From positions 186,001-250,000 of the forward strand of contig JABSPK010000003.1 of assembly GCA_013214065.1 (NCBI GenBank): a stretch of 64,000 bases of DNA, in the 5' to 3' direction. Each line of letters starts with the position of its first letter. The first letter of the stretch is position 1. The notes under the pieces were generated by a model, which saw only the letters and a list, made by a program, of their open reading frames with translations, was not told the origin of the DNA and ran no database searches. Below are positions 1 through 64,000 of the stretch, piece by piece. This stretch comes from Flavobacteriaceae bacterium (GTDB taxonomy: Bacteria; Bacteroidota; Bacteroidia; Flavobacteriales; Flavobacteriaceae). Made by a program: the position numbers and the translations under genes.

Positions 1-307
1 TCAAGTAATCGGCGATTTTGTTGCCGATCGCTTCATCCATAATGTATTCTTCCTCGCTCTTGGTAATCATCACAACGGGCAAGGTGGCATCGATCTGTTT
101 CAATTCGTTCAAGGTTTCCAATCCTGAAATGCCCGGCATGTTTTCATCCAAGAAGACAATATCGAAATTCCGTTCGGACAACTCTTCCAAGGCATCTTGA
201 CCACTGGGTGATGTAGCCACCTGATAACCTTTGTTTTCTAGAAAGAGGATATGGGGTTTGAGTAGTTCGATTTCGTCGTCAACCCAAAGAATTGAGATTT
301 GTTTCAT
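1..307 (-). CDS. porX: PorX-type response regulator, N-terminal part (cut by window edge)
   Basis: Only the first 102 codons are present; the gene runs off the left edge. The translation opens with MKQISILWVDDEIELLKPHI and is a CheY-like receiver: the acidic pair is at VDDE, the phospho-acceptor Asp at FLDENMPG, and the conserved Lys lies beyond the edge (the sequence stops at KIADYL). This opening and the run MITKSEEEYIMDEAIG match what I know of PorX, the receiver-PglZ regulator of the type IX secretion system in Bacteroidota. The PglZ domain itself is outside the window, so the name rests on the receiver alone. The ATG at 305-307 diverges from the HD gene. Confidence 0.8.
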   Translation of the reverse strand, partial: MKQISILWVDDEIELLKPHILFLENKGYQVATSPSGQDALEELSERNFDIVFLDENMPGISGLETLNELKQIDATLPVVMITKSEEEYIMDEAIGNKIADYL

Positions 308-315
308 ATAGTAGC

Positions 316-323
316 TATCTTTG
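316..323 (+). promoter_or_regulatory. Bacteroidota -7 box (TATCTTTG) for the HD gene
   Basis: TATCTTTG matches the TAnnTTTG -7 consensus exactly. A TTTG at 298-301 could act as a -33 element, but the 14-base gap is short. The box covers TTG 321, which argues against that codon as the gene start and favours the TTG at 342. Confidence 0.55.
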
Positions 324-341
324 CGGAATAATCCTGACGCC

Positions 342-1556
342 TTGGCCGAGACCAATAAGCTTAAAATATTTAACGACCCAATCTACGGTTTTATTGGCAC
401 ACCCAATGAACTTATTTTCAACCTGATCGCGCATCCGTATTTTCAACGATTGCGGAGGATTTCGCAGATGGGAATGTCTTATGTGGTCTACCCTGGGGCG
501 CATCATACCCGGTTTCACCACGCGCTGGGCTGCATGCATTTGATGCGTAAGGTCATCGGCGTCTTACGGTTCAAAGGGGTATCCATTTCGGAAACGGAGG
601 AAACCGGTTTGCTTTGTGCCATTTTACTACATGATATCGGGCATGGCCCTTTTTCACACGCCCTTGAACATGTTTTGGTGCCCGATAAAGGCCATGAGGA
701 GATCTCCTTGTTGTTCATGCAGCGATTGAATACGGAATTTAATGGTGCGCTGGATATGGCCTTAAGGATATTCAAAAAAGAGCATCCCAAGAATTTCATG
801 AACCAGTTGGTTTCTAGCCAATTGGATATGGACCGATTGGATTACCTCAAACGAGACAGTTTTTATACCGGGGTCTCTGAAGGCAACATCAACTCTGAAC
901 GTTTGCTGACCATGTTGAATGTCAAGGACAATGAATTGGTGGTCGAAGAAAAGGGGATCTATTCCGTTGAGAAGTTCTTAATGGCCCGACGGTTCATGTA
1001 CTGGCAAGTTTACCTCCATAAAACAGGTTTGGTGGCCGAGCAATTGCTGGTAAAGGTCATTCGAAGGGCGCGCCAATTACTCGTAGCGGGTCGATTGCAA
1101 AACTGCCCGGTTGTACTCAAAGGGTTCTTACAAGAGTCGGAAAACCCATTTTCACTCGAGGCTTTTGCCGAACTTGATGATATCGATGTGCTGTCCGCTT
1201 TAAAAGCATGGAAGAAGGAACCTGATTTTGTGATTTCAACGCTTTCCGAAATGTTGTTGAATCGAAGACTGTTGAAAATCAAGATCAAAGACCGCCCGAT
1301 CGATACTGCCAAACTTGAAGAACGAAAGGCGTTTTTGAAGCAGACCCATCAATTGGACGACCAAGAAGTAGCCTTCTTCGTCTTTGGTGGGGAACTGCGC
1401 AACCGTGCCTATAACGATGCCGAAGAGAACATCAATATCCTGACCAAGAAAGGAAAATTGGTCGATGTTGCTAAAGCTTCCGACCATTTCAACTTGAAGG
1501 CGCTTTCAAAAGAAGTGGTGAAGTATTATGCCTGCTATCCCAAGAATGGCGTTTAG
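342..1556 (+). CDS. HD-domain phosphohydrolase (dNTPase-like, COG1078 type)
   Basis: About 404 residues from a TTG start. Motif HD lies at about residues 97-98 inside [12 protein letters not shown], with an upstream His cluster in [11 protein letters not shown] and a downstream [15 protein letters not shown] segment. Together these give the H...HD...D metal-binding pattern of the SAMHD1/YdhJ-like family. Such enzymes usually hydrolyse dNTPs or other phosphate esters; the substrate here is unknown. The open frame extends to a TTG at 321, but that codon lies in the promoter box, and no ATG occurs before the conserved core. TTG 342, just ahead of [16 protein letters not shown], fits best. The gene is divergent from porX and 23 bases ahead of lpxD. 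Confidence 0.85.
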
Positions 1557-1566
1557 TAAATTTTCT

Positions 1567-1574
1567 TACTTTTG
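1567..1574 (+). promoter_or_regulatory. -7 box (TACTTTTG) directly before lpxD
   Basis: TACTTTTG is an exact TAnnTTTG match ending six bases before the lpxD ATG. The predicted transcription start would fall on the ATG itself, so the transcript could be leaderless. No clear -33 TTTG is seen at the expected distance. Confidence 0.4.
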
Positions 1575-1579
1575 CCGAA

Positions 1580-2596
1580 ATGGAATTTACCGCCACCCAA
1601 ATCGCCGGAATATTAGAGGGCGAAGTCGAAGGAAACCCTGAAACTTCGGTAAACAAACTTTCCAAGATCGAGGAAGGGGAGAAAGGTTCGTTGACCTTTC
1701 TGGCCAACCCGAAATACACCCCTTATATTTATTCCACAAAAGCTTCGATAACCATCGTCAACCGCGACTTTATCCCTGAGCAACAGGTCAAAACGACCCT
1801 GATCAAGGTGGATGACGCCTATAAGTCGTTTTCGAAACTTTTGGAATACTACAATCAAGTCAAGAACAACAAAGTGGGTGTCGAAAACCCCTCTTTCGTA
1901 TCTGAAAGCGCCCATTATGGAGAAGCCTTTTATTTAGGGGCGTTTTCTTATTTGGGTGATAATGTTGCCATTGGCGACAACGTCAAGGTATACCCTAACG
2001 TGTATATCGGAGATAACGTGACCATTGGAGACAATTGCGTCATCTTCGCCGGAGCGAAGATCTATTCAGAATCCATAATCGGAAAGGATTGTGTCATTCA
2101 TAGTGGTGCGATCATCGGTGCAGACGGTTTTGGTTTCACCCCGAATGAAAAGGGAGAGTACAGTAAAGTGCCACAGACCGGAAACGTGATCATTGAAGAC
2201 CATGTTGACGTGGGGGCAGGCACGACCATCGACCGCGCAACTCTGGGTTCCACGGTTTTGCGCCGAGGCGTCAAATTGGACAACCAGATACAGATCGCCC
2301 ATAATGTTGAAATAGGGGAGCATACGGCCATTGCAGCCCAAACCGGTGTCGCCGGATCGACCAAGATCGGCAAGCATTGCTTGATAGGGGGCCAAGTGGG
2401 GATCGTCGGCCATATTACCATAGGTGACCGCGTTAGGATACAGGCACAATCCGGAATTGGTCGTAACGTGAAGGATGACGAAGTGTTGCAAGGCTCACCT
2501 GCATTGAATTACGGAGATTACAATAAATCATACGTGCATTTTAAAAACCTACCCAAAATTGTTAGCAGGATTTCTGATCTAGAAAAGGAAAAGTGA
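1580..2596 (+). CDS. lpxD: UDP-3-O-(3-hydroxyacyl)glucosamine N-acyltransferase
   Basis: 338 residues, normal for the family. It adds the N-linked 3-hydroxyacyl chain to UDP-3-O-acyl-glucosamine in lipid A synthesis, in the cytosol. An N-terminal uridine-binding domain (about 1-100, with [20 protein letters not shown]) is followed by left-handed beta-helix hexapeptide repeats from about 105 to 315 (repeated IGDNV/IGDNC units). The catalytic His of the family is H241 in [11 protein letters not shown]. The ATG at 1580 gives [12 protein letters not shown], a normal LpxD opening. It heads the run lpxD-lpxC/fabZ-lpxA; its TGA sits three bases before the ATG of lpxC. Confidence 0.96.
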
Positions 2597-2598
2597 CA

Positions 2599-4002
2599 AT
2601 GAAAACAAACACGATGCAACGCACGATTGCTCAAGAGATTACCCTTAAAGGAGTTGGATTACATACCGGTGAAAACGTCAACATGAAGTTTCTCCCGGCT
2701 CCAGCGAACCATGGTTTCGCGTTCAAGCGCGTCGATTTGGAAGGCGAGCCCATCATTGAGGCCGATGCCGCTTATGTGGTCAATACCCAACGTGGAACCA
2801 ATCTCGAGAAGAACGGAGTGAAGATCCAGACCTCTGAACATGTGTTGGCCGCCCTGGTCGGCATGCAGATCGACAATGTACTGATCGAATTGGATGCCCC
2901 TGAACCACCCATCATGGACGGCTCTTCCAAATACTTCGTCGAGGCCATAGAAAAGGTCGGTTTCGTCGAACAGGATGAAGCCCGCGAAGAATATGTGGTC
3001 AAGGATGTCATCAGTTATAAAGATGAGGCCTCTGGCAGTGAGATCACCATTATCCCTGCAGACGAATATCAAATTACCACCATGGTTGATTTTGGCACCA
3101 AAGTATTGGGCACCCAAAACGCGACCTTGGATCATATCAGTGATTTCAAGGATGAGATCGCCTACGCACGTACCTTCAGTTTTTTGCATGAACTAGAAAT
3201 GCTCTTAGAGCATGGGCTCATTAAAGGTGGGGATTTGAACAATGCCATAGTGTATGTGGATAAGGAAATTTCAGAGCCGACCATGAAAAAGCTCGAAAAG
3301 GCCTTCAACAAAAAGAAACTATCGGTAAAGCCCAACGGCATCTTGGACAATTTGACCTTGCACCAGCCCAATGAGGCCGCAAGGCATAAATTATTGGATG
3401 TCATTGGCGATTTGGCCTTGGCAGGCACTAGGATTCGGGGCAAGGTAATCGCCAACAAACCGGGTCATTATGTCAACACCCAATTTGCCAAGAAACTGCA
3501 AAAGATCATCAAGCAAGAACGGCGGAATTACGTACCCGAGGTTGATTTGCATGCCACTCCAGTGAAGGACATCAACCAGATTATGGAAATGTTACCCCAT
3601 CGACCACCTTTTTTATTGGTCGATAAGATTATGGAACTTTCCGAAGAACATGTGATCGGTGTGAAGAACGTGACCATGAACGAACCGTTTTTTGTTGGGC
3701 ATTTTCCAGGAGCACCGGTCATGCCTGGCGTATTGCAGATTGAAGCGATGGCGCAGACCGGAGGCATTTTGGTACTCAGTACCGTTCCGGATCCAGAGAA
3801 CTACCTGACCTATTTGCTTAAGATCGATAATGTGCGTTACAAGCATCAAGTCGTTCCGGGTGATACCCTGATATTCAAGTTGGATTTGATGACCCCGATA
3901 CGAAGGGGGATTTGTCAAATGCAAGCTAGGGCCTATGCGAATGGAAGAGTGGTTTCAGAAGCTGAAATCATGGCCCAAATAACCAAAGTAAAAGGAAATT
4001 GA
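2599..4002 (+). CDS. lpxC/fabZ: Bifunctional LpxC deacetylase / FabZ dehydratase
   Basis: 467 residues. LpxC half (about 1-300): zinc ligands H81 (SEHVLAAL), H263 and D267 (HKLLDVIGDLAL). It removes the acetyl group of UDP-3-O-acyl-GlcNAc, the committed lipid A step. FabZ half (about 320-467): catalytic H368 in HFPGAPVMPG and E382 in QIEAMAQ, dehydrating 3-hydroxyacyl-ACP. The fusion is known in Bacteroidota and puts both users of 3-hydroxyacyl-ACP on one chain. The ATG at 2599 is preferred; a GTG at 2593 is also in frame and overlaps the lpxD stop. lpxA follows one base after the stop. Confidence 0.97.
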   Translation: MKTNTMQRTIAQEITLKGVGLHTGENVNMKFLPAPANHGFAFKRVDLEGEPIIEADAAYVVNTQRGTNLEKNGVKIQTSEHVLAALVGMQIDNVLIELDAPEPPIMDGSSKYFVEAIEKVGFVEQDEAREEYVVKDVISYKDEASGSEITIIPADEYQITTMVDFGTKVLGTQNATLDHISDFKDEIAYARTFSFLHELEMLLEHGLIKGGDLNNAIVYVDKEISEPTMKKLEKAFNKKKLSVKPNGILDNLTLHQPNEAARHKLLDVIGDLALAGTRIRGKVIANKPGHYVNTQFAKKLQKIIKQERRNYVPEVDLHATPVKDINQIMEMLPHRPPFLLVDKIMELSEEHVIGVKNVTMNEPFFVGHFPGAPVMPGVLQIEAMAQTGGILVLSTVPDPENYLTYLLKIDNVRYKHQVVPGDTLIFKLDLMTPIRRGICQMQARAYANGRVVSEAEIMAQITKVKGN

Positions 4003-4003
4003 G

Positions 4004-4789
4004 ATGAATCAACCCTTAGCATACGTCCACCCAGGGGCCAAAATCGCCAAAAACGTCGTGATCGAACCCTTTACCACCATCCATAATAATGTGACTATCG
4101 GTGAGGGCACATGGATCGGTTCGAACGTGACCATTATGGAAGGTGCTCGGATCGGAAAAAATTGTAATATTTTCCCCGGTGCCGTTATCTCGGCAACCCC
4201 ACAAGACCTTAAATACCAAGGTGAGGAAACCACGGTCCATATCGGAAACAATACCACGATACGAGAATGCGCAACGATCAACAAGGGTACTTCAGACCGT
4301 ATGAAAACGGTTATCGGTAACAATTGCCTGATCATGGCGTATTGCCATATCGCCCACGATTGTTTGGTCAATGACGGCTGTATATTCAGTAATAATTCGA
4401 CTTTGGCGGGTCATGTGACCATCGGAAGCAATGTGGTTTTGGCTGGCATGGTCGCCGTGCACCAATTCGTCTCCATCGGCAAGCATGCCTTTGTAACCGG
4501 AGGTTCCTTGGTACGTAAGGATGTGCCCCCGTTCGTCAAGGCGGCAAGGGAGCCCCTTTCGTATGTGGGGATCAATTCGGTCGGACTTCGCCGTAGGGGG
4601 TTCGCCTCGGAAAAAATCCGTGAAATACAGAACATTTACCGTATTCTATACCAAAAAAATTATAACAACTCCCAGGCCGCTTCGATCATCGAGGCCGAAA
4701 TGGAAGCCACCCCCGAACGTGATGAGATCTTACAGTTCATCAGGGATTCGCAACGTGGTATCATGAAAGGATATTTTAGCAGCAACTGA
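4004..4789 (+). CDS. lpxA: UDP-GlcNAc O-acyltransferase
   Basis: 261 residues, the usual size. It catalyses the first lipid A step, transfer of 3-hydroxyacyl from ACP to UDP-GlcNAc. Hexapeptide left-handed beta-helix repeats fill about residues 5-190, and the helical C-terminus follows (RIREIQNIYR-like segment). The catalytic His is H118 in YCHIAHDC. Typical LpxA signatures are SATPQDLKYQGE and GGSLVRKDVPPFVKAAREP. It begins one base after the lpxC/fabZ stop, so it is in the same operon, and efp starts two bases after its own stop. Confidence 0.97.
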   Translation: MNQPLAYVHPGAKIAKNVVIEPFTTIHNNVTIGEGTWIGSNVTIMEGARIGKNCNIFPGAVISATPQDLKYQGEETTVHIGNNTTIRECATINKGTSDRMKTVIGNNCLIMAYCHIAHDCLVNDGCIFSNNSTLAGHVTIGSNVVLAGMVAVHQFVSIGKHAFVTGGSLVRKDVPPFVKAAREPLSYVGINSVGLRRRGFASEKIREIQNIYRILYQKNYNNSQAASIIEAEMEATPERDEILQFIRDSQRGIMKGYFSSN

Positions 4790-4791
4790 TT

Positions 4792-5358
4792 ATGGCAAAC
4801 ACTTCCGACATCCGCAAAGGATTATGTATCAAATACAATCACGACATCTACAAAATCGTGGAGTTTTTACATGTAAAGCCGGGTAAAGGGCCCGCTTTCG
4901 TGCGAACCAAACTTAAAAGTGTAACGACTGGTAAGGTCATCGACAATACCTTCTCAGCGGGACATAAGATCGAGGATGTACGCGTGGAGACCCGCTCCTA
5001 CCAGTACCTTTACAATGAAGGGGACACCTTTCATTTTATGAATACCGACGATTACAATCAGATATCACTCCAAAAATCAAGTTTGGATGCCCCCGACCTT
5101 CTCAAAGAGGGAGTGGTGGTAACGATTTTATTCAATACGGAAGACAGCATGCCCTTATCGGTTGATATGCCGGCAAGTGTCGTTTTAGAAGTTACCCATA
5201 CCGAACCAGGGGTCAAAGGCAATACCGCGACCAACGCCACCAAACCCGCAACGGTCGAGACCGGGGCGCGAATAAATGTTCCGCTCTTTATCAACGAGGG
5301 AGATAAGATCAAGATAGATACTGAGAAAGGGGCGTACATGGAACGCGCGAAGGAATAA
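4792..5358 (+). CDS. efp: Translation elongation factor P
   Basis: 188 residues, three beta-barrel domains as usual. EF-P relieves ribosome stalling at proline stretches. The tip loop of domain I reads KPGKGPAF, with K32 at the position that is modified in other bacteria; no EpmA-type modification enzyme is seen in this window. The C-terminal signature is FINEGDKIKIDTEKGAYMERAKE. The gene sits between lpxA and the second LpxD-like gene, with 2- and 8-base gaps, so it is most likely transcribed with the lipid A genes. Such placement is frequent in Flavobacteriia as far as I recall. Confidence 0.96.
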   Translation: MANTSDIRKGLCIKYNHDIYKIVEFLHVKPGKGPAFVRTKLKSVTTGKVIDNTFSAGHKIEDVRVETRSYQYLYNEGDTFHFMNTDDYNQISLQKSSLDAPDLLKEGVVVTILFNTEDSMPLSVDMPASVVLEVTHTEPGVKGNTATNATKPATVETGARINVPLFINEGDKIKIDTEKGAYMERAKE

Positions 5359-5366
5359 TCCCGACC

Positions 5367-6302
5367 ATGAAATTTCCGCGCACATATGAGCTTCAGGAAA
5401 TCGCTGCCCTTATCGACTGTGACTATGTGGGCCCAGCTGTTTTTGCTGTGCAGGGAATGAACGAAATCCACGTTGTCGAGCCAGGTGATATTGTTTTTGT
5501 AGACCATCCAAAGTACTATGACAAAGCATTGGCTTCGAAAGCGACCATTGTTTTGATCAATAAAAAGGTCGAGTGCCCACAAGGAAAGGCCCTTTTGCTT
5601 TCAGACGATCCCTTTCGCGATTTCAACACCTTGACGCAGCATTTCAAACCTTTTGAATCTAGCGCTTCGAATATTTCGGAAACGGCTCGCATCGGTGAAG
5701 GCACGATCATCCAGCCCAATACATTCATTGGTAATCATGTCCAGATCGGTAAGCACTGTGTCATCCATGCCAATGTAGCGATTTATGATCATGCCGTAAT
5801 CGGGGATCATGTAACCATCCATTCCGGTACCATTCTAGGGGCGGATGCTTTCTATTATAAAAAACGACCGGAAGGATTCGATAAACTGAAATCCGGTGGC
5901 CGGGTCATCATTGAAGACCATGTCGATATCGGTGCGAACTGCACCATTGATAGGGGGGTAAGCGGGGATACTACGATAAAAAAAGGCACGAAATTGGACA
6001 ATCAGATCCAAATCGGTCACGATACCGTTGTTGGGGAAAGGTGTTTGATCGCTTCCCATACCGGCATAGCGGGCTGCGTTGTGGTTGAAGACGAAGTTAC
6101 CTTATGGGGTCAAGTAGGTGTTATCAGTGGTATCACCATCGGTAAGGGTGCGGTGGTCTATGCCCAATCGGGTGTAGGACGTACTTTGGAAGGGGGCAAG
6201 ACCTATTTTGGCAGTCCGGCTGAAGAAGCACGAAAGAAAATGAAAGAACTCGCCACGCTAAAGAACATGCCCGAGATACTTAAAAAATTACAAGACAAAT
6301 AG
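5367..6302 (+). CDS. Second LpxD-like hexapeptide N-acyltransferase
   Basis: 311 residues. It has the same plan as LpxD: an N-terminal domain (about 1-95, VEPGDIVFVDHPKYYDKAL) and then hexapeptide repeats. The catalytic His is kept at H218 in QIQIGHDTVVG, and TIDRG matches LpxD TIDRA. It differs from the lpxD at 1580 by an insert around YYKKRPEGFDKLKSGG and a short C-terminus ending KNMPEILKKLQDK. It may acylate a different sugar nucleotide or use a different acyl chain; the sequence cannot tell. It ends the lipid A run, and sucD then has its own promoter. Confidence 0.85.
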   Translation: MKFPRTYELQEIAALIDCDYVGPAVFAVQGMNEIHVVEPGDIVFVDHPKYYDKALASKATIVLINKKVECPQGKALLLSDDPFRDFNTLTQHFKPFESSASNISETARIGEGTIIQPNTFIGNHVQIGKHCVIHANVAIYDHAVIGDHVTIHSGTILGADAFYYKKRPEGFDKLKSGGRVIIEDHVDIGANCTIDRGVSGDTTIKKGTKLDNQIQIGHDTVVGERCLIASHTGIAGCVVVEDEVTLWGQVGVISGITIGKGAVVYAQSGVGRTLEGGKTYFGSPAEEARKKMKELATLKNMPEILKKLQDK

Positions 6303-6306
6303 CTTT

Positions 6307-6333
6307 TTTGAACTGCACAAAACTGTATTTTTG
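6307..6333 (+). promoter_or_regulatory. Promoter for sucD (TTTG, 15-base gap, TATTTTTG)
   Basis: TTTG at 6307-6310 and TATTTTTG at 6326-6333 fit the Bacteroidota -33/-7 pattern, with a gap slightly shorter than usual. The sucD ATG is 23 bases after the -7 box. Confidence 0.6.
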
Positions 6334-6355
6334 TGCCGGCAAATAAAATGACACA

Positions 6356-7228
6356 ATGAGCGTATTAGTAAATAAAGATTCCAAGATAATCGTACAAGGG
6401 TTCACAGGAAGCGAAGGCACCTTCCATGCCGAGCAAATGATCGAATACGGTACCAATATCGTAGGCGGTGTAACGCCTGGCAAAGGAGGGCAAGAACACT
6501 TGGGCAGACCGGTATTCAATACCGTGGCCGAGGCTGTGGAAAAAGTCGGGGCCGATACGGCGATTATTTTCGTACCACCGGCCTTTGCTGCCGATGCGAT
6601 CATGGAATCGGCTAACGCCGGCATCAAGGTAATCATCACCATCACTGAAGGTATTCCAGTGGCTGATATGGTCAAGGCCAACGATTACATCAAAAACCTG
6701 GACTGTACTTTGGTCGGACCTAACTGTCCGGGTGTCATTACCCCTGGAGAAGCAAAAGTGGGCATTATGCCCGGTTTCGTCTTTAAAAAAGGGAATGTTG
6801 GTATCGTTTCGAAATCAGGGACGTTGACCTACGAAGCGGCCGATCAGGTCGTTCGTCAAGGATTGGGAATCACGACCGCTATTGGGATCGGTGGAGATCC
6901 GATTATCGGAACCACGACCAAAGAAGCCGTCGAGCTATTGATCAATGATCCGGAAACGGAATGCGTGGTCATGATCGGTGAAATCGGTGGACAGCTAGAA
7001 GCCGATGCTGCCAAATGGTATAAAGCAAGTGGCAGTAACAAGCCGATTGTCGGTTTCATCGCAGGCGAAACAGCTCCGGCAGGAAGGACCATGGGTCACG
7101 CGGGGGCAATCGTCGGCGGTAGCGATGATACCGCACAGGCCAAGAAAAGAATCATGAAAGAATGCGGCATACACGTAGTCGACTCACCTGCCGAAATCGG
7201 TGTAAAGGTGAAGTCGGTGATGGCGTAG
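6356..7228 (+). CDS. sucD: Succinyl-CoA synthetase, alpha subunit
   Basis: 290 residues, full length. The alpha subunit binds CoA and carries the phosphohistidine in the TCA step succinyl-CoA to succinate. The CoA-binding Rossmann domain occupies about 1-125 (VQGFTGSEGTFHAEQM, GGVTPGKGG). The ligase domain follows, with the active-site His H248 in GRTMGHAGAIVGG and the signature GPNCPGVITPGEAKVGIMPG. The beta subunit gene sucC is not in this window. It has its own promoter and an intrinsic terminator right after, so it is monocistronic. Confidence 0.97.
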   Translation: MSVLVNKDSKIIVQGFTGSEGTFHAEQMIEYGTNIVGGVTPGKGGQEHLGRPVFNTVAEAVEKVGADTAIIFVPPAFAADAIMESANAGIKVIITITEGIPVADMVKANDYIKNLDCTLVGPNCPGVITPGEAKVGIMPGFVFKKGNVGIVSKSGTLTYEAADQVVRQGLGITTAIGIGGDPIIGTTTKEAVELLINDPETECVVMIGEIGGQLEADAAKWYKASGSNKPIVGFIAGETAPAGRTMGHAGAIVGGSDDTAQAKKRIMKECGIHVVDSPAEIGVKVKSVMA

Positions 7229-7246
7229 TTTCGTTAAAACTTTGAT

Positions 7247-7273
7247 AAATCCCGATTTTATCGGGATTTTTTT
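7247..7273 (+). terminator. Intrinsic terminator after sucD
   Basis: A perfect 10-bp stem, AAATCCCGAT / ATCGGGATTT, with a 3-base loop is followed by a T run, 18 bases after the sucD stop. Confidence 0.92.
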
Positions 7274-7298
7274 ATGGGCATACATCGCCCACATCACG

Positions 7299-7306
7299 TA
7301 TATTTG
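7299..7306 (+). promoter_or_regulatory. -7 box (TATATTTG) for fabG
   Basis: Exact TAnnTTTG match, 28 bases ahead of the fabG ATG and just after the sucD terminator. No convincing -33 element is seen. Confidence 0.5.
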
Positions 7307-7334
7307 ATAGCATACCGACCAAACAATAAGACAT

Positions 7335-8081
7335 ATGAAACTTTTAGAAGGAAAGACGGCCATCATTACCGGAGCCAGTAGGGGAATCGGAAAAGGAATC
7401 GCGGAGGTATTCGCGGCAAACGGAGCGAATGTGGCATTCACTTACAGTTCTAGCGAAGGTCCGGCCATTGCCCTTGAAAATGAGTTGAAGGCATTGGGGG
7501 TACAGGCCAAGGCTTATAAGAGCAATGCCGGTAGTTTCGAAGAATCGGAACAACTGGTAGCCGATGTTTTGTCCGATTTCGGAACAGTTGATGTGTTGAT
7601 AAACAACGCCGGGATCACCAAAGACAACCTACTCATGCGTATGGGTGAAGAGGACTTTGATCAGGTCATTGAAATCAACTTGAAATCGGTCTTCAACATG
7701 ACCAAGGCCATCCAACGTACCTTTCTAAAGCAGCGCAAGGGATCGATCATCAATATGAGCAGTGTCGTTGGGGTCAAAGGCAATGCCGGTCAAACGAACT
7801 ACGCCGCATCAAAGGCGGGTATGATCGGGTTTACCAAATCGGTCGCCCTTGAACTGGGTTCTCGAAATATTCGATGCAATGCCATTGCCCCTGGCTTTAT
7901 CGAAACCGAAATGACCGATAAATTGGATGAAAAGACCGTGCAGGGTTGGCGTGATGCGATTCCGTTGAAACGTGGCGGAACACCGGAAGATGTGGCTAAT
8001 GCCTGTCTTTATTTAGCCAGTGACTTATCTGCCTATGTTACCGGGCAGGTATTGAACGTCGACGGGGGGATGTTGACCTAA
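7335..8081 (+). CDS. fabG: 3-oxoacyl-ACP reductase
   Basis: 248 residues, classical short-chain dehydrogenase. It reduces 3-oxoacyl-ACP with NADPH in fatty acid elongation. The cofactor motif is TGASRGIGKGIA (about residues 12-23), NNAG is at about 89-92, and the catalytic Ser/Tyr/Lys include Y156 and K160 in NYAASKAG. The FabG-like stretch IAPGFIETEMTDKL and the C-terminus LNVDGGMLT support FabG over other SDRs. It has its own promoter after the sucD terminator. The VWA gene follows after 17 bases and may be cotranscribed. Confidence 0.93.
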   Translation: MKLLEGKTAIITGASRGIGKGIAEVFAANGANVAFTYSSSEGPAIALENELKALGVQAKAYKSNAGSFEESEQLVADVLSDFGTVDVLINNAGITKDNLLMRMGEEDFDQVIEINLKSVFNMTKAIQRTFLKQRKGSIINMSSVVGVKGNAGQTNYAASKAGMIGFTKSVALELGSRNIRCNAIAPGFIETEMTDKLDEKTVQGWRDAIPLKRGGTPEDVANACLYLASDLSAYVTGQVLNVDGGMLT

Positions 8082-8098
8082 ATTAGCGATATACAAGC

Positions 8099-10126
8099 AT
8101 GCAATATGGTACCGTTTTATTGATCGTACTCGCCGTTCTGGTTGCATGTACCCTTGCATATTTCCAATATTACCATAAAGTACCAAAACGTCCGTACAGC
8201 CTTGTGCTTGCCTTGCTCAGGGGCTTGGCCGTTTTTGCGGCACTAGTATTGTTCATTGATCCAAAGCTCGAAAAATCGGAGTATTATCTGGAAAAACCCG
8301 AACTAGTGGTTTTGGTTGATAATTCTTCATCCATTTCCGCACTTGGGGGTGATTCGGTTTTGGTCGATGTTTTGGATCGGATCAAATCAGATCCCACACT
8401 TGAAGATCGATTCAACCAACACTTTTATCGATTCGACGAGTGGATCGAGGAAAACGACACTTCCGATTTTTCCGGACGAACGACCAACCTGGCAACTGCC
8501 CTAGAAAACTTGTCGGACTTGTATGACTCCAAAACAACGGCAATGGTGGTCTTGACTGATGGCAACCAAAACTTGGGCAACGATTATGAGTATGTCAATA
8601 TGCCGGCATCGGTTACGACCCTTCCAGTTGTCGTTGGTGATACCACCCGATACCAAGACCTTCGGATCGATCAGGTCACGATGAACAAGTATTCCTTTTT
8701 AAGGAATTCCTTTCCTGTTGAGATCGGTTTGGTTTATTCCGGTGACAAGACTGTAGAAACGCAACTTTCCTTAGTTTGGAATGGGCGGACCGCTTTAAAG
8801 GAAACGGTTACCTTCTCACCATCAAATCGAGCTCGTACGGTTTCGACCACTTTGCTTGCCGATCGTGTTGGACTACAAGAAGTACGACTGTTGGCCACTG
8901 GGATACCGAATGAAAAGTATTTGGCCAATAACGTACGGTCTGAATTCATTGAGGTCATCGATGAAAAAACCGATATCCTCCTGGTCACCTCCTTTATGCA
9001 TCCCGATCTTGGTGCGCTTACAAAGTCCATTGAATCCAATGAACAGCGCACGGTCAGTTTACTTTCGCCCAAGACCGCCCTCGAACGGATGGATGGCGCT
9101 GATTTGGTCATTTTGTACCAACCGGACAACTCCTTCGGCCCCTTATATGAGGCGATAAGCAACAAAGGTGTCGGGAAGTTCACCATTACCGGACCAAGAA
9201 CGGATTGGCAGTTTCTAAATCGGATACAGTCCGCGTATACGAAGGAAAGTTACACCCAATCCGAAAATGTGTTGGCTGAAAAAAACGAAGCCTTTTCGAG
9301 TTTTGATATCTCCGGTTTCGAATTGTTCGATTTTCCACCTTTGGAGACCACATTGGGAGAATTGTTGATTACCGTACCCTACGAGGCTGTGGCCACCCAG
9401 ATCATACAAGGAGTTCGATTGACCGATCCCCTTTTGTTGACCCTGGGGGAAGATCGAACCAAAGAAGTGCTTTTGTTAGGCGAGAACTTGTGGAAATGGC
9501 GGTTGCAGGATTATCGTTCCAATCGGAGTTTCGAAATGTTCGATGGTTTCATGGACCAATTAATGCGCTATCTTGGAGATGCCGGTACACGAAATAGACT
9601 GGAATTGGATTATGAGAATGTCTTTCAAGGTGATGGTCTTGCGAGAATCAATGCTTCCTATTTCGATGAAACCTTCACGTTCAAAAGAAATGCCAGTCTC
9701 GAAATTGAAATTTCAGGACCAAATGGGTTCAATACCCAGCGCCCAATGCTTTTGAAAGATAATCAATATGAAATCGATTTGGCCGATTTACCGGCTGGGG
9801 AGTATGGTTTTACCGTTACGGAAACCAATGACAACCGAAAACGGTCAGGCAAGTTCAGCATACTCGATTTTGATTTGGAGCAACAGTTCCTTTCGGCGGA
9901 TGACGGAAAATTGGCCCGTTTTGCAGGTCGCAACAATGGACAGCTCTTTTATAGCGATGCGGTTGGGGACTTGGTCGACACCCTCATTTCGGACGACAAA
10001 TACCTTCCGGTCCAAAAAAGCACGAAGAATGTAGTATCTTTAATAGATTTTCGCATCATGATGTTCCTCATCGTTCTTTTTTTGGGTGCGGAATGGTTGA
10101 TAAGAAAGTATAACGGATTATTATAA
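8099..10126 (+). CDS. Membrane-anchored VWA-domain protein
   Basis: 675 residues. Two hydrophobic helices lie near the N-terminus (about 4-20 and 34-50). A von Willebrand A domain follows from about 68, with a MIDAS start in VDNSSSIS (DxSxS) and a later TDGNQN. The middle is a long region of beta-rich character with Ig-like appearance (IEISGPNGFNTQ...AGEYGFTVTE). One C-terminal transmembrane helix (about 648-668) is followed by a short basic tail. The topology suggests a large periplasmic part. The family is common but uncharacterised in Flavobacteriia. It lies 17 bases after fabG and 11 bases before the SPFH gene; a joint role in envelope protein assembly with the SPFH protein is only a guess. 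Confidence 0.75.
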   Translation: MQYGTVLLIVLAVLVACTLAYFQYYHKVPKRPYSLVLALLRGLAVFAALVLFIDPKLEKSEYYLEKPELVVLVDNSSSISALGGDSVLVDVLDRIKSDPTLEDRFNQHFYRFDEWIEENDTSDFSGRTTNLATALENLSDLYDSKTTAMVVLTDGNQNLGNDYEYVNMPASVTTLPVVVGDTTRYQDLRIDQVTMNKYSFLRNSFPVEIGLVYSGDKTVETQLSLVWNGRTALKETVTFSPSNRARTVSTTLLADRVGLQEVRLLATGIPNEKYLANNVRSEFIEVIDEKTDILLVTSFMHPDLGALTKSIESNEQRTVSLLSPKTALERMDGADLVILYQPDNSFGPLYEAISNKGVGKFTITGPRTDWQFLNRIQSAYTKESYTQSENVLAEKNEAFSSFDISGFELFDFPPLETTLGELLITVPYEAVATQIIQGVRLTDPLLLTLGEDRTKEVLLLGENLWKWRLQDYRSNRSFEMFDGFMDQLMRYLGDAGTRNRLELDYENVFQGDGLARINASYFDETFTFKRNASLEIEISGPNGFNTQRPMLLKDNQYEIDLADLPAGEYGFTVTETNDNRKRSGKFSILDFDLEQQFLSADDGKLARFAGRNNGQLFYSDAVGDLVDTLISDDKYLPVQKSTKNVVSLIDFRIMMFLIVLFLGAEWLIRKYNGLL

Positions 10127-10137
10127 AACACACGAAA

Positions 10138-10950
10138 ATGGATAGATTACCAAGAATAGCCCTACCGATCGTTTTCATTGCGATCTTACTTATCGTTTTT
10201 GTTTCCAAGACGATCGTTCGCATCGGTCCTGGTGAAGGCGGTGTATTGTTCAAACCGGCCGGAGGGGGCGTCGTAACCGACAAGACCTATGGTGAAGGAT
10301 GGCAGATCGTCGCACCCTGGAACGACATGTTGATCCATAAGGTGCGCCAGCAATCGATAACCGATGAGATGAACGTGCTATCGGTCGACGGCCTGCAGGT
10401 TTCGGTTAACGGAACCATATGGTTCGAACCCGAATACGAAAACCTCGGGAATCTGATAAAAACCAAAGGGGAGGATTTTATCGATGAATTATTGGATCCC
10501 GCCATCAACTCCGCCGCAAGGAGCGTAGTAGGTCGATATACACCCGAACAGCTTTATTCGAGTAAAAGGGATGTAATCGAGCAAGAGATATTGGAAGAAG
10601 TCCGCAAGGAACTCCAAGGCCAATATTTGAACGTAAAACGGATTTTGGTCGAGGATGTGAAGTTGCCACCGACCATCAAGGAGGCCATTGAACGTAAGCT
10701 AAAGCAAGAACAGGAAAGTCTGGAGTACGAATTCAGGCTTGCCAAAGCTGAAAAGGAAGCGGAAAGGCAACGGATCGAAGCCCAAGGTAAGGCCGATGCG
10801 AACCGTATTTTAAGTGCTTCCTTGACAGACAAGATCCTTCAAGACAAAGGTATCGAAGCTACTTTACAGCTCTCTCAGTCACCAAACTCCAAAATCGTCG
10901 TGGTAGGATCGGGCGATAGTGGATTGCCCTTGATTTTAGGAAATAATTAA
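10138..10950 (+). CDS. SPFH/prohibitin-family membrane protein
   Basis: 270 residues. A single N-terminal membrane helix (about 7-26) is followed by an SPFH/Band 7 domain (about 27-190; IGPGEGGVLFKPAGGG, EGWQIVAPWN, EIEQEILEEVRKELQGQYLNVKRILVEDVKLP). A charged coiled coil (about 185-225, KLKQEQESLEYEFRLAKAEKEAERQ) and a short C-terminus complete it. Prohibitins form ring or cage assemblies in membranes and often modulate FtsH-type proteases. Partner proteins are not in the window apart from the adjacent VWA protein. It lies directly upstream of the his leader, with the his promoter starting 10 bases after its stop. Confidence 0.88.
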   Translation: MDRLPRIALPIVFIAILLIVFVSKTIVRIGPGEGGVLFKPAGGGVVTDKTYGEGWQIVAPWNDMLIHKVRQQSITDEMNVLSVDGLQVSVNGTIWFEPEYENLGNLIKTKGEDFIDELLDPAINSAARSVVGRYTPEQLYSSKRDVIEQEILEEVRKELQGQYLNVKRILVEDVKLPPTIKEAIERKLKQEQESLEYEFRLAKAEKEAERQRIEAQGKADANRILSASLTDKILQDKGIEATLQLSQSPNSKIVVVGSGDSGLPLILGNN

Positions 10951-10960
10951 AGGACCCTTT

Positions 10961-10988
10961 TTTGTATAAAAAATATGTTTTAACTTCG
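10961..10988 (+). promoter_or_regulatory. Candidate his operon promoter (TTTG, 16-base gap, TAACTTCG)
   Basis: TTTG at 10961-10964 and TAACTTCG at 10981-10988 form a near-consensus Bacteroidota promoter with one mismatch in the -7 box. It would start transcription close to the leader peptide ATG at 10997. A second near match, TATGTTTT, lies at 10974-10981. Confidence 0.45.
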
Positions 10989-10996
10989 TCAACGAA

Positions 10997-11050
10997 ATGA
11001 AAAACGTATCGACACATCACCATATCGTAACTATCGCTCAGGCGAGGTAA
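10997..11050 (+). CDS. hisL: his operon leader peptide (17 aa, three His in a row)
   Basis: A 17-codon ORF reads MKNVSTHHHIVTIAQAR and ends at TAA 11048-11050, 72 bases before hisG. Three consecutive His codons (11015-11023) in a short ORF ahead of an intrinsic terminator and hisG are the signature of ribosome-mediated attenuation. A short hairpin (TCGC-TCAG-GCGA, 11034-11045) overlaps the end of the ORF. A second one (TATTTTG / CAAAATA, 11054-11072) lies between the ORF and the terminator. When charged His-tRNA is scarce, a ribosome stalled on the His codons would change which hairpins form. The gene symbol is used by analogy with enteric hisL; the sequence is not homologous to it. Confidence 0.82.
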   Translation: MKNVSTHHHIVTIAQAR

Positions 11051-11076
11051 CGATATTTTGTATGTCAAAATAACCG

Positions 11077-11106
11077 AACCCGTTTGAGCAATCAAACGGG
11101 TTTTTT
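11077..11106 (+). terminator. Attenuator terminator of the his operon
   Basis: The stem CCCGTTTGA / TCAAACGGG (11079-11087 and 11092-11100) has a GCAA loop, extends by outer A-T pairs, and is followed by a T run to 11106. It lies between leader peptide and hisG, 17 bases ahead of the hisG ATG. An alternative weak pairing of TCAAA 65-69 with TTTGA 83-87 (last two digits of 110xx) would disrupt it and is a candidate antiterminator. Confidence 0.88.
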
Positions 11107-11122
11107 GATTGTACCAATTGTT

Positions 11123-11980
11123 ATGAGCAAGATTAGGATTGCTGTCCAAAAAAGTGGAAGACTTAACGAAGATTCATTGAGGATCCTCAAGGATTGCGGT
11201 ATTTCCATAGACAATGGAAAAGACCAATTGAAGGCTGAAGCCCGAAATTTTCCAATGGAAGTGTTGTACCTCCGAAACGGTGATATCCCGCAATACCTCC
11301 GTGACGGGGTAGTGGATATCGCGATAATCGGAGAGAACGTTTTGGTTGAAAAGGGCGAAGACATCGAGACCGTCGAACGTTTGGGCTTCTCCAAGTGCCG
11401 GGTTTCCATGGCTGTTCCGAAAGGGACCGCTTATCAGGGCCATCAAGATTTCGAAGGCAGACGAATCGCGACTTCCTACCCGAATACGGTGCGAAAGTTT
11501 TTGAAATCCTGGGGTGTGAACGCCGACATCCATTTGATCAATGGATCGGTTGAAATCGCACCGAACATCGGCCTCTCTGATGCGATTTGTGATATCGTAT
11601 CCAGTGGTAGTACGCTGTTCAAGAACAATTTGAAAGAAGTAGCGGTACTGCTGAAAAGCGAAGCCGTACTTGCTGTGTCACCCAAAATCGACGCCGATCG
11701 AAAAGCGATCCTTGACAAACTCCGCTTTCGCATACAGTCCGTTTTGCAAGCACGCCAAAACCGCTATGTTTTGATGAACGTGCCGAATGCCAGTCTCGAT
11801 AAGGTCATTGAATTGTTGCCGGGCATGCGCAGCCCTACCGTTTTGCCTTTGGCACAAGATGGGTGGAGTTCGGTTCATACCGTGATTAACAAGGATACCT
11901 TTTGGGAGGTAATCGATGCCTTAAAATTGGCAGGAGCGGAAGGGATTTTGGTTTGTCCTATCGAAAAAATGGTACTGTAA
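11123..11980 (+). CDS. hisG: ATP phosphoribosyltransferase
   Basis: 285 residues, the long form with a C-terminal regulatory (ACT-like) domain, so HisZ is not needed. It catalyses the first step of His synthesis, ATP plus PRPP, and is the usual point of feedback inhibition. The start MSKIRIAVQKSGRLNEDS is typical. The catalytic core includes RDGVVDIAIIGENVL and the PRPP-binding ISDIVSSGSTL-like stretch (CDIVSSGSTLFKNN). The regulatory domain (about 210-285) includes MNVPNASLDKVIELLPGMRSPTVLPL. A longer frame from TTG 11084 would start inside the terminator stem and is unlikely. The stop TAA overlaps the hisD ATG by one base. Confidence 0.97.
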   Translation: MSKIRIAVQKSGRLNEDSLRILKDCGISIDNGKDQLKAEARNFPMEVLYLRNGDIPQYLRDGVVDIAIIGENVLVEKGEDIETVERLGFSKCRVSMAVPKGTAYQGHQDFEGRRIATSYPNTVRKFLKSWGVNADIHLINGSVEIAPNIGLSDAICDIVSSGSTLFKNNLKEVAVLLKSEAVLAVSPKIDADRKAILDKLRFRIQSVLQARQNRYVLMNVPNASLDKVIELLPGMRSPTVLPLAQDGWSSVHTVINKDTFWEVIDALKLAGAEGILVCPIEKMVL

Positions 11981-13272
11981 TGAAAAAGATCCTTAAGCCG
12001 AATAGAACGGATTGGCCTGGTTTGTTGGAACGGCCGACCCAGACCTTTACGGATATCGAACCTGTGGTCAGTGCTATTTTCAATGAGGTTGCCTTAAACG
12101 GGGACGCTACCCTTAAAGAATATACAGAGCGATTCGACAAGGTGGCGTTGGAACGATTTGAAGTCAGTGATGAAGAGTTGCAGACGGCACGAAAGCAGGT
12201 GTCCCAAGAATTGAAGGAAGCGATCGCCTTGGCGCAAGCGAATATCAAAAAATTCCATGCGGCCCAACGTACCGAAGCCGTGAAAGTAGAAACTATGCCG
12301 GGCGTGCAGTGTTGGCAGGAAAAACGACCGATACAACGTGTGGGGCTATACATACCAGGGGGTACCGCCCCTTTGTTCTCAACCATACTGATGTTGGCCG
12401 TACCGGCGAATTTGGCCGGTTGTGAAGAAATCGTGTTATGTAGTCCCCCCAATGCGAATGGGGAATTGGACCCTACCATACTGTACACGGCCATGCTATG
12501 TGGGGTGACCCGAATATTCAAGATTGGCGGAATCCAGGCAATTGCCGCCATGACCCTTGGAACGGAATCGGTACCGAAGGTCGATAAGATTTTTGGCCCG
12601 GGCAACCAATATGTGACCGTAGCGAAACAATGGGCGACACGTTTCGGGGTGGCCATCGATATGCCTGCCGGACCCAGTGAATTGATGGTAGTGGCGGATC
12701 GCACTGCCAATCCGGCTTTCGTTGCTTCCGATCTGTTGAGCCAGGCCGAACACGGCACCGATAGCCAAGTGATTTTAGTGACTACGGATGTAGCGACCCT
12801 AGATGCCGTTACCCAAGAATTGGCCGTTCAAATCGAAGCCTTACCACGCAAGGAAATTGCAAAGCAGGCTATTGCCAATAGTCGGCTTATTTATGTGGAG
12901 ACCGATTCGGAAGCCATTGCGATGATGAATGCCTATGGACCTGAACACCTGATCGTCTGTGTTGAAAACGAATCGACCTATCTCGACGGGATCAAGCATG
13001 CCGGTTCCGTCTTTGTAGGTGACTATACCCCTGAAAGTGCTGGGGACTATGCCTCCGGCACCAACCACACCCTGCCGACCAATGGATACGCCAAACAATA
13101 CAGCGGGGTCAATTTGGATAGTTTCATGAAGAGCATGACTTTTCAGAAAATCAGCGGTGAAGGCCTAAAAGCTATAGGGAACAGCGTTGAATTAATGGCT
13201 GCGGCCGAAGGGCTTCAGGCCCATAAGAATGCGGTCAGTATACGATTAAAGCAGTTGGATGAAGGCATTTGA
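11980..13272 (+). CDS. hisD: Histidinol dehydrogenase
   Basis: 430 residues. It carries out the last two steps, L-histidinol to L-histidine with two NAD. Family signatures visible are IGGIQAIAAMTLGTESVPKVDKIFGPGN, the zinc/catalytic region DLLSQAEHGTDSQ, and the later GPEHL and SGTNHTLPT stretches that carry catalytic Glu/His residues. The ATG at 11980 overlaps the hisG stop by one base, so the two genes are translationally coupled. The 3' end overlaps hisC by 14 bases. Confidence 0.97.
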   Translation: MKKILKPNRTDWPGLLERPTQTFTDIEPVVSAIFNEVALNGDATLKEYTERFDKVALERFEVSDEELQTARKQVSQELKEAIALAQANIKKFHAAQRTEAVKVETMPGVQCWQEKRPIQRVGLYIPGGTAPLFSTILMLAVPANLAGCEEIVLCSPPNANGELDPTILYTAMLCGVTRIFKIGGIQAIAAMTLGTESVPKVDKIFGPGNQYVTVAKQWATRFGVAIDMPAGPSELMVVADRTANPAFVASDLLSQAEHGTDSQVILVTTDVATLDAVTQELAVQIEALPRKEIAKQAIANSRLIYVETDSEAIAMMNAYGPEHLIVCVENESTYLDGIKHAGSVFVGDYTPESAGDYASGTNHTLPTNGYAKQYSGVNLDSFMKSMTFQKISGEGLKAIGNSVELMAAAEGLQAHKNAVSIRLKQLDEGI

Positions 13273-14308
13273 CATCAATACTTGGGTAAGACCCTCCGTA
13301 AAAGGATTGCAACCGTATTCTTCCGCCAGGGATGAATTCAAAGGGGCGGATACGGAAATGGTGTTTTTGGATGCTAACGAAAATCCCTTTGAAAACGGTG
13401 TGAATCGATATCCCGATCCACAACAGCGGGATTTGAAACGTTATTTGGCTGAACAACGCGGCCTCCGAAGTGGGCAATTGTTATTGGGCAATGGAAGTGA
13501 CGAAGTCTTGGATTTGATTTTTCGGGCGTTTTGTGAACCGAATGTAGATAATATCATCACTTTACCACCCACCTATGGCATGTACAAAGTGCTTTCGGGC
13601 ATCAATGCGATAGCGAACAGGGAAGTACTGTTGAACGAACGCTTTGAACCGGATGTCAAGGCGATATTGAATAGGGTAGACCCGAACACGAAAATCCTTT
13701 TCCTATGTTCTCCGAACAATCCGACAGGTAATGTTTTCAATAGGGATACGGTTACCGAATTGCTTCAAAAATTTCAAGGTTTGGTGGTCATCGATGAGGC
13801 TTACATCGATTTTACACAGCAACCGTCATGGACCATGGAGCTGGACAACTACCCGAATCTGATCGTTACCCAAACCTTATCGAAAGCCTATGGCATGGCC
13901 GGCATACGTTTGGGGATTTGTATCGCATCGAAAGCGATTATTGAAGTACTTAACAAGATCAAACCGCCTTATAATGTCAACGCTTTAACACAAAGCAAGG
14001 CCTTGCAAGGGTTGCGAAACGAGCGAAGGTCTTCTGAAGTACGACACATTTTGGAAGAACGTGAGCAACTTGCAAAAGCTTTGGAAACCGTGCGGTTCGT
14101 TGAAAAGACCTTCCCGACCGAAGCCAATTTCATTCTAGCTCGGGTGGACGATGCCGATCGCCGCTATAAGGAGTTATTGGCGTTGGGTATCGTAGTGCGG
14201 AATCGGTCATCACAAGCCCGATGTGAGAACACCTTACGCTTTACCATCGGAACAAAAGAAGAGAACAAGTTGTTATTGGATGCATTAAAACAATTGGACA
14301 ATGGCTAA
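13259..14308 (+). CDS. hisC: Histidinol-phosphate aminotransferase
   Basis: 349 residues, fold type I PLP enzyme converting imidazole-acetol phosphate to histidinol phosphate. Features are the substrate/PLP region [29 protein letters not shown], the cofactor-binding NNPTGN and DEAYIDF motifs, the Schiff-base Lys in [14 protein letters not shown], and the Arg motif LRFTIGT near the C-terminus. The ATG lies inside hisD (14-base overlap), and the 3' end overlaps hisB by 8 bases, in line with one tightly coupled operon. Confidence 0.97.
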
Positions 14309-15437
14309 AAAGGTATTATTCATCGATAGGGACGGCACCCTGGCCCGAGAACCACAAGACGAACAGCTCGATGCCTTCGAAAAGTTGGTTTTTTACCCTA
14401 AAGTGTTCACCTACTTGGGTAAAATTGCCGAGGAATTGGATTTCGAATTGGTTATGGTGACCAACCAAGATGGTCTGGGAACACCCTCTTTTCCGGAAGC
14501 GGATTTTTGGCCTGTCCAAAATTTCTTGATACAGAGCTTTGAAAGTGAAGGTGTTGTGTTTTCTGAAGTATGTATCGACCGTACCTTTGCGAAAGACAAT
14601 GCCCCGACACGGAAACCGAATACGGGCTTGCTCACACATTTTCTGACAGCGGAATATGACATGGAAAACTCCTTCGTCATTGGGGATCGCTTGACCGATA
14701 TGGAGCTAGCCAAGAACTTAGGGGCGAAAGGTATCTTTATTAACGACGAAACGCACTTTGGTGTAGATGAAATAACAGTTTCAAAGACTGACCTTTCTGC
14801 CTACATCGCGCTGGAAACCAATGATTGGAAAGCCATATATCGTTTTTTAAAACGCACAAAGCGTGAAGGAAAAATAAAAAGAACGACCCACGAAACCGAT
14901 ATTGATATTACCCTAGATCTTGACGGCACGGGGGTTTCGAAGATCGATACGGGCTTAAAATTCTTCGATCATATGCTAGATCAATTGGCGCGACATGGCC
15001 AAATGGATTTGCAAATCACGGTCAAGGGCGACCTTGAGGTTGATGAACACCATACCATTGAAGATACCGGAATTGCGCTTGGGGAGGTATTCCATGAAGC
15101 CCTGGGCACCAAATTGGGCATTGAACGCTATGGGTTTTGCCTTCCCATGGACGATTGCCTGGCGCAGGTTGCCATAGATTTTGGTGGGCGCAATTGGTTG
15201 GTATGGGAAGCGGACTTCAAAAGGGAGAAAATCGGTGACATGCCCACCGAGATGTTCCATCACTTCTTTAAATCCTTTACGGATGGGGCGAAAGCCAATC
15301 TGAACATCAAAGTGGAAGGAAACAACGAACACCACAAAATAGAGAGCGTTTTCAAGGCCTTCGCCAAAGCTATAAAAATGGCGGTCAAACAAGATATTGA
15401 AAAAATGGTATTGCCATCAACAAAGGGGGTGTTATGA
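14301..15437 (+). CDS. hisB: Bifunctional histidinol-phosphatase / imidazoleglycerol-phosphate dehydratase
   Basis: 378 residues. The N-terminal HAD phosphatase (about 1-165) has the catalytic FIDRDGTL, then TNQDG and the late [12 protein letters not shown] motif. The C-terminal dehydratase (about 185-378) has the two manganese-binding His clusters [10 protein letters not shown] and [10 protein letters not shown], plus [15 protein letters not shown]. This is the fused two-step form known from enterics and Bacteroidota. It overlaps hisC by 8 bases and hisH by 4 bases. Confidence 0.97.
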
Positions 15438-16012
15438 AGGTAGTGATCATCGACTATGGTGCAGGAAACATTCAAAGCATCAAATTTGCCTTTCAACGTT
15501 TGGGCGTGAATGCCATACTGAGCAACGATCGCCAAACCATCGAAGCCGCCGACAAGGTCATTTTTCCGGGGGTTGGCGAAGCCAGTAGCGCTATGGGCAA
15601 GCTTAATGAAAGTGGTTTGCATACCCTCATCCCGACCCTGCGACAACCCGTATTGGGCATTTGCCTTGGCATGCAACTGATGTGCCGTTCTTCGGAAGAA
15701 GGCGCGACACAGGGACTTGGCATTTTCGATACGGAGGTGGTCCGTTTTACCAACGGTTTAAAGGTGCCACAAATCGGATGGAACAAAATACAGCAACTTC
15801 GCTCCCCCTTGTTCACAGGGCTAGAGGATGACTACATTTATTTGGTACACAGCTTTTATGCCCCATTGACCGAGAACACCATAGCCCAAAGCACTTATGG
15901 GTTCGCCTATAGTGCCGCTTTGCAAAAAGACAATTTTTACGGGGTACAATTCCACCCGGAGAAGTCCAGCACCTATGGTGCCGAGATCCTAACGAATTTC
16001 TTGAAGTTATGA
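15434..16012 (+). CDS. hisH: Imidazole glycerol phosphate synthase, glutaminase subunit
   Basis: 192 residues, class I glutamine amidotransferase. It supplies ammonia to HisF. The catalytic triad is C77 in [10 protein letters not shown]174 and E176 in VQFHPEKS. It starts with [15 protein letters not shown], typical of HisH. The start overlaps hisB by 4 bases (ATGA), and the end overlaps the GNAT gene by 4 bases. Confidence 0.97.
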
Positions 16013-16431
16013 AGGGAGCCGGCTACCAAATATCGACCGACCCCGATAAATTGGATATCGATTTTGTATATCGGTATCTGAGTCAAGACGCCTATTGGTC
16101 AAAGGGGAGGACCAAGGTTCAGGTCGAAACGGCCATAGCCCATTCCCTATGTTTTGGAATGTATTCACCCGATGGATCCCAAATAGGATTCGCACGGGTA
16201 GCTACCGACTACGTGGTGTTCGCCTGGTTGATGGACGTATTCATTTCACCAGGGTATACCGGTCAGGGCCTTGGCAAGAGCCTAATCCGTCATGTAATGG
16301 AGCACCCCGAACTACAGCAAGTCAACGGTTTTGGTCTTCGAACCAAGGATGCCCAAGCCCTCTACCGTAAATTTGGCTTTGAAACGATTGAAGACCCCGA
16401 TACATGGATGTTTAAAGACAATTTGAAATGA
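16009..16431 (+). CDS. GNAT-family acetyltransferase inside the his operon
   Basis: 140 residues. A GNAT fold is supported by the acetyl-CoA pyrophosphate loop in [16 protein letters not shown] (Q/RxxGxG/A), the preceding strand WLMDVFI, and the C-terminal [17 protein letters not shown]. The substrate is unknown. The gene overlaps hisH by 4 bases and hisA by 4 bases, so it is fully embedded in the operon and made with the His enzymes. A role in modifying a pathway intermediate or in damage repair is possible but not shown. Confidence 0.88.
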
Positions 16432-17207
16432 GGATCATACCCGCAATTGATATCATCGATGGGAAGTGTGTTCGTTTGACAAAAGGCGATTACAATTCTA
16501 AAAAAGTGTACAGTGACGACCCCTTGGAAATGGCCAAACGATTTGAAGGTCACGGAATCTCCCATTTACATCTTGTCGATTTGGATGGGGCAAAATCCAA
16601 GCATATCGTCAATCACCGTATTTTGGAAACTTTGGCAAGCAAAACCGAATTAAAAATTGATTTTGGAGGGGGCTTGAAAAGCGATGAAGATCTGCGCATA
16701 GCTTTTGAAAGCGGGGCCCGACAAGTGACCGGTGGAAGCATAGCCGTAAAGGACAAGGCAACTTTTTTGGGATGGATCGAACGTTTCGGTCCCGAAAAGA
16801 TCATTCTTGGCGCCGATGCCGACAACGGCTTCATCGCAGTATCAGGATGGCAGGAAGCTTCCGAAATGAAACTGATTCCGTTCATCAAAAAATTCCAAAA
16901 ACAGGGCATTAAGAATGTCATTTGTACCGATATCTCAAAGGATGGGATGTTGGCCGGACCGGCATTCGAGCTTTACGGTGAGATTTTAAAAGAAACCCAA
17001 GTGACCCGCACCGAAATAGGGGGTAGCGGTGTTGTCGATCACCTTGAAAATGGGATCAATCTGATTGCCAGCGGGGGCATTTCTACCATTGACGAGCTGC
17101 CGAAACTAGCCAAAACCGGATGTGAAGGGGTAATCATCGGTAAAGCCATATACGAAGAACGCATCAGTCTGAAAGCACTGGAAACCTATATCATAAACCA
17201 TGGATAA
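16428..17207 (+). CDS. hisA: ProFAR isomerase
   Basis: 259 residues, TIM barrel that isomerises the aminoaldose ProFAR to the aminoketose PRFAR. The start [22 protein letters not shown] is diagnostic, with the N-terminal catalytic Asp in AIDI and a second Asp in [14 protein letters not shown]. Phosphate-binding motifs are GGGLKSDED and ASGGIST. It carries an insert before the last half ([33 protein letters not shown]), longer than in enteric HisA. It overlaps the GNAT gene by 4 bases and the DinB-like gene by 8 bases. Confidence 0.95.
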
Positions 17208-17715
17208 GTTGACCGAATTTCAAAAGGAATTCATCACCAACTGTTGTTACAGGATGGATGAAAGTGTACGAATGATCGAAATTGCCATGGAAAAATTCGA
17301 TGAGACCCAGGTTTGGCAACGCCCCAATAGCTCGCTGAATAGTTTGGGGAATTTGATTTTGCACCTTTGCGGAAATATGACCCAATATGGGATCGATTCG
17401 TTAAAGGATCAAGCCGATAGACGGGACCGTGACGCGGAGTTCGATCAAGAAGATGGTATGACCAAAGCCGAACTGTTGCAACAGTTGCGGGAAACGGTCG
17501 CTGAAGTCAAAGCCACGTTTTCGAACACCGATACGGAACGCTTGTTGGCACATCGAAAAGTGCAAGGATTCGACTTTTCGGGAATCGGGAATATAATCCA
17601 TGTGGTAGAACATTTTTCCTACCATACCGGTCAAATTGCGTTTTGGATCAAGCAGTTGAAAGACACCCCACTTGGCTTTTACGACGGCCATGATTTGAAT
17701 ACGAAAAACGAATAA
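17200..17715 (+). CDS. DinB/DUF1572-like four-helix protein inside the his operon
   Basis: 171 residues with the helical pattern of DinB/YfiT-like metalloproteins. Likely metal-binding His residues are in [14 protein letters not shown] (about residue 54) and [19 protein letters not shown] (about 130-135), the usual three-His arrangement. Members of this superfamily often act as thiol-S-transferases; the function here is unknown. It overlaps hisA by 8 bases and is followed 41 bases later by hisF, so it is cotranscribed with the pathway. Confidence 0.85.
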
Positions 17716-17756
17716 TTAAAATATGGTCCTGAACAGGTTTTAAGGACACTATAATC

Positions 17757-18512
17757 ATGCTGACAAAGAGAATCATACCCTGTCTCGATATCAAAGACGG
17801 CCGAACCGTGAAAGGGGTCAATTTCGTTGCCCTTAGAGATGCAGGTGACCCGGTCGAATTAGCGCAACGCTATGCCGATGAGGGGGCCGATGAACTGGTA
17901 TTCCTAGACATTTCGGCAACGGAACAGCGCAGGAAAACCTTGGCGGATCTGGTCTACCGGGTTGCCGAAAAATTGAATATACCGTTTACCGTCGGGGGTG
18001 GTATCGCTTCGGTCACCGATGTGGATATCCTTCTCAAAAATGGAGCGGATAAGGTTTCTATCAATTCCGCGGCGGTAAAACGACCGGAACTGATTGATGA
18101 ATTGGTCGCCAAATTCGGTTCACAGTGTATCGTCGTGGCCATCGATGCCAAACAGGTCAACGGGAACTGGAAGGTGCATTTGGTGGGGGGAAAGGTAGCT
18201 ACCGACATCGATTTGTTCGATTGGGCGAAAGAGGTGCAAGATCGCGGGGCAGGAGAGATCTTGTTTACCAGCATGGATCATGACGGCACCAAAAACGGTT
18301 TTGCCAATACGGCTTTGGCACAACTTTCGAAAATACTCCGGATTCCGGTGATTGCATCCGGTGGAGCAGGAAAAATAAGCCACTTCAGTGATACCTTTAA
18401 AGCAGGAGGGGCCGATGCTGCCTTGGCTGCCAGTGTTTTCCACTTTAAAGAGATTGAAATAAACCAATTGAAACAACAATTAAACTCGGAAGGGATTCCT
18501 ATGCGCTTATGA
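17757..18512 (+). CDS. hisF: Imidazole glycerol phosphate synthase, cyclase subunit
   Basis: 251 residues, TIM barrel partner of HisH. It uses ammonia to close the imidazole ring and releases AICAR. The start [23 protein letters not shown] carries the first catalytic Asp, and [13 protein letters not shown] the second. Phosphate sites are VGGGIAS and [11 protein letters not shown]. The preceding 41 bases (after the DinB-like gene) contain a small CCTG/CAGG repeat but no real terminator. The gene overlaps hisIE by 4 bases. Confidence 0.97.
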
Positions 18513-19108
18513 CAATAGACTTTGACAAAAACGGCAATGGATTGGTGGCCACCATCGTTCAGGATGCAACGACCAAGAATGTGCTTATGCTCGGCTATAT
18601 GGATGAAGCCGCCTACGCCAAAACGATGGAAACCAAGCAGGTCACCTTTTTTAGCAGAAGCAAGCAACGCTTATGGACCAAAGGGGAGACCAGTGGTAAT
18701 TTCTTGGAGTTGGTCGACATCAAAGTCGATTGTGACCAAGATGCCGTATTGGTTTTGGCCCACCCGAAAGGACCGACATGCCATTTGGGCACAGGAACCT
18801 GTTGGGGAGAACCCAACGAAGCTTCTTATGGCTTCTTAACCGAATTGGAGTCGGTTATCGCCTCGCGCAAGGCCAATTCGGAGGATGAAAAAAGCTATGT
18901 GGCTTCCCTGTTCCGAAAAGGGATCAATAAAATCGCTCAAAAGGTCGGTGAAGAAGCAGTAGAGACCGTTATCGAAGCCAAAGACGATAATGAGGATCTT
19001 TTCTTGAACGAAAGTGCCGATTTATTGTTCCACTATCTGATTTTATTGCAGGCTAAAGGCTACCGTCTTGACACCGTGGTCGATGTATTGAAATCCAGAC
19101 ATGAATAA
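18509..19108 (+). CDS. hisIE: Bifunctional phosphoribosyl-AMP cyclohydrolase / phosphoribosyl-ATP pyrophosphatase
   Basis: 199 residues, fused HisI and HisE. The N-terminal HisI part (about 1-105) has [29 protein letters not shown] and the zinc/magnesium site with [10 protein letters not shown] and CHLGTGTCW. The C-terminal HisE part (about 110-199) has the MazG-like helices with [13 protein letters not shown] and [14 protein letters not shown]. The two activities are steps 2 and 3 of the pathway. This is the last his gene; it ends 6 bases before the convergent LytTR gene with no terminator visible between them. Confidence 0.96.
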
Positions 19109-19114
19109 TGGGAC

Positions 19115-19840
19115 TCATTTCTTAAAGAGCGATCGATTGAGAACGGTTTGATACACTTTGTCCCTATAGTTGCGACTGATAGGGATTTCAACCGAACCCA
19201 ATTTCAGTTTCGCTTTTTCGACGGATGTAATTTTGTCGACGGCCACCAAATACGATTTATGAACCCGTAGGAAGCCCTTAGGGGTAAGCAAGGCCTCGAT
19301 GCGTTTCATGGTCAATAAGGGCATATATTTCCGGTCCTTGGTGTGGATGACCACATAATTTTGCATGGCTTGCACGTATTCGATCGCGTCGAAGCTGATT
19401 TTTTCGTAAATCGAATCGCATTTAACGAAAAAATAGGCTACATCGGATTTGTTGACCGTTGGGGTCGTTTGCTGCTCGAGTTCAAAATACTCCCGAGCTT
19501 TGGTGACCCCTTTAAAAAAGCGTTCGAACGTTATCGGTTTGACCATATAATCCAAAACATCCAGTTCAAATCCTTCCAACGCATAACTGGGGTAAGCCGT
19601 AGTGATGATTATCATTGGCCTGTTCTTGGTTGACTTCAGGTATTCGATACCGGTCAAAATGGGCATTTGGATGTCCAAAAAAATCAGGTCAATGGGTTGG
19701 GATTGCCCCAGTTTCGAAAGATCGGTAGGATTTCCTCCTTCTCCTATCAAATTCAAAAATTCAATTTTGGCAATATAGTGTGCCAAGCCCTCTCGGGCCA
19801 AGGGTTCATCATCGATAAGCACACAATTCATCGGTCGCAT
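19115..19840 (-). CDS. LytTR-family response regulator
   Basis: 241 residues. A receiver domain (about 4-118) has the acidic pair in LIDDEP, the phospho-acceptor Asp in LIFLDIQMP and the Lys in MVKPI. A LytTR DNA-binding domain follows (about 135-238; FVKCDSIYEKISFDAIEYVQAMQNYVVIHT and FLRVHKSYLVAVDKI). Such regulators bind direct repeats near promoters. The ATG overlaps the stop of the kinase gene by one base (TGATG), so kinase and regulator form a pair. Targets are not evident. Confidence 0.93.
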   Translation of the reverse strand: MRPMNCVLIDDEPLAREGLAHYIAKIEFLNLIGEGGNPTDLSKLGQSQPIDLIFLDIQMPILTGIEYLKSTKNRPMIIITTAYPSYALEGFELDVLDYMVKPITFERFFKGVTKAREYFELEQQTTPTVNKSDVAYFFVKCDSIYEKISFDAIEYVQAMQNYVVIHTKDRKYMPLLTMKRIEALLTPKGFLRVHKSYLVAVDKITSVEKAKLKLGSVEIPISRNYRDKVYQTVLNRSLFKK

Positions 19841-20952
19841 CAGGCAGTTAAGGTGCTAAGTGTATCCGCTGTTTTTACCTTGATCTTTAGTCGGACTTCG
19901 TGTTTTTCACGATCCTTGATAATCGTCAAGTCGTGGGCGTTTGGATAGATCAATTCCAATCGGCGTTTGACATTTTCCAAGCCAATGCCACTGTATTCCA
20001 CTTCGCGGCTCACCGCAAGGCTATCTTTGCTGTTGGCCACCTCAAATAGAACCTTACCATCGATGACCCGTAAAAGGATGGATATCCAATTTTTCCGATC
20101 AGCATGATGGGAAATATGTTTAAAGGCATTCTCAATAAACGGCATTAAAAGAAAGGGGGCAATGACGAGATCAGCGGTAGCGCTTTTGTCGATTTCTACC
20201 TGCAGTTCGGAATTCGTCCGCTCTTGACGCAGGTGCTGCAATTCTATAAAATTTTCCAAATAGTCCAATTCATGCCCTAAATCGATAAAGGGGGCATTGC
20301 ATTCGTACAGCTGATAGCGAAGGAGCTCCGAAAACTTCGCTAGGGACTCCGATGCCTTATCTTGATCTTTATGGATGAGCACAAAAATGGAATTGATGGT
20401 ATTGAAAAGGAAATGGGGATTGAATTGTGAACGCAAGAACTTGAGTTCGGTTTGTAATTTTTCCTTTTCCATCGTATTGCGATGTTTTTCGGATGCGATC
20501 CAATTCTTCGTCAATTTGATACTCATCGCCAAGGTCATACTGGCCAAGGTCGATGGCAAGGCATTGTTCTTGAACAGTTCGAAAAAATCGGAAGGAGGAA
20601 GGTAAAACAGGGTCTCGAATGGCTGGTCGACGATCCAAGCATTGACGAAATACCCTCCGATGATACCGGCTGAAGTGAAAATCACCGTAGCAAGGAGCAA
20701 AGGAATATACGCCCACACCTTACCTTTTTGTAAAAATTTCGGAATCAAATAATACAGATTGAAATAGACCCCTAAGGCCTGCATGCCGACATAAAAAAGG
20801 AATTTGGTGGTATAATCGGAATATAGAATGTTCTGGGTGGCTTCAACGACACTGCCACTGGTCAATGACCACCAAAAATAGTGGTAGAAAAACCAGAACA
20901 ACAAGTGGTACAATTTGTACGTAATGATAAACGATAAAATCCTTTTCCGCAT
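19840..20952 (-). CDS. Membrane sensor histidine kinase (LytS/YehU type)
   Basis: 370 residues. About four transmembrane helices span residues 8-150 with no large periplasmic domain. A linker helix leads into the His_kinase domain with the phospho-acceptor His in LRSQFNPHFLFNTINSIFVLI and an ATPase domain containing PFLLMPFIENAFKH and GIGLENVKRRLELIY. This is the usual partner of LytTR regulators. It lies upstream of and overlaps the regulator gene. The signal sensed is unknown. Confidence 0.93.
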   Translation of the reverse strand: MRKRILSFIITYKLYHLLFWFFYHYFWWSLTSGSVVEATQNILYSDYTTKFLFYVGMQALGVYFNLYYLIPKFLQKGKVWAYIPLLLATVIFTSAGIIGGYFVNAWIVDQPFETLFYLPPSDFFELFKNNALPSTLASMTLAMSIKLTKNWIASEKHRNTMEKEKLQTELKFLRSQFNPHFLFNTINSIFVLIHKDQDKASESLAKFSELLRYQLYECNAPFIDLGHELDYLENFIELQHLRQERTNSELQVEIDKSATADLVIAPFLLMPFIENAFKHISHHADRKNWISILLRVIDGKVLFEVANSKDSLAVSREVEYSGIGLENVKRRLELIYPNAHDLTIIKDREKHEVRLKIKVKTADTLSTLTA

Positions 20953-21191
20953 GCGCTGAATATCCCTATAAATTAAATGTAATCAAAAAGAACCGTCCGA
21001 GATCAAGTCTTGTAATGGCTATTGATGAACGACAGTGAATCATTGACGAAATTCCATTTCGGTTCCCTAACGCCATGGCATACCGTTAATCAAGTTCAAG
21101 TTGCACCTTGTCAAATTTCCAGGCCCCTTCGACATTCTCTTTTTGTGGCGTCGGCTATCGGAACTTCCTTTATTCAATAAATGAGACCATC

Positions 21192-21680
21192 ATGAAAAGA
21201 ATCAAGAAGACCGTATGCACTTTCTTTATCATCTGCCTTGTGCCCATATTCGGGATACAAGCACAAGAGCGGTCTGATGAGGCGAAAGCCAAGGCTCAAA
21301 TAACGGCAACGGGTAAAGCCGTTCGCGAAGCCTTTAAAAAAGGGGACGTGCAGACCATTGCGAAATACCACCATCCTGATGTGATCAAGGCATTGGGCTA
21401 TGACAATGTTAGGGTCGGGCGTGAAGCGGTCATGCAAGGCCTAGAAGAAACCTTAGCCTCCTTCGACCTAGAGTTCCTTGATGAAAAATCGGAAGAAGCT
21501 TTCGTATATGAAGGTGATTTGGTCATCAAACAAATGAAATTTGCACTACGCCTGATACCCAAAAACGGGGATACACCGTTCATTTTCCGAGGCCGGACCT
21601 TACTCGTCCTAAAACGTTACGAAGCCAGTCCTACCGGTTGGGCCACCCTGCATGAAATCATCCAACCCTATCAAGAGTAA
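21192..21680 (+). CDS. Secreted SnoaL/NTF2-like protein (DUF4440-like)
   Basis: 162 residues from the ATG at 21192. It starts with a signal peptide of about 24 residues (MKRIKKTVCTFFIICLVPIF, cut near IQA-QE). The mature part has the cone-shaped NTF2 pattern with ITATGKAVREAFKKGDVQTIAKYHHPDVIKA and a REAVMQGLEETL helix, then beta strands ending FRGRTLLVLKR...GWATLHEIIQPYQE. The substrate is unknown. An upstream in-frame ATG at 21108 would bury the signal peptide. The next gene starts 5 bases after the stop and also ends in an NTF2-like domain. Confidence 0.75.
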   Translation: MKRIKKTVCTFFIICLVPIFGIQAQERSDEAKAKAQITATGKAVREAFKKGDVQTIAKYHHPDVIKALGYDNVRVGREAVMQGLEETLASFDLEFLDEKSEEAFVYEGDLVIKQMKFALRLIPKNGDTPFIFRGRTLLVLKRYEASPTGWATLHEIIQPYQE

Positions 21681-21685
21681 ACGCC

Positions 21686-22624
21686 ATGAACAAACCCTTG
21701 ATGATCTTTTGTTGTCTTTTTTGGTATTTAGGCCATGGACAAATGAAGCACATTCAATATGAACAACATCGTACGGACACCCTACTTTCCGAAAACCCAT
21801 TCCGGAAATTCGTGGGCGAGTGGACACTAAAAGAAGATCGTTGGATCCATAATTGGGGCGGTACGACCGATACGATCCAAATTAAAGGGCATCATACGGT
21901 AACAACCGCCTTGAATACGGCAAACAGTTTGCTGTCGATTATCGATGGTCCGGCACCCAACGGCCAGTTATATTGGTCCTACAATCCCATCACCGGGTCG
22001 GTCGATCATTTGTCAAGTTTCGGACCCGTTCGGGCAGGGGTAGGCCATGGAAGTGTTTCCAAAAACGGGGATGTCACCTTAAGAATCACCTTCGAAGGGG
22101 AACCAAAAGGCACCTATAGGGTCTACCACTACAGATGGCTGTCCGCCAATGAGTACCATATGAAATCCGTACAGTATGATCACAACGATAGCCCCACCGG
22201 ACTGTTTTATGAAGGAAATTTCATTCGCATATCACAAAGCGATAGCAGCACACGATCGGAAATCGAAAGGATTTTGGCAGTTCTTGACGATCATACCATT
22301 CCGATTGCCCAGCAATTGGAAGCATACCATGAACAAGTCGTTCATATGGCCCCCGATACTGAGGAAATCTTAGGTAAAAAGGCACTTGGCACCTATTTGC
22401 AGACGCAAAGATCCTACGGAAAGGTAGTTATGGAACATCACATCGATGAACTGGAAATTTTCGGGGGACTGGTGCTGATGCGCGGGGGCGTCTCAGGGCG
22501 TTTTTATCCCAATGATGGGGGTACGACAGTGCGGTTCAAAACCAAAAACCTCTTTGTATTTGAAAGGGTAGGGGGGCGGTTGAGAATCAAGAAGCTGATA
22601 TACAATAGCAGCCCAATTCCCTAA
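21686..22624 (+). CDS. Secreted two-domain protein: DUF1579-like plus SnoaL-like
   Basis: 312 residues. A short hydrophobic N-terminus (MNKPLMIFCCLFWYLGHGQ) looks like a signal peptide. The first half (about 35-170) resembles DUF1579-type lipocalin-like domains: FRKFVGEWTLKEDRW, GSVDHLSSFGP and the closing strand GLFYEGNFIRIS. The second half (about 190-310) resembles an NTF2/SnoaL fold (DHTIPIAQQLEAYHEQVVHMAPDTEEILGKKAL, then FERVGGRLRIKKLIYN). It lies 5 bases after the other NTF2-like gene, so they are likely cotranscribed. Function unknown. Confidence 0.65.
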   Translation: MNKPLMIFCCLFWYLGHGQMKHIQYEQHRTDTLLSENPFRKFVGEWTLKEDRWIHNWGGTTDTIQIKGHHTVTTALNTANSLLSIIDGPAPNGQLYWSYNPITGSVDHLSSFGPVRAGVGHGSVSKNGDVTLRITFEGEPKGTYRVYHYRWLSANEYHMKSVQYDHNDSPTGLFYEGNFIRISQSDSSTRSEIERILAVLDDHTIPIAQQLEAYHEQVVHMAPDTEEILGKKALGTYLQTQRSYGKVVMEHHIDELEIFGGLVLMRGGVSGRFYPNDGGTTVRFKTKNLFVFERVGGRLRIKKLIYNSSPIP

Positions 22625-22824
22625 TGAACCCATTTCCGCGATTCAAATGCCCTAGAATGTATAAGCATGGGCACCTCAAAGGTGTTGGATAGTGCCAACG
22701 GTAACCCAATTAATGGCTATCGGCCTCCAGTTTTCATTATCATCTTTAGCGAAAACCCGATTCGAATCACAGTATACGCGGCGAGTCAAAATCGGTTGTC
22801 GTCCTTCGAAGGGTTGCTTGTCCA

Positions 22825-23484
22825 TCAATCAAGCTGTTTCTTGTACCGGTTTCGTCCCATATTGAAAATCCCTAGTTTGATACCAATACCGGCCGAAAAC
22901 CCGTTAATGCGATCGATGGGGCTATCGGTCAATTCGATCTTACTGGAAAACCGATACCTGACCCCTGCTTCAAGTTGGGCATATCGCGATATGTTGAACA
23001 AGGCGCTGACACCGGGTTCGACGACGAAGATGGCATCGAGGTCATCCTCATCCGGATCGAATTCGTCACTTTCGATCGTTTCCCGATCGGGATACCCTAC
23101 GGCACCACCACCGATGAACAACGGAAAAGAGAGACTGACCAACGATTTTCCGAAAAGAATGGGTTCGAGATGAAACCCGGCATACCCTGCGAACAGATCG
23201 TCATTTTGTCCTGATTGTGGGTTGAAGACATCCTGTCGCGAATAGAGTCCTCTAGCTAAAAAACCCACTTCGAATTGTTGGTTGGCCACATAGGCCACTT
23301 TGAACGTTCCGATGTAGGTATCTTCCCCTTCGATTTCACCATAGCCCAATCCGATGCCCACATTAACCCCGTGTACGACGTTACTTCGGTCATTGAAGGT
23401 GATGTAGTCATCATCATCTTGGGCATGCATTATCAGACTGGTCAACAAGGTTAGAAAAAGGAATGGTGTTTTGAAATGGTACAT
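22825..23484 (-). CDS. Outer-membrane beta-barrel-like protein of the ECF sigma operon
   Basis: 219 residues from the ATG at 23484. A signal peptide ends at about residue 22 (SLIMHAQ), and an acidic stretch DDDDY follows. The rest alternates amphipathic strands with turns (GVNVGIGLGYGEIEGEDTYIGTFKVAYV, YAQLEAGVRYRFSSKIEL, GFSAGIGIKLGIF), typical of small outer-membrane barrels. A longer frame from 23544 would bury the signal peptide. It is last in the run sigma, anti-sigma-like, DUF4097-like, this gene, with 71 bases after the previous gene. A cell-envelope stress role is inference. Confidence 0.6.
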   Translation of the reverse strand: MYHFKTPFLFLTLLTSLIMHAQDDDDYITFNDRSNVVHGVNVGIGLGYGEIEGEDTYIGTFKVAYVANQQFEVGFLARGLYSRQDVFNPQSGQNDDLFAGYAGFHLEPILFGKSLVSLSFPLFIGGGAVGYPDRETIESDEFDPDEDDLDAIFVVEPGVSALFNISRYAQLEAGVRYRFSSKIELTDSPIDRINGFSAGIGIKLGIFNMGRNRYKKQLD

Positions 23485-23555
23485 GTTTAAGCTGTGTTTT
23501 GATTGATTACTTTTAAAGACAACAAAGGATCGTAAAGGTTGCATGGCGGCCGATT

Positions 23556-24641
23556 TTAATCGTTCAAGGTTACGATGCCCTTGACTCCTTTGATTGAAAT
23601 GCGTCCTGTTTGTAAGGCACCGAAGGTCGCTTCGATTTCGCGAAGCTTCTTGCTTTTATCCAACAGTTGTGATTCGACATTCTCGAAACTTCGCGGCAAG
23701 CGCACGACCCCTTGTTCTAGGGTAGCTTTGAATTGATGGGAAAAACCGGTTACGTTCAAGTTAATATCCGAAGATTCTTGATTGATGGCGATTTCGGTAT
23801 CCGGTCCTGAAATGTTGCGCACCATCAAATCCGCGATTTTCAATTCAAGATCTACCTCCTTTTCAAGTCGTTCTATCACCAAGGTGGTGAATTTTAAATT
23901 TCCATAAATGCTTCCTACCGCGTCCACACCGATACCATCCTTGTTCGAATAGATTTCGAGGGCACCGATTTCACCCAAGGTGATCTCGGTACCGCTACTG
24001 TTCAATCGAAGACTTTTGGAATCGGCCATATCCAACTCACCATTCTTAAGGTTCAGACTGGCATAATCCAGGTTCCTTGCCTTTACTTTGCCAAATTTCA
24101 AGATTACATCCGCCTTGCCCAGGTCATCGTTGATCCAAAGATCCCCATGTTCGATCAACGCACGTAATTCGCCACTCCAATCTTCAAGGAACACATCGCC
24201 GAAACGATTGGCAACCCTTAACTTGGCCTTTTTCGGCAAGAAAATCTCGTAGTCGATCTGTACACGGCTCCGGTCCACATCGATGGGGTTGTTGCGATTG
24301 AAAAAATCAGCCAACCAACCGGTATTTTTGTTTTCGATCTTGGAGACCACCGAAACGAACCCACTGCTGGTCTTGATTTCGGCTTCAATTCGAGAAAGTA
24401 ATGATTTGGCCGTATCATATTTTCGATGGTTGACCTTAATATCGATCTTAATGGCAACACGGTTTTGTTCCCAACCGGTCAAAGTCAGCGAACCGTATTT
24501 GTTTTCGACCATCAATTCACCGTTCATATCCAAGGGGTATTCCTTTTCGATCGTCTTAGACACGCGCTCTTGTGCCCAACCAAGTTGTACCGAAAAGAGT
24601 ACAAGGGCCGTCCACAGGATTGGTTTATAAAGTGTATCCAT
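23556..24641 (-). CDS. Secreted DUF4097-like (head-GIN type) protein
   Basis: 361 residues from the ATG at 24641. The signal peptide (MDTLYKPILWTALVLFSVQL, cut near GWA-QE) is followed by RVSKTIEKEYPLDMNGELMVENKYGSLTLTGWE, the usual opening of adhesin-like DUF4097 domains. Long runs of short beta strands follow (LDYASLNLKNGELDMADSKSLRLN), suggesting a right-handed beta solenoid. The start overlaps the upstream gene by 17 bases. In Flavobacteriia such genes often follow an ECF sigma factor and an anti-sigma protein, as here. Confidence 0.75.
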   Translation of the reverse strand: MDTLYKPILWTALVLFSVQLGWAQERVSKTIEKEYPLDMNGELMVENKYGSLTLTGWEQNRVAIKIDIKVNHRKYDTAKSLLSRIEAEIKTSSGFVSVVSKIENKNTGWLADFFNRNNPIDVDRSRVQIDYEIFLPKKAKLRVANRFGDVFLEDWSGELRALIEHGDLWINDDLGKADVILKFGKVKARNLDYASLNLKNGELDMADSKSLRLNSSGTEITLGEIGALEIYSNKDGIGVDAVGSIYGNLKFTTLVIERLEKEVDLELKIADLMVRNISGPDTEIAINQESSDINLNVTGFSHQFKATLEQGVVRLPRSFENVESQLLDKSKKLREIEATFGALQTGRISIKGVKGIVTLND

Positions 24642-25164
24642 AATTCCCTTCGTTATTTTTTGTAGCGTTGATCTGTTGCAATAAATTCTCAATAAGTGCT
24701 ATGCGTTGTTTGTAGTTGGCCACGATGGCTTCCAATACACGCTCATTATCCAAATTGTTACGCATCTCTTCGCGCAACAAGGCGTACTCGGCATCCAGCT
24801 CATCCATAAATGCCAAGAATTCCGTTTTGTCCGATGCTGATAAATGCGGACTGTTTTGAACCAATCGTACCTGGTACGACACCAAACCCTGATAATGCAT
24901 GTCGATTTCCAAAAGCTCCTTCGAAACGAATTGCGTTTCGGCAGGACTTTCGTTATATATCGATAAAGCCGTAAAGACCCCGATTCCAAAAAGAATGGCG
25001 ATACCGGCTGCAATCTGGGCCATGGGGCGTTTCCAAAGCGGGATGACCTTGGGTTCAGGTCGTTCTATGGCTTGCGAAATCGCTGCCCACATTTTGTCCT
25101 TATCGGCCTTATGGGTGTCAAATTGCCCTGCTTGTTCCCGAATGTGTTTTTCAAAATTGTCCAT
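24625..25164 (-). CDS. Single-pass membrane protein, probable anti-sigma factor
   Basis: 179 residues. The N-terminal cytosolic part (about 1-48, MDNFEKHIREQAGQFDTHKADKDKMW...) resembles the short sigma-binding helices of anti-sigma factors. One transmembrane helix (about 49-68, AQIAAGIAILFGIGVFTAL) and a helical periplasmic part rich in Glu and Arg follow. No zinc-binding HxxxCxxC motif is seen. The ATG overlaps the sigma-factor stop by one base (TAATG), which supports a direct partner role. The name is inferred from position and topology. Confidence 0.65.
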   Translation of the reverse strand: MDNFEKHIREQAGQFDTHKADKDKMWAAISQAIERPEPKVIPLWKRPMAQIAAGIAILFGIGVFTALSIYNESPAETQFVSKELLEIDMHYQGLVSYQVRLVQNSPHLSASDKTEFLAFMDELDAEYALLREEMRNNLDNERVLEAIVANYKQRIALIENLLQQINATKNNEGNYGYTL

Positions 25165-25703
25165 TACAAGCGTTGTAAGATTTCCAATAATTTTTTCTTT
25201 GCCCTGTGATATTGGGATTTGGAAGTACTGGTCGTAATTCCTAAAACCTCGCTAATTTCCACATGGTCGTAACCCTCTATCAAATAGAGGTTGATGATCT
25301 GTTGGTACCCCTCTGGCAATTTGGCAATGCCCTGCCGTACCTTCGCGATGGTAACCGCCTCGGCTTCGATAGGGGTTTCTTCCTCCAAATGGAACTCATG
25401 CTTTTCCATTGGTACTAGCGGTACTTTCTTCAATCGCAAATGGTTGATACTCTTATTGATGACGATTCGTTTCAACCAGGCCCCGAAACTGCTTTCATAC
25501 TTGAAACTGTGCAGTTTTTTAAAGGCATCGATAAAGCTTTCTTGAACGATATCCTCTGCATCTTCCTTATTTCCTAAAAACCGAATACCGACATTGTACA
25601 TAGCATCGACATAGCGCGAATACAGTTCATACTGTGCGCTGCTCTTGCCGGTCTTGCACTGCTCGACCAGATGTTGATGTGTGAAGCGAATGTCGGTTTC
25701 CAA
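25164..25703 (-). CDS. ECF RNA polymerase sigma factor
   Basis: 179 residues from a TTG start; an in-frame TAG lies a few codons upstream and no ATG occurs before the conserved region, so TTG 25703 is the only sensible start. Sigma region 2 is at about 20-90 (YNVGIRFLGNKEDAEDIVQESFIDAFKKL), region 4 at about 120-175 (LPEGYQQIINLYLIEGYDHVEISEVLGITTSTSKSQYHRAKKKLLEIL). There is no C-terminal extension. It leads an operon with the anti-sigma-like, DUF4097-like and outer-membrane genes and diverges from the TonB receptor. Confidence 0.92.
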   Translation of the reverse strand: METDIRFTHQHLVEQCKTGKSSAQYELYSRYVDAMYNVGIRFLGNKEDAEDIVQESFIDAFKKLHSFKYESSFGAWLKRIVINKSINHLRLKKVPLVPMEKHEFHLEEETPIEAEAVTIAKVRQGIAKLPEGYQQIINLYLIEGYDHVEISEVLGITTSTSKSQYHRAKKKLLEILQRL

Positions 25704-25740
25704 CGGAAATGGTTTGCGTTGCTATAGCTAAAGACAGCCA

Positions 25741-25748
25741 CAAAAGTA
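25741..25748 (-). promoter_or_regulatory. -7 box (TACTTTTG) for the ECF sigma operon
   Basis: On the minus strand this reads TACTTTTG, an exact housekeeping -7 match, about 37 bases ahead of the sigma-factor start. It sits 3 bases from one arm of an inverted repeat at 25752-25759, so a protein bound there could block it. Confidence 0.45.
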
Positions 25749-25751
25749 AGG

Positions 25752-25810
25752 GGTTGCATGGAAATTTGATTTTTCATCGGAAATCACAAAAAAATGCTGA
25801 AGATGCAACC
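25752..25810. repeat. Inverted repeat GGTTGCAT ... ATGCAACC between sigma and TonB receptor genes
   Basis: GGTTGCAT at 25752-25759 and its exact complement ATGCAACC at 25803-25810 are separated by 43 bases, in the middle of the divergent intergenic region. It could be two half-sites for a regulator or a large stem; chance cannot be excluded for an 8-mer. Confidence 0.4.
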
Positions 25811-25870
25811 TTCGAATTTCGAAACTGTCTATGGTGGTGAAACTTTTTTACAACCATCTAAAATCAAAAA

Positions 25871-28276
25871 ATGGACAACAAACGAACGAAAATTCCCTTG
25901 TGGTTCAGCAAGCGGATGACCGGATTGCTGCTATGTATCATGGCTTCCCAAGCCTATGCGCAGCAAAACCACACCATTAGTGGAACGATTACCGACAAAA
26001 GCAATGGGGAAAGTCTTTTTGGGGCCACGGTGTTCTTAACAGGTACCACGATCGGCGGGGTGACCAACGAATACGGGTTTTATTCCATTACCGCACCTGA
26101 AGGGGAGTATGTGCTGAACATTTCGTACATGGGGTATAACGATGTGAACCTTACCATTACCCTTGATCAAGATTTAAAAAAAGACATTGAAGTCATCGAA
26201 TTTTCAACCGCCTTGGAAGAAGTGATCGTCACCGCCGAAGAACCGGAAAGGGCCATTCTGCGAAAACCCGAGATGAGCGTGGTCAAATTGAATGTCGGTA
26301 CTATTAAACAAACCCCGGTGGTGTTGGGTGAGGTCGATGTGTTGAAATCGCTACAGCTCTTACCAGGGGTCACCAATAATGGGGAAGGTACCGGTGGTTT
26401 CCATGTTCGAGGCGGGGCCCAAGACCAGAACCTGGTATTACTCGACGAGGCCATTATCTACAATACCTCCCACATGTTCGGTTTCTTCTCGGTTTTCAAT
26501 GCGGATGCCATCAAGGACGTCAAATTATATAAAGGCGGGATTCCTGCACGTTTTGGAGGACGGGTATCCTCGGTGCTCGATATTCGCCAAAAAGATGGGA
26601 ATCGGAAGCGATTCGCAATGACCGGTGGCATCGGATTGATATCAAGCCGACTGACGGCCGAAGGGCCACTCTTTGGTGATAAGGGGTCGTTTTTAATTGC
26701 GGGCCGTCGCTCTTATGTCGACCTGATATTGGCTGCCGCAGGTGAAGACAATCGGGTTTCCTTTTACGATTTGAATTTAAAGACCAATTACAGCATCAAC
26801 CGGAACAACAAACTGTATCTAAGTGGGTATTTCGGCCGCGATGCCTTTGACTTCGCCGGTATCTTCGAGAACAGCTATGGCAATGGGTCGGGTAACCTAC
26901 GATGGAACCACATTTTCAACGATCGTTTGTTTTCAAACCTTTCGGCCATCGTAAGTCGCTACGACTACGACCTGAATTTCGATCAAGACGATTTTGAATG
27001 GATCTCTTCCATCACCAATTACAATTTGAAATACGATTTGAAATATTATGTGAACGACCGGTTCAGTCTTGATTTCGGCTTGAATGGTATTTATTACGAT
27101 TTCGATCCCGGGCAGATACGTCCTACTTCGGATTCCTCGCCGATCAATCCGTTGTCCTTAGACCAAAAGCGGGCCTTCGAGAGCGGGGCCTACCTGAATG
27201 CGGAACATAAATTGACCGATCGTTTAACGGCCCAATACGGCTTGCGATACATTACGTTTACCCGTTTGGGAGGCCAACCCATTACCGAATACGCCAATGG
27301 ATTGCCTGTTGTCTACAATGAGGAACTCGGCATTTACCAAAGGGGGGAGGCCATAGGTGAAATCGAATTCGCCAGAAGCGCCACCATAACCGATTTTGGA
27401 AATTTCGAACCCCGGATTTCGCTGGCCTACCTATTGAACGAAAATGCCTCGATCAAAGCAGGATTCTCTAGGGCGGCCCAATACATCCATTTGTTGTCCA
27501 ATACTTCTTCGGTAACCCCCTTGGATGTGTGGACGCCAAGTGGTCCCTTTATCGAACCCCAACTCTCGAACCAATATGCCATCGGCTATTTTCGAAACTT
27601 TAAGGACAAAGAGTATTCGTTGGAACTTGAGGCCTATTACAAAACCGTCGACAACCGTATCGACTACATCGATGGTTCCGAGTTGATCGGGCAAAACACC
27701 ATTGAGACCGAAATATTGAATGGGGAAATGCGAGCCTATGGTCTGGAATTTTTGTTACGGAAAAACGAAGGTGATTTAACAGGCTGGTTGGCCTACACCC
27801 TTTCAAAATCCGAACAACGTACCTTGGGCGGTGCCGCCGGTGGCCCGGGTATCAACAATGGGGACTGGTACAACACCTTTTTTGATCGCACCCATGATAT
27901 TTCTTTGACCACTGCTTATCGGTACAACGAACAATGGTCGTTCGGTGCCAATATGGTCTTTCAGACCGGCCGTCCCGTGACCTATCCAAACGGGCAATAC
28001 CAATATGAAGGACTCTCCATTGCAAGCTACGCCCCGCGTAATTCGGATCGCTTGCCCGCTTATCATAGGGTCGATGTATCGGCTACCTACAAACCCAAGA
28101 AATACCAGAACAAACGCTTTAAAGGTGAATGGGTACTCAGTATTTATAATCTGTACCACAGAAAGAACGCCGCTTCGATCTCCTTCGGTCAAAACACTGA
28201 AACAGGGGCGAACGAAGCCACACGCACCGCCATTTTCGGTATTGTACCCTCATTGACGTATAACTTCAAATTTTAA
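25871..28276 (+). CDS. TonB-dependent outer-membrane receptor
   Basis: 801 residues. A long signal peptide ends near AYAQ (about 31). A carboxypeptidase-regulatory-like beta-sandwich follows (about 35-115, ISGTITDKSNGESLFGATVFLTGT), then the plug (about 130-240, LKSLQLLPGVTNNGEGTGGFHVRGGAQDQNLVLLDE) and a 22-strand-type barrel ending SLTYNFKF. Such receptors import large substrates by TonB energy. The following DUF4249 lipoprotein starts 5 bases after the stop, so the pair probably forms one uptake unit that is not of the SusC/SusD type. The substrate is unknown. Confidence 0.93.
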   Translation: MDNKRTKIPLWFSKRMTGLLLCIMASQAYAQQNHTISGTITDKSNGESLFGATVFLTGTTIGGVTNEYGFYSITAPEGEYVLNISYMGYNDVNLTITLDQDLKKDIEVIEFSTALEEVIVTAEEPERAILRKPEMSVVKLNVGTIKQTPVVLGEVDVLKSLQLLPGVTNNGEGTGGFHVRGGAQDQNLVLLDEAIIYNTSHMFGFFSVFNADAIKDVKLYKGGIPARFGGRVSSVLDIRQKDGNRKRFAMTGGIGLISSRLTAEGPLFGDKGSFLIAGRRSYVDLILAAAGEDNRVSFYDLNLKTNYSINRNNKLYLSGYFGRDAFDFAGIFENSYGNGSGNLRWNHIFNDRLFSNLSAIVSRYDYDLNFDQDDFEWISSITNYNLKYDLKYYVNDRFSLDFGLNGIYYDFDPGQIRPTSDSSPINPLSLDQKRAFESGAYLNAEHKLTDRLTAQYGLRYITFTRLGGQPITEYANGLPVVYNEELGIYQRGEAIGEIEFARSATITDFGNFEPRISLAYLLNENASIKAGFSRAAQYIHLLSNTSSVTPLDVWTPSGPFIEPQLSNQYAIGYFRNFKDKEYSLELEAYYKTVDNRIDYIDGSELIGQNTIETEILNGEMRAYGLEFLLRKNEGDLTGWLAYTLSKSEQRTLGGAAGGPGINNGDWYNTFFDRTHDISLTTAYRYNEQWSFGANMVFQTGRPVTYPNGQYQYEGLSIASYAPRNSDRLPAYHRVDVSATYKPKKYQNKRFKGEWVLSIYNLYHRKNAASISFGQNTETGANEATRTAIFGIVPSLTYNFKF

Positions 28277-28280
28277 TACG

Positions 28281-29120
28281 ATGAAAAACATAGTTCGCAT
28301 ATTACCTATACTCTTGTTGACCATCTATTCCTGTACCGACGTGGTCGATGTCGAAGTCCAAACCGGACCGGAACGACTGGTTATTGAAGCCTCGCTGGAT
28401 TGGGAAAAGGGCACCAGTGGTAATGTTCAGACCATTGCATTACGGACCTCCTCTCCCTTTTTCGATGAGGATGGATTTACCGATGTGGTCGGTGCGACCG
28501 TTCAAGTCACGAACAACGATAGTGGGGAACAGTTCCTCTTTGCCGATATGCAAAACGGCACCTATAGGACCAACAGTTTCAACCCGGTCATCGGTGACTC
28601 CTATACCTTACGTGTCACCTATGCCGGCGAGGTGTACTCGGCAACGGAAACTATGACGCCGGTTACCGAGATTACCGATGTTTTTCAAGACCGAGCCGAT
28701 GGTTTCGATGAAGAGATCCTCGAAGTGCACTTGTTGTTCACCGATCCTATTAGCGAAGGCGACAATTATCTGTTCCGCTTTCAAAGGCGTGGCGATTTGC
28801 TCCCTGATATCGAAGTAGCTGAAGACGAATTCGTGAACGGCAATGAAATCGACTGGTGGTATGAGATCGAAGACGAAGACGACGTTCCTCCGTTTGAAGC
28901 CGGTGATATCGTGGATATCGAAATGATAGGGATTTCAAGGGACTACTATGATTACATTAAGATCATCGCTGAGCAATTGGGTGGCGTGGGAATATTCGAG
29001 ACTACCCCAGTAGCCGTGAGAGGAAACTGCGTCAATGAAACCGACCCTGATCGATATGCGTTCGGGTATTTTCGGGTAACCGAAGTCGACAAGGCCAGTT
29101 ATACCTTTGTTGCTGATTGA
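28281..29120 (+). CDS. DUF4249 surface lipoprotein
   Basis: 279 residues. The lipoprotein signal MKNIVRILPILLLTIYSC has its lipobox Cys at residue 18. The beta-rich mature part has the DUF4249 pattern (ERLVIEASLDWEKGTSGNVQTIALRTSSPFFDE, VVGATVQVTNNDSGEQFLFADMQNGTYRT, SYTLRVTYAGEVYSATETMTPVTEI). DUF4249 proteins accompany TonB receptors in Bacteroidota, and here the gene follows one by 5 bases. It probably caps or feeds the receptor at the cell surface, by analogy with SusD. Confidence 0.85.
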   Translation: MKNIVRILPILLLTIYSCTDVVDVEVQTGPERLVIEASLDWEKGTSGNVQTIALRTSSPFFDEDGFTDVVGATVQVTNNDSGEQFLFADMQNGTYRTNSFNPVIGDSYTLRVTYAGEVYSATETMTPVTEITDVFQDRADGFDEEILEVHLLFTDPISEGDNYLFRFQRRGDLLPDIEVAEDEFVNGNEIDWWYEIEDEDDVPPFEAGDIVDIEMIGISRDYYDYIKIIAEQLGGVGIFETTPVAVRGNCVNETDPDRYAFGYFRVTEVDKASYTFVAD

Positions 29121-29152
29121 ACTTCATTGGTATTAGGATCGATGTGTGAAGG

Positions 29153-29179
29153 TGTCGGGTTGCTAGCGCCCGACATTTT
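29153..29179 (+). terminator. Possible terminator after the DUF4249 gene
   Basis: The 7-bp stem TGTCGGG / CCCGACA with a 9-base loop is followed by a short TTTT, 33 bases after the stop codon. The T run is brief, so termination may be partial. Confidence 0.5.
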
Positions 29180-29278
29180 ACCACATTGATGTTAAAATAT
29201 TCTCAAAATCGCAACCATAATAAATCATGGTGCAACCCGACAGCAAGTACTGTTGTCTTTGATAAAAACAAAACGAAA

Positions 29279-29725
29279 ATGCAAATGAAACGAATCTTCT
29301 TAACAGCGGTTTTGGCCATAACCGCCACGGTACCCAGCATGGCCCAAGAATTCAAGGTAATCACTAGTGTCGAATCGATAATTCCCAGCGGATTGGGACG
29401 TTCACGCATCATCTCGGCCAACGAGGAAAAAGATTACCAAGCCTATACCAGTGTGCAGACCGAAGAAGACAACACCCGAAACAAATCAAGTAGGAGTGAG
29501 ATACGGGTCAAGAATTTTGAAGAAACCAAACTGCTGAATTTTTTTAATCTGGGCGGTATCCGCTTTCAGAACATTGCGGCGAACGACGCTTTGATCACAT
29601 CAAAGATCAATGCCATGGTCGCTGATGGTTGGGAATTGGTCTTCGTTACCAGTGCGGTCGAAAGTGCCGCCGGAAAGGGAGACGCTAACGGAATTTTCAT
29701 AACACGCTACATTTTTAAGCGTTAG
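29279..29725 (+). CDS. Small secreted DUF4177-like protein
   Basis: 148 residues from the ATG at 29279. A signal peptide ends near PSMAQ (about residue 23). The C-terminal third contains INAMVADGWELVFVTSAVE and ends ITRYIFKR, the pattern seen in small DUF4177-like domains. A longer frame from 29186 would bury the signal. An intrinsic terminator lies 21 bases after the stop, so it is probably a single-gene unit. Function unknown. Confidence 0.65.
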   Translation: MQMKRIFLTAVLAITATVPSMAQEFKVITSVESIIPSGLGRSRIISANEEKDYQAYTSVQTEEDNTRNKSSRSEIRVKNFEETKLLNFFNLGGIRFQNIAANDALITSKINAMVADGWELVFVTSAVESAAGKGDANGIFITRYIFKR

Positions 29726-29746
29726 GTTGATTGTAGATTGATTGCT

Positions 29747-29774
29747 AAAGCCTTCCGAAAGGGAGGCTTTTTTT
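29747..29774 (+). terminator. Intrinsic terminator after the DUF4177-like gene
   Basis: The stem AAAGCCTTCC / GGGAGGCTTT (one G-U pair) has a GAAA tetraloop and is followed by a T run. It also stands 41 bases beyond the convergent DUF1853 stop. Confidence 0.9.
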
Positions 29775-29815
29775 GTCGCATCCAAAAGGTCGCTATATGG
29801 AATACTTCTTGGATC

Positions 29816-30616
29816 CTACCACCAGACCACGAGGAGTTTGGACAATGCACCATCCGAATCCTTGACCCAAAGCAGCGGCGATTGTTTTTTGACCATCCGG
29901 ATATTGACCTCCATCAAAGCTTCGAAATGGGTCATCCAAACTACTGCTGGATGGGGTCGCAGTGGCCATTCGCTCTTATAGGGGATGTAGTACTTGGCAG
30001 ATCGAAATGAATTGGACTCAAAATCCTCAAAAGTAATCCATTGCCCAAGGATGCATGAAGTGTTGAGCGGTCGTATGGAAACCGGCCCTGAATACGGCTC
30101 AAAAAGCTGGGCCTTAAAACAACAACGCGAGACGACATCCTCCAAAGCCACGTCAAGACGTGACCAAAGGTCGGTCAGACTAGGATGGGAACGCAGTGGA
30201 AACTGTTTGGACTTCAGTTTTTCCAATTTCGTAAAGAACATGTCTTTTTTGTTCGGCCCGACCAATCGGTAAATCGGTTCCGAAATGCTGGAATCGATCA
30301 GATAGAACTTAAAGGCCAGTTCAACATGGAAAACGGCTTCCGTAGCCTGTTCCTTAACGATAAAATCGAGTTCCCCGATCCTGAGTTTCCCTTCTTCGAC
30401 CAATAGGTTCGATGCCAAGACCCCATATCGCCCGCTTTTTTCAAGCAACCATTCGAATACCCCTTCCATTTGGTGCCCCAATCGGAGCCCCTCTTTCGGC
30501 ACGAACCCATCTTGTTGTTCGAACTGGATTTCCGGGAAATCGAATTGCTCCAGTCCGAATTGGGAATTCGTCCAAAGTGGCGGGGTTTCATAAAAGCCTT
30601 GTACCAGTGGATGCAT
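29816..30616 (-). CDS. DUF1853 family protein, PD-(D/E)XK-like
   Basis: 266 residues. The conserved run RLGHQMEGVFEWLLEKSGRYGVLASNLLV, then LRIGELDFIV and FHVELAFKFYL, fits DUF1853. These three blocks also give E...(G)ELD...ExK-like spacing (Glu in HQMEG, Asp in ELDFI, Glu-x-x-Lys in VELAFK), the pattern of the PD-(D/E)XK nuclease fold. Activity is unproven. It is divergent from the VWA/AAA pair; the start ATG lies only 4 bases from a consensus -7 box. Confidence 0.8.
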   Translation of the reverse strand: MHPLVQGFYETPPLWTNSQFGLEQFDFPEIQFEQQDGFVPKEGLRLGHQMEGVFEWLLEKSGRYGVLASNLLVEEGKLRIGELDFIVKEQATEAVFHVELAFKFYLIDSSISEPIYRLVGPNKKDMFFTKLEKLKSKQFPLRSHPSLTDLWSRLDVALEDVVSRCCFKAQLFEPYSGPVSIRPLNTSCILGQWITFEDFESNSFRSAKYYIPYKSEWPLRPHPAVVWMTHFEALMEVNIRMVKKQSPLLWVKDSDGALSKLLVVWW

Positions 30617-30620
30617 GGTT

Positions 30621-30628
30621 CAAAAGTA
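30621..30628 (-). promoter_or_regulatory. -7 box (TACTTTTG) directly before the DUF1853 gene
   Basis: Minus-strand TACTTTTG ends 4 bases before the ATG. As at lpxD, the implied transcription start falls on or within the start codon. Confidence 0.4.
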
Positions 30629-30688
30629 GCCAACGTTAACTTTTCTTAAAAGATTTTTTCACTGTCAGGAATGCCGTAATTTTAACAA

Positions 30689-31855
30689 ATGGCTATGGAA
30701 CTGAAAAAAGGATTTCGTTTTACCCCTTACGAAGCTCCCGATCAATCCCCGTTTGAGAAACTTTTTGAGATCTTTCAAGAACTGATTACCCATACTTCGG
30801 GGGATTTCGACGAAGCGATCGATTGGTTGCGACAATTGGACGTGGAGTATGAACTGACCGATGACGAGTACACTATCGATGATTTTATCGAAGACCTCAA
30901 ACGCAAAGGATACGTTCGGGAAGAATTCGAAGATGGGGGAGGTGAACCAGGCGAAGCGGAAGACGGTGGTGAGGAGGGCGATGGAAATGGAGGCAAGATT
31001 AGCATCACCGCCAAGTTAGAGCAACTACTGCGCAAGCGGGCCCTGGATCAGATTTTTGGAAAGATAAAGCGCAGTGGTTCCGGGAACCACAAGACGGGCA
31101 AATTAGGCCAAGGTGATGAACATTCCGGCGAGTTCCGGGAATACCGATTCGGTGATACGCTAGACCGTATTTCGATGACCGAGAGTTTGAAAAACGCCCA
31201 AATCAACCATGGAGTGGGGGAGTTTTCACTCAATGAATCGGATTTGGTCGTAGAAGACACCGAATTCAAGGCCCAGATGAGTACCGTATTGATGATCGAC
31301 ATCAGTCATAGTATGATCCTCTACGGTGAAGACCGGATCACACCCGCTAAAAAAGTGGCCATGGCCTTGGCCGAATTGATCACGACCCGCTATCCGAAAG
31401 ACACCCTTGATATTCTGGTATTCGGCAACGATGCCTGGCCCATTGCCATAAAGGAACTGCCCTATCTCAAAGTAGGACCGTACCATACCAATACGGTGGC
31501 CGGACTGCAATTGGCCATGGATATGCTACGGAGAAAAAGGAATACGAACAAACAGATTTTCATGATCACCGATGGCAAACCGAGTTGTTTACGCTTACCG
31601 AATGGTGATTATTACAAGAACAGTGTCGGTCTTGACGATTACATTGTGGAAAAGTGCTACAACATGGCGGCCCAGGCGCGTAAGTTGCATATACCCATCA
31701 CTACCTTCATGATCGCCCAAGATCCGTATTTGATGCAGTTCGTTAGGGAGTTTACCCAGGCGAACCGCGGTAAGGCTTTTTATACCGGCCTGAAGGGATT
31801 GGGTGAAATGATATTCGAAGATTACGAGAACAATAGAAAAAAACGCATTAAATAA
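30689..31855 (+). CDS. VWA-domain protein partnered with a MoxR-type ATPase
   Basis: 388 residues. An N-terminal helical part (about 1-80) leads to a Gly/Glu/Asp-rich linker (about 84-112, EEFEDGGGEPGEAEDGGEE). A basic segment and then a VWA domain (about 195-380) follow, with the MIDAS DISHSM, a conserved Thr region and TDGKP. Cytosolic by lack of signal or membrane helices. It is followed 54 bases later by an AAA+ gene; VWA/MoxR pairs act as chaperone-like or chelatase-like machines that remodel or load metal into targets. ATG 30689 is chosen; ATG 30695 is equally possible. Confidence 0.85.
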   Translation: MAMELKKGFRFTPYEAPDQSPFEKLFEIFQELITHTSGDFDEAIDWLRQLDVEYELTDDEYTIDDFIEDLKRKGYVREEFEDGGGEPGEAEDGGEEGDGNGGKISITAKLEQLLRKRALDQIFGKIKRSGSGNHKTGKLGQGDEHSGEFREYRFGDTLDRISMTESLKNAQINHGVGEFSLNESDLVVEDTEFKAQMSTVLMIDISHSMILYGEDRITPAKKVAMALAELITTRYPKDTLDILVFGNDAWPIAIKELPYLKVGPYHTNTVAGLQLAMDMLRRKRNTNKQIFMITDGKPSCLRLPNGDYYKNSVGLDDYIVEKCYNMAAQARKLHIPITTFMIAQDPYLMQFVREFTQANRGKAFYTGLKGLGEMIFEDYENNRKKRIK

Positions 31856-31856
31856 C

Positions 31857-31895
31857 CCGGAAAGCGAAGGCATGATTCCCTTCCGCTGAATCCGG
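31857..31895 (+). other. Intercistronic hairpin between VWA and AAA+ genes
   Basis: CCGGAAAGCGAAGG at the left and CCTTCCGCTGAATCCGG at the right pair with small bulges, filling most of the 54-base gap. There is no T run after it, so a terminator is unlikely; an RNA-processing or stability role is possible. Confidence 0.5.
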
Positions 31896-31909
31896 TCGAT
31901 AAAACCACT

Positions 31910-33379
31910 ATGACTTTGGAAATAAAAAAAATAACGACCCTAGGAGCACTCAAGAAAACAGGCTATCGTTCGAAAAGCATCAAAGATGAATTGCGTGACA
32001 ACCTGATTGAAAAAATCAAGGCGAAGGAAACGGTTTTCACAGGAATATGGGGCTATGAAGATTCCGTTATCCCTGAATTGGAACGCGCAATACTCTCACG
32101 CCATAACATCAACCTACTCGGATTGCGCGGACAGGCGAAAACCCGTTTGGCCCGCCTGATGGTCAATTTGTTGGACGAGTACATCCCATATGTTGAAGGT
32201 TCCGAAATCCATGATGATCCCTTCGCGCCTATGAGTCGCTTTACCAAAGAACGTCTGGCCGAAATGGGCGATAAGACCCCGATCTCCTGGCTACATCGCG
32301 ATGAACGTTTCTACGAAAAGTTGGCCACACCTGATGTAACCGTTGCCGATTTGATCGGCGATGTGGATCCGATCAAAGCGGCGAACCTGAAATTGAGCTA
32401 TGCCGATGATCGGGTTATCCATTTCGGGATGATCCCCCGGGCGAACCGCTGTATTTTCGTTATCAATGAACTTCCGGATTTACAAGCAAGGATCCAAGTG
32501 GCTTTGTTCAATATCCTTCAAGAAGGGGATATCCAGATCCGTGGTTTTAAATTGCGGTTGCCCCTTGATGTCCAATTCGTTTTTACCGCCAATCCTGAAG
32601 ACTATACGAATCGGGGGAGCATCGTTACGCCTTTGAAAGATCGTATAGGGTCGCAGATCCTGACCCATTACCCGGAGTCAGTGGCCATTGCCAAAAAAAT
32701 CACCAAGCAGGAAGCAGATCTTGACCAACGCCAGAGCGCACATATCCATGTTCCGGAATTGGCCATGGATCTTTTGGAGCAGATCGGTTTCGAAGCGCGA
32801 AACAGCGAATATGTCGATGCGAAAAGCGGGGTTAGTGCGCGAATGAGCATCACGGCCTATGAAAATCTTCTCAGCACCGCCGAGCGGCGTATGCTGACCC
32901 TGGGGAGTGCCTCGACCACGGTTCGCTTGACCGATTTCATGGGGATCATACCAGCGATAACCGGTAAGATCGAACTGGTCTATGAAGGCGAACAGGAAGG
33001 AGCGGCTTTCGTTGCCGACACCTTGTTGGAATCGGCCATCACTTCCCTTTTTCCAACCTATTTTCCAAAAATCGGAAAACTGGAAAAGAAAGATGCCGTG
33101 ACCCCCTATGATGACTTGGTGGCTTGGTTCTTCGATCAAGAAGGGTTCGAATTGTTAGATGCCGATGATGATGCGGATTACCAACGGAAATTGGCCAAGA
33201 TCCGACCGTTGAACAGCCTAGTCAACGAATTCGGGGAAAACATCGCTGATGAGGACAAAGACTTTTTCAAGGAGTTCTTGCTTTGGGGCTTGGTGGCCCA
33301 TAAAAAACTGAGCAAGCATCGTTTTCAAGAAGGAATGCAGTTCAAAGACCTCTATGGCGGTTACATCAGTCGCTTGTAA
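31910..33379 (+). CDS. MoxR/chelatase-type AAA+ ATPase
   Basis: 489 residues. The Walker A-like loop LLGLRGQAKTRLARLMV is at about 58-74. A chelatase-like insert holds GDVDPIKAANLKLSYADDRVIHFGMIPRANRC. Walker B is at IFVINELPD, sensor 1 at VFTANPEDYTNRGSIVTPLKDR and an Arg-rich lid follows. The C-terminal part is acidic (LLDADDDADY). It resembles magnesium-chelatase subunit I-like ATPases more than bacterial enhancer-binding proteins, as no GAFTGA loop is present. It pairs with the upstream VWA protein. The client protein is unknown. Confidence 0.85.
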   Translation: MTLEIKKITTLGALKKTGYRSKSIKDELRDNLIEKIKAKETVFTGIWGYEDSVIPELERAILSRHNINLLGLRGQAKTRLARLMVNLLDEYIPYVEGSEIHDDPFAPMSRFTKERLAEMGDKTPISWLHRDERFYEKLATPDVTVADLIGDVDPIKAANLKLSYADDRVIHFGMIPRANRCIFVINELPDLQARIQVALFNILQEGDIQIRGFKLRLPLDVQFVFTANPEDYTNRGSIVTPLKDRIGSQILTHYPESVAIAKKITKQEADLDQRQSAHIHVPELAMDLLEQIGFEARNSEYVDAKSGVSARMSITAYENLLSTAERRMLTLGSASTTVRLTDFMGIIPAITGKIELVYEGEQEGAAFVADTLLESAITSLFPTYFPKIGKLEKKDAVTPYDDLVAWFFDQEGFELLDADDDADYQRKLAKIRPLNSLVNEFGENIADEDKDFFKEFLLWGLVAHKKLSKHRFQEGMQFKDLYGGYISRL

Positions 33380-33382
33380 GGA

Positions 33383-34591
33383 TTACCTTTTTAGTGGAAA
33401 ACGTTTGAAAAATGTGAGGCTTCTCCAGAGCCATTCCAAGGGGCCATATCGAAAGTGCTTGAGCCAAAGGGCACTCAGCCACATTTGTACGGCCACGACA
33501 AGTATCGCCATTAAGAACACATAGCGCTGCGGGATTTCGGCTAAATAACCCAATCCCCACCCGAAGAATATAAAGGTTCCGAGAATGCTTTGGGCTACAT
33601 AATTGGTCAAGGCCATTTTACCATACGGGATGAACTTGGCCAACCATCTTTGGCCTTTCGCCTTTTTATAGAAAATGACAAAGAAAGCAACGATCAATAC
33701 CGTCATGCCCAAATTCATTAGATCGAAGAAGGTCAACCCGATCATGGCCGGCCAAGACTTGAAGTCGACATTGGGGCCCATACTCGCAAAGATGGCGATC
33801 ATGCCGATAACGGCGACAGCAAAGACAATGAGTCCACCGACCCATAGGTTTTGGGTGAATTTTTTTTCTGTCGCATAGTTTTTGAAGAACTGGGTCCTGC
33901 CCATGAATAGCCCCAATAAAAAGAAGGCAAAGGTCAAATAGCCCCTTGAGAAGGTTCCGAATTGGAACTCCGCCTTGTTGATATTGCCTTCCACGGCGTT
34001 CGACGCCATGACCTCTGTTAGCGATCCGTTCTGCAATAATTCAAAATAGGCCGCGACCATAGGGCTGTCAGGGGTCAACTCTTCTGAAATGAACAATCCG
34101 TTGCCTTGGGTAAGAAGGAACACCACATAGCGCCCGACACCCAAAAACAGCAAGGCCGCCAAAGCAAGAATCCATTTGTTGTCTACTTTGAAAAATGGGA
34201 TCAAGAAAATGCCCAATACCGCATACAAGGTCAATATATCACCTCGGTAGAACATGCTATGCACGAAACCAATGGCGAACAACAGGACCAAACGCCAAAA
34301 AAAGCGAGGGGCGAAGTTGCCACCTCGTTGGGCACCATTGTCCATTTGGATAAAAAAACTGAGTCCGAATAAAAAGGAAAACAGGGCGAAAAACTTTCCG
34401 CGGAGGAAAAACGCTACGATACCATCGGCCAATTGGTCGATAAATCCAGGGCTCATCGCTTCAATGGCGGATTGTGGGATCGGGGAAGCCACAAAATTCT
34501 CAAGCATATGGGCGAATACGATACCCGCTAGGGCAAAACCCCGTAAAGCATCGATGATCTCAATCCGTTGGGTATTGTTTTGGGAGGTCAT
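33383..34591 (-). CDS. DUF418 multi-pass membrane protein (YeiB-like)
   Basis: 402 residues with about ten transmembrane helices. The opening RIEIIDALRGFALAGIVFAHMLENF is typical of this family, and the DUF418 end has LAKFIPYGKMALTNYVAQSILGTFIFFGWGLG and GPLEWLWRSLTFFKRFPLKR. Related to acyltransferase-3-like membrane proteins, but no biochemical role is established. It is convergent with the AAA+ gene (3-base gap) and divergent from the alpha/beta hydrolase pair. Confidence 0.88.
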   Translation of the reverse strand: MTSQNNTQRIEIIDALRGFALAGIVFAHMLENFVASPIPQSAIEAMSPGFIDQLADGIVAFFLRGKFFALFSFLFGLSFFIQMDNGAQRGGNFAPRFFWRLVLLFAIGFVHSMFYRGDILTLYAVLGIFLIPFFKVDNKWILALAALLFLGVGRYVVFLLTQGNGLFISEELTPDSPMVAAYFELLQNGSLTEVMASNAVEGNINKAEFQFGTFSRGYLTFAFFLLGLFMGRTQFFKNYATEKKFTQNLWVGGLIVFAVAVIGMIAIFASMGPNVDFKSWPAMIGLTFFDLMNLGMTVLIVAFFVIFYKKAKGQRWLAKFIPYGKMALTNYVAQSILGTFIFFGWGLGYLAEIPQRYVFLMAILVVAVQMWLSALWLKHFRYGPLEWLWRSLTFFKRFPLKR

Positions 34592-34708
34592 TTAGGTCGT
34601 TTTTTGAAGGTGTTGTGAAATTAGACTTCAAGATAACCAAGAAGTTACAACTTGGGGTCTTTTTTGATGGAAGTATACCCCTTTATGGTTTTTTTGTATT
34701 TTCAAGCA

Positions 34709-35590
34709 ATGCAGCCTTGGCTATACATAACGATACTGATCGCAGCGGTTTATGTGCTTCTCAGTCTGTTGTTGTATTTCTTACAGGATTATTTCCTTTT
34801 CAAACCTGAAAAACTCACGGCTGATTTCCAATTCCATTACGACAATCAAGAAACCGAAGAATACAATATCGAAACCCGCGACGGGGCCGTGATCAACGGC
34901 CTGCGCTTCAAGGCCAAAGATCCAAAGGGTGTGGTGTTTTATTTGAAGGGCAATTCGAAAAGTATTAAAGGGTGGGGCAAATTCGCCGTTGATTTCACCC
35001 GACATGGGTACGACGTGATCATGGTCGATTACCGGGGCTTCGGAAAAAGCACGGGCCGCCGCACCCAAAAAGCCGTAAAGCGCGATATGCAACTCATCTA
35101 CAACAAGATCAAGGACAAGGTCGCCGAAAAGTACATCATTCTCTATGGACGATCATTGGGGTCGGGTTTCGCTACCAAATTGGCGTCGATGAACGATCCC
35201 CGGATGTTGATACTCGATGCCCCGTATTACAGTTTGAGCAAAGTGGCCAAAAAGTACATCCCTTTTATGCCACTGTCCTTATTGATTAAATTTCCTATGC
35301 CCACGTATAAATGGATGAAGTACGTAAAATGCCCCATACACATCATTCATGGTACCGACGACAAATTGATCCCATACAAGACCAGTGTGAAGTTATCACG
35401 CATCCAACCGAAAACCACCACCTTACACACCGTAATCGGTGGGGGACATAAAAATTTGAATACCTTCGAGTCATACCATCAGATGTTATCCGATATCGTA
35501 CACTCCAAACCGACCAAAGTCGATTTGGAAGGCTCAAGCATCAATGTACAACATACTTCAAAACCCAATAGAGCCGATGCGAAGGCTTAG
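34709..35590 (+). CDS. Membrane-anchored alpha/beta hydrolase (BEM46/COG1073-like), first of a pair
   Basis: 293 residues from the ATG at 34709. This start aligns residue for residue with the next gene (24 residues up to the shared YF motif), so upstream starts at 34652 (TTG) and 34667 (ATG) are disfavoured. One N-terminal membrane helix (about 5-24), then the hydrolase fold: GRSLGSG nucleophile elbow, Asp in IHGTDDKLIPY, His in IGGGHKNL. The usual HG oxyanion box before the elbow reads LKGNSKSIKGW instead of FHGN, unlike its neighbour. It overlaps the second gene by 14 bases. Confidence 0.85.
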   Translation: MQPWLYITILIAAVYVLLSLLLYFLQDYFLFKPEKLTADFQFHYDNQETEEYNIETRDGAVINGLRFKAKDPKGVVFYLKGNSKSIKGWGKFAVDFTRHGYDVIMVDYRGFGKSTGRRTQKAVKRDMQLIYNKIKDKVAEKYIILYGRSLGSGFATKLASMNDPRMLILDAPYYSLSKVAKKYIPFMPLSLLIKFPMPTYKWMKYVKCPIHIIHGTDDKLIPYKTSVKLSRIQPKTTTLHTVIGGGHKNLNTFESYHQMLSDIVHSKPTKVDLEGSSINVQHTSKPNRADAKA

Positions 35591-36383
35591 AAATATCGCA
35601 GGGGTCGTTTTGGCCGTATTTATGATTGGAACCGCATTGTTATATTTCGTACAAGAAAAAATCATTTTCTTGCCGACCCAGTTGGCGGTCGACTATGAAT
35701 TTCGATTCGAAAACCCCTTTGAAGAAGTCTTTTTAGATGCTAGCGACGGTGCCCGATTGCACGCCCTTCACTTTACAAATGACCGTCCTAAAGGGCTGAT
35801 CTTATATTTTCATGGAAATGCCGGTGATCTTTCGCGTTGGGGAGAAATTACCCAATACTTCGTGGAACAAGGTTTTGATGTCCTCATTTCGGATTACCGC
35901 ACCTATGGGAAAAGTACGGGCGTTTTGAACGAGGCCAACTTGCATCAAGATGCCGAGTTGTTCTATACCTATGCCTTACAACGGTACAACGAAGCGGATA
36001 TCATTGTTTTTGGTCGCTCGTTAGGGGCGGCGATCGCCACGCCTCTTGCCGCAAAACACCAGCCAAGACAGCTCCTTTTGGAAACACCCTTTTACAATCT
36101 GCATGATGTGGCCAAAACCCGTTTTCCCTTCTTGCCTACAAAAGCGCTATTGAAGTATAAATTCGAATCGGATAAAGCCATTGGTAAGGTGAAATGCCCC
36201 ATAGCCATCTTCCACGGCACCGATGATTCCGTAGTGGCCTATGACTCCGGAAAACGTTTGTTCGAAGCCATTGAAAAAGTACCGAAACGGTTTTACACCA
36301 TTGATGGGGGTGGTCACAACGATCTTATTGAATTCGAACGCTATCGAGAGGGAGTAGAGATCGAACTCAATCGAAAAGATTAG
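35577..36383 (+). CDS. Membrane-anchored alpha/beta hydrolase, second of a pair
   Basis: 268 residues from the ATG at 35577. The N-terminal membrane helix is at about 8-24. Catalytic pieces are the oxyanion YFHGNAGDLSRW, nucleophile elbow GRSLGAA, Asp in FHGTDDSVVAY and His in DGGGHNDL. It is a close relative of the upstream gene, so the two arose by tandem duplication. The 3' end overlaps the convergent cysteine synthase by 17 bases. Substrate unknown. Confidence 0.87.
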   Translation: MRRLRNIAGVVLAVFMIGTALLYFVQEKIIFLPTQLAVDYEFRFENPFEEVFLDASDGARLHALHFTNDRPKGLILYFHGNAGDLSRWGEITQYFVEQGFDVLISDYRTYGKSTGVLNEANLHQDAELFYTYALQRYNEADIIVFGRSLGAAIATPLAAKHQPRQLLLETPFYNLHDVAKTRFPFLPTKALLKYKFESDKAIGKVKCPIAIFHGTDDSVVAYDSGKRLFEAIEKVPKRFYTIDGGGHNDLIEFERYREGVEIELNRKD

Positions 36384-37251
36384 CCGATAGATAACGGTCA
36401 CCACGATCGCAGACAATGGACACGATGACCCCATGGTCCAATTGCGACGCTAGGCGAAGTGCCACGGTGGCCGCACCACCACTGCTCATCCCAGAAAAAA
36501 TACCTTCTTCTTTAGCCAGTCTTCTGGCCATATCGACAGCCTCGGTTTCATCAACGAACAAAATGTCATCCACTTTACTGGCATCGAAAATACCGGGCAC
36601 ATAGTCTGGAGACCATTTCCGTATGCCGGGGATCCGTGAACCCTCCTTGGGCTGAACCCCGATGATTTTGATGTTGTCGTCCTGTTCTTTGAGGTAGGTG
36701 CCGGTACCCGTTATGGTACCGGTCGTGCCCATGCTTGATACAAAATGGGTCAATTTACCCGCTGTGGCTTCGAAAATTTCAGGTCCCGTACTAAGGTAAT
36801 GGGCTTTCCAATTGTCGGCATTGCCAAATTGGTCGAGCATGATATAGCCTTCGTTCGCCACCTTGTCCATCACAAAATCGCGAGCACCTTCGATACCGAT
36901 ATCCGAAGGGGTCAAGGTGACTTTTGCCCCATAGGCCCGCATCGTTTGAACGCGCTCTTTCGTCGAGTTTTCGGGCATGACCAATTCGATATCAAGGCCA
37001 TAAACACCGGCCGCCATGGCAAGTGCGATCCCAGTGTTGCCACTGGTAGCCTCGATAAGCTTGCTTTCCGCATTGAAATCACCTCGCTCGATTCCCCTTT
37101 TTATCATATGGAAGGCTGGACGGTCTTTCACACTTCCGCCAGGGTTATGGCCCTCTAACTTAAAGTAGACATCCACATTCGGGTTGGTGTTCAACCGCTG
37201 TGATTTCACCAAAGGGGTATTCCCGATGAGTGCTAAAACGGAATCAGGCAT
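36367..37251 (-). CDS. cysM: Cysteine synthase B-type (O-acetylserine sulfhydrylase)
   Basis: 294 residues, fold type II PLP enzyme. The Schiff-base Lys is in GGSVKDRPAFHMI, the phosphate/substrate loop is EATSGNTGIALA, and the PLP phosphate site is SMGTTGTITGTG. CysM type is favoured by the SVKDRPA motif and length; substrates are O-acetylserine and sulfide or thiosulfate. It overlaps the upstream serine acetyltransferase gene by 8 bases, so both steps from serine to cysteine are coexpressed. Confidence 0.92.
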   Translation of the reverse strand: MPDSVLALIGNTPLVKSQRLNTNPNVDVYFKLEGHNPGGSVKDRPAFHMIKRGIERGDFNAESKLIEATSGNTGIALAMAAGVYGLDIELVMPENSTKERVQTMRAYGAKVTLTPSDIGIEGARDFVMDKVANEGYIMLDQFGNADNWKAHYLSTGPEIFEATAGKLTHFVSSMGTTGTITGTGTYLKEQDDNIKIIGVQPKEGSRIPGIRKWSPDYVPGIFDASKVDDILFVDETEAVDMARRLAKEEGIFSGMSSGGAATVALRLASQLDHGVIVSIVCDRGDRYLSANLFD

Positions 37252-38035
37252 TGGTCACGGTTTTTATTTTGATTTCAGGGGTGTGGAATACGGTCGAATG
37301 GGGAGGCACCGAAGCCGTCACCCAAGCGTTACCACCGATTACCGTATGGGCACCAATGACGGTTTCGCCTCCCAAAATAGTAGCATTGGCATAGAGGGTC
37401 ACATGTGATTCTATGGTCGGATGGCGTTTGGTGCGGTGTAAGCTTTTATCCACATAAAGCGCCCCTAAGGTCACCCCTTGGTAGATCTTGACATGGTCTT
37501 CGATAACTGCCGTCTCACCGATAACCACCCCAGTCGCATGATCGATAAAAAAGGCCTTACCGATCTTGGCCCCCGGATTGATATCGACTCCGGTCTGCCG
37601 ATGGGCGTACTCGGTCATCAACCGTGGAACAAGAGGAAAACCGGCATCATACAACTCATGGGCGAGACGATAAATAGCTATGGCATAAAAGCCAGGGTAG
37701 GCCATATACACTTCTTCGATCGACAAGGAGGCAGGATCACCATTTAGAATGGCCTCTGCGTCGAGATTCAGTTTCTCTAAAATATCAGGCAAGCTATTGA
37801 CATAGCGCTCCCAGACCTTGGAACAAGGCTTGTCCGTATTCCAACAAGCCAAATCGACCAAGGCCGAAAATTCGTTGGCCAAGGGTTCCAAGTTATCCTT
37901 TACCGGAGTGTTGCTGTCGAAAAGTGTATGGAACAAACGGTCCGTAAAAACTTCCGTCTTCCTTTTTAACCTATAGTCCAAGTAGGGTTGTTTCTTGTGA
38001 AACTGTAATTTTTTAATGATTTCTTCGGTGTCCAT
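37244..38035 (-). CDS. cysE: Serine O-acetyltransferase
   Basis: 263 residues. A helical N-terminal part (about 1-125) precedes a left-handed beta-helix with hexapeptide repeats. The SAT signature is TGVDINPGAKIGKAFFIDHATGVVIGETAVI, with catalytic Asp/His region, followed by KRHPTIESHVTLYANATILGG. It makes O-acetylserine for the cysM product next door. The N-terminal part is longer than in short SATs and EpsC-like. The start ATG at 38035 lies behind a good Bacteroidota promoter. Confidence 0.92.
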   Translation of the reverse strand: MDTEEIIKKLQFHKKQPYLDYRLKRKTEVFTDRLFHTLFDSNTPVKDNLEPLANEFSALVDLACWNTDKPCSKVWERYVNSLPDILEKLNLDAEAILNGDPASLSIEEVYMAYPGFYAIAIYRLAHELYDAGFPLVPRLMTEYAHRQTGVDINPGAKIGKAFFIDHATGVVIGETAVIEDHVKIYQGVTLGALYVDKSLHRTKRHPTIESHVTLYANATILGGETVIGAHTVIGGNAWVTASVPPHSTVFHTPEIKIKTVTNA

Positions 38036-38062
38036 TTTTTGATCGTTGCTTCGTCTAGATGT

Positions 38063-38090
38063 TAAAAGTAGCTATTTGAAGAAGTACAAA
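38063..38090 (-). promoter_or_regulatory. cysE promoter (TTTG, 16-base gap, TACTTTTA)
   Basis: On the minus strand TTTG (38090-38087), 16 bases, then TACTTTTA (38070-38063) fit the Bacteroidota pattern with one mismatch. It overlaps the promoter of the divergent DUF2461 gene. Confidence 0.5.
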
Positions 38091-38102
38091 TGGTTAACTT
38101 TA
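38075..38102 (+). promoter_or_regulatory. DUF2461 gene promoter (TTTG, 16-base gap, TAACTTTA)
   Basis: TTTG at 38075-38078, 16 bases, then TAACTTTA at 38095-38102. The ATG is 27 bases further on. It is interleaved with the cysE promoter on the other strand. Confidence 0.5.
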
Positions 38103-38128
38103 GCATAAAATAACGAATCCTTAATCGT

Positions 38129-38809
38129 ATGGACGCGCCTAACATTACAAAGGCCAGTTTAGATTTTTTGAAAAGACTGGAAAAAAACAATAATCGCGAA
38201 TGGTTCACCGAACACAAAACCGAGTTCAAAAAGCACGAATCGGCCGTAAAGGAGTTCTACCATGCGGTTATGGAAGTACTGAACCAGCATGACGAGATTG
38301 AAAAAATGAAACTGTTCCGTATCTATCGCGATGTTCGGTTTTCAAAGGACAAAACCCCGTACAAATCGCATTTCGCGGGATCGTTTGCCCGATCAGGCGC
38401 CAGTAGGCGAGGAGGCTACTACTTGCGTTTGAAACCTGGGGAAACTTTTTTGGCCACCGGTTTTTGGGATCCCAATAAAGAGGATCTATTCCGTATCAGA
38501 AAGGAATTCGAATTGGATGCCGAAGAATTCCGTGCGGTTATAGATGACCCTGCCATCAAGGATATCTGGGGCGAACTTCAGGGCGATGGTGTCAAAACCG
38601 CCCCGAAAGGCTTTGACAAGACCCATCCGGATATTGATTTGATCAAGCGGAAGCAATTTATCTTCGTTCGGAACTTTACCGATAAGGAGGTATTGTCGGC
38701 TACGTTCATCGATGAGGTCGATCGTTCCTTTAAAGCGATACGGCCCTACTTCGATCTCATGAGCAACATACTCACTACTAATTTAAATGGGGAATCACTG
38801 ATAGATTAG
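38129..38809 (+). CDS. DUF2461 family protein
   Basis: 226 residues. The family signature is clear: SLDFLKRLEKNNNREWFTEHKTEFK at the N-terminus, LFRIYRDVRFSKDKTPYKSHFAGSFAR in the middle and GYYLRLKPGETFLATGFWDP. Function is not established for the family (TIGR02453). Cytosolic by lack of signal. It is divergent from cysE, and its 3' end overlaps the convergent gene by 15 bases. Confidence 0.88.
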   Translation: MDAPNITKASLDFLKRLEKNNNREWFTEHKTEFKKHESAVKEFYHAVMEVLNQHDEIEKMKLFRIYRDVRFSKDKTPYKSHFAGSFARSGASRRGGYYLRLKPGETFLATGFWDPNKEDLFRIRKEFELDAEEFRAVIDDPAIKDIWGELQGDGVKTAPKGFDKTHPDIDLIKRKQFIFVRNFTDKEVLSATFIDEVDRSFKAIRPYFDLMSNILTTNLNGESLID

Positions 38810-39208
38810 CACATCCGATTCGAGCAGCTGTACCTGATCCTTTATTCTGGCGATGACCATATTCATCATACGTTTGTTCAAAGCGGATGAGTTTTGGATG
38901 TATTCTGTGTACTCTTCCAAAGTGAACTGACCGATGATCATCCCCTTAAGCGAGTTTCGGAATTTGATGTCTTTTTGGATGGCCCGCTCGATGTAAAGCA
39001 AACGGTTTTCAACGTTCAGTTCGTAAAACCTGTTTTTATGTTTACGGACATAGTTCTTGAATGCGGCCAATAACAATGGGTTTTGCAGCTTGATTATTGG
39101 TCGGAGACTCTCGTTTTGGAAATATTCCTCGTTACGGGTATCGGCATCGACTTTGGTCGTCGTGATCGTGGGGCGGATGCTTTGGAGTTTTGAAGACCTA
39201 TCGTCCAT
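38795..39208 (-). CDS. Hypothetical 137-residue protein
   Basis: Not recognised. The protein is soluble, charged and mostly helical; it begins MDDRSSKLQSIRPTITTTKV, has a basic stretch FKNYVRKHKNRFYELNVENR and ends in a helix DQVQLLESDVLIYQ. No signal or membrane segment. The ATG at 39208 is the first in frame. It ends within the 3' end of the DUF2461 gene (15-base overlap). I recall similar short proteins as conserved and unnamed in Flavobacteriia, which is memory rather than a search. Confidence 0.6.
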   Translation of the reverse strand: MDDRSSKLQSIRPTITTTKVDADTRNEEYFQNESLRPIIKLQNPLLLAAFKNYVRKHKNRFYELNVENRLLYIERAIQKDIKFRNSLKGMIIGQFTLEEYTEYIQNSSALNKRMMNMVIARIKDQVQLLESDVLIYQ

Positions 39209-39285
39209 ATCGCAAGTTTTATTAAAGGTATGACTTTGAAATCCTCTCCCTTGGATGTAGTTGGATAGTTTTCAACGGGGATATA

Positions 39286-39316
39286 AACAAAAAAACCGCA
39301 TTTTTCAATGCGGTTT
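39286..39316 (-). terminator. Intrinsic terminator after the BNR-repeat gene
   Basis: On the minus strand the stem AAACCGCATT / AATGCGGTTT (10 bp, GAAA loop) is followed by TTTTTTTG. It lies 19 bases after the stop of the 39335-42367 gene. Confidence 0.92.
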
Positions 39317-39334
39317 CTTTGAATGGGAAGCGAA

Positions 39335-42300
39335 TTATTTGCTTTCAAGGAATTCGTCAAAAGACTTTAACTCCAGTTCCTGTTTCTTCAAATACTTCGT
39401 TTTGATTTTAGCAAAATCGGCTTTGGCTTTATCGAAGCGTGATGCGATTACATTCAGGTTATTGAGCTCCGCAGCCGTGGGCTTGTCATAGCTCGATGCT
39501 ACCTTACTGTAAAGGTCCGCCATTTTCTCGCGCAACTGCGGTTCGGCTGATCCTACATAGTTGTCACCGGTAGTGATCACCAAGGTTTCTTTCAAACCGT
39601 TCAATTTGGCCGTGGTTTTCTTGTCACCCTTACCTTCGGCATTCGCAATGATCTCATCCACCTCATAGACCAAATAGGCCAACTCCTGGGTCATATCATA
39701 CAATCGATTCGTGGTAGTGTTCTTCAATTCCCTGTCTTTTGCGGTCAACGGGGATTTCGGATCGTATACCAAATTGAAGGTGTGCTCAAAAGTTTCCTTT
39801 CCTTTCTTCATCACGGCTTTATAAGTACCCTCAGGAACCTGGGGTGAAGTAAATCCACCGAAACTGAAGGTCTTCCCTTTGGCCACCTTGGGCTGCCTGC
39901 GGGTATAGTTCCAGTTGACGATATTGATTCCTTTCGATTTACCAGGGCCTAAAGTCGATACTACATTGCCGTCCATATCATGGATTTCCATGGTCATTTT
40001 CCCAAAGGTGTGCCGTTTCTTCAAGTAGTACTTGATTTGGACTTGCTTTGTCTTGTTCGGGCCCACGAATTGGGTCTCGGCACCGAAGTTACCAGAGAAC
40101 CCTCCGGTTTCATTGATAACCGTTTCAGGGGTGTCGAAGAAATGGACGTTCTTGGTCAATACCTCGTCATTGATATCGCGAAGTGGGGAGATATCATCGA
40201 GAATAATGACCCCACGACCATGGGTGCCCAAGACCAAATCATTGGTTTTCTTTTGCAAGTCAATGAAATGGATGGCCACTGAAGGCATGTTGTTCGTAAA
40301 CTTCTTCCAGTTCTTTCCGCCGTCCATGGTAATGTACAAGCCGAATTCCGTTCCAAGGAACAGTAAGTCCGGATTGACATAGTCTTCTTGGATGTTACGC
40401 ACAAAACCTACTACATCGTCTGAAATGATGTTGGTCCATGTTTTTCCAAAATCAGTCGTTTTATAGGCATACGGATTTTGATCATGCATGGTATGCCCAT
40501 CGAACACGGCATAGGCCGTTCCTTTATCAAAACTACTGGCCTCGATATGGTAACACCAAATATTCTTGGGCAGGCCTTGAATATTTGCGACTGTGTTCGT
40601 CCAGGTCTTTCCGCCATCTTGGGTCACTTGGACGTTACCGTCATCGGTACCTACCCAAATGACGTTTTGATCCAAAGTGGATTCGGCGATGGTAAAGATC
40701 GTCGTATGGTTCTCAGCACCGGAATTGTCTTTTGAAAGACCTCCGGAATCCTCTTGGTTTTGCTTTGCTGGATCATTGGTGGTCAAATCGGGAGAAATGA
40801 TTTCCCAAGTATCACCCATATCTTCCGATCGGTGTAGGTATTGGCTACCCATGTAAAAACGATCGGGTTGGTGGGCACTGATCGCCATAGGGGCATTCCA
40901 GTTCCAACGTAGTTTTTGATCTTCACTATCGGGAAGGGGTTGAATGGTCTTGGTCAAATTACGATCTACATCGTAACGCCAAACGTTTTCGGCCCCCTGC
41001 ATTTCGGAATAGATGATATTCTTGGTCGGATGTTTTAATACCCTGAACCCATCTCCCGCTCCGACGGAATTCCAGTCACGTGCCTCCACACCGCCAGGTG
41101 ATGAGGAAGGACCCCACCAAGATCCGTTGTCCTGCAAGCCGCCATATACATTATAGGGTTCGGCATCATCGACACTGATGTGGTAGAATTGCGATAGCGG
41201 AAGGTTTTCGACGATTTCCATATTCGTGCCGCCATCCCAGCTGCGGTAGACCCCACCGTCGGTACCTACATACATCACATCGGAATCTTTGATACTGAAC
41301 GCGATATCGTGGATATCGGAGTGCATATTCCCTAAACTTTTAAAGGTTTTACCTCCATCACGCGAAATCGACCCGCTTAAGCCGCCTTTAACGACGACGT
41401 CCTCATTTCGGGGATCGACGACGATCCTTGAGAAATAAAACGGTCGTACCGTGATTCCGAAATCGTTATTCAATTGTTCCCAAGATGCACCGGCATCGTT
41501 ACTGCGATACAACCCTTTACGTTCATCTTTTTCGGCTTCGATGACCGTGTAGAGCACGTTTGAATTCGAAGGGGCAACGGCAATGGCCAAACGACCGAGT
41601 TTTCCTGCTGGAAAGCCGTTATGGATCTTATTCCAAGTTTTTCCGGCATCAGTCGATTTGTACAACGCACTGTTGGCGCCTCCCGACTCGAAAGACCATC
41701 CGGTTCGGCGGAATTCCCACATCGAAGCATATAGAATGTTAGGGTCGTTCGGATCCATCGTCAAGTCGGCACAGCCGGTCTTGGCATCGATGTACAAGAG
41801 CTTTTCCCAAGTTTCGCCGCCATCATTCGATTTGAACACGCCACGCTCATCACTATCACCCCAGAGTGCACCAAGTACACCCACGTAGACTTCTTTGGAA
41901 TTTTTAGGGTTTACGATGACATTGGCGATCCGCTCCGATTTCTCGAAACCGATTTTCTTCCAGTTCGAGCCACCATCGATGGATTTGTATAAACCATCAC
42001 CGACGGAAACGCTGTTTCGAGGCCAGGTTTCACCAGTACCTACATAAATGGTCTTATCGGGATCGTTAGGGTCCAATTCGACCGATCCGATAGATTGGCA
42101 ATAGTCGTCAAAAATAGGATTGAAGGTCGATCCGGCATCGTTCGATTTCCAAACCCCGCCACCGGCCGTTCCGGCGTAAATGATTCGGCTATTGGTCGGA
42201 TGGACTTCCATATCGTTGATTCGACCGCTCATTAAAGCAGGGCCGATATGTCGTGCGTTCAGGTCACCAAAAAGGGCTTTGCCGTCAATGGATTCCAAAC

Positions 42301-42367
42301 TTTGGGCATGTCCCACAGCAACGGGCAACATCCCACAAGCAAAAATCGCTAGGATAAATTTTTTCAT
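39335..42367 (-). CDS. Secreted sortilin-like BNR-repeat beta-propeller protein
   Basis: 1010 residues. A signal peptide ends near VGHAQ (about 22). A large propeller region (about 30-720) holds many Asp-box/BNR turns of the form S-x-D-x-G-x-T-W: SNDAGSTF, SNDGGETW, STDAGKTW, SNDAGASW, SRDGGKTF, TQDGGKTW, TMDGGKNW. The C-terminal part (about 760-1010) has a beta-sandwich (EIHDMDGNVVSTLGPGKSKG) and a helical end. Such VPS10/glycosyl-hydrolase-like proteins are usual in Flavobacteriia; no catalytic residues are recognisable. It lies 51 bases downstream of the LolA-like gene with a hairpin terminator between. Confidence 0.85.
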   Translation of the reverse strand: MKKFILAIFACGMLPVAVGHAQSLESIDGKALFGDLNARHIGPALMSGRINDMEVHPTNSRIIYAGTAGGGVWKSNDAGSTFNPIFDDYCQSIGSVELDPNDPDKTIYVGTGETWPRNSVSVGDGLYKSIDGGSNWKKIGFEKSERIANVIVNPKNSKEVYVGVLGALWGDSDERGVFKSNDGGETWEKLLYIDAKTGCADLTMDPNDPNILYASMWEFRRTGWSFESGGANSALYKSTDAGKTWNKIHNGFPAGKLGRLAIAVAPSNSNVLYTVIEAEKDERKGLYRSNDAGASWEQLNNDFGITVRPFYFSRIVVDPRNEDVVVKGGLSGSISRDGGKTFKSLGNMHSDIHDIAFSIKDSDVMYVGTDGGVYRSWDGGTNMEIVENLPLSQFYHISVDDAEPYNVYGGLQDNGSWWGPSSSPGGVEARDWNSVGAGDGFRVLKHPTKNIIYSEMQGAENVWRYDVDRNLTKTIQPLPDSEDQKLRWNWNAPMAISAHQPDRFYMGSQYLHRSEDMGDTWEIISPDLTTNDPAKQNQEDSGGLSKDNSGAENHTTIFTIAESTLDQNVIWVGTDDGNVQVTQDGGKTWTNTVANIQGLPKNIWCYHIEASSFDKGTAYAVFDGHTMHDQNPYAYKTTDFGKTWTNIISDDVVGFVRNIQEDYVNPDLLFLGTEFGLYITMDGGKNWKKFTNNMPSVAIHFIDLQKKTNDLVLGTHGRGVIILDDISPLRDINDEVLTKNVHFFDTPETVINETGGFSGNFGAETQFVGPNKTKQVQIKYYLKKRHTFGKMTMEIHDMDGNVVSTLGPGKSKGINIVNWNYTRRQPKVAKGKTFSFGGFTSPQVPEGTYKAVMKKGKETFEHTFNLVYDPKSPLTAKDRELKNTTTNRLYDMTQELAYLVYEVDEIIANAEGKGDKKTTAKLNGLKETLVITTGDNYVGSAEPQLREKMADLYSKVASSYDKPTAAELNNLNVIASRFDKAKADFAKIKTKYLKKQELELKSFDEFLESK

Positions 42368-42380
42368 TTTCGATACAATT

Positions 42381-42407
42381 AAAAAAGACCCTCGGTAAAG
42401 GGTCTTT
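42381..42407 (-). terminator. Terminator between LolA-like and BNR genes
   Basis: The 9-bp stem AAAGACCCT / AGGGTCTTT is followed, on the minus strand, by TTTTTT. It lies 12 bases after the LolA-like stop and only 13 bases ahead of the BNR gene start. Confidence 0.85.
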
Positions 42408-42418
42408 CGGGTGTTGCG

Positions 42419-43186
42419 TTATTCTTTTTCTTCGGCTACTTCTTCAGGAAAAGTGAATTCGGCAGCATCGATGCTTGGATTCAGCTCGATGGAATCGATG
42501 GTAATCGGCTGACCTTGTCCATCTTTGATCCCTTGGGTCATCGAGAAAGGAAAGTAAAGTCCCTCGACCTCTTGGTAATCGCTCATGGTGGTTTCGGAAA
42601 TCATTCCTTTGGCCTGACCTGATTTGATCTCAGACTGAACCGCGATAGGAACGAAATTCTCCGTATCGAAAAAGTAGAACGAAATATCGTCTTCTTGGTT
42701 ACCGTCGACCATAATGGGCTCTTTGACCAATTTTACCTTGAAAGTCTCCGCTCCATCGATGGTTTCTTTACCCAACAATTCAACGGTATACCCTTTAGCT
42801 TGGTAATCAGCGAAAGAATCAGGGAAATCATTGATGTTCAACTTGAAATTGGCCGTTTGTTCGGCGTCGCTTTTTTCAGCTTTCATCGTCATGAAATTAT
42901 GGCTCCATAGCGTTTCACCATCAAAAACCCCCTGCTTGATGACTTTACCTTGAAAAGTGATCTTGGTCATTTGGCGACCGTCTTTCATTTGGTAGATCTC
43001 GATCGGGATCTCCATCCCACCTTGATTGACCTTTGCGGTCATTTTCAATCCATCCAGGGCTTTGAAATTATCCAAGCCACCAATGTTCTCAAAATAATTG
43101 CTGATGATTTCATCGGCGGTTTGTGCCTGTAACGGCAGGGCAAAAGCAATAAGTAGCATTGCAATGCCCAAGTTTAGTTTTTTCAT
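42419..43186 (-). CDS. Secreted outer-membrane-lipoprotein-sorting-like (LolA-fold) protein
   Basis: 255 residues. A signal peptide ends near LPLQAQ (about 22). The opening TADEIISNYFENIGGLDNFKALDGLKMTAKVNQGGMEIPIEIYQMKDGRQMTKI is the pattern of LolA-fold proteins that bind lipid in a half-barrel. The later VELLGKETIDGAETFKVKLV and YFFDTENFVPIAVQSEI are also typical. True LolA genes are shorter, so this is a relative with unknown cargo. It is followed by a terminator and then the BNR gene. Confidence 0.75.
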   Translation of the reverse strand: MKKLNLGIAMLLIAFALPLQAQTADEIISNYFENIGGLDNFKALDGLKMTAKVNQGGMEIPIEIYQMKDGRQMTKITFQGKVIKQGVFDGETLWSHNFMTMKAEKSDAEQTANFKLNINDFPDSFADYQAKGYTVELLGKETIDGAETFKVKLVKEPIMVDGNQEDDISFYFFDTENFVPIAVQSEIKSGQAKGMISETTMSDYQEVEGLYFPFSMTQGIKDGQGQPITIDSIELNPSIDAAEFTFPEEVAEEKE

Positions 43187-43310
43187 TTGAAGTGATTTAA
43201 ATGTGTGTTCTTCTGGTTAGTACTAAAATAGGGGATTCCGTTACAGATAAATCCTAAAAAAAACCAAAAATCCTACACATTTAATAGAAGATCGACCAAC
43301 GACCCGTGCT

Positions 43311-44156
43311 TCAATAACTTGCACCGACTTCCACAAACGAATTCCGAAGATGGAACCGTGGCGGAACAGGAGACGCCATACAGCAGGTAGAGCCTAGGTA
43401 AAACAAGGCTAGCTCGGCCAATTTTTTGACTTTGGCCCCTAAGGCGACATCGGCATGTAAAGCAATGGTACCCACCGCTGGCCCTCCAACAATGGAAAGA
43501 TACCATGTGCGGCCCTGACCGTCAACGATATCGATATTATACCGTTCGTTTCGAAAAGCGGGCAATGAAGGATTCTGTTTGTAGATCCATGGGCGTAAAA
43601 CCACTAAATCACCCGGCACATGCTGGATCCGGCAAATGGTCCCATCAATAGGGGAATGGATCCGATGATAGTTCTTATTATGTAAGAACACATTGGTAAA
43701 GGTGTGCGTGCTGGGCACTTCGGCACCAAAAACCGTCTGAACCCCACGACGGTCGCATTTGACCTGCACCGTATCAATGGCAGCGACCTTATCTTCTTCG
43801 CAAAGGAGTCCTTCGCAAGGCCAAACCCAGGGACTCTCATTTTTAGGAAGCTCTTTGAACTCCCGGGTAAAGAAGTCTTGAAAGGTCTCGAATTCGGTTT
43901 TTCTATCGGGTGGATTGAACTTGTCCAAGTAGGTCTCATCGTTGTAGTTGACCTTGATGTACGGTTTGATGATCCATTTCGAAATCGGTTTATCGTAGAT
44001 GCTGGCATACCATTGCGATAGTTTTCTTTGGGTCGTGCTCGGCAGACCACCCCAAACCTTCACGGAAAAAAAGCGGTAGAGGTAGGCCCGCCATTGCGGG
44101 ACTTGGAATACGGTAAAACTAGGATCGGAATAGTAGTTGTCGGTAGAAAGTTCCAT
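43311..44156 (-). CDS. Phosphatidylserine decarboxylase-like protein
   Basis: 281 residues. The self-cleavage motif LGST is present in ALFYLGSTCCMASP, which would give the pyruvoyl group. Other family marks are FQDFFTREFKELP, the catalytic-loop FLHNKNYHRIHSPIDGTI and IVGGPAVGTI. It therefore has the residues of the PSD fold (decarboxylation of phosphatidylserine to phosphatidylethanolamine). The short segment after LGST ends VEVGASY, so the alpha chain would be small (about 40 residues), and no hydrophobic anchor is visible. It may act on another serine or amino-acid conjugate. Confidence 0.75.
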   Translation of the reverse strand: MELSTDNYYSDPSFTVFQVPQWRAYLYRFFSVKVWGGLPSTTQRKLSQWYASIYDKPISKWIIKPYIKVNYNDETYLDKFNPPDRKTEFETFQDFFTREFKELPKNESPWVWPCEGLLCEEDKVAAIDTVQVKCDRRGVQTVFGAEVPSTHTFTNVFLHNKNYHRIHSPIDGTICRIQHVPGDLVVLRPWIYKQNPSLPAFRNERYNIDIVDGQGRTWYLSIVGGPAVGTIALHADVALGAKVKKLAELALFYLGSTCCMASPVPPRFHLRNSFVEVGASY

Positions 44157-44319
44157 TTGTTGATGATGAATGTTCGTTTATTGGTCCTTCAATTTATTTT
44201 TTCGTCAAAACCATTCCCAACGAATTAAGAAAACTTTATTTCCGGCTTAACAAATTTTATAATTCGGCAAATCCAATTGTTAAGAAAAGGGGAGTGGGGC
44301 TATCAAGGGTATTAATACT

Positions 44320-44327
44320 TAATTTTG
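44320..44327 (+). promoter_or_regulatory. -7 box (TAATTTTG) for the thioesterase gene
   Basis: Exact TAnnTTTG match, 17 bases before the ATG at 44345. It lies inside a longer open frame that begins at 44294, which argues for the downstream start. Confidence 0.55.
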
Positions 44328-44344
44328 CAACAAAACCTTTAGCT

Positions 44345-44746
44345 ATGCGATTTCACACCAGAAAATGGGTCAAACCCGAGGACTTGAATGCCAATCGCAC
44401 GCTTTTTGGCGGTAAGGTATTGGCTTGGATCGACGAAGAAGCCGCTTTATACAGTATCGTTCAACTCGAGAACAAAAAGGTGGTGACCAAATACATGTCG
44501 GAAATCAACTTCATGAGTACGGCCGAAGAAGGTGATGTGGTCGAAATCGGTATCGAGGTCGTGAAGTTCGGAAAAAGCTCGCTAACCTTGAACTGTGAGG
44601 TCCGCAACAAGATGAACCAAGAGACCATTGTCACTGTCGACAACATTATTATGGTCAATTTGGATGAAAATGGCAAGCCTTTGCCACATGGCAAAACCAA
44701 AGTAGAATATGTAAAAGACCGGCTCGCTAAAAATCAGGAAGAATAA
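44345..44746 (+). CDS. Acyl-CoA thioesterase (hot-dog fold)
   Basis: 133 residues from the ATG at 44345. It is a single hot-dog domain of the YciA/BACH type: NANRTLFGGKVLAWIDEEAALYSI, with the catalytic-type Asn/Asp in GGKVLAWIDE, then VTKYMSEINFMSTAEEGDVVEIGIEVVKFGKSSLTL. It hydrolyses acyl-CoA; the chain-length preference is not evident. The start at 44294 would include the promoter box. The 299 bases after its stop lead to the kinase operon. Confidence 0.88.
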   Translation: MRFHTRKWVKPEDLNANRTLFGGKVLAWIDEEAALYSIVQLENKKVVTKYMSEINFMSTAEEGDVVEIGIEVVKFGKSSLTLNCEVRNKMNQETIVTVDNIIMVNLDENGKPLPHGKTKVEYVKDRLAKNQEE

Positions 44747-44829
44747 CTGATTTAATCTTTACAACACTGTTAAACAATAGTTTAAAGCCATATATTTAAA
44801 TAATAAGTTTATATTTTGAGTTGGTATAG

Positions 44830-44915
44830 GGAACCTTCCGCGCCTTAGCTAACCTACTTATTATCAGCACTTTTCCAAGTTTATTCAAGATCATTCCAAG
44901 TTTGACATAGGTTCC
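44830..44915. repeat. Nested direct and inverted repeats before the kinase operon
   Basis: TTCCAAGTTT occurs twice, at 44873-44882 and 44894-44903, a spacing of 21 bases (two helical turns). They are flanked by GGAACCT at 44830-44836 and its complement AGGTTCC at 44909-44915. This lies in the 299-base gap between the thioesterase and the hybrid kinase genes and could be an operator. The rest of the gap (44747-45045) is AT-rich and shows no gene. Confidence 0.45.
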
Positions 44916-45045
44916 GCTTGCTACTGAACAAGGTGTTCTGCCACACCTACAATTTTCGTCCTTTGACAACAGTTATCAGGCCCTAGGTAACAATTTATTG
45001 CATACACTAGGTGAATTGGGGAGTTTTAAAAATATATAAACCAGT

Positions 45046-46809
45046 TTGTTAGGTTCAATCGACCCTTCAAACCTTTACAGCATTTTTAAATTGAATACCC
45101 GAGAATTACTATCGCACTTATCGAAGCTGGAAACAGGCTTGGATAACTTCTCTTTCACCGAATTGAATTCCAAAGAAGCGCAAAAACTCAAACAATCGTT
45201 CGAAACCTTCAAGACCGGTCTTGAAGAAAAAGTGTTCGGCGAGCCTGAATCGGCTGCCGCCAAGTCAGCACGACCTAGCGAGGCGGAAACTACTTTGGTA
45301 GCGAATGTCAGTCATGAAATTCGAACGCCACTGAACGGAATCCTAGGGTTTATCGAGCTCTTAAGGGAAACCGAATTGGATGTCGAACAGCAACAATTGG
45401 TCAATGCCATGGGTACGGCTTCCAACCATTTGATGGACATCATCAATGAACTTCTTGAATTCTCAAAACTGGCCGCTGGGCGGGAGACCTTCGAACAGGT
45501 CCCTTTTCATTTGGTCAACTTGGTGAAGGAAGTCACTTTTCTTTGCCAAACCTTGATCACGGAAAGCCAGGTCAAGCTCAAAGTCGAAATCGACGAAAAC
45601 ATCCCCAACCACCTTATTGGAGATCCATCGAAGTTATCACAGATCCTCTTGAACTTGATGGGTAACGCGATCAAATTCGTTAAGGAAGGGGAAGTGCGGT
45701 TGAACATCCGGATAAAGGGTAACGAAAAACAACGGACCTATTTGGAATTTGAAGTTTCCGATACCGGCATCGGTATCGCTAACGATCAATTGAAACGCAT
45801 ATTCGAATCCTACCAACAAGCCGAAGACGACACTTTTGCCAAATACGGAGGGTCTGGATTGGGGCTTAGTATCGTTAAGGAAATCGTAGAAAAACAACAA
45901 GGTTGTATCGCAGTCAAAAGTACCTTAGGGGTAGGCACGACCTTTCAGGTCATCCTGCCATTCGGAAAAACCAAGGAAATGACGACTGAATCGGTACCGC
46001 CGGTGGCCAAACCGAACTTGGATCCAAAAAGCATCCGGGGTGCACGCATTTTGGTTTTCGAAGACAATACCATGAACCAAAAACTGATGTACAACCGATT
46101 GAAGAATTGGGGTTGCAAAAGCTACATCACTGAAAATGGAATTTATGGACTTAAACTGTTGGAAAACCACCCCATCGATCTGGTATTGATGGATTTGCGA
46201 ATGCCTGGTATGAACGGACTAGAAATCACGAAACGTATCCGTGAAAGCCATATCGCCCGTGTACGCAACATCCCTATCATCGCCGTCTCCGCGGATTTCA
46301 GCTTGAACGACCAAAAACATTGTCGACAGTGGGGCATCAACGACTTCATCTTAAAACCCTATGATTCAGAAGAATTACAGCTAATGATAGCGAACCATAT
46401 GGCCCAATCAGTGACCCAACACCTTGGATTTAATGAAACTGCTGCAACCTCGCAACGCTACCCACTAATCAACCTTGATCCCATTGAGAAGGAGTGCCTC
46501 GGGCAGATCGAACTGCTTGAAGAACTGGTACGACTATTCAAACAGAACATGCTCGAGTTCATCGGAAATGTGAAATTGCATATAGACGGTCGTAACATCC
46601 AGGGCATTGGGTTTGCCGCACACAAAATCAAGTCGAGTTTAAAGATGATGGAGGCCAAATCGTTGTCCGAATTATGCGAGCAACTTTCCGAAGAATGCAA
46701 AGACGGTGGCGACTTTCAAGTATTGAAAAACCTGTATTTGGAGTTTGTCGAGGCCTACCCCCAAGTTGAACAGCTCTTGGATCAGGAGATGGAAAAAAGA
46801 AAATCATAA
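45046..46809 (+). CDS. Soluble hybrid histidine kinase (HK-REC-Hpt)
   Basis: 587 residues from a TTG start; an in-frame TAA lies three codons upstream and no ATG occurs before the kinase core, so TTG 45046 is the likely start. No signal, membrane helix or sensor domain: an N-terminal helical region (about 1-80), HisKA with the phospho-His in VANVSHEIRTPLNGILGF (about 90), HATPase_c with NLMGNAIKF, DTGIGI and GGSGLGLSI, a receiver (about 335-455) with Asp in LVLMDLRMPG, and a C-terminal Hpt with phospho-His in AAHKIKSSLKMM. It leads the glycan operon. The signal may come from a partner protein. Confidence 0.9.
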   Translation: MLGSIDPSNLYSIFKLNTRELLSHLSKLETGLDNFSFTELNSKEAQKLKQSFETFKTGLEEKVFGEPESAAAKSARPSEAETTLVANVSHEIRTPLNGILGFIELLRETELDVEQQQLVNAMGTASNHLMDIINELLEFSKLAAGRETFEQVPFHLVNLVKEVTFLCQTLITESQVKLKVEIDENIPNHLIGDPSKLSQILLNLMGNAIKFVKEGEVRLNIRIKGNEKQRTYLEFEVSDTGIGIANDQLKRIFESYQQAEDDTFAKYGGSGLGLSIVKEIVEKQQGCIAVKSTLGVGTTFQVILPFGKTKEMTTESVPPVAKPNLDPKSIRGARILVFEDNTMNQKLMYNRLKNWGCKSYITENGIYGLKLLENHPIDLVLMDLRMPGMNGLEITKRIRESHIARVRNIPIIAVSADFSLNDQKHCRQWGINDFILKPYDSEELQLMIANHMAQSVTQHLGFNETAATSQRYPLINLDPIEKECLGQIELLEELVRLFKQNMLEFIGNVKLHIDGRNIQGIGFAAHKIKSSLKMMEAKSLSELCEQLSEECKDGGDFQVLKNLYLEFVEAYPQVEQLLDQEMEKRKS

Positions 46810-46819
46810 AGCCGACGCC

Positions 46820-47200
46820 TTGGAACGAAACAAGATTTTATTGGCTGAAGACGACGAAATGCTGGCATCATTGCTGAGCTACCGCCTCGAAAAGGCGGGT
46901 TTTTTCGTTACGGTTACCCAAGACGGTAAAGAAGTCTTGGCCGCATTGGAAAATGAATTGCCGGATGCCATCATCAGTGATATCATGATGCCCTATTGTT
47001 CGGGGATCGAGTTGGTGGATCATTTACGCAACTCGATACGATCGGGTATACCGATCATTTTAATATCGGCGGCTTCCAATGAAGACAATGTATTGAGTGC
47101 CTTGCAAATGGGGGCAAATGACTTTATATCGAAACCTGTAAGTCCTTCTGAATTGGTCGTACGGGTCACTCGGGAAATCAATCGTTTTTACGCCACTTGA
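46820..47200 (+). CDS. Single-domain response regulator
   Basis: About 126 residues, one receiver domain with LLAEDDE, phospho-acceptor Asp in AIISDIMMPYCSGIEL, ILISAAS and the Lys in DFISKPVSP. There is no output domain, so it probably acts by protein contact, e.g. on the HEAT protein or glycosyltransferase next to it. The start is inferred: TTG 46820, 10 bases after the kinase stop, just before ERNKILLAEDD; no ATG lies upstream of the core. The end overlaps the HEAT gene by 4 bases (TTGA). Confidence 0.85.
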   Translation: MERNKILLAEDDEMLASLLSYRLEKAGFFVTVTQDGKEVLAALENELPDAIISDIMMPYCSGIELVDHLRNSIRSGIPIILISAASNEDNVLSALQMGANDFISKPVSPSELVVRVTREINRFYAT

Positions 47201-49281
47201 TCTATAACGCAAATATCGCCCTATTGCCTAAGATCCATTCGGATCTATTATGGGACCTGACCATGCTTTTCGGCATTTTAGGCGGGGTGTATTTTGCCTT
47301 CATTTTCCTTTTCAGGAACCGGATTTCCAAGACCTATCTAAAAACCATTGCAAAGCGAAAGAAGCTGGCGCCGATCATCAGTAATTTCCTGTTCCACAGT
47401 GATACGGATCCTGAAAGTGAACAACGGGACTATGTCAAACTGAAAATCGAAATCAGGGAATACCTCAATGACCGTAGGTTCCGAAAAATCTTGGCCGATA
47501 TCCTATTCGATTTACAGAAGGACGTTTCAGGTGAGACGCAAGAGCGCTTGTTCCGTTTGTTCAAGGAAATGGGACTACACCACGATTCTATCGCGAAATT
47601 GCGCTCCTGGCACTGGCCCAAGGTATCGAAAGGGATTTTGGAGTTGGCACAGATGCAGGTCTCCGTTGCGTATGAGCCCATTAAGGCCTTCGTCAACGAT
47701 AAAAGGCGCGTCGTGCGAAAGCAGGCCGAATTGGCCCTTGTTGCCATGAATAAAGGCGGCATCGAATTCCTTCTTGATACGACCACCTACACCATCAGTG
47801 AATGGCAACAATTGAAACTCATTGAGGCCATGGCCCGTTTGGAGGATTTCCGACCCCCAAAATTCAAGACTTGGCTGACCTCCGAAAACCGTGATGTGGT
47901 CTTGTTTTCATTGCGATTGATCAAGCACTACAACCAGCGTGAAGCGGTGCTTTCGATTATCGAATTGACCAAGCATAAGGAAGATGTGATCAAAATCGCT
48001 GCCGTACAATGCATCGCCCATTTTGGCTTTACGGAAGCCCTAGAACCTTTAAAACAAGTGTTTTGGGGGTGTCAAGTACCTGTTAAAATCCAAATATTGA
48101 CCGCGGTTTCCAAAATCGGGGGTGCTTCCGAACTGGAATTCCTCTATCAAGTAAAAGATAATGAACAACACTTTTCGGTGGCGAGTAAAGCGATGGGGGC
48201 GATCAATACCATCCGCCCAGATTCCGTGCTACCGACCAAAGACATCTTAGACGACCTTTCTTTTTCCGATTTGGAAGTCCATGAAGAAACCGTGGTGACC
48301 AAAACGACCATTTTGGATACCACAAAGACCGATAACGACTTTCCAAAGCCCGATGAAAAAGAAACATCACCTTTGGACATCGAAGTCCAAGAAGTCGAAG
48401 TGTTCGATGTCATTGAATCCCCTTTGACACAACCACAAATTGCTAAAATTCCGGAAGAGGCAGATCCCGCGACACCTTTTGAGTTGGAGCCGTTGTCAGA
48501 TGATATGGATGAAGCGGTCAACCATTCCTTGAATTTAATACCCGCCAATGAATCGGCACCCGAAACACCTGATGACCAGAAAGAGGACTTTAGTAGGTTG
48601 ACCACCGATGAGCGAATCAGTTTTGTCAACGATCATACCAAGACCCACCCCAAACAAAAGACCGATTTCTTGGAATTCGTCGTTGAGAACGACGGTGATA
48701 GCGAGGTACGCTACCAAGCCTTCAAAAACATCAAACAGGCCAATAAGCCAGCGCCTGAAATGGAAGAAACCGTCGAAGAAAACGATGGGGATACCCCTTC
48801 AATGGCCGAAGACAGTATATTTTATAGCCTATTCAACCACGCCTCCGATGAGGACTCAAAAGAAATCCTGATCAAGGAATTGATCGAATTGGCCGACCAT
48901 CGAGATCTACCGTTTTTGTATGGGGTGGCCAAAGAGACTTCGAATACCACATTGAGCAAACTGGTGCAAAAAGCGATTTCCATTTTCGAACCCGCAAAAC
49001 AACAGTTTGATGAAGTGGTGACCAAAGTACGTGATACAGCGGTTCAAATAGCCGATTTGGAAGTTTCGTTCACTGAAATCAAGGTTGAAAAAGCCATCGA
49101 ATCGGAAGCTTCAAGGTCGGAAAAGCTCCCCTTGGAACTTTGTTTTTTGTACGATGAGCTTGGGATCAAACCTTCAAAAGAAGAAGATACCGGTTTTGAT
49201 TTTGAATTGTCGGATGAGTTTTACCTCGAATTAAGACGGGAAGCCGTTTCACCCAAAAACCAAGAGCAGGATGGGGAATAG
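47197..49281 (+). CDS. Membrane-anchored HEAT-repeat protein of the glycan operon
   Basis: 694 residues from TTG 47197, which overlaps the TGA of the response regulator. One N-terminal membrane helix (about 20-42) is followed by cytosolic-type alpha repeats (about 80-345; e.g. VVRKQAELALVAMNKGGIEFLL, EDVIKIAAVQCIAHFGFTEALEPL). An acidic, Thr/Pro/Glu-rich linker (about 350-500) and a second helical repeat block (about 510-640; DSEVRYQAFKNIK) complete it. HEAT repeats are scaffolds. Between a receiver protein and a glycosyltransferase gene, with an 11-base overlap with the latter, it is a candidate link between phosphorelay and synthase. Confidence 0.82.
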   Translation: MIYNANIALLPKIHSDLLWDLTMLFGILGGVYFAFIFLFRNRISKTYLKTIAKRKKLAPIISNFLFHSDTDPESEQRDYVKLKIEIREYLNDRRFRKILADILFDLQKDVSGETQERLFRLFKEMGLHHDSIAKLRSWHWPKVSKGILELAQMQVSVAYEPIKAFVNDKRRVVRKQAELALVAMNKGGIEFLLDTTTYTISEWQQLKLIEAMARLEDFRPPKFKTWLTSENRDVVLFSLRLIKHYNQREAVLSIIELTKHKEDVIKIAAVQCIAHFGFTEALEPLKQVFWGCQVPVKIQILTAVSKIGGASELEFLYQVKDNEQHFSVASKAMGAINTIRPDSVLPTKDILDDLSFSDLEVHEETVVTKTTILDTTKTDNDFPKPDEKETSPLDIEVQEVEVFDVIESPLTQPQIAKIPEEADPATPFELEPLSDDMDEAVNHSLNLIPANESAPETPDDQKEDFSRLTTDERISFVNDHTKTHPKQKTDFLEFVVENDGDSEVRYQAFKNIKQANKPAPEMEETVEENDGDTPSMAEDSIFYSLFNHASDEDSKEILIKELIELADHRDLPFLYGVAKETSNTTLSKLVQKAISIFEPAKQQFDEVVTKVRDTAVQIADLEVSFTEIKVEKAIESEASRSEKLPLELCFLYDELGIKPSKEEDTGFDFELSDEFYLELRREAVSPKNQEQDGE

Positions 49282-50701
49282 CTTTTTCGACTTATTGATC
49301 GAATACATCAACATCATTTTCATGGTGTTCACGGTGGTCTTGTTTACCATGTTCAGTTTCATGGGTTATTTTTCGACCCGCAATGCCATCCATTACAAAA
49401 ACAAAAACAGCTTTGGGGATTTGAGCAAGGTCATGGCTTCGCCAATCGCACCCTCCATAACGATTATAGCACCAGCCTACAACGAAGGCTTGAACATCGT
49501 TGAAAACATTCGATCGCTTTTATCACTGAAATACGTGAATTACGAGGTTATGGTGGTCAATGATGGCAGCAAAGACGATACCCTTGAGAAAATGATCGCC
49601 GCGTATGATCTTGAAAAGATCGACAAGCCCATCGACCCGAACTTGAAATCAAAACCCATTCGGGGCATCTATCGTTCGAAACATCGCTCTTTTTCGAAAC
49701 TTACGGTAATCGATAAGGAAAACGGGGGTAAATCGGATGCCTTGAATTGCGGAATTTATTTATCCGAAAACGATTATGTCGGCTGTATCGATGTCGATTG
49801 TTTGCTCAAACCCGATGCCTTGTTGCATGTGGTCAAATCGTTTACGCAGCGCTCAAAAAAGAAGGTAATCGCCGTTGGCGGGGTCATCAGGGTCGCCAAT
49901 TCATGCCGAATTACAGGTGGGGCCTTGGAACAGATCAATTTACCGAAGAACTGGTTGGCGAAGTTCCAGCTGCTTGAGTACACCCGCTCTTTTCTATTGG
50001 GACGGATGGCCTGGGGGCGGATCGACAGTCTTTTGATCATCTCCGGTGCCTTTGGGTTCTTCGATCGTCAGATCGCCTTAGCGGTCGGTGGGTATGATAC
50101 CAGTACGGTGGGGGAGGACATGGAAATCATTTTTCGCATGCGTCGCTATATGCATGACCTACGACAGCCATACACGATCGAGTACATCCCGGATCCTTTG
50201 TGCTGGACCGAAGTCCCCGAAGATCTTAAGATGCTGGTAAACCAACGCGACCGGTGGGCTAGGGGCAATTTGGAAACCTTGTTCAAACACAAAGACATGT
50301 TCTTCAATTCGAGATTCGGTCGTTTGGGATTGATCAGTTACCCCTATTGGTTTTTTTACGAATGGTTGGCGCCATTATTGGAGTTTTTCGGGTTTTTCAC
50401 CATCATCCTATTCGGATACCTAGGCATTTTGAATTGGTCGTTTTTTCTTGCCTTAACGGCAACGATTTACGCCTTTTCCATCATGTTTTCATTTTACGCC
50501 ATCCTTTGGGATGTCTATACCTACAACGAATACACCAAAACGAAGGATATCTTGACCCTCATGCTATGTGCCATCATAGAACCATTGACCTTTCATCCGG
50601 TCGTGGTATGGGCGGCCATTCGAGGTAATTATAAAAAATTGACAGGCAAAAAAGCAGGATGGGGATCCCAGGTCCGCAAAGGATTGGGCAGCGCCTCATA
50701 A
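49271..50701 (+). CDS. Family 2 processive-type membrane glycosyltransferase
   Basis: 476 residues. An N-terminal helix (about 8-32) precedes the GT-A domain (about 55-330). It has SITIIAPAYNEGLNIVENIRSLL, VVNDGSKDDT, the DxD motif in YVGCIDVDCLLKPDAL, the acceptor-site GEDMEIIFRMRR and the processivity motif QRDRW at about 325. Three or four C-terminal helices follow (about 350-440). It is of the PgaC/BcsA/NodC type, polymerising a beta-linked sugar through the inner membrane, but no PilZ domain is fused. The sugar cannot be told from sequence. It overlaps the HEAT gene by 11 bases. Confidence 0.9.
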   Translation: MGNSFFDLLIEYINIIFMVFTVVLFTMFSFMGYFSTRNAIHYKNKNSFGDLSKVMASPIAPSITIIAPAYNEGLNIVENIRSLLSLKYVNYEVMVVNDGSKDDTLEKMIAAYDLEKIDKPIDPNLKSKPIRGIYRSKHRSFSKLTVIDKENGGKSDALNCGIYLSENDYVGCIDVDCLLKPDALLHVVKSFTQRSKKKVIAVGGVIRVANSCRITGGALEQINLPKNWLAKFQLLEYTRSFLLGRMAWGRIDSLLIISGAFGFFDRQIALAVGGYDTSTVGEDMEIIFRMRRYMHDLRQPYTIEYIPDPLCWTEVPEDLKMLVNQRDRWARGNLETLFKHKDMFFNSRFGRLGLISYPYWFFYEWLAPLLEFFGFFTIILFGYLGILNWSFFLALTATIYAFSIMFSFYAILWDVYTYNEYTKTKDILTLMLCAIIEPLTFHPVVVWAAIRGNYKKLTGKKAGWGSQVRKGLGSAS

Positions 50702-50710
50702 CGAAATATC

Positions 50711-53092
50711 ATGAACACCAGTCAGCTCGAACGATATAGTTTAAAGCAGTTCACCAGACTCATCATCGCATTCTTTTTGAGTCTGTTGATCCTGTATGCT
50801 TTTCAATACGTGACCCTTTACGTCAAAGGGGTGGTCGACACGATTTTCAGTGCGAGTCTGGGTATTGCCATTGCGCATCAAATGGGCTACACCTCATTGA
50901 TAGCGGTCATCTTGACCTTTCCGTATAATTTTTGGGAGAATTACCGTCCGAGATGGGGATTCAACTTGATATTCTCGGTGCTGGTCATCCTACTGATCAT
51001 CGAGGCTATGCTGATCAGTTATTACACCACGGCATTGGTCCCCTTGGGTTCCGATTTGTTGGGCTATAGTTTTGCCGACATCAAGGAAACCATTTCCAAT
51101 TCAGGTGGCATTTCGATTTGGGCCATCGTTGGTCTTGCCGCGATCATCGCCATCTTTTTCGGAACCTATAAATTGACCTCGCGCTACTACCATTTTATCG
51201 GAAGGATGTATCCCTTTACCATCGTCTTGTTCAGTTTGTTCATTTCGACCTTGTTTTTGGAAGGGAAGCCCATCAACCAAAACAAAAGCCAATATTTGGC
51301 GGTCAATCTGTACAACAGTTCTACGGAAGACACTACCTATGAGGCCGATGTCGAATATCCGCTCATCAAAAACCATAGTTTCGATAATGTACTTGCCCCG
51401 TTTTTCGAAATGAAATCGGAAAAACCGAATCTGGTTTTTTTCATAGTGGAAGGTCTTGGTCGCGATTTCGTGGGTGAAAACGCCGAATTCGAAGGATTTA
51501 CGCCCTTTTTGGACTCCTTGAGCCAAAAATCACTGTATTGGGAAAACTGTCTCAGCAATACCGGACGGACTTTCGGGGTCTTGCCCGGTATCATGGGATC
51601 CTTACCCTTCGGTAAAAGTGGTTTTATGGAACTGGAGAAATATCCGAATAAGTTAACACTGTTCAGTATCCTAAAGAACAACGGCTATAAAACCTCGTTT
51701 TATCAAGGCACCAATAGCTCCTTCGACAACGTCGATCGTTTCCTGCAAAGCGAGAATGTCGATTTCGTTTTGGATAAATCGGGTTTTGGTTCCCAATATG
51801 AAATGCAGGCTGAAGACGCGGCGGGTTCTTCTTGGGGTTATCCTGACATGGAGCTCTTCAAGAAAAGCATGAGCTTGAAACGTGCCGACGGACAGGCCCG
51901 GATGGAAGTCTATATGACCATCAGCAACCACGAGCCCTTCATACCGCCGCGACAAGCGCATTATGAAGCCCAGGTGAAACAAATCTTGAAAGGTAGCGGA
52001 CTTGATGCACGCACCCAAAAGGTCATCCGCAAAAACGACAATGTATTCGCAACTTTATTGTATACCGATGACGCCTTACGCTATGCATTCAACGCTTATA
52101 AAAACCAACCGGGTTATGAAAACACCATTTTCATAGTCACCGGTGACCACCGATTGATCCCGATTCCACAGCGAAACACTTTAAGCCGTTTTCACGTACC
52201 CTTGATCATGTATAGTCCGCTGTTGAAATCACCCCGCAAGATGAGTGCGTTGAACTCACATTTCGATATCACGCCGACCCTTCTCAGCCTGCTTGAAGGG
52301 GCCTATGAGATGAAAATGCCCAAAAAAGTCGCCTGGATGGGGGGCTCTTTGGACACCGAAGTCGCCTATAGGTCGACTAAAGACATCCCGCTCATGCGAA
52401 ACAAAAACGAATTAAAAGAGTACGTCAGCGGTGAAAAACTGTATTCAGACGGTGCGACCTATGATATCGACGGATCGATGAACCTGAGCAGTTCCTTTTC
52501 TGGCGGGGGTATCGACAAAAAACTAAAGGCGTTCAAGTCCATGAATGCATATGTCACCAGCCAGAACAAGATCATTCCCGATAGTTTGGCCATTTTTTCG
52601 GTCAAGAAAGAAAAGTTCACTGAAAGTGAAATGGTCTGGGTCAGCAGTCTCTACAACGGCCAGAATTTCGATCGGTATTATATGATCGCCCGGCAGTTGG
52701 CCTTCGATAAGGACTATGACAAGGCATTGCTGCTTTGTCGATACATCTTGTCTGAATCACCCAGTCATATCGACACCAAGGTCCTGACCGGTCGAATCAA
52801 TGCTTGGCGAAGGAACCGTGATAAGGCGATTGAAATATTACAAGATTGCATTGCCACCAACCCCAATTACATCGACTCCTATGCAGCCCTTTTCGATGTG
52901 TACTTCTGGGGTGATCGCCACTACCAGGCCTTAGAACTCATCGAAACCGTACAAGCGAACAGTTCAAGCGCCCATATGGTGGCCGATAAAATCGCAAGGG
53001 CCAAGCGTGAAGCTAAAAAACATGGCGTGCGCTTACCAAAGAAAAAGAAAGAAACCAAGGATCAAATGGCCAGTTTAAGTTTGGATCAATGA
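50711..53092 (+). CDS. LtaS-like membrane phosphotransferase/sulfatase-fold protein with C-terminal TPRs
   Basis: 793 residues. Five membrane helices lie within about 13-185. A periplasmic alkaline-phosphatase-superfamily domain follows (about 235-560): PNLVFFIVEGLGRDF, the nucleophile region NTGRTFGVLPGIMGSLPFG with Thr at about 283-286, and the metal site VTGDHRLIPIP (about 477). The sulfatase C/S-x-P-x-R motif is absent and a Thr is present, which favours a phosphoglycerol or phosphoethanolamine transferase (LtaS/OpgB type). TPR-like helices fill about 645-760. It probably decorates the glycan made next door. It lies 9 bases after the GT and overlaps the YaiO gene by 4 bases. Confidence 0.82.
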   Translation: MNTSQLERYSLKQFTRLIIAFFLSLLILYAFQYVTLYVKGVVDTIFSASLGIAIAHQMGYTSLIAVILTFPYNFWENYRPRWGFNLIFSVLVILLIIEAMLISYYTTALVPLGSDLLGYSFADIKETISNSGGISIWAIVGLAAIIAIFFGTYKLTSRYYHFIGRMYPFTIVLFSLFISTLFLEGKPINQNKSQYLAVNLYNSSTEDTTYEADVEYPLIKNHSFDNVLAPFFEMKSEKPNLVFFIVEGLGRDFVGENAEFEGFTPFLDSLSQKSLYWENCLSNTGRTFGVLPGIMGSLPFGKSGFMELEKYPNKLTLFSILKNNGYKTSFYQGTNSSFDNVDRFLQSENVDFVLDKSGFGSQYEMQAEDAAGSSWGYPDMELFKKSMSLKRADGQARMEVYMTISNHEPFIPPRQAHYEAQVKQILKGSGLDARTQKVIRKNDNVFATLLYTDDALRYAFNAYKNQPGYENTIFIVTGDHRLIPIPQRNTLSRFHVPLIMYSPLLKSPRKMSALNSHFDITPTLLSLLEGAYEMKMPKKVAWMGGSLDTEVAYRSTKDIPLMRNKNELKEYVSGEKLYSDGATYDIDGSMNLSSSFSGGGIDKKLKAFKSMNAYVTSQNKIIPDSLAIFSVKKEKFTESEMVWVSSLYNGQNFDRYYMIARQLAFDKDYDKALLLCRYILSESPSHIDTKVLTGRINAWRRNRDKAIEILQDCIATNPNYIDSYAALFDVYFWGDRHYQALELIETVQANSSSAHMVADKIARAKREAKKHGVRLPKKKKETKDQMASLSLDQ

Positions 53093-54378
53093 TGGGAAGT
53101 AACCGCACATATAAGCTGCTTGCACTGGTCTTCATGACCTTACGACTGTCGGCCCAATCAGTTGCCTTTACCGACATGGAAGCCTTTGAAGAAGCCTACG
53201 AGTTGGCCTTTGACGATAAATACCAAGCGGCCAAAACCGTTCTCTTGGAGGCCGACGTGAACAAGAACGACCAACTTGAAGCACAGCTCTTGTTGGCCCA
53301 TACCCACAGTTGGGCAGGGCAATATGGAAAGGCCAGGGAGCTTTTCAACAAAATTACCACGGTCCATCGATCGAACCGCACAGCGTGGATTTCGGCCGTC
53401 AAAAACGAATTATACGCGGGCAACAACGCGATTGCTATAGGCCTGGCCAATAAAGGTTTGGTTTATATACCCGAAGATCGCGAATTGGTGCGCCTGCTCA
53501 GCATGGCAAAAACGCGGTATGCCAAAACGGAGTATCCTGCATTGGGGTGGCACAATCAAGACACCCGACCTGCTAAAAAAGCAACCAAAGTAGCCGCTTC
53601 GGGCCCTCCGGCCCCAGAACAGATTACCGAACCCGAATTGCCGAAAAACCGGATCGGTGTCAATAATTCGTTCACGGTGTTCAGCGAACGCTACGACCCC
53701 ATGATTTTTTCAAGCGTTTCCTTTTTGAGACGGACCAAATTCGGAAGCATTATACCAAGGATCAATTACAGCAACCGATTGGGTCAGCACGGGGTGCAAT
53801 TCGATATCGACCTCTATCCGAAGATCGCCAAGAAGATGTATGCCTATCTTAATTATGGGTATTCCAACGCTGAAATCTATCCGAGTCATAAATTCGGTGG
53901 GGACCTGTATTGGAATTTCAATATCCCTGCCGCCTTTGAATTCTCGGCCGGTGGACGGTTCATCAAGACCCAAACACAAGATATCACCATCATCACCAAT
54001 TCCCTTGGGCATTACAGCGGCAACTATTACTTTTCGCTGCGTTCGTACATTACCCCAAGGCCCGATAACCTAACGCGTTTTTCATCCAACCTTTTGGTGA
54101 GAAAGTATTTTAGGGATGGGGAGAACTTTCTGGGCTTCAACGTGGGTATGGGTTTTTCTCCGGAGTTGCGCCAGTATTTTTCAGGTGAGGAATTGCTTTC
54201 GGAAACCATTTTGTACATCGAAACCCAACGGCTGAATCTCGAATACCAGTTTACGAGTAAGAACAGTCCGAATATCTACCGGATCAATCTTGGGGTGCGA
54301 AGGCAGGAATTGGCCTTTGATTCAGGCCGTTTCTTTTGGGGCATTTCAGCCGGGATCAACTATCAAGTGAAATTCTAG
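53089..54378 (+). CDS. YaiO-family outer-membrane beta-barrel protein
   Basis: 429 residues. A signal peptide ends near RLSAQ (about 23). The N-terminal TPR-like part (about 30-150, YQAAKTVLLEADVNKNDQLEAQLLLAHTHSWAGQYGKARELF) and a Pro/Lys linker lead to a barrel (about 190-429) with VNNSFTVFSERYDPMIFSSVSFLRRTKFGSIIPRINYSNR, the YaiO pattern. A TPR domain plus barrel recalls PgaA/AlgE-type export porins. As the last gene of the glycan operon it probably gives the exit across the outer membrane. The end overlaps the convergent GDPD gene by 4 bases. Confidence 0.87.
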   Translation: MMGSNRTYKLLALVFMTLRLSAQSVAFTDMEAFEEAYELAFDDKYQAAKTVLLEADVNKNDQLEAQLLLAHTHSWAGQYGKARELFNKITTVHRSNRTAWISAVKNELYAGNNAIAIGLANKGLVYIPEDRELVRLLSMAKTRYAKTEYPALGWHNQDTRPAKKATKVAASGPPAPEQITEPELPKNRIGVNNSFTVFSERYDPMIFSSVSFLRRTKFGSIIPRINYSNRLGQHGVQFDIDLYPKIAKKMYAYLNYGYSNAEIYPSHKFGGDLYWNFNIPAAFEFSAGGRFIKTQTQDITIITNSLGHYSGNYYFSLRSYITPRPDNLTRFSSNLLVRKYFRDGENFLGFNVGMGFSPELRQYFSGEELLSETILYIETQRLNLEYQFTSKNSPNIYRINLGVRRQELAFDSGRFFWGISAGINYQVKF

Positions 54379-55673
54379 TCTTCGTTAGGGGCACCACCAT
54401 AAGCGTCGAAAACCCAGTTATCGGCATACATGCCGTAGACCAGGCCCAACTCATTTTCCTGCACGTACACCTCGTCTTTTCCAGGGTCGAAATTGACATT
54501 GTATACGAACACTTTAACACCTTGGTCGCGTAGGGAAGCAAGCAGTTTCTTATGCGAGCTGACGATGCGTCTTGAGACAGCTGCATATTGAATGTTGTTG
54601 ATGGCGAGGTAATCCAAGGCTTTACCGCGTAAAGCGAGCAAAGGTTCTTGTGAAATCATGGCGGCAATGCCGTTTCTTGAAGCTTCCTCAAGGGTTAACC
54701 TACTGAAGAGCTCCATGATCAAACGGTCTTTGTCGACAAAGGCTTGGGCGAAGGCCATGGGGTCGTTTAACTTATCGGTCACCAGATAGGCATCCGGATG
54801 GGCGGCGAACCACGCATTGATGGCCGGCAAATCCACGGTATGGTAATCCCCGTAAATTTTATGTTTTTTAAACTCCTTTAAGGAAGGTGGTAGGCTTCCC
54901 TGAAAATCCGTGAAACGCGCCCACATTTTCCAATCGTGTGCAGCCACTAAATATCCGTCCGAAGTAGTGATGATGTCCAATTCGAAATAGCGGAACCCAT
55001 TTTTGTAATTCGCATCCAAAGCCTCGATGGAATTGGTCGATTTGACACCGTTGACCACGCCTGCGGCATGGGCTATATAGCGATCGTTTCGGGCATCAAA
55101 AGTGTAGGTTTCCTTCGGAAAATAGATGGTCGGGTCCGAAATGCCTTCCGGTATCGTGATGTTCTGGTTCAACTCCGTACCGTCGACCCACTCTTTCAAT
55201 TCGCCATTGAGGTTGTGAGCGACATACGCTTCACGACTTTTCAATGCTGCTAAGGTTTCAAAACCCAAAGCCTGTAAGGCGGCGGTATCACCAAAACTAC
55301 CGGGTACCGCCGAATCATGGGCCAAAAGCACAAAATAGGCTTGCTTTGATCGCAGCTGTCGTAAAAGCTCCAACACTTCTTGTCTGGCCTCGGCACTACC
55401 ATAAGTGTCAAGGGTTTTGTATTCTACGGTTGAGCTTGAATTGAAATGGATGACGGTCAATCCACGTTGCGCGTATTCCTTTTGGCCGTCAAGACCGAAC
55501 CAACTACGTTTTTTCGCATTGAAACTACAGCTTGCCAACTGAAGTTCCGTTTCGCTTTCAAGACGTTCGGCCATGGCATTCAGCGCATTGGGAATAGCAA
55601 GACTGATCACCCAAAAGAAAAGGAACAAGCGATAAAAAAGAGTTGGACTTACGATAGTGGAATTGAAATGCAT
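54375..55673 (-). CDS. Secreted ILEI-domain / GDPD-like fusion protein
   Basis: 432 residues. The signal peptide (about 1-33) precedes a domain (about 68-165) that reads RGLTVIHFNSSSTVEYKTLDTYGSAEAR...FVLLAHDSAVPGSFGD..QALGFETLAALKSREAYVAH, which matches the ILEI/FAM3 (interleukin-like EMT inducer) fold known from FAM3 and POMGNT1. The second half (about 190-430) is GDPD-like: H202, E231, D233 and H246 of the active site are kept, but the Arg after the first His is Ala (AHAAG), and the later EIK-type motif reads TDK. It faces the YaiO operon tail to tail; a role in trimming phosphodiester groups on the glycan is inference. Confidence 0.75.
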   Translation of the reverse strand: MHFNSTIVSPTLFYRLFLFFWVISLAIPNALNAMAERLESETELQLASCSFNAKKRSWFGLDGQKEYAQRGLTVIHFNSSSTVEYKTLDTYGSAEARQEVLELLRQLRSKQAYFVLLAHDSAVPGSFGDTAALQALGFETLAALKSREAYVAHNLNGELKEWVDGTELNQNITIPEGISDPTIYFPKETYTFDARNDRYIAHAAGVVNGVKSTNSIEALDANYKNGFRYFELDIITTSDGYLVAAHDWKMWARFTDFQGSLPPSLKEFKKHKIYGDYHTVDLPAINAWFAAHPDAYLVTDKLNDPMAFAQAFVDKDRLIMELFSRLTLEEASRNGIAAMISQEPLLALRGKALDYLAINNIQYAAVSRRIVSSHKKLLASLRDQGVKVFVYNVNFDPGKDEVYVQENELGLVYGMYADNWVFDAYGGAPNED

Positions 55674-55898
55674 GGAAACCGGTTATTGGGTTCGCCCGTA
55701 CTTAATAGGAGTAGGGGTACCCTTAAAACGGAATTGCCCAAACCTTATTGTTACCTTCAATTTGACAGATTATTCCTATAAAAGTGTTCACAACAAAAAT
55801 GAAGGGGTTCACCACAAAATATTGGCATTACATAATGTTTCGGATAAGTTTACGTTTATATGGTAAGACCCGAATTTTAAACCTAATCTACCTAAACT

Positions 55899-55997
55899 AT
55901 GTTATACGATACCTACGGTGAGGAATATTTGGCCTTTCTACAAGAGTTGAACGAAATTTTAAGCCTTAACGAATTGGCCGAATTGGATTACCTATAG
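55899..55997 (+). CDS. Micro-ORF A (32 aa), sister of micro-ORF B
   Basis: A 32-codon ORF opens MLYDTYGEEYLAFLQELNEI and ends LAELDYL, acidic (about 7 Glu/Asp) and helix-prone. It shares Y-L/M-x-F-L/I-x-x-L-N-E-I-L with the next small ORF 19 bases downstream. A possible -7 box TAAGTTTA lies at 55845-55852. No match to a known family is recognised. The shared motif in two neighbouring short frames makes real translation likely. Confidence 0.6.
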   Translation: MLYDTYGEEYLAFLQELNEILSLNELAELDYL

Positions 55998-56016
55998 TTT
56001 CCCCAAAAACAAAACC

Positions 56017-56118
56017 ATGGAAAAACAAAATCAAGAAAATAGTTCGTACATGAATTTCATCAATAGTTTGAATGAAATCCTTGTCGATTACAACATCAAC
56101 CAACTGAGTTGTTCTTAA
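56017..56118 (+). CDS. Micro-ORF B (33 aa), sister of micro-ORF A
   Basis: A 33-codon ORF opens MEKQNQENSSYMNFINSLNE and ends NQLSCS. It has YMNFINSLNEIL where ORF A has YLAFLQELNEIL. A Ser/Cys-containing tail is unique to this one. The ORF is followed 28 bases later by an intrinsic terminator, so A and B look like a small transcription unit. Function unknown. Confidence 0.6.
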   Translation: MEKQNQENSSYMNFINSLNEILVDYNINQLSCS

Positions 56119-56146
56119 GTTTAAGTGTTATATAGTGTTTATCATT

Positions 56147-56178
56147 AAAAAAGGGCTTTGTTTTCAAAGCCCTTTTTT
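56147..56178 (+). terminator. Bidirectional terminator between micro-ORFs and sigma factor gene
   Basis: The symmetric stem AAAAAAGGGCTTTG / CAAAGCCCTTTTTTT with a TTTT loop has T runs on both strands. It ends the micro-ORF unit on the plus strand and the primary sigma gene, whose stop directly abuts it, on the minus strand. Confidence 0.93.
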
Positions 56179-57045
56179 TTATCCTCCTAAATAGGTTTTC
56201 AATATCTTACTTTTCGAACTGTGTCGCAGTTTTCGAATGGCCTTTTCCCGTATTTGCCGCACCCGCTCCCGCGTCAGGTCGAACGTACTCCCGATTTCCT
56301 CCAAGGTCATTGAAGGCTGTTCGCCGATACCATAGTACAAGCGGACGACGTCGGCCTCACGGGGCGAAAGTGTTTCCAAAGCTCTGTTGATTTCGGTATT
56401 CAATGACTGGTGCATCAGGCCTTTATCAGGTTTTGGTGATTCACCGGCACGCATCACGTCATAGAGGCTTGAGGTTTCCCCTTCCTTTAACGGGGCATCC
56501 ATAGAGACATGTCTTCCCGAATTCTGTAACGATTGTTTGACTTCACTGACCGTCATGTCGAGCTCTTTGGCGATTTCTTCCGCCGAAGGAGGGCGTTCAT
56601 GGGCCTGCTCAAGGTATGAGAACGTCTTTTTGATCTTATTGATCGATCCGATTTTGTTCAAAGGCAGGCGAACCACTCTAGATTGTTCGGCCAAGGCCTG
56701 TAAAATGGATTGTCTGATCCACCAAACCGCATACGAAATGAACTTAAACCCACGGGTCTCATCAAATCGTTTTGCCGCTTTGACCAATCCCACGTTTCCT
56801 TCATTGATCAAATCGGGCAAGGTGAGCCCTTGGTTTTGATATTGTTTGGCCACCGAAACGACGAATCGAAGGTTGGCATTGGTTAATTTTTCTAGGGCCA
56901 GTTGATCTCCTTCGCGGATCTTTTGGGCCAATTCAACTTCTTCTTGGGCAGTGATCAGCTCGATTTTGCTGATGTCTTGTAGGTATTTATCTAGGGATTT
57001 GGATTCACGATTGGTTACTTGTTTAATGATTTTTAGTTGCCTCAT
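56179..57045 (-). CDS. rpoD: Primary sigma factor, short Bacteroidota form
   Basis: 288 residues, lacking region 1.1 and the non-conserved region, as is usual in Bacteroidota. Region 1.2 is at [31 protein letters not shown]. Region 2 has [57 protein letters not shown]; region 3 has [21 protein letters not shown]. Region 4.2 reads [29 protein letters not shown]. This factor reads the TAnnTTTG promoters seen through the window. The 241 bases upstream (57046-57286) carry the start of the helicase gene's control region and no gene. Confidence 0.95.
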
Positions 57046-57240
57046 GAAGTCATTTTAGGGTTGTTCGTATAAGCTTTTATGATACAGGTTTAGATTCTAA
57101 ATTCCAAATCAAACCCAGGTTTCTTTTCAAGAATTTATGAGCAGCATCGCTAGCTTCCGCCAGAAAGTTTTAAAACAAGGATGTTGATAGTATTGGGAAT
57201 AATTTGACATTTACTTTAACCAAGCGGCTTCATTTTCTCC

Positions 57241-57248
57241 TAATTTTG
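57241..57248 (+). promoter_or_regulatory. -7 box (TAATTTTG) for the helicase gene
   Basis: Exact TAnnTTTG match 38 bases before the TTG start at 57287. No TTTG is seen at the usual -33 distance. Confidence 0.45.
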
Positions 57249-57286
57249 TAAGGTTTTTGTTTGACTAATGCTAAGCAGTTTTTTCG

Positions 57287-58798
57287 TTGAGGCTAGAAAA
57301 GGAAATTAAGAGAAAATCACTGTACGATTACCAGCTTGAGGATCTGAACACGATTTTCAAGGAATTGGACGAGATGCCCCAAGGCAGTAACCTGTTGTAC
57401 CAGCTTCCTACCGGAGGTGGCAAAACAGTGGTCTTTTCCGAAATTACGCGGAAGTACATCCAACAGACCGGAAAAAAGGTGGTGGTCTTGACCCACAGGA
57501 TCGAATTGAGCCGACAGACCTCGAACATGCTGCACGGTTTCGGTGTAACGAACAAGGTCATCAACAGTGAGGTCAAGGAACTCGACGACCAAGACGAATT
57601 CATGTGCTTCGTAGCCATGGTAGAGACCCTGAACAACCGCTTGCAAGAAGACAAGGTCAAAATAAAGAACATCGGTTTGGTCATCATCGATGAGGCCCAT
57701 TACAATTCCTTTCGAAAATTGTTCAAGTATTTTGAGGATGCCACGATTTTAGGGGTGACGGCCACCCCATTGAGTTCGAACATCAAGTTGCCGATGAAAG
57801 ACCACTACAAAAAGTTGATCGTAGGCAAGTCCATCAAATCGTTGATCGAAAAAGGCTTTTTGGCCAAGGCGAACCTGTACAACTATGATGTAAGCCTTAG
57901 AAGCCTTAAACTGGGTATCCACGGCGATTATACCGTCAAATCCTCCGATGAATTTTATGGTAACCTGAGCATGCTCGGCAAGTTGGTCTCAGCCTATGAG
58001 GAGATCGCCAAAGGAAAGAAGACCCTGATTTTCAATAACGGTATCAGTACTTCGCACTATGTTTACGAGACCTTCAAAAAGGCCGGGTATAACGTACGTC
58101 ATCTCGACAATCGCAATTCGCCGTCAGAACGACGTGAGATATTGGAATGGTTCTCCAACACCCCAGACGCTATTTTGACCTCGGTGAGTATTTTGACCAC
58201 AGGTTTCGACGAACCTTCAGTTGAAACGATTATTTTGAACCGGGCCACACGTTCATTGACCCTGTACTTTCAGATGATTGGACGTGGATCTCGGGTATTG
58301 CCGGGTAAGGAGCAGTTCAATGTGGTCGATTTGGGGAACAATATCGCCCGTTTCGGTCCCTGGGATGAGGCGGTCGACTGGCAGGAAATTTTCCATTTCC
58401 CCGATTTCTATTTGGAAAACATCAAGAACGATGAAGAAATCGAACGGGAGTTCATTTATGTCATGCCTGATGAACTAAAGGCCAAATTCAGCAAATCGGA
58501 GCACATCACCTTCGACGTGAAGGAAGAATACAAGAAAGTCTTTGCCCAAGGATTGAAATCGAAACTGGTGCTCGAGCGGAGTATCGAGCAACATGCCCAA
58601 ATATGCGTTGAAAACAGCGAAGATGTATTCGACGCCCGGATTTTGGCCAAGGAGCTGAAAGAAGAAATCGCCTTCAGGGTACGCCAATACTCGTATTGTA
58701 TTATGAACAATACCAAGAACTACAAAGAATGGCTCGAAGAAGACTACGAGCGTAAATTGCGTTCCAGCATCTCGAAAAAATTCGCACAGCTCATGTAA
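57287..58798 (+). CDS. DEAD/DEAH-box superfamily 2 helicase
   Basis: 503 residues from a TTG start; the nearby ATG at 57268 is out of frame. Motif I is LPTGGGKTVVFSEI (about 40), motif Ia VVLTHRIEL, motif II VIIDEAHYNSF (DEAH), motif III TATP, and motif VI QMIGRGSRVLPGKEQF, with ILTSVSILTTGFDEPSVE before it. The layout resembles UvrB/RE-type helicases such as SSL2/COG1061. The C-terminus (about 380-503) is helical and charged without a known domain. The final TAA overlaps the glycosyltransferase ATG by one base. Confidence 0.87.
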   Translation: MRLEKEIKRKSLYDYQLEDLNTIFKELDEMPQGSNLLYQLPTGGGKTVVFSEITRKYIQQTGKKVVVLTHRIELSRQTSNMLHGFGVTNKVINSEVKELDDQDEFMCFVAMVETLNNRLQEDKVKIKNIGLVIIDEAHYNSFRKLFKYFEDATILGVTATPLSSNIKLPMKDHYKKLIVGKSIKSLIEKGFLAKANLYNYDVSLRSLKLGIHGDYTVKSSDEFYGNLSMLGKLVSAYEEIAKGKKTLIFNNGISTSHYVYETFKKAGYNVRHLDNRNSPSERREILEWFSNTPDAILTSVSILTTGFDEPSVETIILNRATRSLTLYFQMIGRGSRVLPGKEQFNVVDLGNNIARFGPWDEAVDWQEIFHFPDFYLENIKNDEEIEREFIYVMPDELKAKFSKSEHITFDVKEEYKKVFAQGLKSKLVLERSIEQHAQICVENSEDVFDARILAKELKEEIAFRVRQYSYCIMNNTKNYKEWLEEDYERKLRSSISKKFAQLM

Positions 58799-60039
58799 TG
58801 CAAAAGCTTTTGGTCATAGGAGCCGTTTGGCCCGAACCCCAAACCACGGCGGCCGGAGTGCACATGATGCAGCTCTTAAAGGCGTTTCAGCAAGAAGGTT
58901 TCGACATCCTGTTCACAAGTATTGCCACAAAAACCCCGTATTCGGTCGATTTGCGTGAACATGCGATTCAAACCAAATGCATCACGCTCAATGACCCGTC
59001 TTTCGACATTTTAATAAAGGAACTTCAGCCTGATATCGTGCTCTTCGATCGGTTTATGACCGAAGAACAGTTCGGGTGGCGTGTAACCGAAAATGCCCCC
59101 GAAGCCCTACGCATCTTGAATACCGAAGATTTGCATTCCCTTCGTGAAACACGGGCAATGCTTTCCAAAAAACAGCTGCCTTTCGACCTGGATGCCTGGT
59201 TGGCGGGTAAAAAGACCCTTCGCGAATTGGCCAGTATATACCGTTCCGATCTCACCTTGGTCCTTTCAACCTACGAAATGGGATTGTTGGAACAACGCAT
59301 CGGAATCCCATCCGCTTATGTATCACATTGCCCGTTCTTGATTCCTGAACGAGGGGCAACCAATATACCATCTTTGGGTTTTCATGGGCGGAAGGACTTT
59401 GTCACCTTTGGTAACGGACGCCATCTTCCAAACACCGACGCCTTACACTATCTAAAAGACGCCCTATGGCCGATGATCAGAAAGCTACTTCCTGGGGCCA
59501 ACCTACATGTCTACGGGGCCTACTTGCCCCAAAGCATTCAAAACATGCATGATGATGCCCAAGGTTTTTTGGTCAAAGGTTGGATTGCCGATTTAGAGGC
59601 TGTGGTCTCTGCATCCAAAGTGGTCTTGGCCCCATTGCGGTTCGGAGCGGGCATCAAAGGCAAACTGGCGCTGGCCATGCAATGCGGTACCCCAAGCGTG
59701 ACCACCCCCATTGGAGCTGAAGGTTTGGTCGATAAGGAATCCTGGTCAGGGCAAATCGGAAATACCCCGGAAGCCTTGGTTGCTGCCGCAGTAGCACTTT
59801 ATCAATCCGAATCGCAATGGATATCGGCCCAACAACGGGGATTCGAGATCTTGGCAGATCGGTTTCCTGAAAAGGAAATCCAAAAGCGCTTGTTCCATCA
59901 AATTCGGACCATCCAACAAAACCTACGAACACATCGGTTGGCGAATACCATAGGCAGGATCTTACAACAAGAAGCCTACGCCTCGACAAAATTTATGGGC
60001 AGATGGATTGAAGAAAAAAATCGAGAAAACAAAGGTTGA
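58798..60039 (+). CDS. Glycosyltransferase, GT-B fold (family 4 / GT1-like)
   Basis: 413 residues. The N-terminal Rossmann half (about 1-190) starts LLVIGAVWPEPQTTAAGVHMMQLLKAF. The C-terminal half has VTFGNGRHLPNTDALHYLKDALWPMIRKLLPGANLHVYGAY, VKGWIADLEAVVSASKVVLAPLRFGAGIKGKLALAMQCGTPSVTTPIGAEGL, a nucleotide-sugar-binding site typical of GT4 enzymes. Donor and acceptor are unknown. It overlaps the helicase stop by one base (TAATG), an odd pairing that implies cotranscription. Confidence 0.87.
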   Translation: MQKLLVIGAVWPEPQTTAAGVHMMQLLKAFQQEGFDILFTSIATKTPYSVDLREHAIQTKCITLNDPSFDILIKELQPDIVLFDRFMTEEQFGWRVTENAPEALRILNTEDLHSLRETRAMLSKKQLPFDLDAWLAGKKTLRELASIYRSDLTLVLSTYEMGLLEQRIGIPSAYVSHCPFLIPERGATNIPSLGFHGRKDFVTFGNGRHLPNTDALHYLKDALWPMIRKLLPGANLHVYGAYLPQSIQNMHDDAQGFLVKGWIADLEAVVSASKVVLAPLRFGAGIKGKLALAMQCGTPSVTTPIGAEGLVDKESWSGQIGNTPEALVAAAVALYQSESQWISAQQRGFEILADRFPEKEIQKRLFHQIRTIQQNLRTHRLANTIGRILQQEAYASTKFMGRWIEEKNRENKG

Positions 60040-60046
60040 TTCCTAT

Positions 60047-61189
60047 CTAAATATCCTTCAAGCTACGTGCCCCCAATTGCACCATGTTATTCTTGAGGTC
60101 ATCGATCAATAGCTGGGCCACATAGTCACCTCCCAAAGAACCTAAAGCGGCAACGCCATGAACGAAAGGCCTGCCTGCGAAAACGAAATCCGCGCCTAAA
60201 TGGAGGGCACGCATGACATCAAGACCACTTCGGACCCCACTATCGAACAGCACGGGAACGCGACCATCGACCGCTTCGACAATTGCCGGTAAGGCGTCCA
60301 TTGCCGCAATGGCCCCATTGAACTGCCTGCCACCGTGGTTGGAAACATAAATACCGTCCATTCCTATTGAAACGGCCATGTTGGCGTCTTCAGGATGCAA
60401 TATACCCTTGATCACTACCGGACCGTCCCAAAGCCGTTTAAGGGCTTCACAATAGGCCCAATCTAGAGTGCCGCCCAAACGATTACCGACAAAGCCACTA
60501 ACGAATTTCATGTCGGTATTGTTGGTATAGGTTTCGACCGTTCGCAATCGCGGCAATCCGCGTTTTAGGGTATGATAACTCCAAACCGGATGGGTAATTC
60601 CTTGCCAAATCAGTTTTGGGGTGATTTTAGGGGGAATGGCCAAACCGGCCCGTTTGCTCCGTTCACGGCGACTCGCCATGGGCACATCAGCGGTGACCAC
60701 CAAGGTATGGAACCCGCTATCTTGTGCGCGTTGTAACAGCGAATCCCTCACTTGGGCATCCTTGGGCGGATAGAGTTGAAACCACCCCATCGTACCGACT
60801 TTATTTCCGACACGTTCAGGTGTTTCCGTGGCAACGGTACTCAAACAAAAAGGAATTTCTTGTCGTTGGGCTGCGGCTGCCAAATGCAACTCTATATTGG
60901 GCCACATCAGCCCTGTCAAACCCACAGGGGCGATACCTATGGGTGCGCTGTATTTATGACCGAATAAGGTGGTTTCGGTGTTCGCATTGAAGGGCCCCTG
61001 ACAAAAACGGGGTGTAAAGCGAATAGCGTTCAAGGCGTTTCTATTCGCTTGCAACAGGCGTTCATCACCAGTTCCGGAATCCAAATACTCCCAAGCGACT
61101 TTGGGCATACGTCGAGCCGCTTTCTCGGCCAAATCGGAAATTCTGGGATACCGGTTCGCAAAGCGTTCTAAATCCTTCGATAGTGCCAT
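60047..61189 (-). CDS. FMN-dependent alpha-hydroxy-acid oxidase/dehydrogenase
   Basis: 380 residues, TIM-barrel flavoprotein of the LldD/glycolate oxidase family. Visible are PRFCQGPFNANTETTLFGHKYSAPIGIAPVGLTGLMWPNIE, STVATETPERV, WFQLYPPKD, VTADVPMASRRERSKRAG and the active-site His in VSNHGGRQFNGA with the FMN-binding DSGVRSGLDVMRAL and GRPFVHG. L-lactate is the usual substrate; others (mandelate, glycolate) are possible. The gene is convergent with the glycosyltransferase gene and divergent from menB. Confidence 0.9.
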   Translation of the reverse strand: MALSKDLERFANRYPRISDLAEKAARRMPKVAWEYLDSGTGDERLLQANRNALNAIRFTPRFCQGPFNANTETTLFGHKYSAPIGIAPVGLTGLMWPNIELHLAAAAQRQEIPFCLSTVATETPERVGNKVGTMGWFQLYPPKDAQVRDSLLQRAQDSGFHTLVVTADVPMASRRERSKRAGLAIPPKITPKLIWQGITHPVWSYHTLKRGLPRLRTVETYTNNTDMKFVSGFVGNRLGGTLDWAYCEALKRLWDGPVVIKGILHPEDANMAVSIGMDGIYVSNHGGRQFNGAIAAMDALPAIVEAVDGRVPVLFDSGVRSGLDVMRALHLGADFVFAGRPFVHGVAALGSLGGDYVAQLLIDDLKNNMVQLGARSLKDI

Positions 61190-61256
61190 AGGTGTAATTT
61201 AAGGATTTCCCGACAAGCCACGAGAAGTTCGGGCTTCAAGAGACTTCCATTCTGTT

Positions 61257-61264
61257 TATCTTTG
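61257..61264 (+). promoter_or_regulatory. -7 box (TATCTTTG) for menB
   Basis: Exact TAnnTTTG match 14 bases before the menB ATG. The implied leader is only about eight bases. No -33 TTTG is evident. Confidence 0.5.
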
Positions 61265-61278
61265 GAAAAAATACTTTT

Positions 61279-62121
61279 ATGGCCACACCGAACTGGCAAA
61301 CCGCCATTGAATTTGATGACATCACGTATACGAAAAGCGATGGGGTAGCCCGAATCGCATTCAACCGCCCTGAAGTACGCAACGCATTTCGACCAAAAAC
61401 CACTAGTGAATTATACCGGGCCTTTTATGATGCCCAAGAAGACACTTCCATTGGAGTGGTCTTGCTCTCCGGTGAAGGTCCTTCAAAAAAGGATGGGGGA
61501 TGGGCCTTTTGTAGTGGGGGTGATCAAAAAGCACGGGGCCATCAAGGCTATGTCGGCGACGATGGGTATCACAGGCTGAATATTCTCGAAGTACAGCGGC
61601 TGATCCGCTTCATGCCCAAAGTGGTCATTGCCGTGGTACCGGGTTGGGCCGTTGGTGGAGGACACAGCCTTCATGTGGTCTGTGACATGACCTTGGCCAG
61701 TAAAGAACATGCCATTTTCAAGCAGACCGATGCCGATGTGACCAGTTTTGATGGAGGATATGGTTCGGCCTATCTCGCCAAAATGGTCGGACAAAAGAAG
61801 GCCCGTGAAATTTTCTTTTTAGGGCGTAATTATTCGGCCCAGGAAGCCTATGAAATGGGAATGGTGAATGCCGTGATACCCCATGATGAACTTGAAGCGA
61901 CGGCCTATGAATGGGCTCAAGAGATCTTGGCAAAATCACCGACATCGATCAAAATGTTGAAGTTCGCCATGAACCTTACCGATGACGGCATGGTGGGCCA
62001 ACAGGTATTCGCAGGTGAGGCAACGCGATTGGCGTATATGACCGATGAAGCCATAGAAGGTAGGAACGCCTTTCTTGAAAAGCGCAAACCAAACTTCGGT
62101 AAAAACAAGTGGATTCCGTAA
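61279..62121 (+). CDS. menB: 1,4-dihydroxy-2-naphthoyl-CoA synthase
   Basis: 280 residues, crotonase fold. It closes the second ring in menaquinone synthesis. Distinctive marks are DITYTKSDGVARIAFNRPEVRNAFRPKTTSEL, the oxyanion GGWAFCSGGDQKARGHQGYVGDDGYHRLN, AVGGGHSLHVVCDMTLASKEHAIFKQTDADVTSFDGGYGSAYLAKMVGQKKAREIFFLGR, all standard for MenB. Menaquinone is the usual quinone of Flavobacteriia. The other men genes are not in the window. Confidence 0.96.
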   Translation: MATPNWQTAIEFDDITYTKSDGVARIAFNRPEVRNAFRPKTTSELYRAFYDAQEDTSIGVVLLSGEGPSKKDGGWAFCSGGDQKARGHQGYVGDDGYHRLNILEVQRLIRFMPKVVIAVVPGWAVGGGHSLHVVCDMTLASKEHAIFKQTDADVTSFDGGYGSAYLAKMVGQKKAREIFFLGRNYSAQEAYEMGMVNAVIPHDELEATAYEWAQEILAKSPTSIKMLKFAMNLTDDGMVGQQVFAGEATRLAYMTDEAIEGRNAFLEKRKPNFGKNKWIP

Positions 62122-62157
62122 GGATTCTTCAGCTGTAGTGTTCGAAGGGGGTAAAAT

Positions 62158-62193
62158 CAAAAAGAGCCCTGTCTATCGACAAAGGCCCTTTTA
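62158..62193 (+). terminator. Possible terminator after menB
   Basis: An imperfect hairpin combines AAAAAGAGCC with GGCCCTTTT and an inner TGTC/GACA, about 37 bases after the menB stop. The pairing has internal mismatches, so strength is uncertain. The rest of the gap to 62348 shows no convincing gene. Confidence 0.5.
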
Positions 62194-62348
62194 CGAGAAC
62201 ACTATATGAAAATGAAAAAATTTACTTTCGTAATTAAATACATGGTAAATGTAGGGGGACTTGCCCACGGATAGAAATTATTGTTGTGAAGTGCCGTCCT
62301 TTTGTGGTTAGGACCTGAAAAGCTGTCGTTAAGCCAAAAGAGCGAGGG

Positions 62349-63683
62349 CTATTCGATAGCCTTTACCAAATTGGAAAGAAAACCGTTGATGTCGAATTCC
62401 GGCTCTTCTGCGAGGCCAGTGCGCACCACGATCAATGATTTGGAAGGGATGACGAACACATACTGCCCTTGAAAACCGTTCATGGAATACATATCACGGG
62501 GTACATCAGGAAATTTTCCACTTGAATTCAGCCAAAAGTGCGCTCCATAAATCCCGTTCGAAAGAGCTGTGGGGGTAACAATGTAATCGACCCACTCCGG
62601 CTTGAACAGCTGTTCCCCGTTCCATTGACCCCGATCGAGGTAGAGTTGCCCGAATCGTGCCCAATCACGGGTATTGGCCCAACCGTAAGAAGAACCCACG
62701 TAATTTCCGGCCACATCGGCCTCGATCAGCATGCTGTGCGCCCCGATCTTATCGATGAGATCGCGATACGGAAAATCAAGATATTCTTGGTGGGTCCGGA
62801 ACTGTTGGCGCAAAATCCCTGAAAGAAGATTGGTCGTTCCTGAAGAATAATTCCATATTTCGGTGGGGGCGGCGATCAGTGGTTTCGCTTTTTGCGCCAG
62901 GGTCATATCGCTTTCAAGGAAAAGCATTTTGGTGACATCCGAAATTCCGCCATAGTCCTCATCCCATTCCAGACCGCTTTGCATCCGCAACAGATGGTTT
63001 AGGGTGATGTCCTTTCTAGCATCGTCTTTCCATTCGGCTATGGGTGCCGGCCAATCAACGGATAGTCTCCCTTGTTTTTCCAAGACACCGTAACAAGTGG
63101 CCAAGATACTTTTGGTCATCGACCAACCCAAAACCGGGGTGTCTTTGTCGAATCCGTCCACATAATTCTCATGGAGCAAATGTCCCTTGTAAAGCACCAA
63201 CAAGGTGCGCGTTTTCTGGACATCGTTATTGCCGAACGGCAGGGCGACGGCTTGTTGAAAGCGGTCATAGTCAATTTCAGGGAAGACCGTATCCAAAGGG
63301 ATACCGTGACCAAACGGGTAGGGGAGGTCGAGCACTTCCTTTTCACGTTTCGGGATCAGCTTCGTTGTACTGCTTTCATAATCCGAAGTGACCAAAACGG
63401 CACCCAGTCCCTCGCGATACACGGCCGTTCGCTCCAAAAGACCATAGACGGCGGCACTTGCCGATTTATCGCTACGATCGACATCGGTAGTCGCTAGTTT
63501 AACCAAGGGTACATTAAGATCGGATTGGATCATCGCCGCGGGTTGATGTCCGGCAACATAAACGCTAGAAGCCATATATTTTGAGGCGTAGCCGGAAATA
63601 ATGTTCAATTTCGGATAGTTGAAAAACACCACCAAGCCGATGACCACCACCAACAAGAGCAAAATTCTTTTGATCCACTTCAT
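62349..63683 (-). CDS. Membrane-anchored serine hydrolase (beta-lactamase/class C type)
   Basis: 444 residues from the ATG at 63683 (a TTG three codons upstream is also open). One N-terminal membrane helix (about 4-21) is followed by an extra region (about 30-130). A serine beta-lactamase-like domain follows, with the SxxK motif in GWSMTKSILATCYG and the YxS-type motif in WNYSSGTTNLLSG. The third motif region is near MYSMNGFQGQYVFVIP. Such proteins are peptidases or esterases of the periplasm; substrate unknown. A minus-strand TATCTTTA at 63724-63717 could be its -7 box. It is divergent from the pirin gene. Confidence 0.85.
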   Translation of the reverse strand: MKWIKRILLLLVVVIGLVVFFNYPKLNIISGYASKYMASSVYVAGHQPAAMIQSDLNVPLVKLATTDVDRSDKSASAAVYGLLERTAVYREGLGAVLVTSDYESSTTKLIPKREKEVLDLPYPFGHGIPLDTVFPEIDYDRFQQAVALPFGNNDVQKTRTLLVLYKGHLLHENYVDGFDKDTPVLGWSMTKSILATCYGVLEKQGRLSVDWPAPIAEWKDDARKDITLNHLLRMQSGLEWDEDYGGISDVTKMLFLESDMTLAQKAKPLIAAPTEIWNYSSGTTNLLSGILRQQFRTHQEYLDFPYRDLIDKIGAHSMLIEADVAGNYVGSSYGWANTRDWARFGQLYLDRGQWNGEQLFKPEWVDYIVTPTALSNGIYGAHFWLNSSGKFPDVPRDMYSMNGFQGQYVFVIPSKSLIVVRTGLAEEPEFDINGFLSNLVKAIE

Positions 63684-63736
63684 GTAACGCAAATTGAATT
63701 ATCGTAATTTGAAAGCTAAAGATACGGAATTGCACT

Positions 63737-64000
63737 ATGTCTAATCTAGGAATGATCATTGAAGAACGCAGCCGTGATATCGGGCAGTTTTTGGTAGGCC
63801 GTTTGTTGCCTTTCCGTAAAAAACGAATGATCGGCCCCTTTATATTTATAGACCATATGGGTCCGACTACGGTGGGGCCCACCCAATACATGGATGTAGA
63901 CCAACATCCGCATATCGGTCTGTCGACCTTGACTTATATGTTAGAAGGTGAAATCATGCATGAAGACAGCATCGGCACCAAACAACGCATCACCCCAGGC
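63737..64000 (+). CDS. Pirin-family protein, N-terminal part (cut by window edge)
   Basis: The first 88 codons are present; the gene runs off the right edge. The start MSNLGMIIEERSRDIGQFLVGRLLP leads to GPFIFIDHMGPTTV and the metal-binding cupin motif HPHIGLSTLTYMLEGEIMHEDSIG, the hallmark of pirins. Some pirins have quercetinase activity and others regulate enzymes; the role here is not evident. It is divergent from the serine hydrolase gene (53-base gap). Confidence 0.9.
   Translation, partial: MSNLGMIIEERSRDIGQFLVGRLLPFRKKRMIGPFIFIDHMGPTTVGPTQYMDVDQHPHIGLSTLTYMLEGEIMHEDSIGTKQRITPG

Follow-up and report, generated by a model that had tools for sequence, protein, structure and literature searches.

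A conserved receiver-HEAT-GT2 core within a probable phosphorelay-controlled polysaccharide secretion operon of Bacteroidota

The locus described here, in a window of 64,000 nucleotides (the whole stretch of Flavobacteriaceae DNA that was analysed), is probably a synthase-dependent polysaccharide secretion operon in which a phosphorelay would control the GT2 synthase, decoration and export, a reading to which we give a probability of roughly 0.6. Its conserved core is the series receiver-HEAT-GT2, around which constancy falls from YaiO to the LtaS-like transferase, then to the kinase and finally to the GDPD-type neighbour. Six genes lie on one strand with junctions of +10, -4, -11, +9 and -4, followed by a convergent GDPD-type gene that overlaps YaiO by 4 bases (Table 1); these ORF calls agree with the six same-strand genes and the junctions of -11 to +10 reported in a preliminary description. 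That description had proposed a complete unit that makes, decorates, exports and trims a glycan under two-component control. The neighbourhood, the synthase motifs and fold and the TPR barrel support it in part, whereas trimming by the GDPD-type protein is only suggestive. An upstream phosphatidylserine decarboxylase gene was considered as part of the system and rejected, having no relative in 40 neighbourhoods.

Table 1. Genes of the locus, with positions in the window and the basis of each assignment
Feature	Position	Strand	Basis
Hybrid histidine kinase HisKA-HATPase-REC-Hpt, soluble, 587 aa	45046..46809	+	Pfam, hydropathy
Lone receiver	46820..47200	+	Pfam Response_reg alone; start probably TTG 46820
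HEAT-repeat protein, one N-terminal TM segment, 694 aa	47197..49281	+	Pfam HEAT_2, hydropathy
GT2 synthase, 476 aa	49271..50701	+	Pfam Glycos_transf_2 and relatives, model, fold search
LtaS-like alkaline-phosphatase-superfamily transferase, 793 aa	50711..53092	+	Pfam Sulfatase, TPR_19; hydropathy
YaiO, 429 aa	53089..54378	+	Pfam and NCBIfam above cut-off, model, Foldseek
ILEI-GDPD accessory	54375..55673	-	Pfam GDPD above cut-off; convergent with operon

The linkage of the core was assessed in two samples. First, the HEAT profile (E ≤ 1e-15) has 54 matches in 296 genomes from the phylum; every one of them is followed downstream by a same-strand GT2 of this family, and none at this threshold occurs away from it. 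The distance is at most 450 bases in 50 of them and 905-1684 bases in the other four. These four come from close relatives, the window's genome included, in which the profile match covers far less than the full HEAT frame. The GT2 itself was found in 70 of the 296 genomes. Second, 80 loci were picked by their GT2 only: HEAT immediately precedes it in 78 and a lone receiver lies at most four genes upstream in 70; an LtaS-like gene is near the GT2 in 69 (fused to it in 16, as in 9 of 40 earlier loci where the two form a single frame), YaiO is present in 68, and a GDPD-type gene stands beside the operon in 15. No LtaS-like gene was found near 11 of these GT2s and no YaiO near 12, some of them on short contigs, and the HEAT gene was uncalled in 4 of 18 GT2 loci lacking a HEAT-profile match. 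Chance adjacency is rejected, the HEAT-GT2 linkage (54/54 and 78/80) being far beyond it. The predicted conservation of the neighbourhood across Bacteroidota is thus found as co-occurrence, although the six-gene unit is constant only in its receiver-HEAT-GT2 part.

This linkage bears on the possibility that receiver and HEAT protein form a generic signalling pair that acts mainly on something other than the GT2, their co-location being a regulatory convenience. HEAT repeats are promiscuous scaffolds with many binding partners, which leaves room for a different target of the receiver, and other genes intervene between receiver and HEAT at some loci (L053, L080, L084 and L185). Against this, the HEAT family never parts from this GT2 in the 296 genomes at E ≤ 1e-15 and is its immediate upstream neighbour in nearly all GT2-selected loci, and we consider the generic pair unlikely.

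The signalling genes themselves retain the residues of a phosphorelay to different degrees. The kinase has HisKA, HATPase_c, Response_reg and Hpt domains above the Pfam cut-offs and no TM segment in a hydropathy scan. Among 39 distinct genes at the kinase position in close relatives, the Hpt residue His526 is kept in all, but the HisKA residue His90 in only 29. Judged by these residues, damage to the adjacent kinase is frequent, and the Hpt is its lasting part. The receiver ORF as listed starts at 46745; the TTG start at 46820 matches the homologs. Pfam found Response_reg and no output domain in the lone receiver, and direct transcriptional control by it was therefore rejected. Of the 104 distinct short receivers beside HEAT genes, 103 have the phospho-acceptor Asp (it is missing at L066), and the receiver at L083 is aberrant. 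In the HEAT protein, HEAT_2 scores above the Pfam cut-off and the hydropathy scan places the TM segment at residues 17-41.

The GT2 carries D174xD176, GED at 281-283 and Q325xxRW329, in keeping with the D, DxD, GED/TED and QxxRW pattern of such synthases, and its motif residues are invariant. Its model has a synthase fold with TM helices, located at both ends of the catalytic domain. Structures were compared by a fold search with this model and not by PDB sequence matches, most of which cover short GT-A segments in other glycosyltransferases. The VIA Z is 23.1-25.8 against hyaluronan synthases and 20.3-25.4 against BcsA; at 26.2, PcManGT, which we take to be a non-processive mannosyltransferase with a cellulose-synthase-like fold, is as close. 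The best NCBIfam match is PgaC_IcaA (TIGR03937), but at 144.7 bits it is below the cut-off of 422.3. The processive-type features named in the preliminary description are present in the motifs (GED, QxxRW) and in the synthase-type fold of the GT2, a putative processive synthase.

The LtaS-like protein scores 110.9 bits for Sulfatase (PF00884; cut-off 25), with TPR_19 at the C-terminus and a five-TM hydropathy pattern at the N-terminus. LtaS and LTA primase/synthase structures match its domain, as does 3lxq, and Thr and metal ligands align; E247, T287, D479 and H480 are present in the window's copy, where we take T287 to be the nucleophile and the aligned residues to be metal ligands of the LtaS type. 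This agrees with the LtaS-like label given earlier; the score is far below the LtaS equivalog cut-off (NF053595; 56 bits vs 970). In 20 distinct close relatives (21 loci, L115 being the same genome as L048) this domain is catalytically degenerate and yet retained. These relatives also keep the GT2 and, as far as their contigs extend, HEAT and YaiO. A protein that is degenerate yet retained is probably not only a decorating enzyme; decoration would be the task of intact forms such as the window's copy.

Could the product instead be a teichoic-acid-like or glycolipid phosphopolymer, with the LtaS-like protein acting as polymerase and the GT2 making only a short glycan or a lipid-linked sugar? 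The matches to LtaS and LTA primase/synthase structures, the fit of the GT2 to PcManGT and the GT2-LtaS fusions would suit such a system. However, the QxxRW motif and the helices on both sides of the catalytic domain are synthase-like, a polymerase role is unlikely in the 20 relatives that keep the GT2 beside a degenerate LtaS-like protein, and some loci (e.g., L127, L128 and L144) have REC-HEAT-GT2 with no LtaS-like gene within the 9 kb examined. We regard the phosphopolymer as improbable.

The last gene of the operon is a clear YaiO (PF19413, 208.5 bits vs 23.9; TIGR04390, 172.6 bits vs 32, both above cut-offs). Its model shows TPR helices followed by a predicted 14-strand barrel, with a pTM of only 0.57. 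The best Foldseek match is BcsC (E 2e-11), with TM-scores of only 0.32/0.25; PelB and PgaA (structure 4y25) are also listed, but most entries in the match lists are porins and FadL/OmpG-type channels. Model and Foldseek together are consistent with the TPR-barrel outer-membrane architecture predicted earlier.

Domain searches gave no match to GGDEF or PilZ in the window's genome, nor to GGDEF in any of 8 further genomes that share its class, order or family, in line with the earlier claim that c-di-GMP-type control is absent. At least 7 of 20 deep-branching homologous loci, for which part of the flanking genes was scanned, carry c-di-GMP enzymes (GGDEF, GGDEF-EAL or degenerate REC-GGDEF-REC proteins), and the control input of the operon seems, from these gene contents, to have been exchanged between c-di-GMP and receiver types. 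That the GT2 still answers to a cyclic dinucleotide missed by domain searches, as such loci might suggest, is very unlikely in view of the genomes without these matches.

The GDPD-type neighbour scores 39.6 bits for PF03009 (cut-off 23.6), and its E231, D233, H246 and D247 are invariant; in what we take to be the HRG, ExD and HD motifs of GDPD, the HRG position reads HAxG in all 16 aligned proteins. The label ILEI-GDPD suits the family, with ILEI in 12 of the 16, but not the window's own protein, in which searches at E ≤ 1 and at E ≤ 0.1 found no ILEI domain. An adjacent GDPD gene occurs at 17 of 21 loci with an intact LtaS-like gene and at none of the 20 distinct degenerate ones; the comparison leaves out four more near loci whose LtaS-like gene is partial or missing. 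A Fisher test on 17/21 vs 0/21, which counts the L115 duplicate and ignores kinship, gives 5e-8; a GT2 tree with weak support shows only about 3 state changes and 1 to 3 independent pairs, and the association is not significant on it. Genome-wide (26 handles, 25 distinct genomes), GDPD relatives were found in 8 genomes: 8 of the 9 with an intact LtaS-like gene (G182 lacks one) and none of the 16 handles (15 genomes) with a degenerate one. G355 has no GDPD relative, and its LtaS-like state is not scorable. The link is suggestive; as a firm result it was rejected, not being significant once phylogeny is allowed for. Trimming of an added group, as proposed earlier, would rest on this association, and the HRG motif of the protein is altered.

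The directly observed basis of our best explanation is gene content, linkage, GT2-LtaS fusions, catalytic and phosphotransfer residues, predicted folds and the missing GGDEF and PilZ matches; from these we infer the polymer, its decoration, every protein contact and the direction of regulation. We propose tentatively, at a little under even odds, that a lone receiver, once phosphorylated, works through a membrane HEAT adaptor of its own and that this is a second way, found across the phylum, of switching a processive synthase. The switch would have replaced c-di-GMP when the lineage of the window's class lost that messenger, and the LtaS-like protein would serve as a structural part of the synthase and, in its intact form, also as a decorating enzyme with ILEI-GDPD as its partner. 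In our main reading, a signal would reach the Hpt domain by way of the neighbouring hybrid kinase or of some other kinase, and the Hpt would phosphorylate the lone receiver, which would then bind or release the membrane-anchored HEAT protein. HEAT would switch the GT2 post-translationally, at the point where Bcs and Pga respond to c-di-GMP via PilZ or PgaD. The GT2 would polymerise the glycan and push it through the inner membrane; the LtaS-like protein may dock on this synthase in the way that BcsG docks on BcsA and, where intact, add a phospho-headgroup taken from lipid. YaiO would carry the polymer through the outer membrane and, in some Flavobacteriaceae, the ILEI-GDPD hydrolase could remove or recycle the added group. 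If true, the receiver-HEAT-GT2 unit would explain how bacteria without a GGDEF match govern a secreted matrix polymer, a single phospho-Asp and a single adaptor would offer testable handles on synthase control, and the related loci with c-di-GMP enzymes form a natural series for the exchange of control inputs on one output.

In Escherichia coli, a GT2 (yaiP) lies near the YaiO barrel (yaiO); we know of no receiver-HEAT control there, nor of an assigned function. No description of the operon was found in searches of listings and abstract openings in the open-access PMC literature; passages of PMC10434189 hold only separate table entries, and a term search of PMC7112194 found neither HEAT nor any of three Bacteroidota taxon words. 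The Bcs, alginate, Pel and Pga synthase systems are run by c-di-GMP, and PgaCD is switched by it, according to passages of PMC8461298. Pga/PNAG (PgaA, PgaC, PgaD) shares with our locus the best NCBIfam family of the GT2 and a fold match of YaiO; here, in contrast, the GT2 is below the PgaC/IcaA cut-off, Pfam finds no deacetylase domain in the operon and no PgaD-like gene was recognised. LtaS and VP1736 (3lxq) share the Sulfatase-superfamily domain, the multi-TM N-terminus and the aligned nucleophile Thr and metal ligands, but the proteins described here have a C-terminal TPR in Flavobacteriaceae, retain degenerate forms and score far below the equivalog cut-off. The type II cellulose secretion system of E. 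coli (BcsA, BcsG, BcsC) has in common a GT2 synthase, a membrane-anchored alkaline-phosphatase-type transferase and a TPR-barrel exporter, and a passage of PMC11470070 describes BcsG as five TM segments plus a catalytic domain, docked on the synthase. Unlike Bcs, the operon described here has a lone receiver and a HEAT protein in a genome with no PilZ or GGDEF match, a transferase that matches LtaS/3lxq structures and is fused to the GT2 in some lineages, and a barrel of the YaiO family.

The six operon genes and the convergent GDPD-like gene are present as first described (ORF listing and Pfam in the window): six genes on one strand, with junctions in order of +10, -4, -11, +9 and -4 bases, and a GDPD gene on the opposite strand overlapping the YaiO end by 4 bases. 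The receiver most likely starts at TTG 46820, 10 bases past the kinase stop, the ORF listing beginning earlier. The observation holds, and its interpretation, a two-component-controlled unit that makes, decorates, exports and trims a surface glycan, is largely right but re-centred: the locus would encode synthase-dependent polysaccharide secretion under a new variant of control, with predicted contacts, polymer and decoration. Of the two flanking genes tabulated, the decarboxylase has no relative in 40 related neighbourhoods, and the presumed sigma-70-family gene, so labelled by us from its sequence, is the operon's 3' neighbour in many close relatives.

Coordinates of flanking genes in the window and of genes seen at related loci (L numbers)
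Feature	Sequence	Position	Strand	Remark
Phosphatidylserine decarboxylase	window	43311-44156	-	Pfam; a short way upstream of operon
Presumed sigma-70-family factor gene	window	56179-57045	-	3' of operon
Second HEAT-GT2-YaiO set	L051	13178-16943		
~390-aa family, example	L053	12770-13960		
Nucleotide-sugar epimerase gene	L173	10236-11216		
Nucleotide-sugar epimerase gene	L178	6010-6984		

The neighbourhood is conserved across the Bacteroidota. The LtaS-like protein, a GT2 profile (E<=1e-60) and a HEAT profile (E<=1e-15) were each run against 296 genomes of the phylum. The GT2 family gave 78 matches and is present in 70 genomes and 43 of 140 genera; the HEAT profile gave 54 matches in 48 genomes, all 54 upstream of a GT2 match on the same strand, at a gap of <=450 bases in 50 and of 905-1684 bases in four close relatives (genomes G234, G000, G134, G182) in which the HEAT frame greatly exceeds the profile match in length. 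Such a match thus precedes 54 of the 78 GT2s. Surroundings were read for 18 of the other 24, together with two loci having a match: in 14 the GT2 adjoins a called HEAT gene, usually a diverged one (at only 12 bits in L179), and in four (L166, L172, L174, L182) none was called. As a query against 60 near genomes, the HEAT protein matched in 15. A GT2 is found no more than 6 kb away from 28 of the 30 strong LtaS-like matches (E<=1.9e-79), the others being G081, on a 6.3-kb contig, and one copy in G093, whose second copy adjoins a GT2. The 40 neighbourhoods (L046-L085) comprise 29 chosen by LtaS-like similarity, ten by HEAT and one contrast, L085, chosen by a weak LtaS-like hit; a HEAT frame stands directly upstream of all 38 GT2 genes found, and L085 has no GT2, HEAT or YaiO. 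In L051 a second HEAT-GT2-YaiO set follows straight after a complete first copy in the same genome. Nine of the 40 (L053, L061-L068) carry a ~390-aa family at the locus, its N-terminus hydrophobic by eye, with no Pfam match at E<=0.1 in the one member scanned.

A profile search of genome contigs with the GT2 alignment yielded 581 confirmed matches, and the best 80 of these were used. They include Zobellia, Maribacter, Robiginitalea, Flavobacterium, Polaribacter, Chryseobacterium, Empedobacter, Sphingobacterium, Mucilaginibacter, Chitinophaga and Pontibacter, as well as one MAG labelled Bacteroidales and one labelled Chlorobiota. Among these best 80 of 581, HEAT immediately precedes GT2 in 78, the exceptions being L121, truncated where its contig begins, and L150, on a 5-kb contig where the GT2 frame is shortened and HEAT was not called. 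A lone receiver (<170 aa) lies within four genes upstream in 70, and a kinase resembling the window's in 50 (49 on the same strand); LtaS-like lies within 9 kb in 69 and forms one frame with GT2 in 16, YaiO is found at 68 loci and GDPD at 15. These counts are not independent events, since about half of the 80 loci come from close relatives of the window. Constancy decreases from receiver-HEAT-GT2 to LtaS-like and YaiO, then to the kinase, and then to GDPD.

The noted absence of c-di-GMP-type control is supported: domain searches, which over 14 control genomes found GGDEF in eight and PilZ in five, gave no match to either in the window's genome. Of the genomes tested, none of the eight others from the window's class, order or family has a GGDEF match, and 11 of the 18 from other classes do. 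No PilZ match passed the cut-off in 18 genomes; a single one, in G231, fell just short. Among 20 deep-branching loci, with part of the flanking genes scanned, seven have c-di-GMP enzymes beside locus genes: 1) GGDEF-EAL directly before the receiver (L171, L172, with HEAT not called in L172); 2) a REC-GGDEF-REC protein in which the GGDEF motif was not found (L166, L167, with HEAT not called in L166); and 3) a downstream CHASE3-GAF-PAS diguanylate cyclase with GGDEF intact (L173, L182, L183, with GT2 split and HEAT not called in L182). In G008, G050, G147 and G233 the locus-side GGDEF is the genome's sole match. From these gene contents, we read the control input as probably exchanged on a constant HEAT-GT2 output, in a direction that we infer.

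The receiver and Hpt of the proposed phosphorelay are conserved, but its adjacent kinase is often damaged (L048 and L115, the same genome, count once in distinct figures). The receiver's phospho-acceptor Asp is present in 103 of 104 distinct cases; L066 has Asn there, and L083 keeps Asp with the conserved Lys lost. A same-strand gene just before the lone receiver occurs in 40 of 46 near loci (39 distinct), and the six showing none (L097, L102, L117, L119, L120, L121) were left out of the histidine counts. The Hpt histidine is present in 39/39 and the kinase histidine in only 29/39, being missing from seven shortened genes and replaced in three distinct full-length ones; the constant link is therefore Hpt to lone receiver, and the adjacent kinase looks replaceable. 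In five of the shortened genes the Hpt residue alone is left among four sites checked; Pfam Hpt is above cut-off in five of the seven and weaker in L093 and L107. The 199-aa receiver-bearing gene of L120 has no Pfam Hpt match. Hpt-bearing kinase remnants occur in several close relatives, including a Zobellia (L046, L075, L086, L093, L103).

The GT2 has the motifs and fold of the processive synthase proposed. D174, D176, G281-E282-D283, Q325, R328 and W329 are invariant in alignments of 23 and of 35 GT2s, and Foldseek places the model (pLDDT 83) with hyaluronan synthases first, then BcsA and chitin synthases. In VIA, hyaluronan synthases score Z 23.1-25.8 and BcsA 20.3-25.4, and PcManGT is level with them at 26.2; processivity is therefore not proved by the fold alone. 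In two deep-branching loci (L173, L178) an epimerase gene occupies the receiver's position just before HEAT-GT2, a hint of a sugar substrate. The YaiO model (pLDDT 87, pTM 0.57) shows TPR helices (29-146) and a barrel of 14 strands (187-428). Foldseek ranks first for it a BcsC structure determined in the presence of cellotetraose (E 2e-11, with TM-scores of only 0.32/0.25), and PelB of PelBC and 4y25, which we take to be PgaA, also appear amid many porins; the closest VIA alignments of the barrel are to TodX/FadL-, Omp33-, CymA- and OmpG-type channels.

The decorating and trimming steps need more qualification. In a profile search, the LtaS-like protein aligns with VP1736 (3lxq) and Gram-positive LtaS structures, its E247, T287, D479 and H480 falling at what we take to be the catalytic metal and nucleophile positions. 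Among 104 homologs above 350 bits (103 distinct), all four residues are present in 76, Ser replaces Thr in four, and three are cut. The remaining 21 (20 distinct) come from near relatives only and are degenerate, lacking at least two of these residues, or one in combination with truncation. GDPD adjoins 17 of 21 near loci with intact LtaS-like versus 0 of 20 distinct degenerate ones, four unscorable near loci being left out; genome-wide it occurs in 8 of 9 genomes with intact LtaS-like versus 0 of 15 distinct degenerate ones, in G312, G352 and G356 away from the operon. This distribution fits decorate-and-trim, but the states change only about three times on a weakly supported GT2 tree, and thus the association is not statistically independent. 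Moreover, the trimming candidate has HAxG at the position of HRG, the usual GDPD motif; other named motif residues are invariant.

Degenerate carriers include Robiginitalea, Eudoraea, Zeaxanthinibacter, Muriicola, Cellulophaga and some Maribacter (loci including L047-L049, L077, L090-L092, L095, L098, L100, L107, L114-L116, L120, L123). Most copies are full length, those of L097 and L119 being split, and they follow GT2 as is usual at the locus. Those aligned (L091, L095, L107, L114, L120, L123) share 32-46% identity with the window's protein, even though their GT2s share 71-80%. The window's copy has the aligned catalytic residues; in 20 distinct near relatives the copies form an apparent pseudoenzyme set kept in place. 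That a transferase is retained after losing catalysis suggests a structural role, for which BcsG of the Bcs system offers a parallel: in passages of PMC11470070, three BcsG copies dock on the synthase BcsA, BcsG affects BcsA integrity, and in some strains it is essential for secretion.
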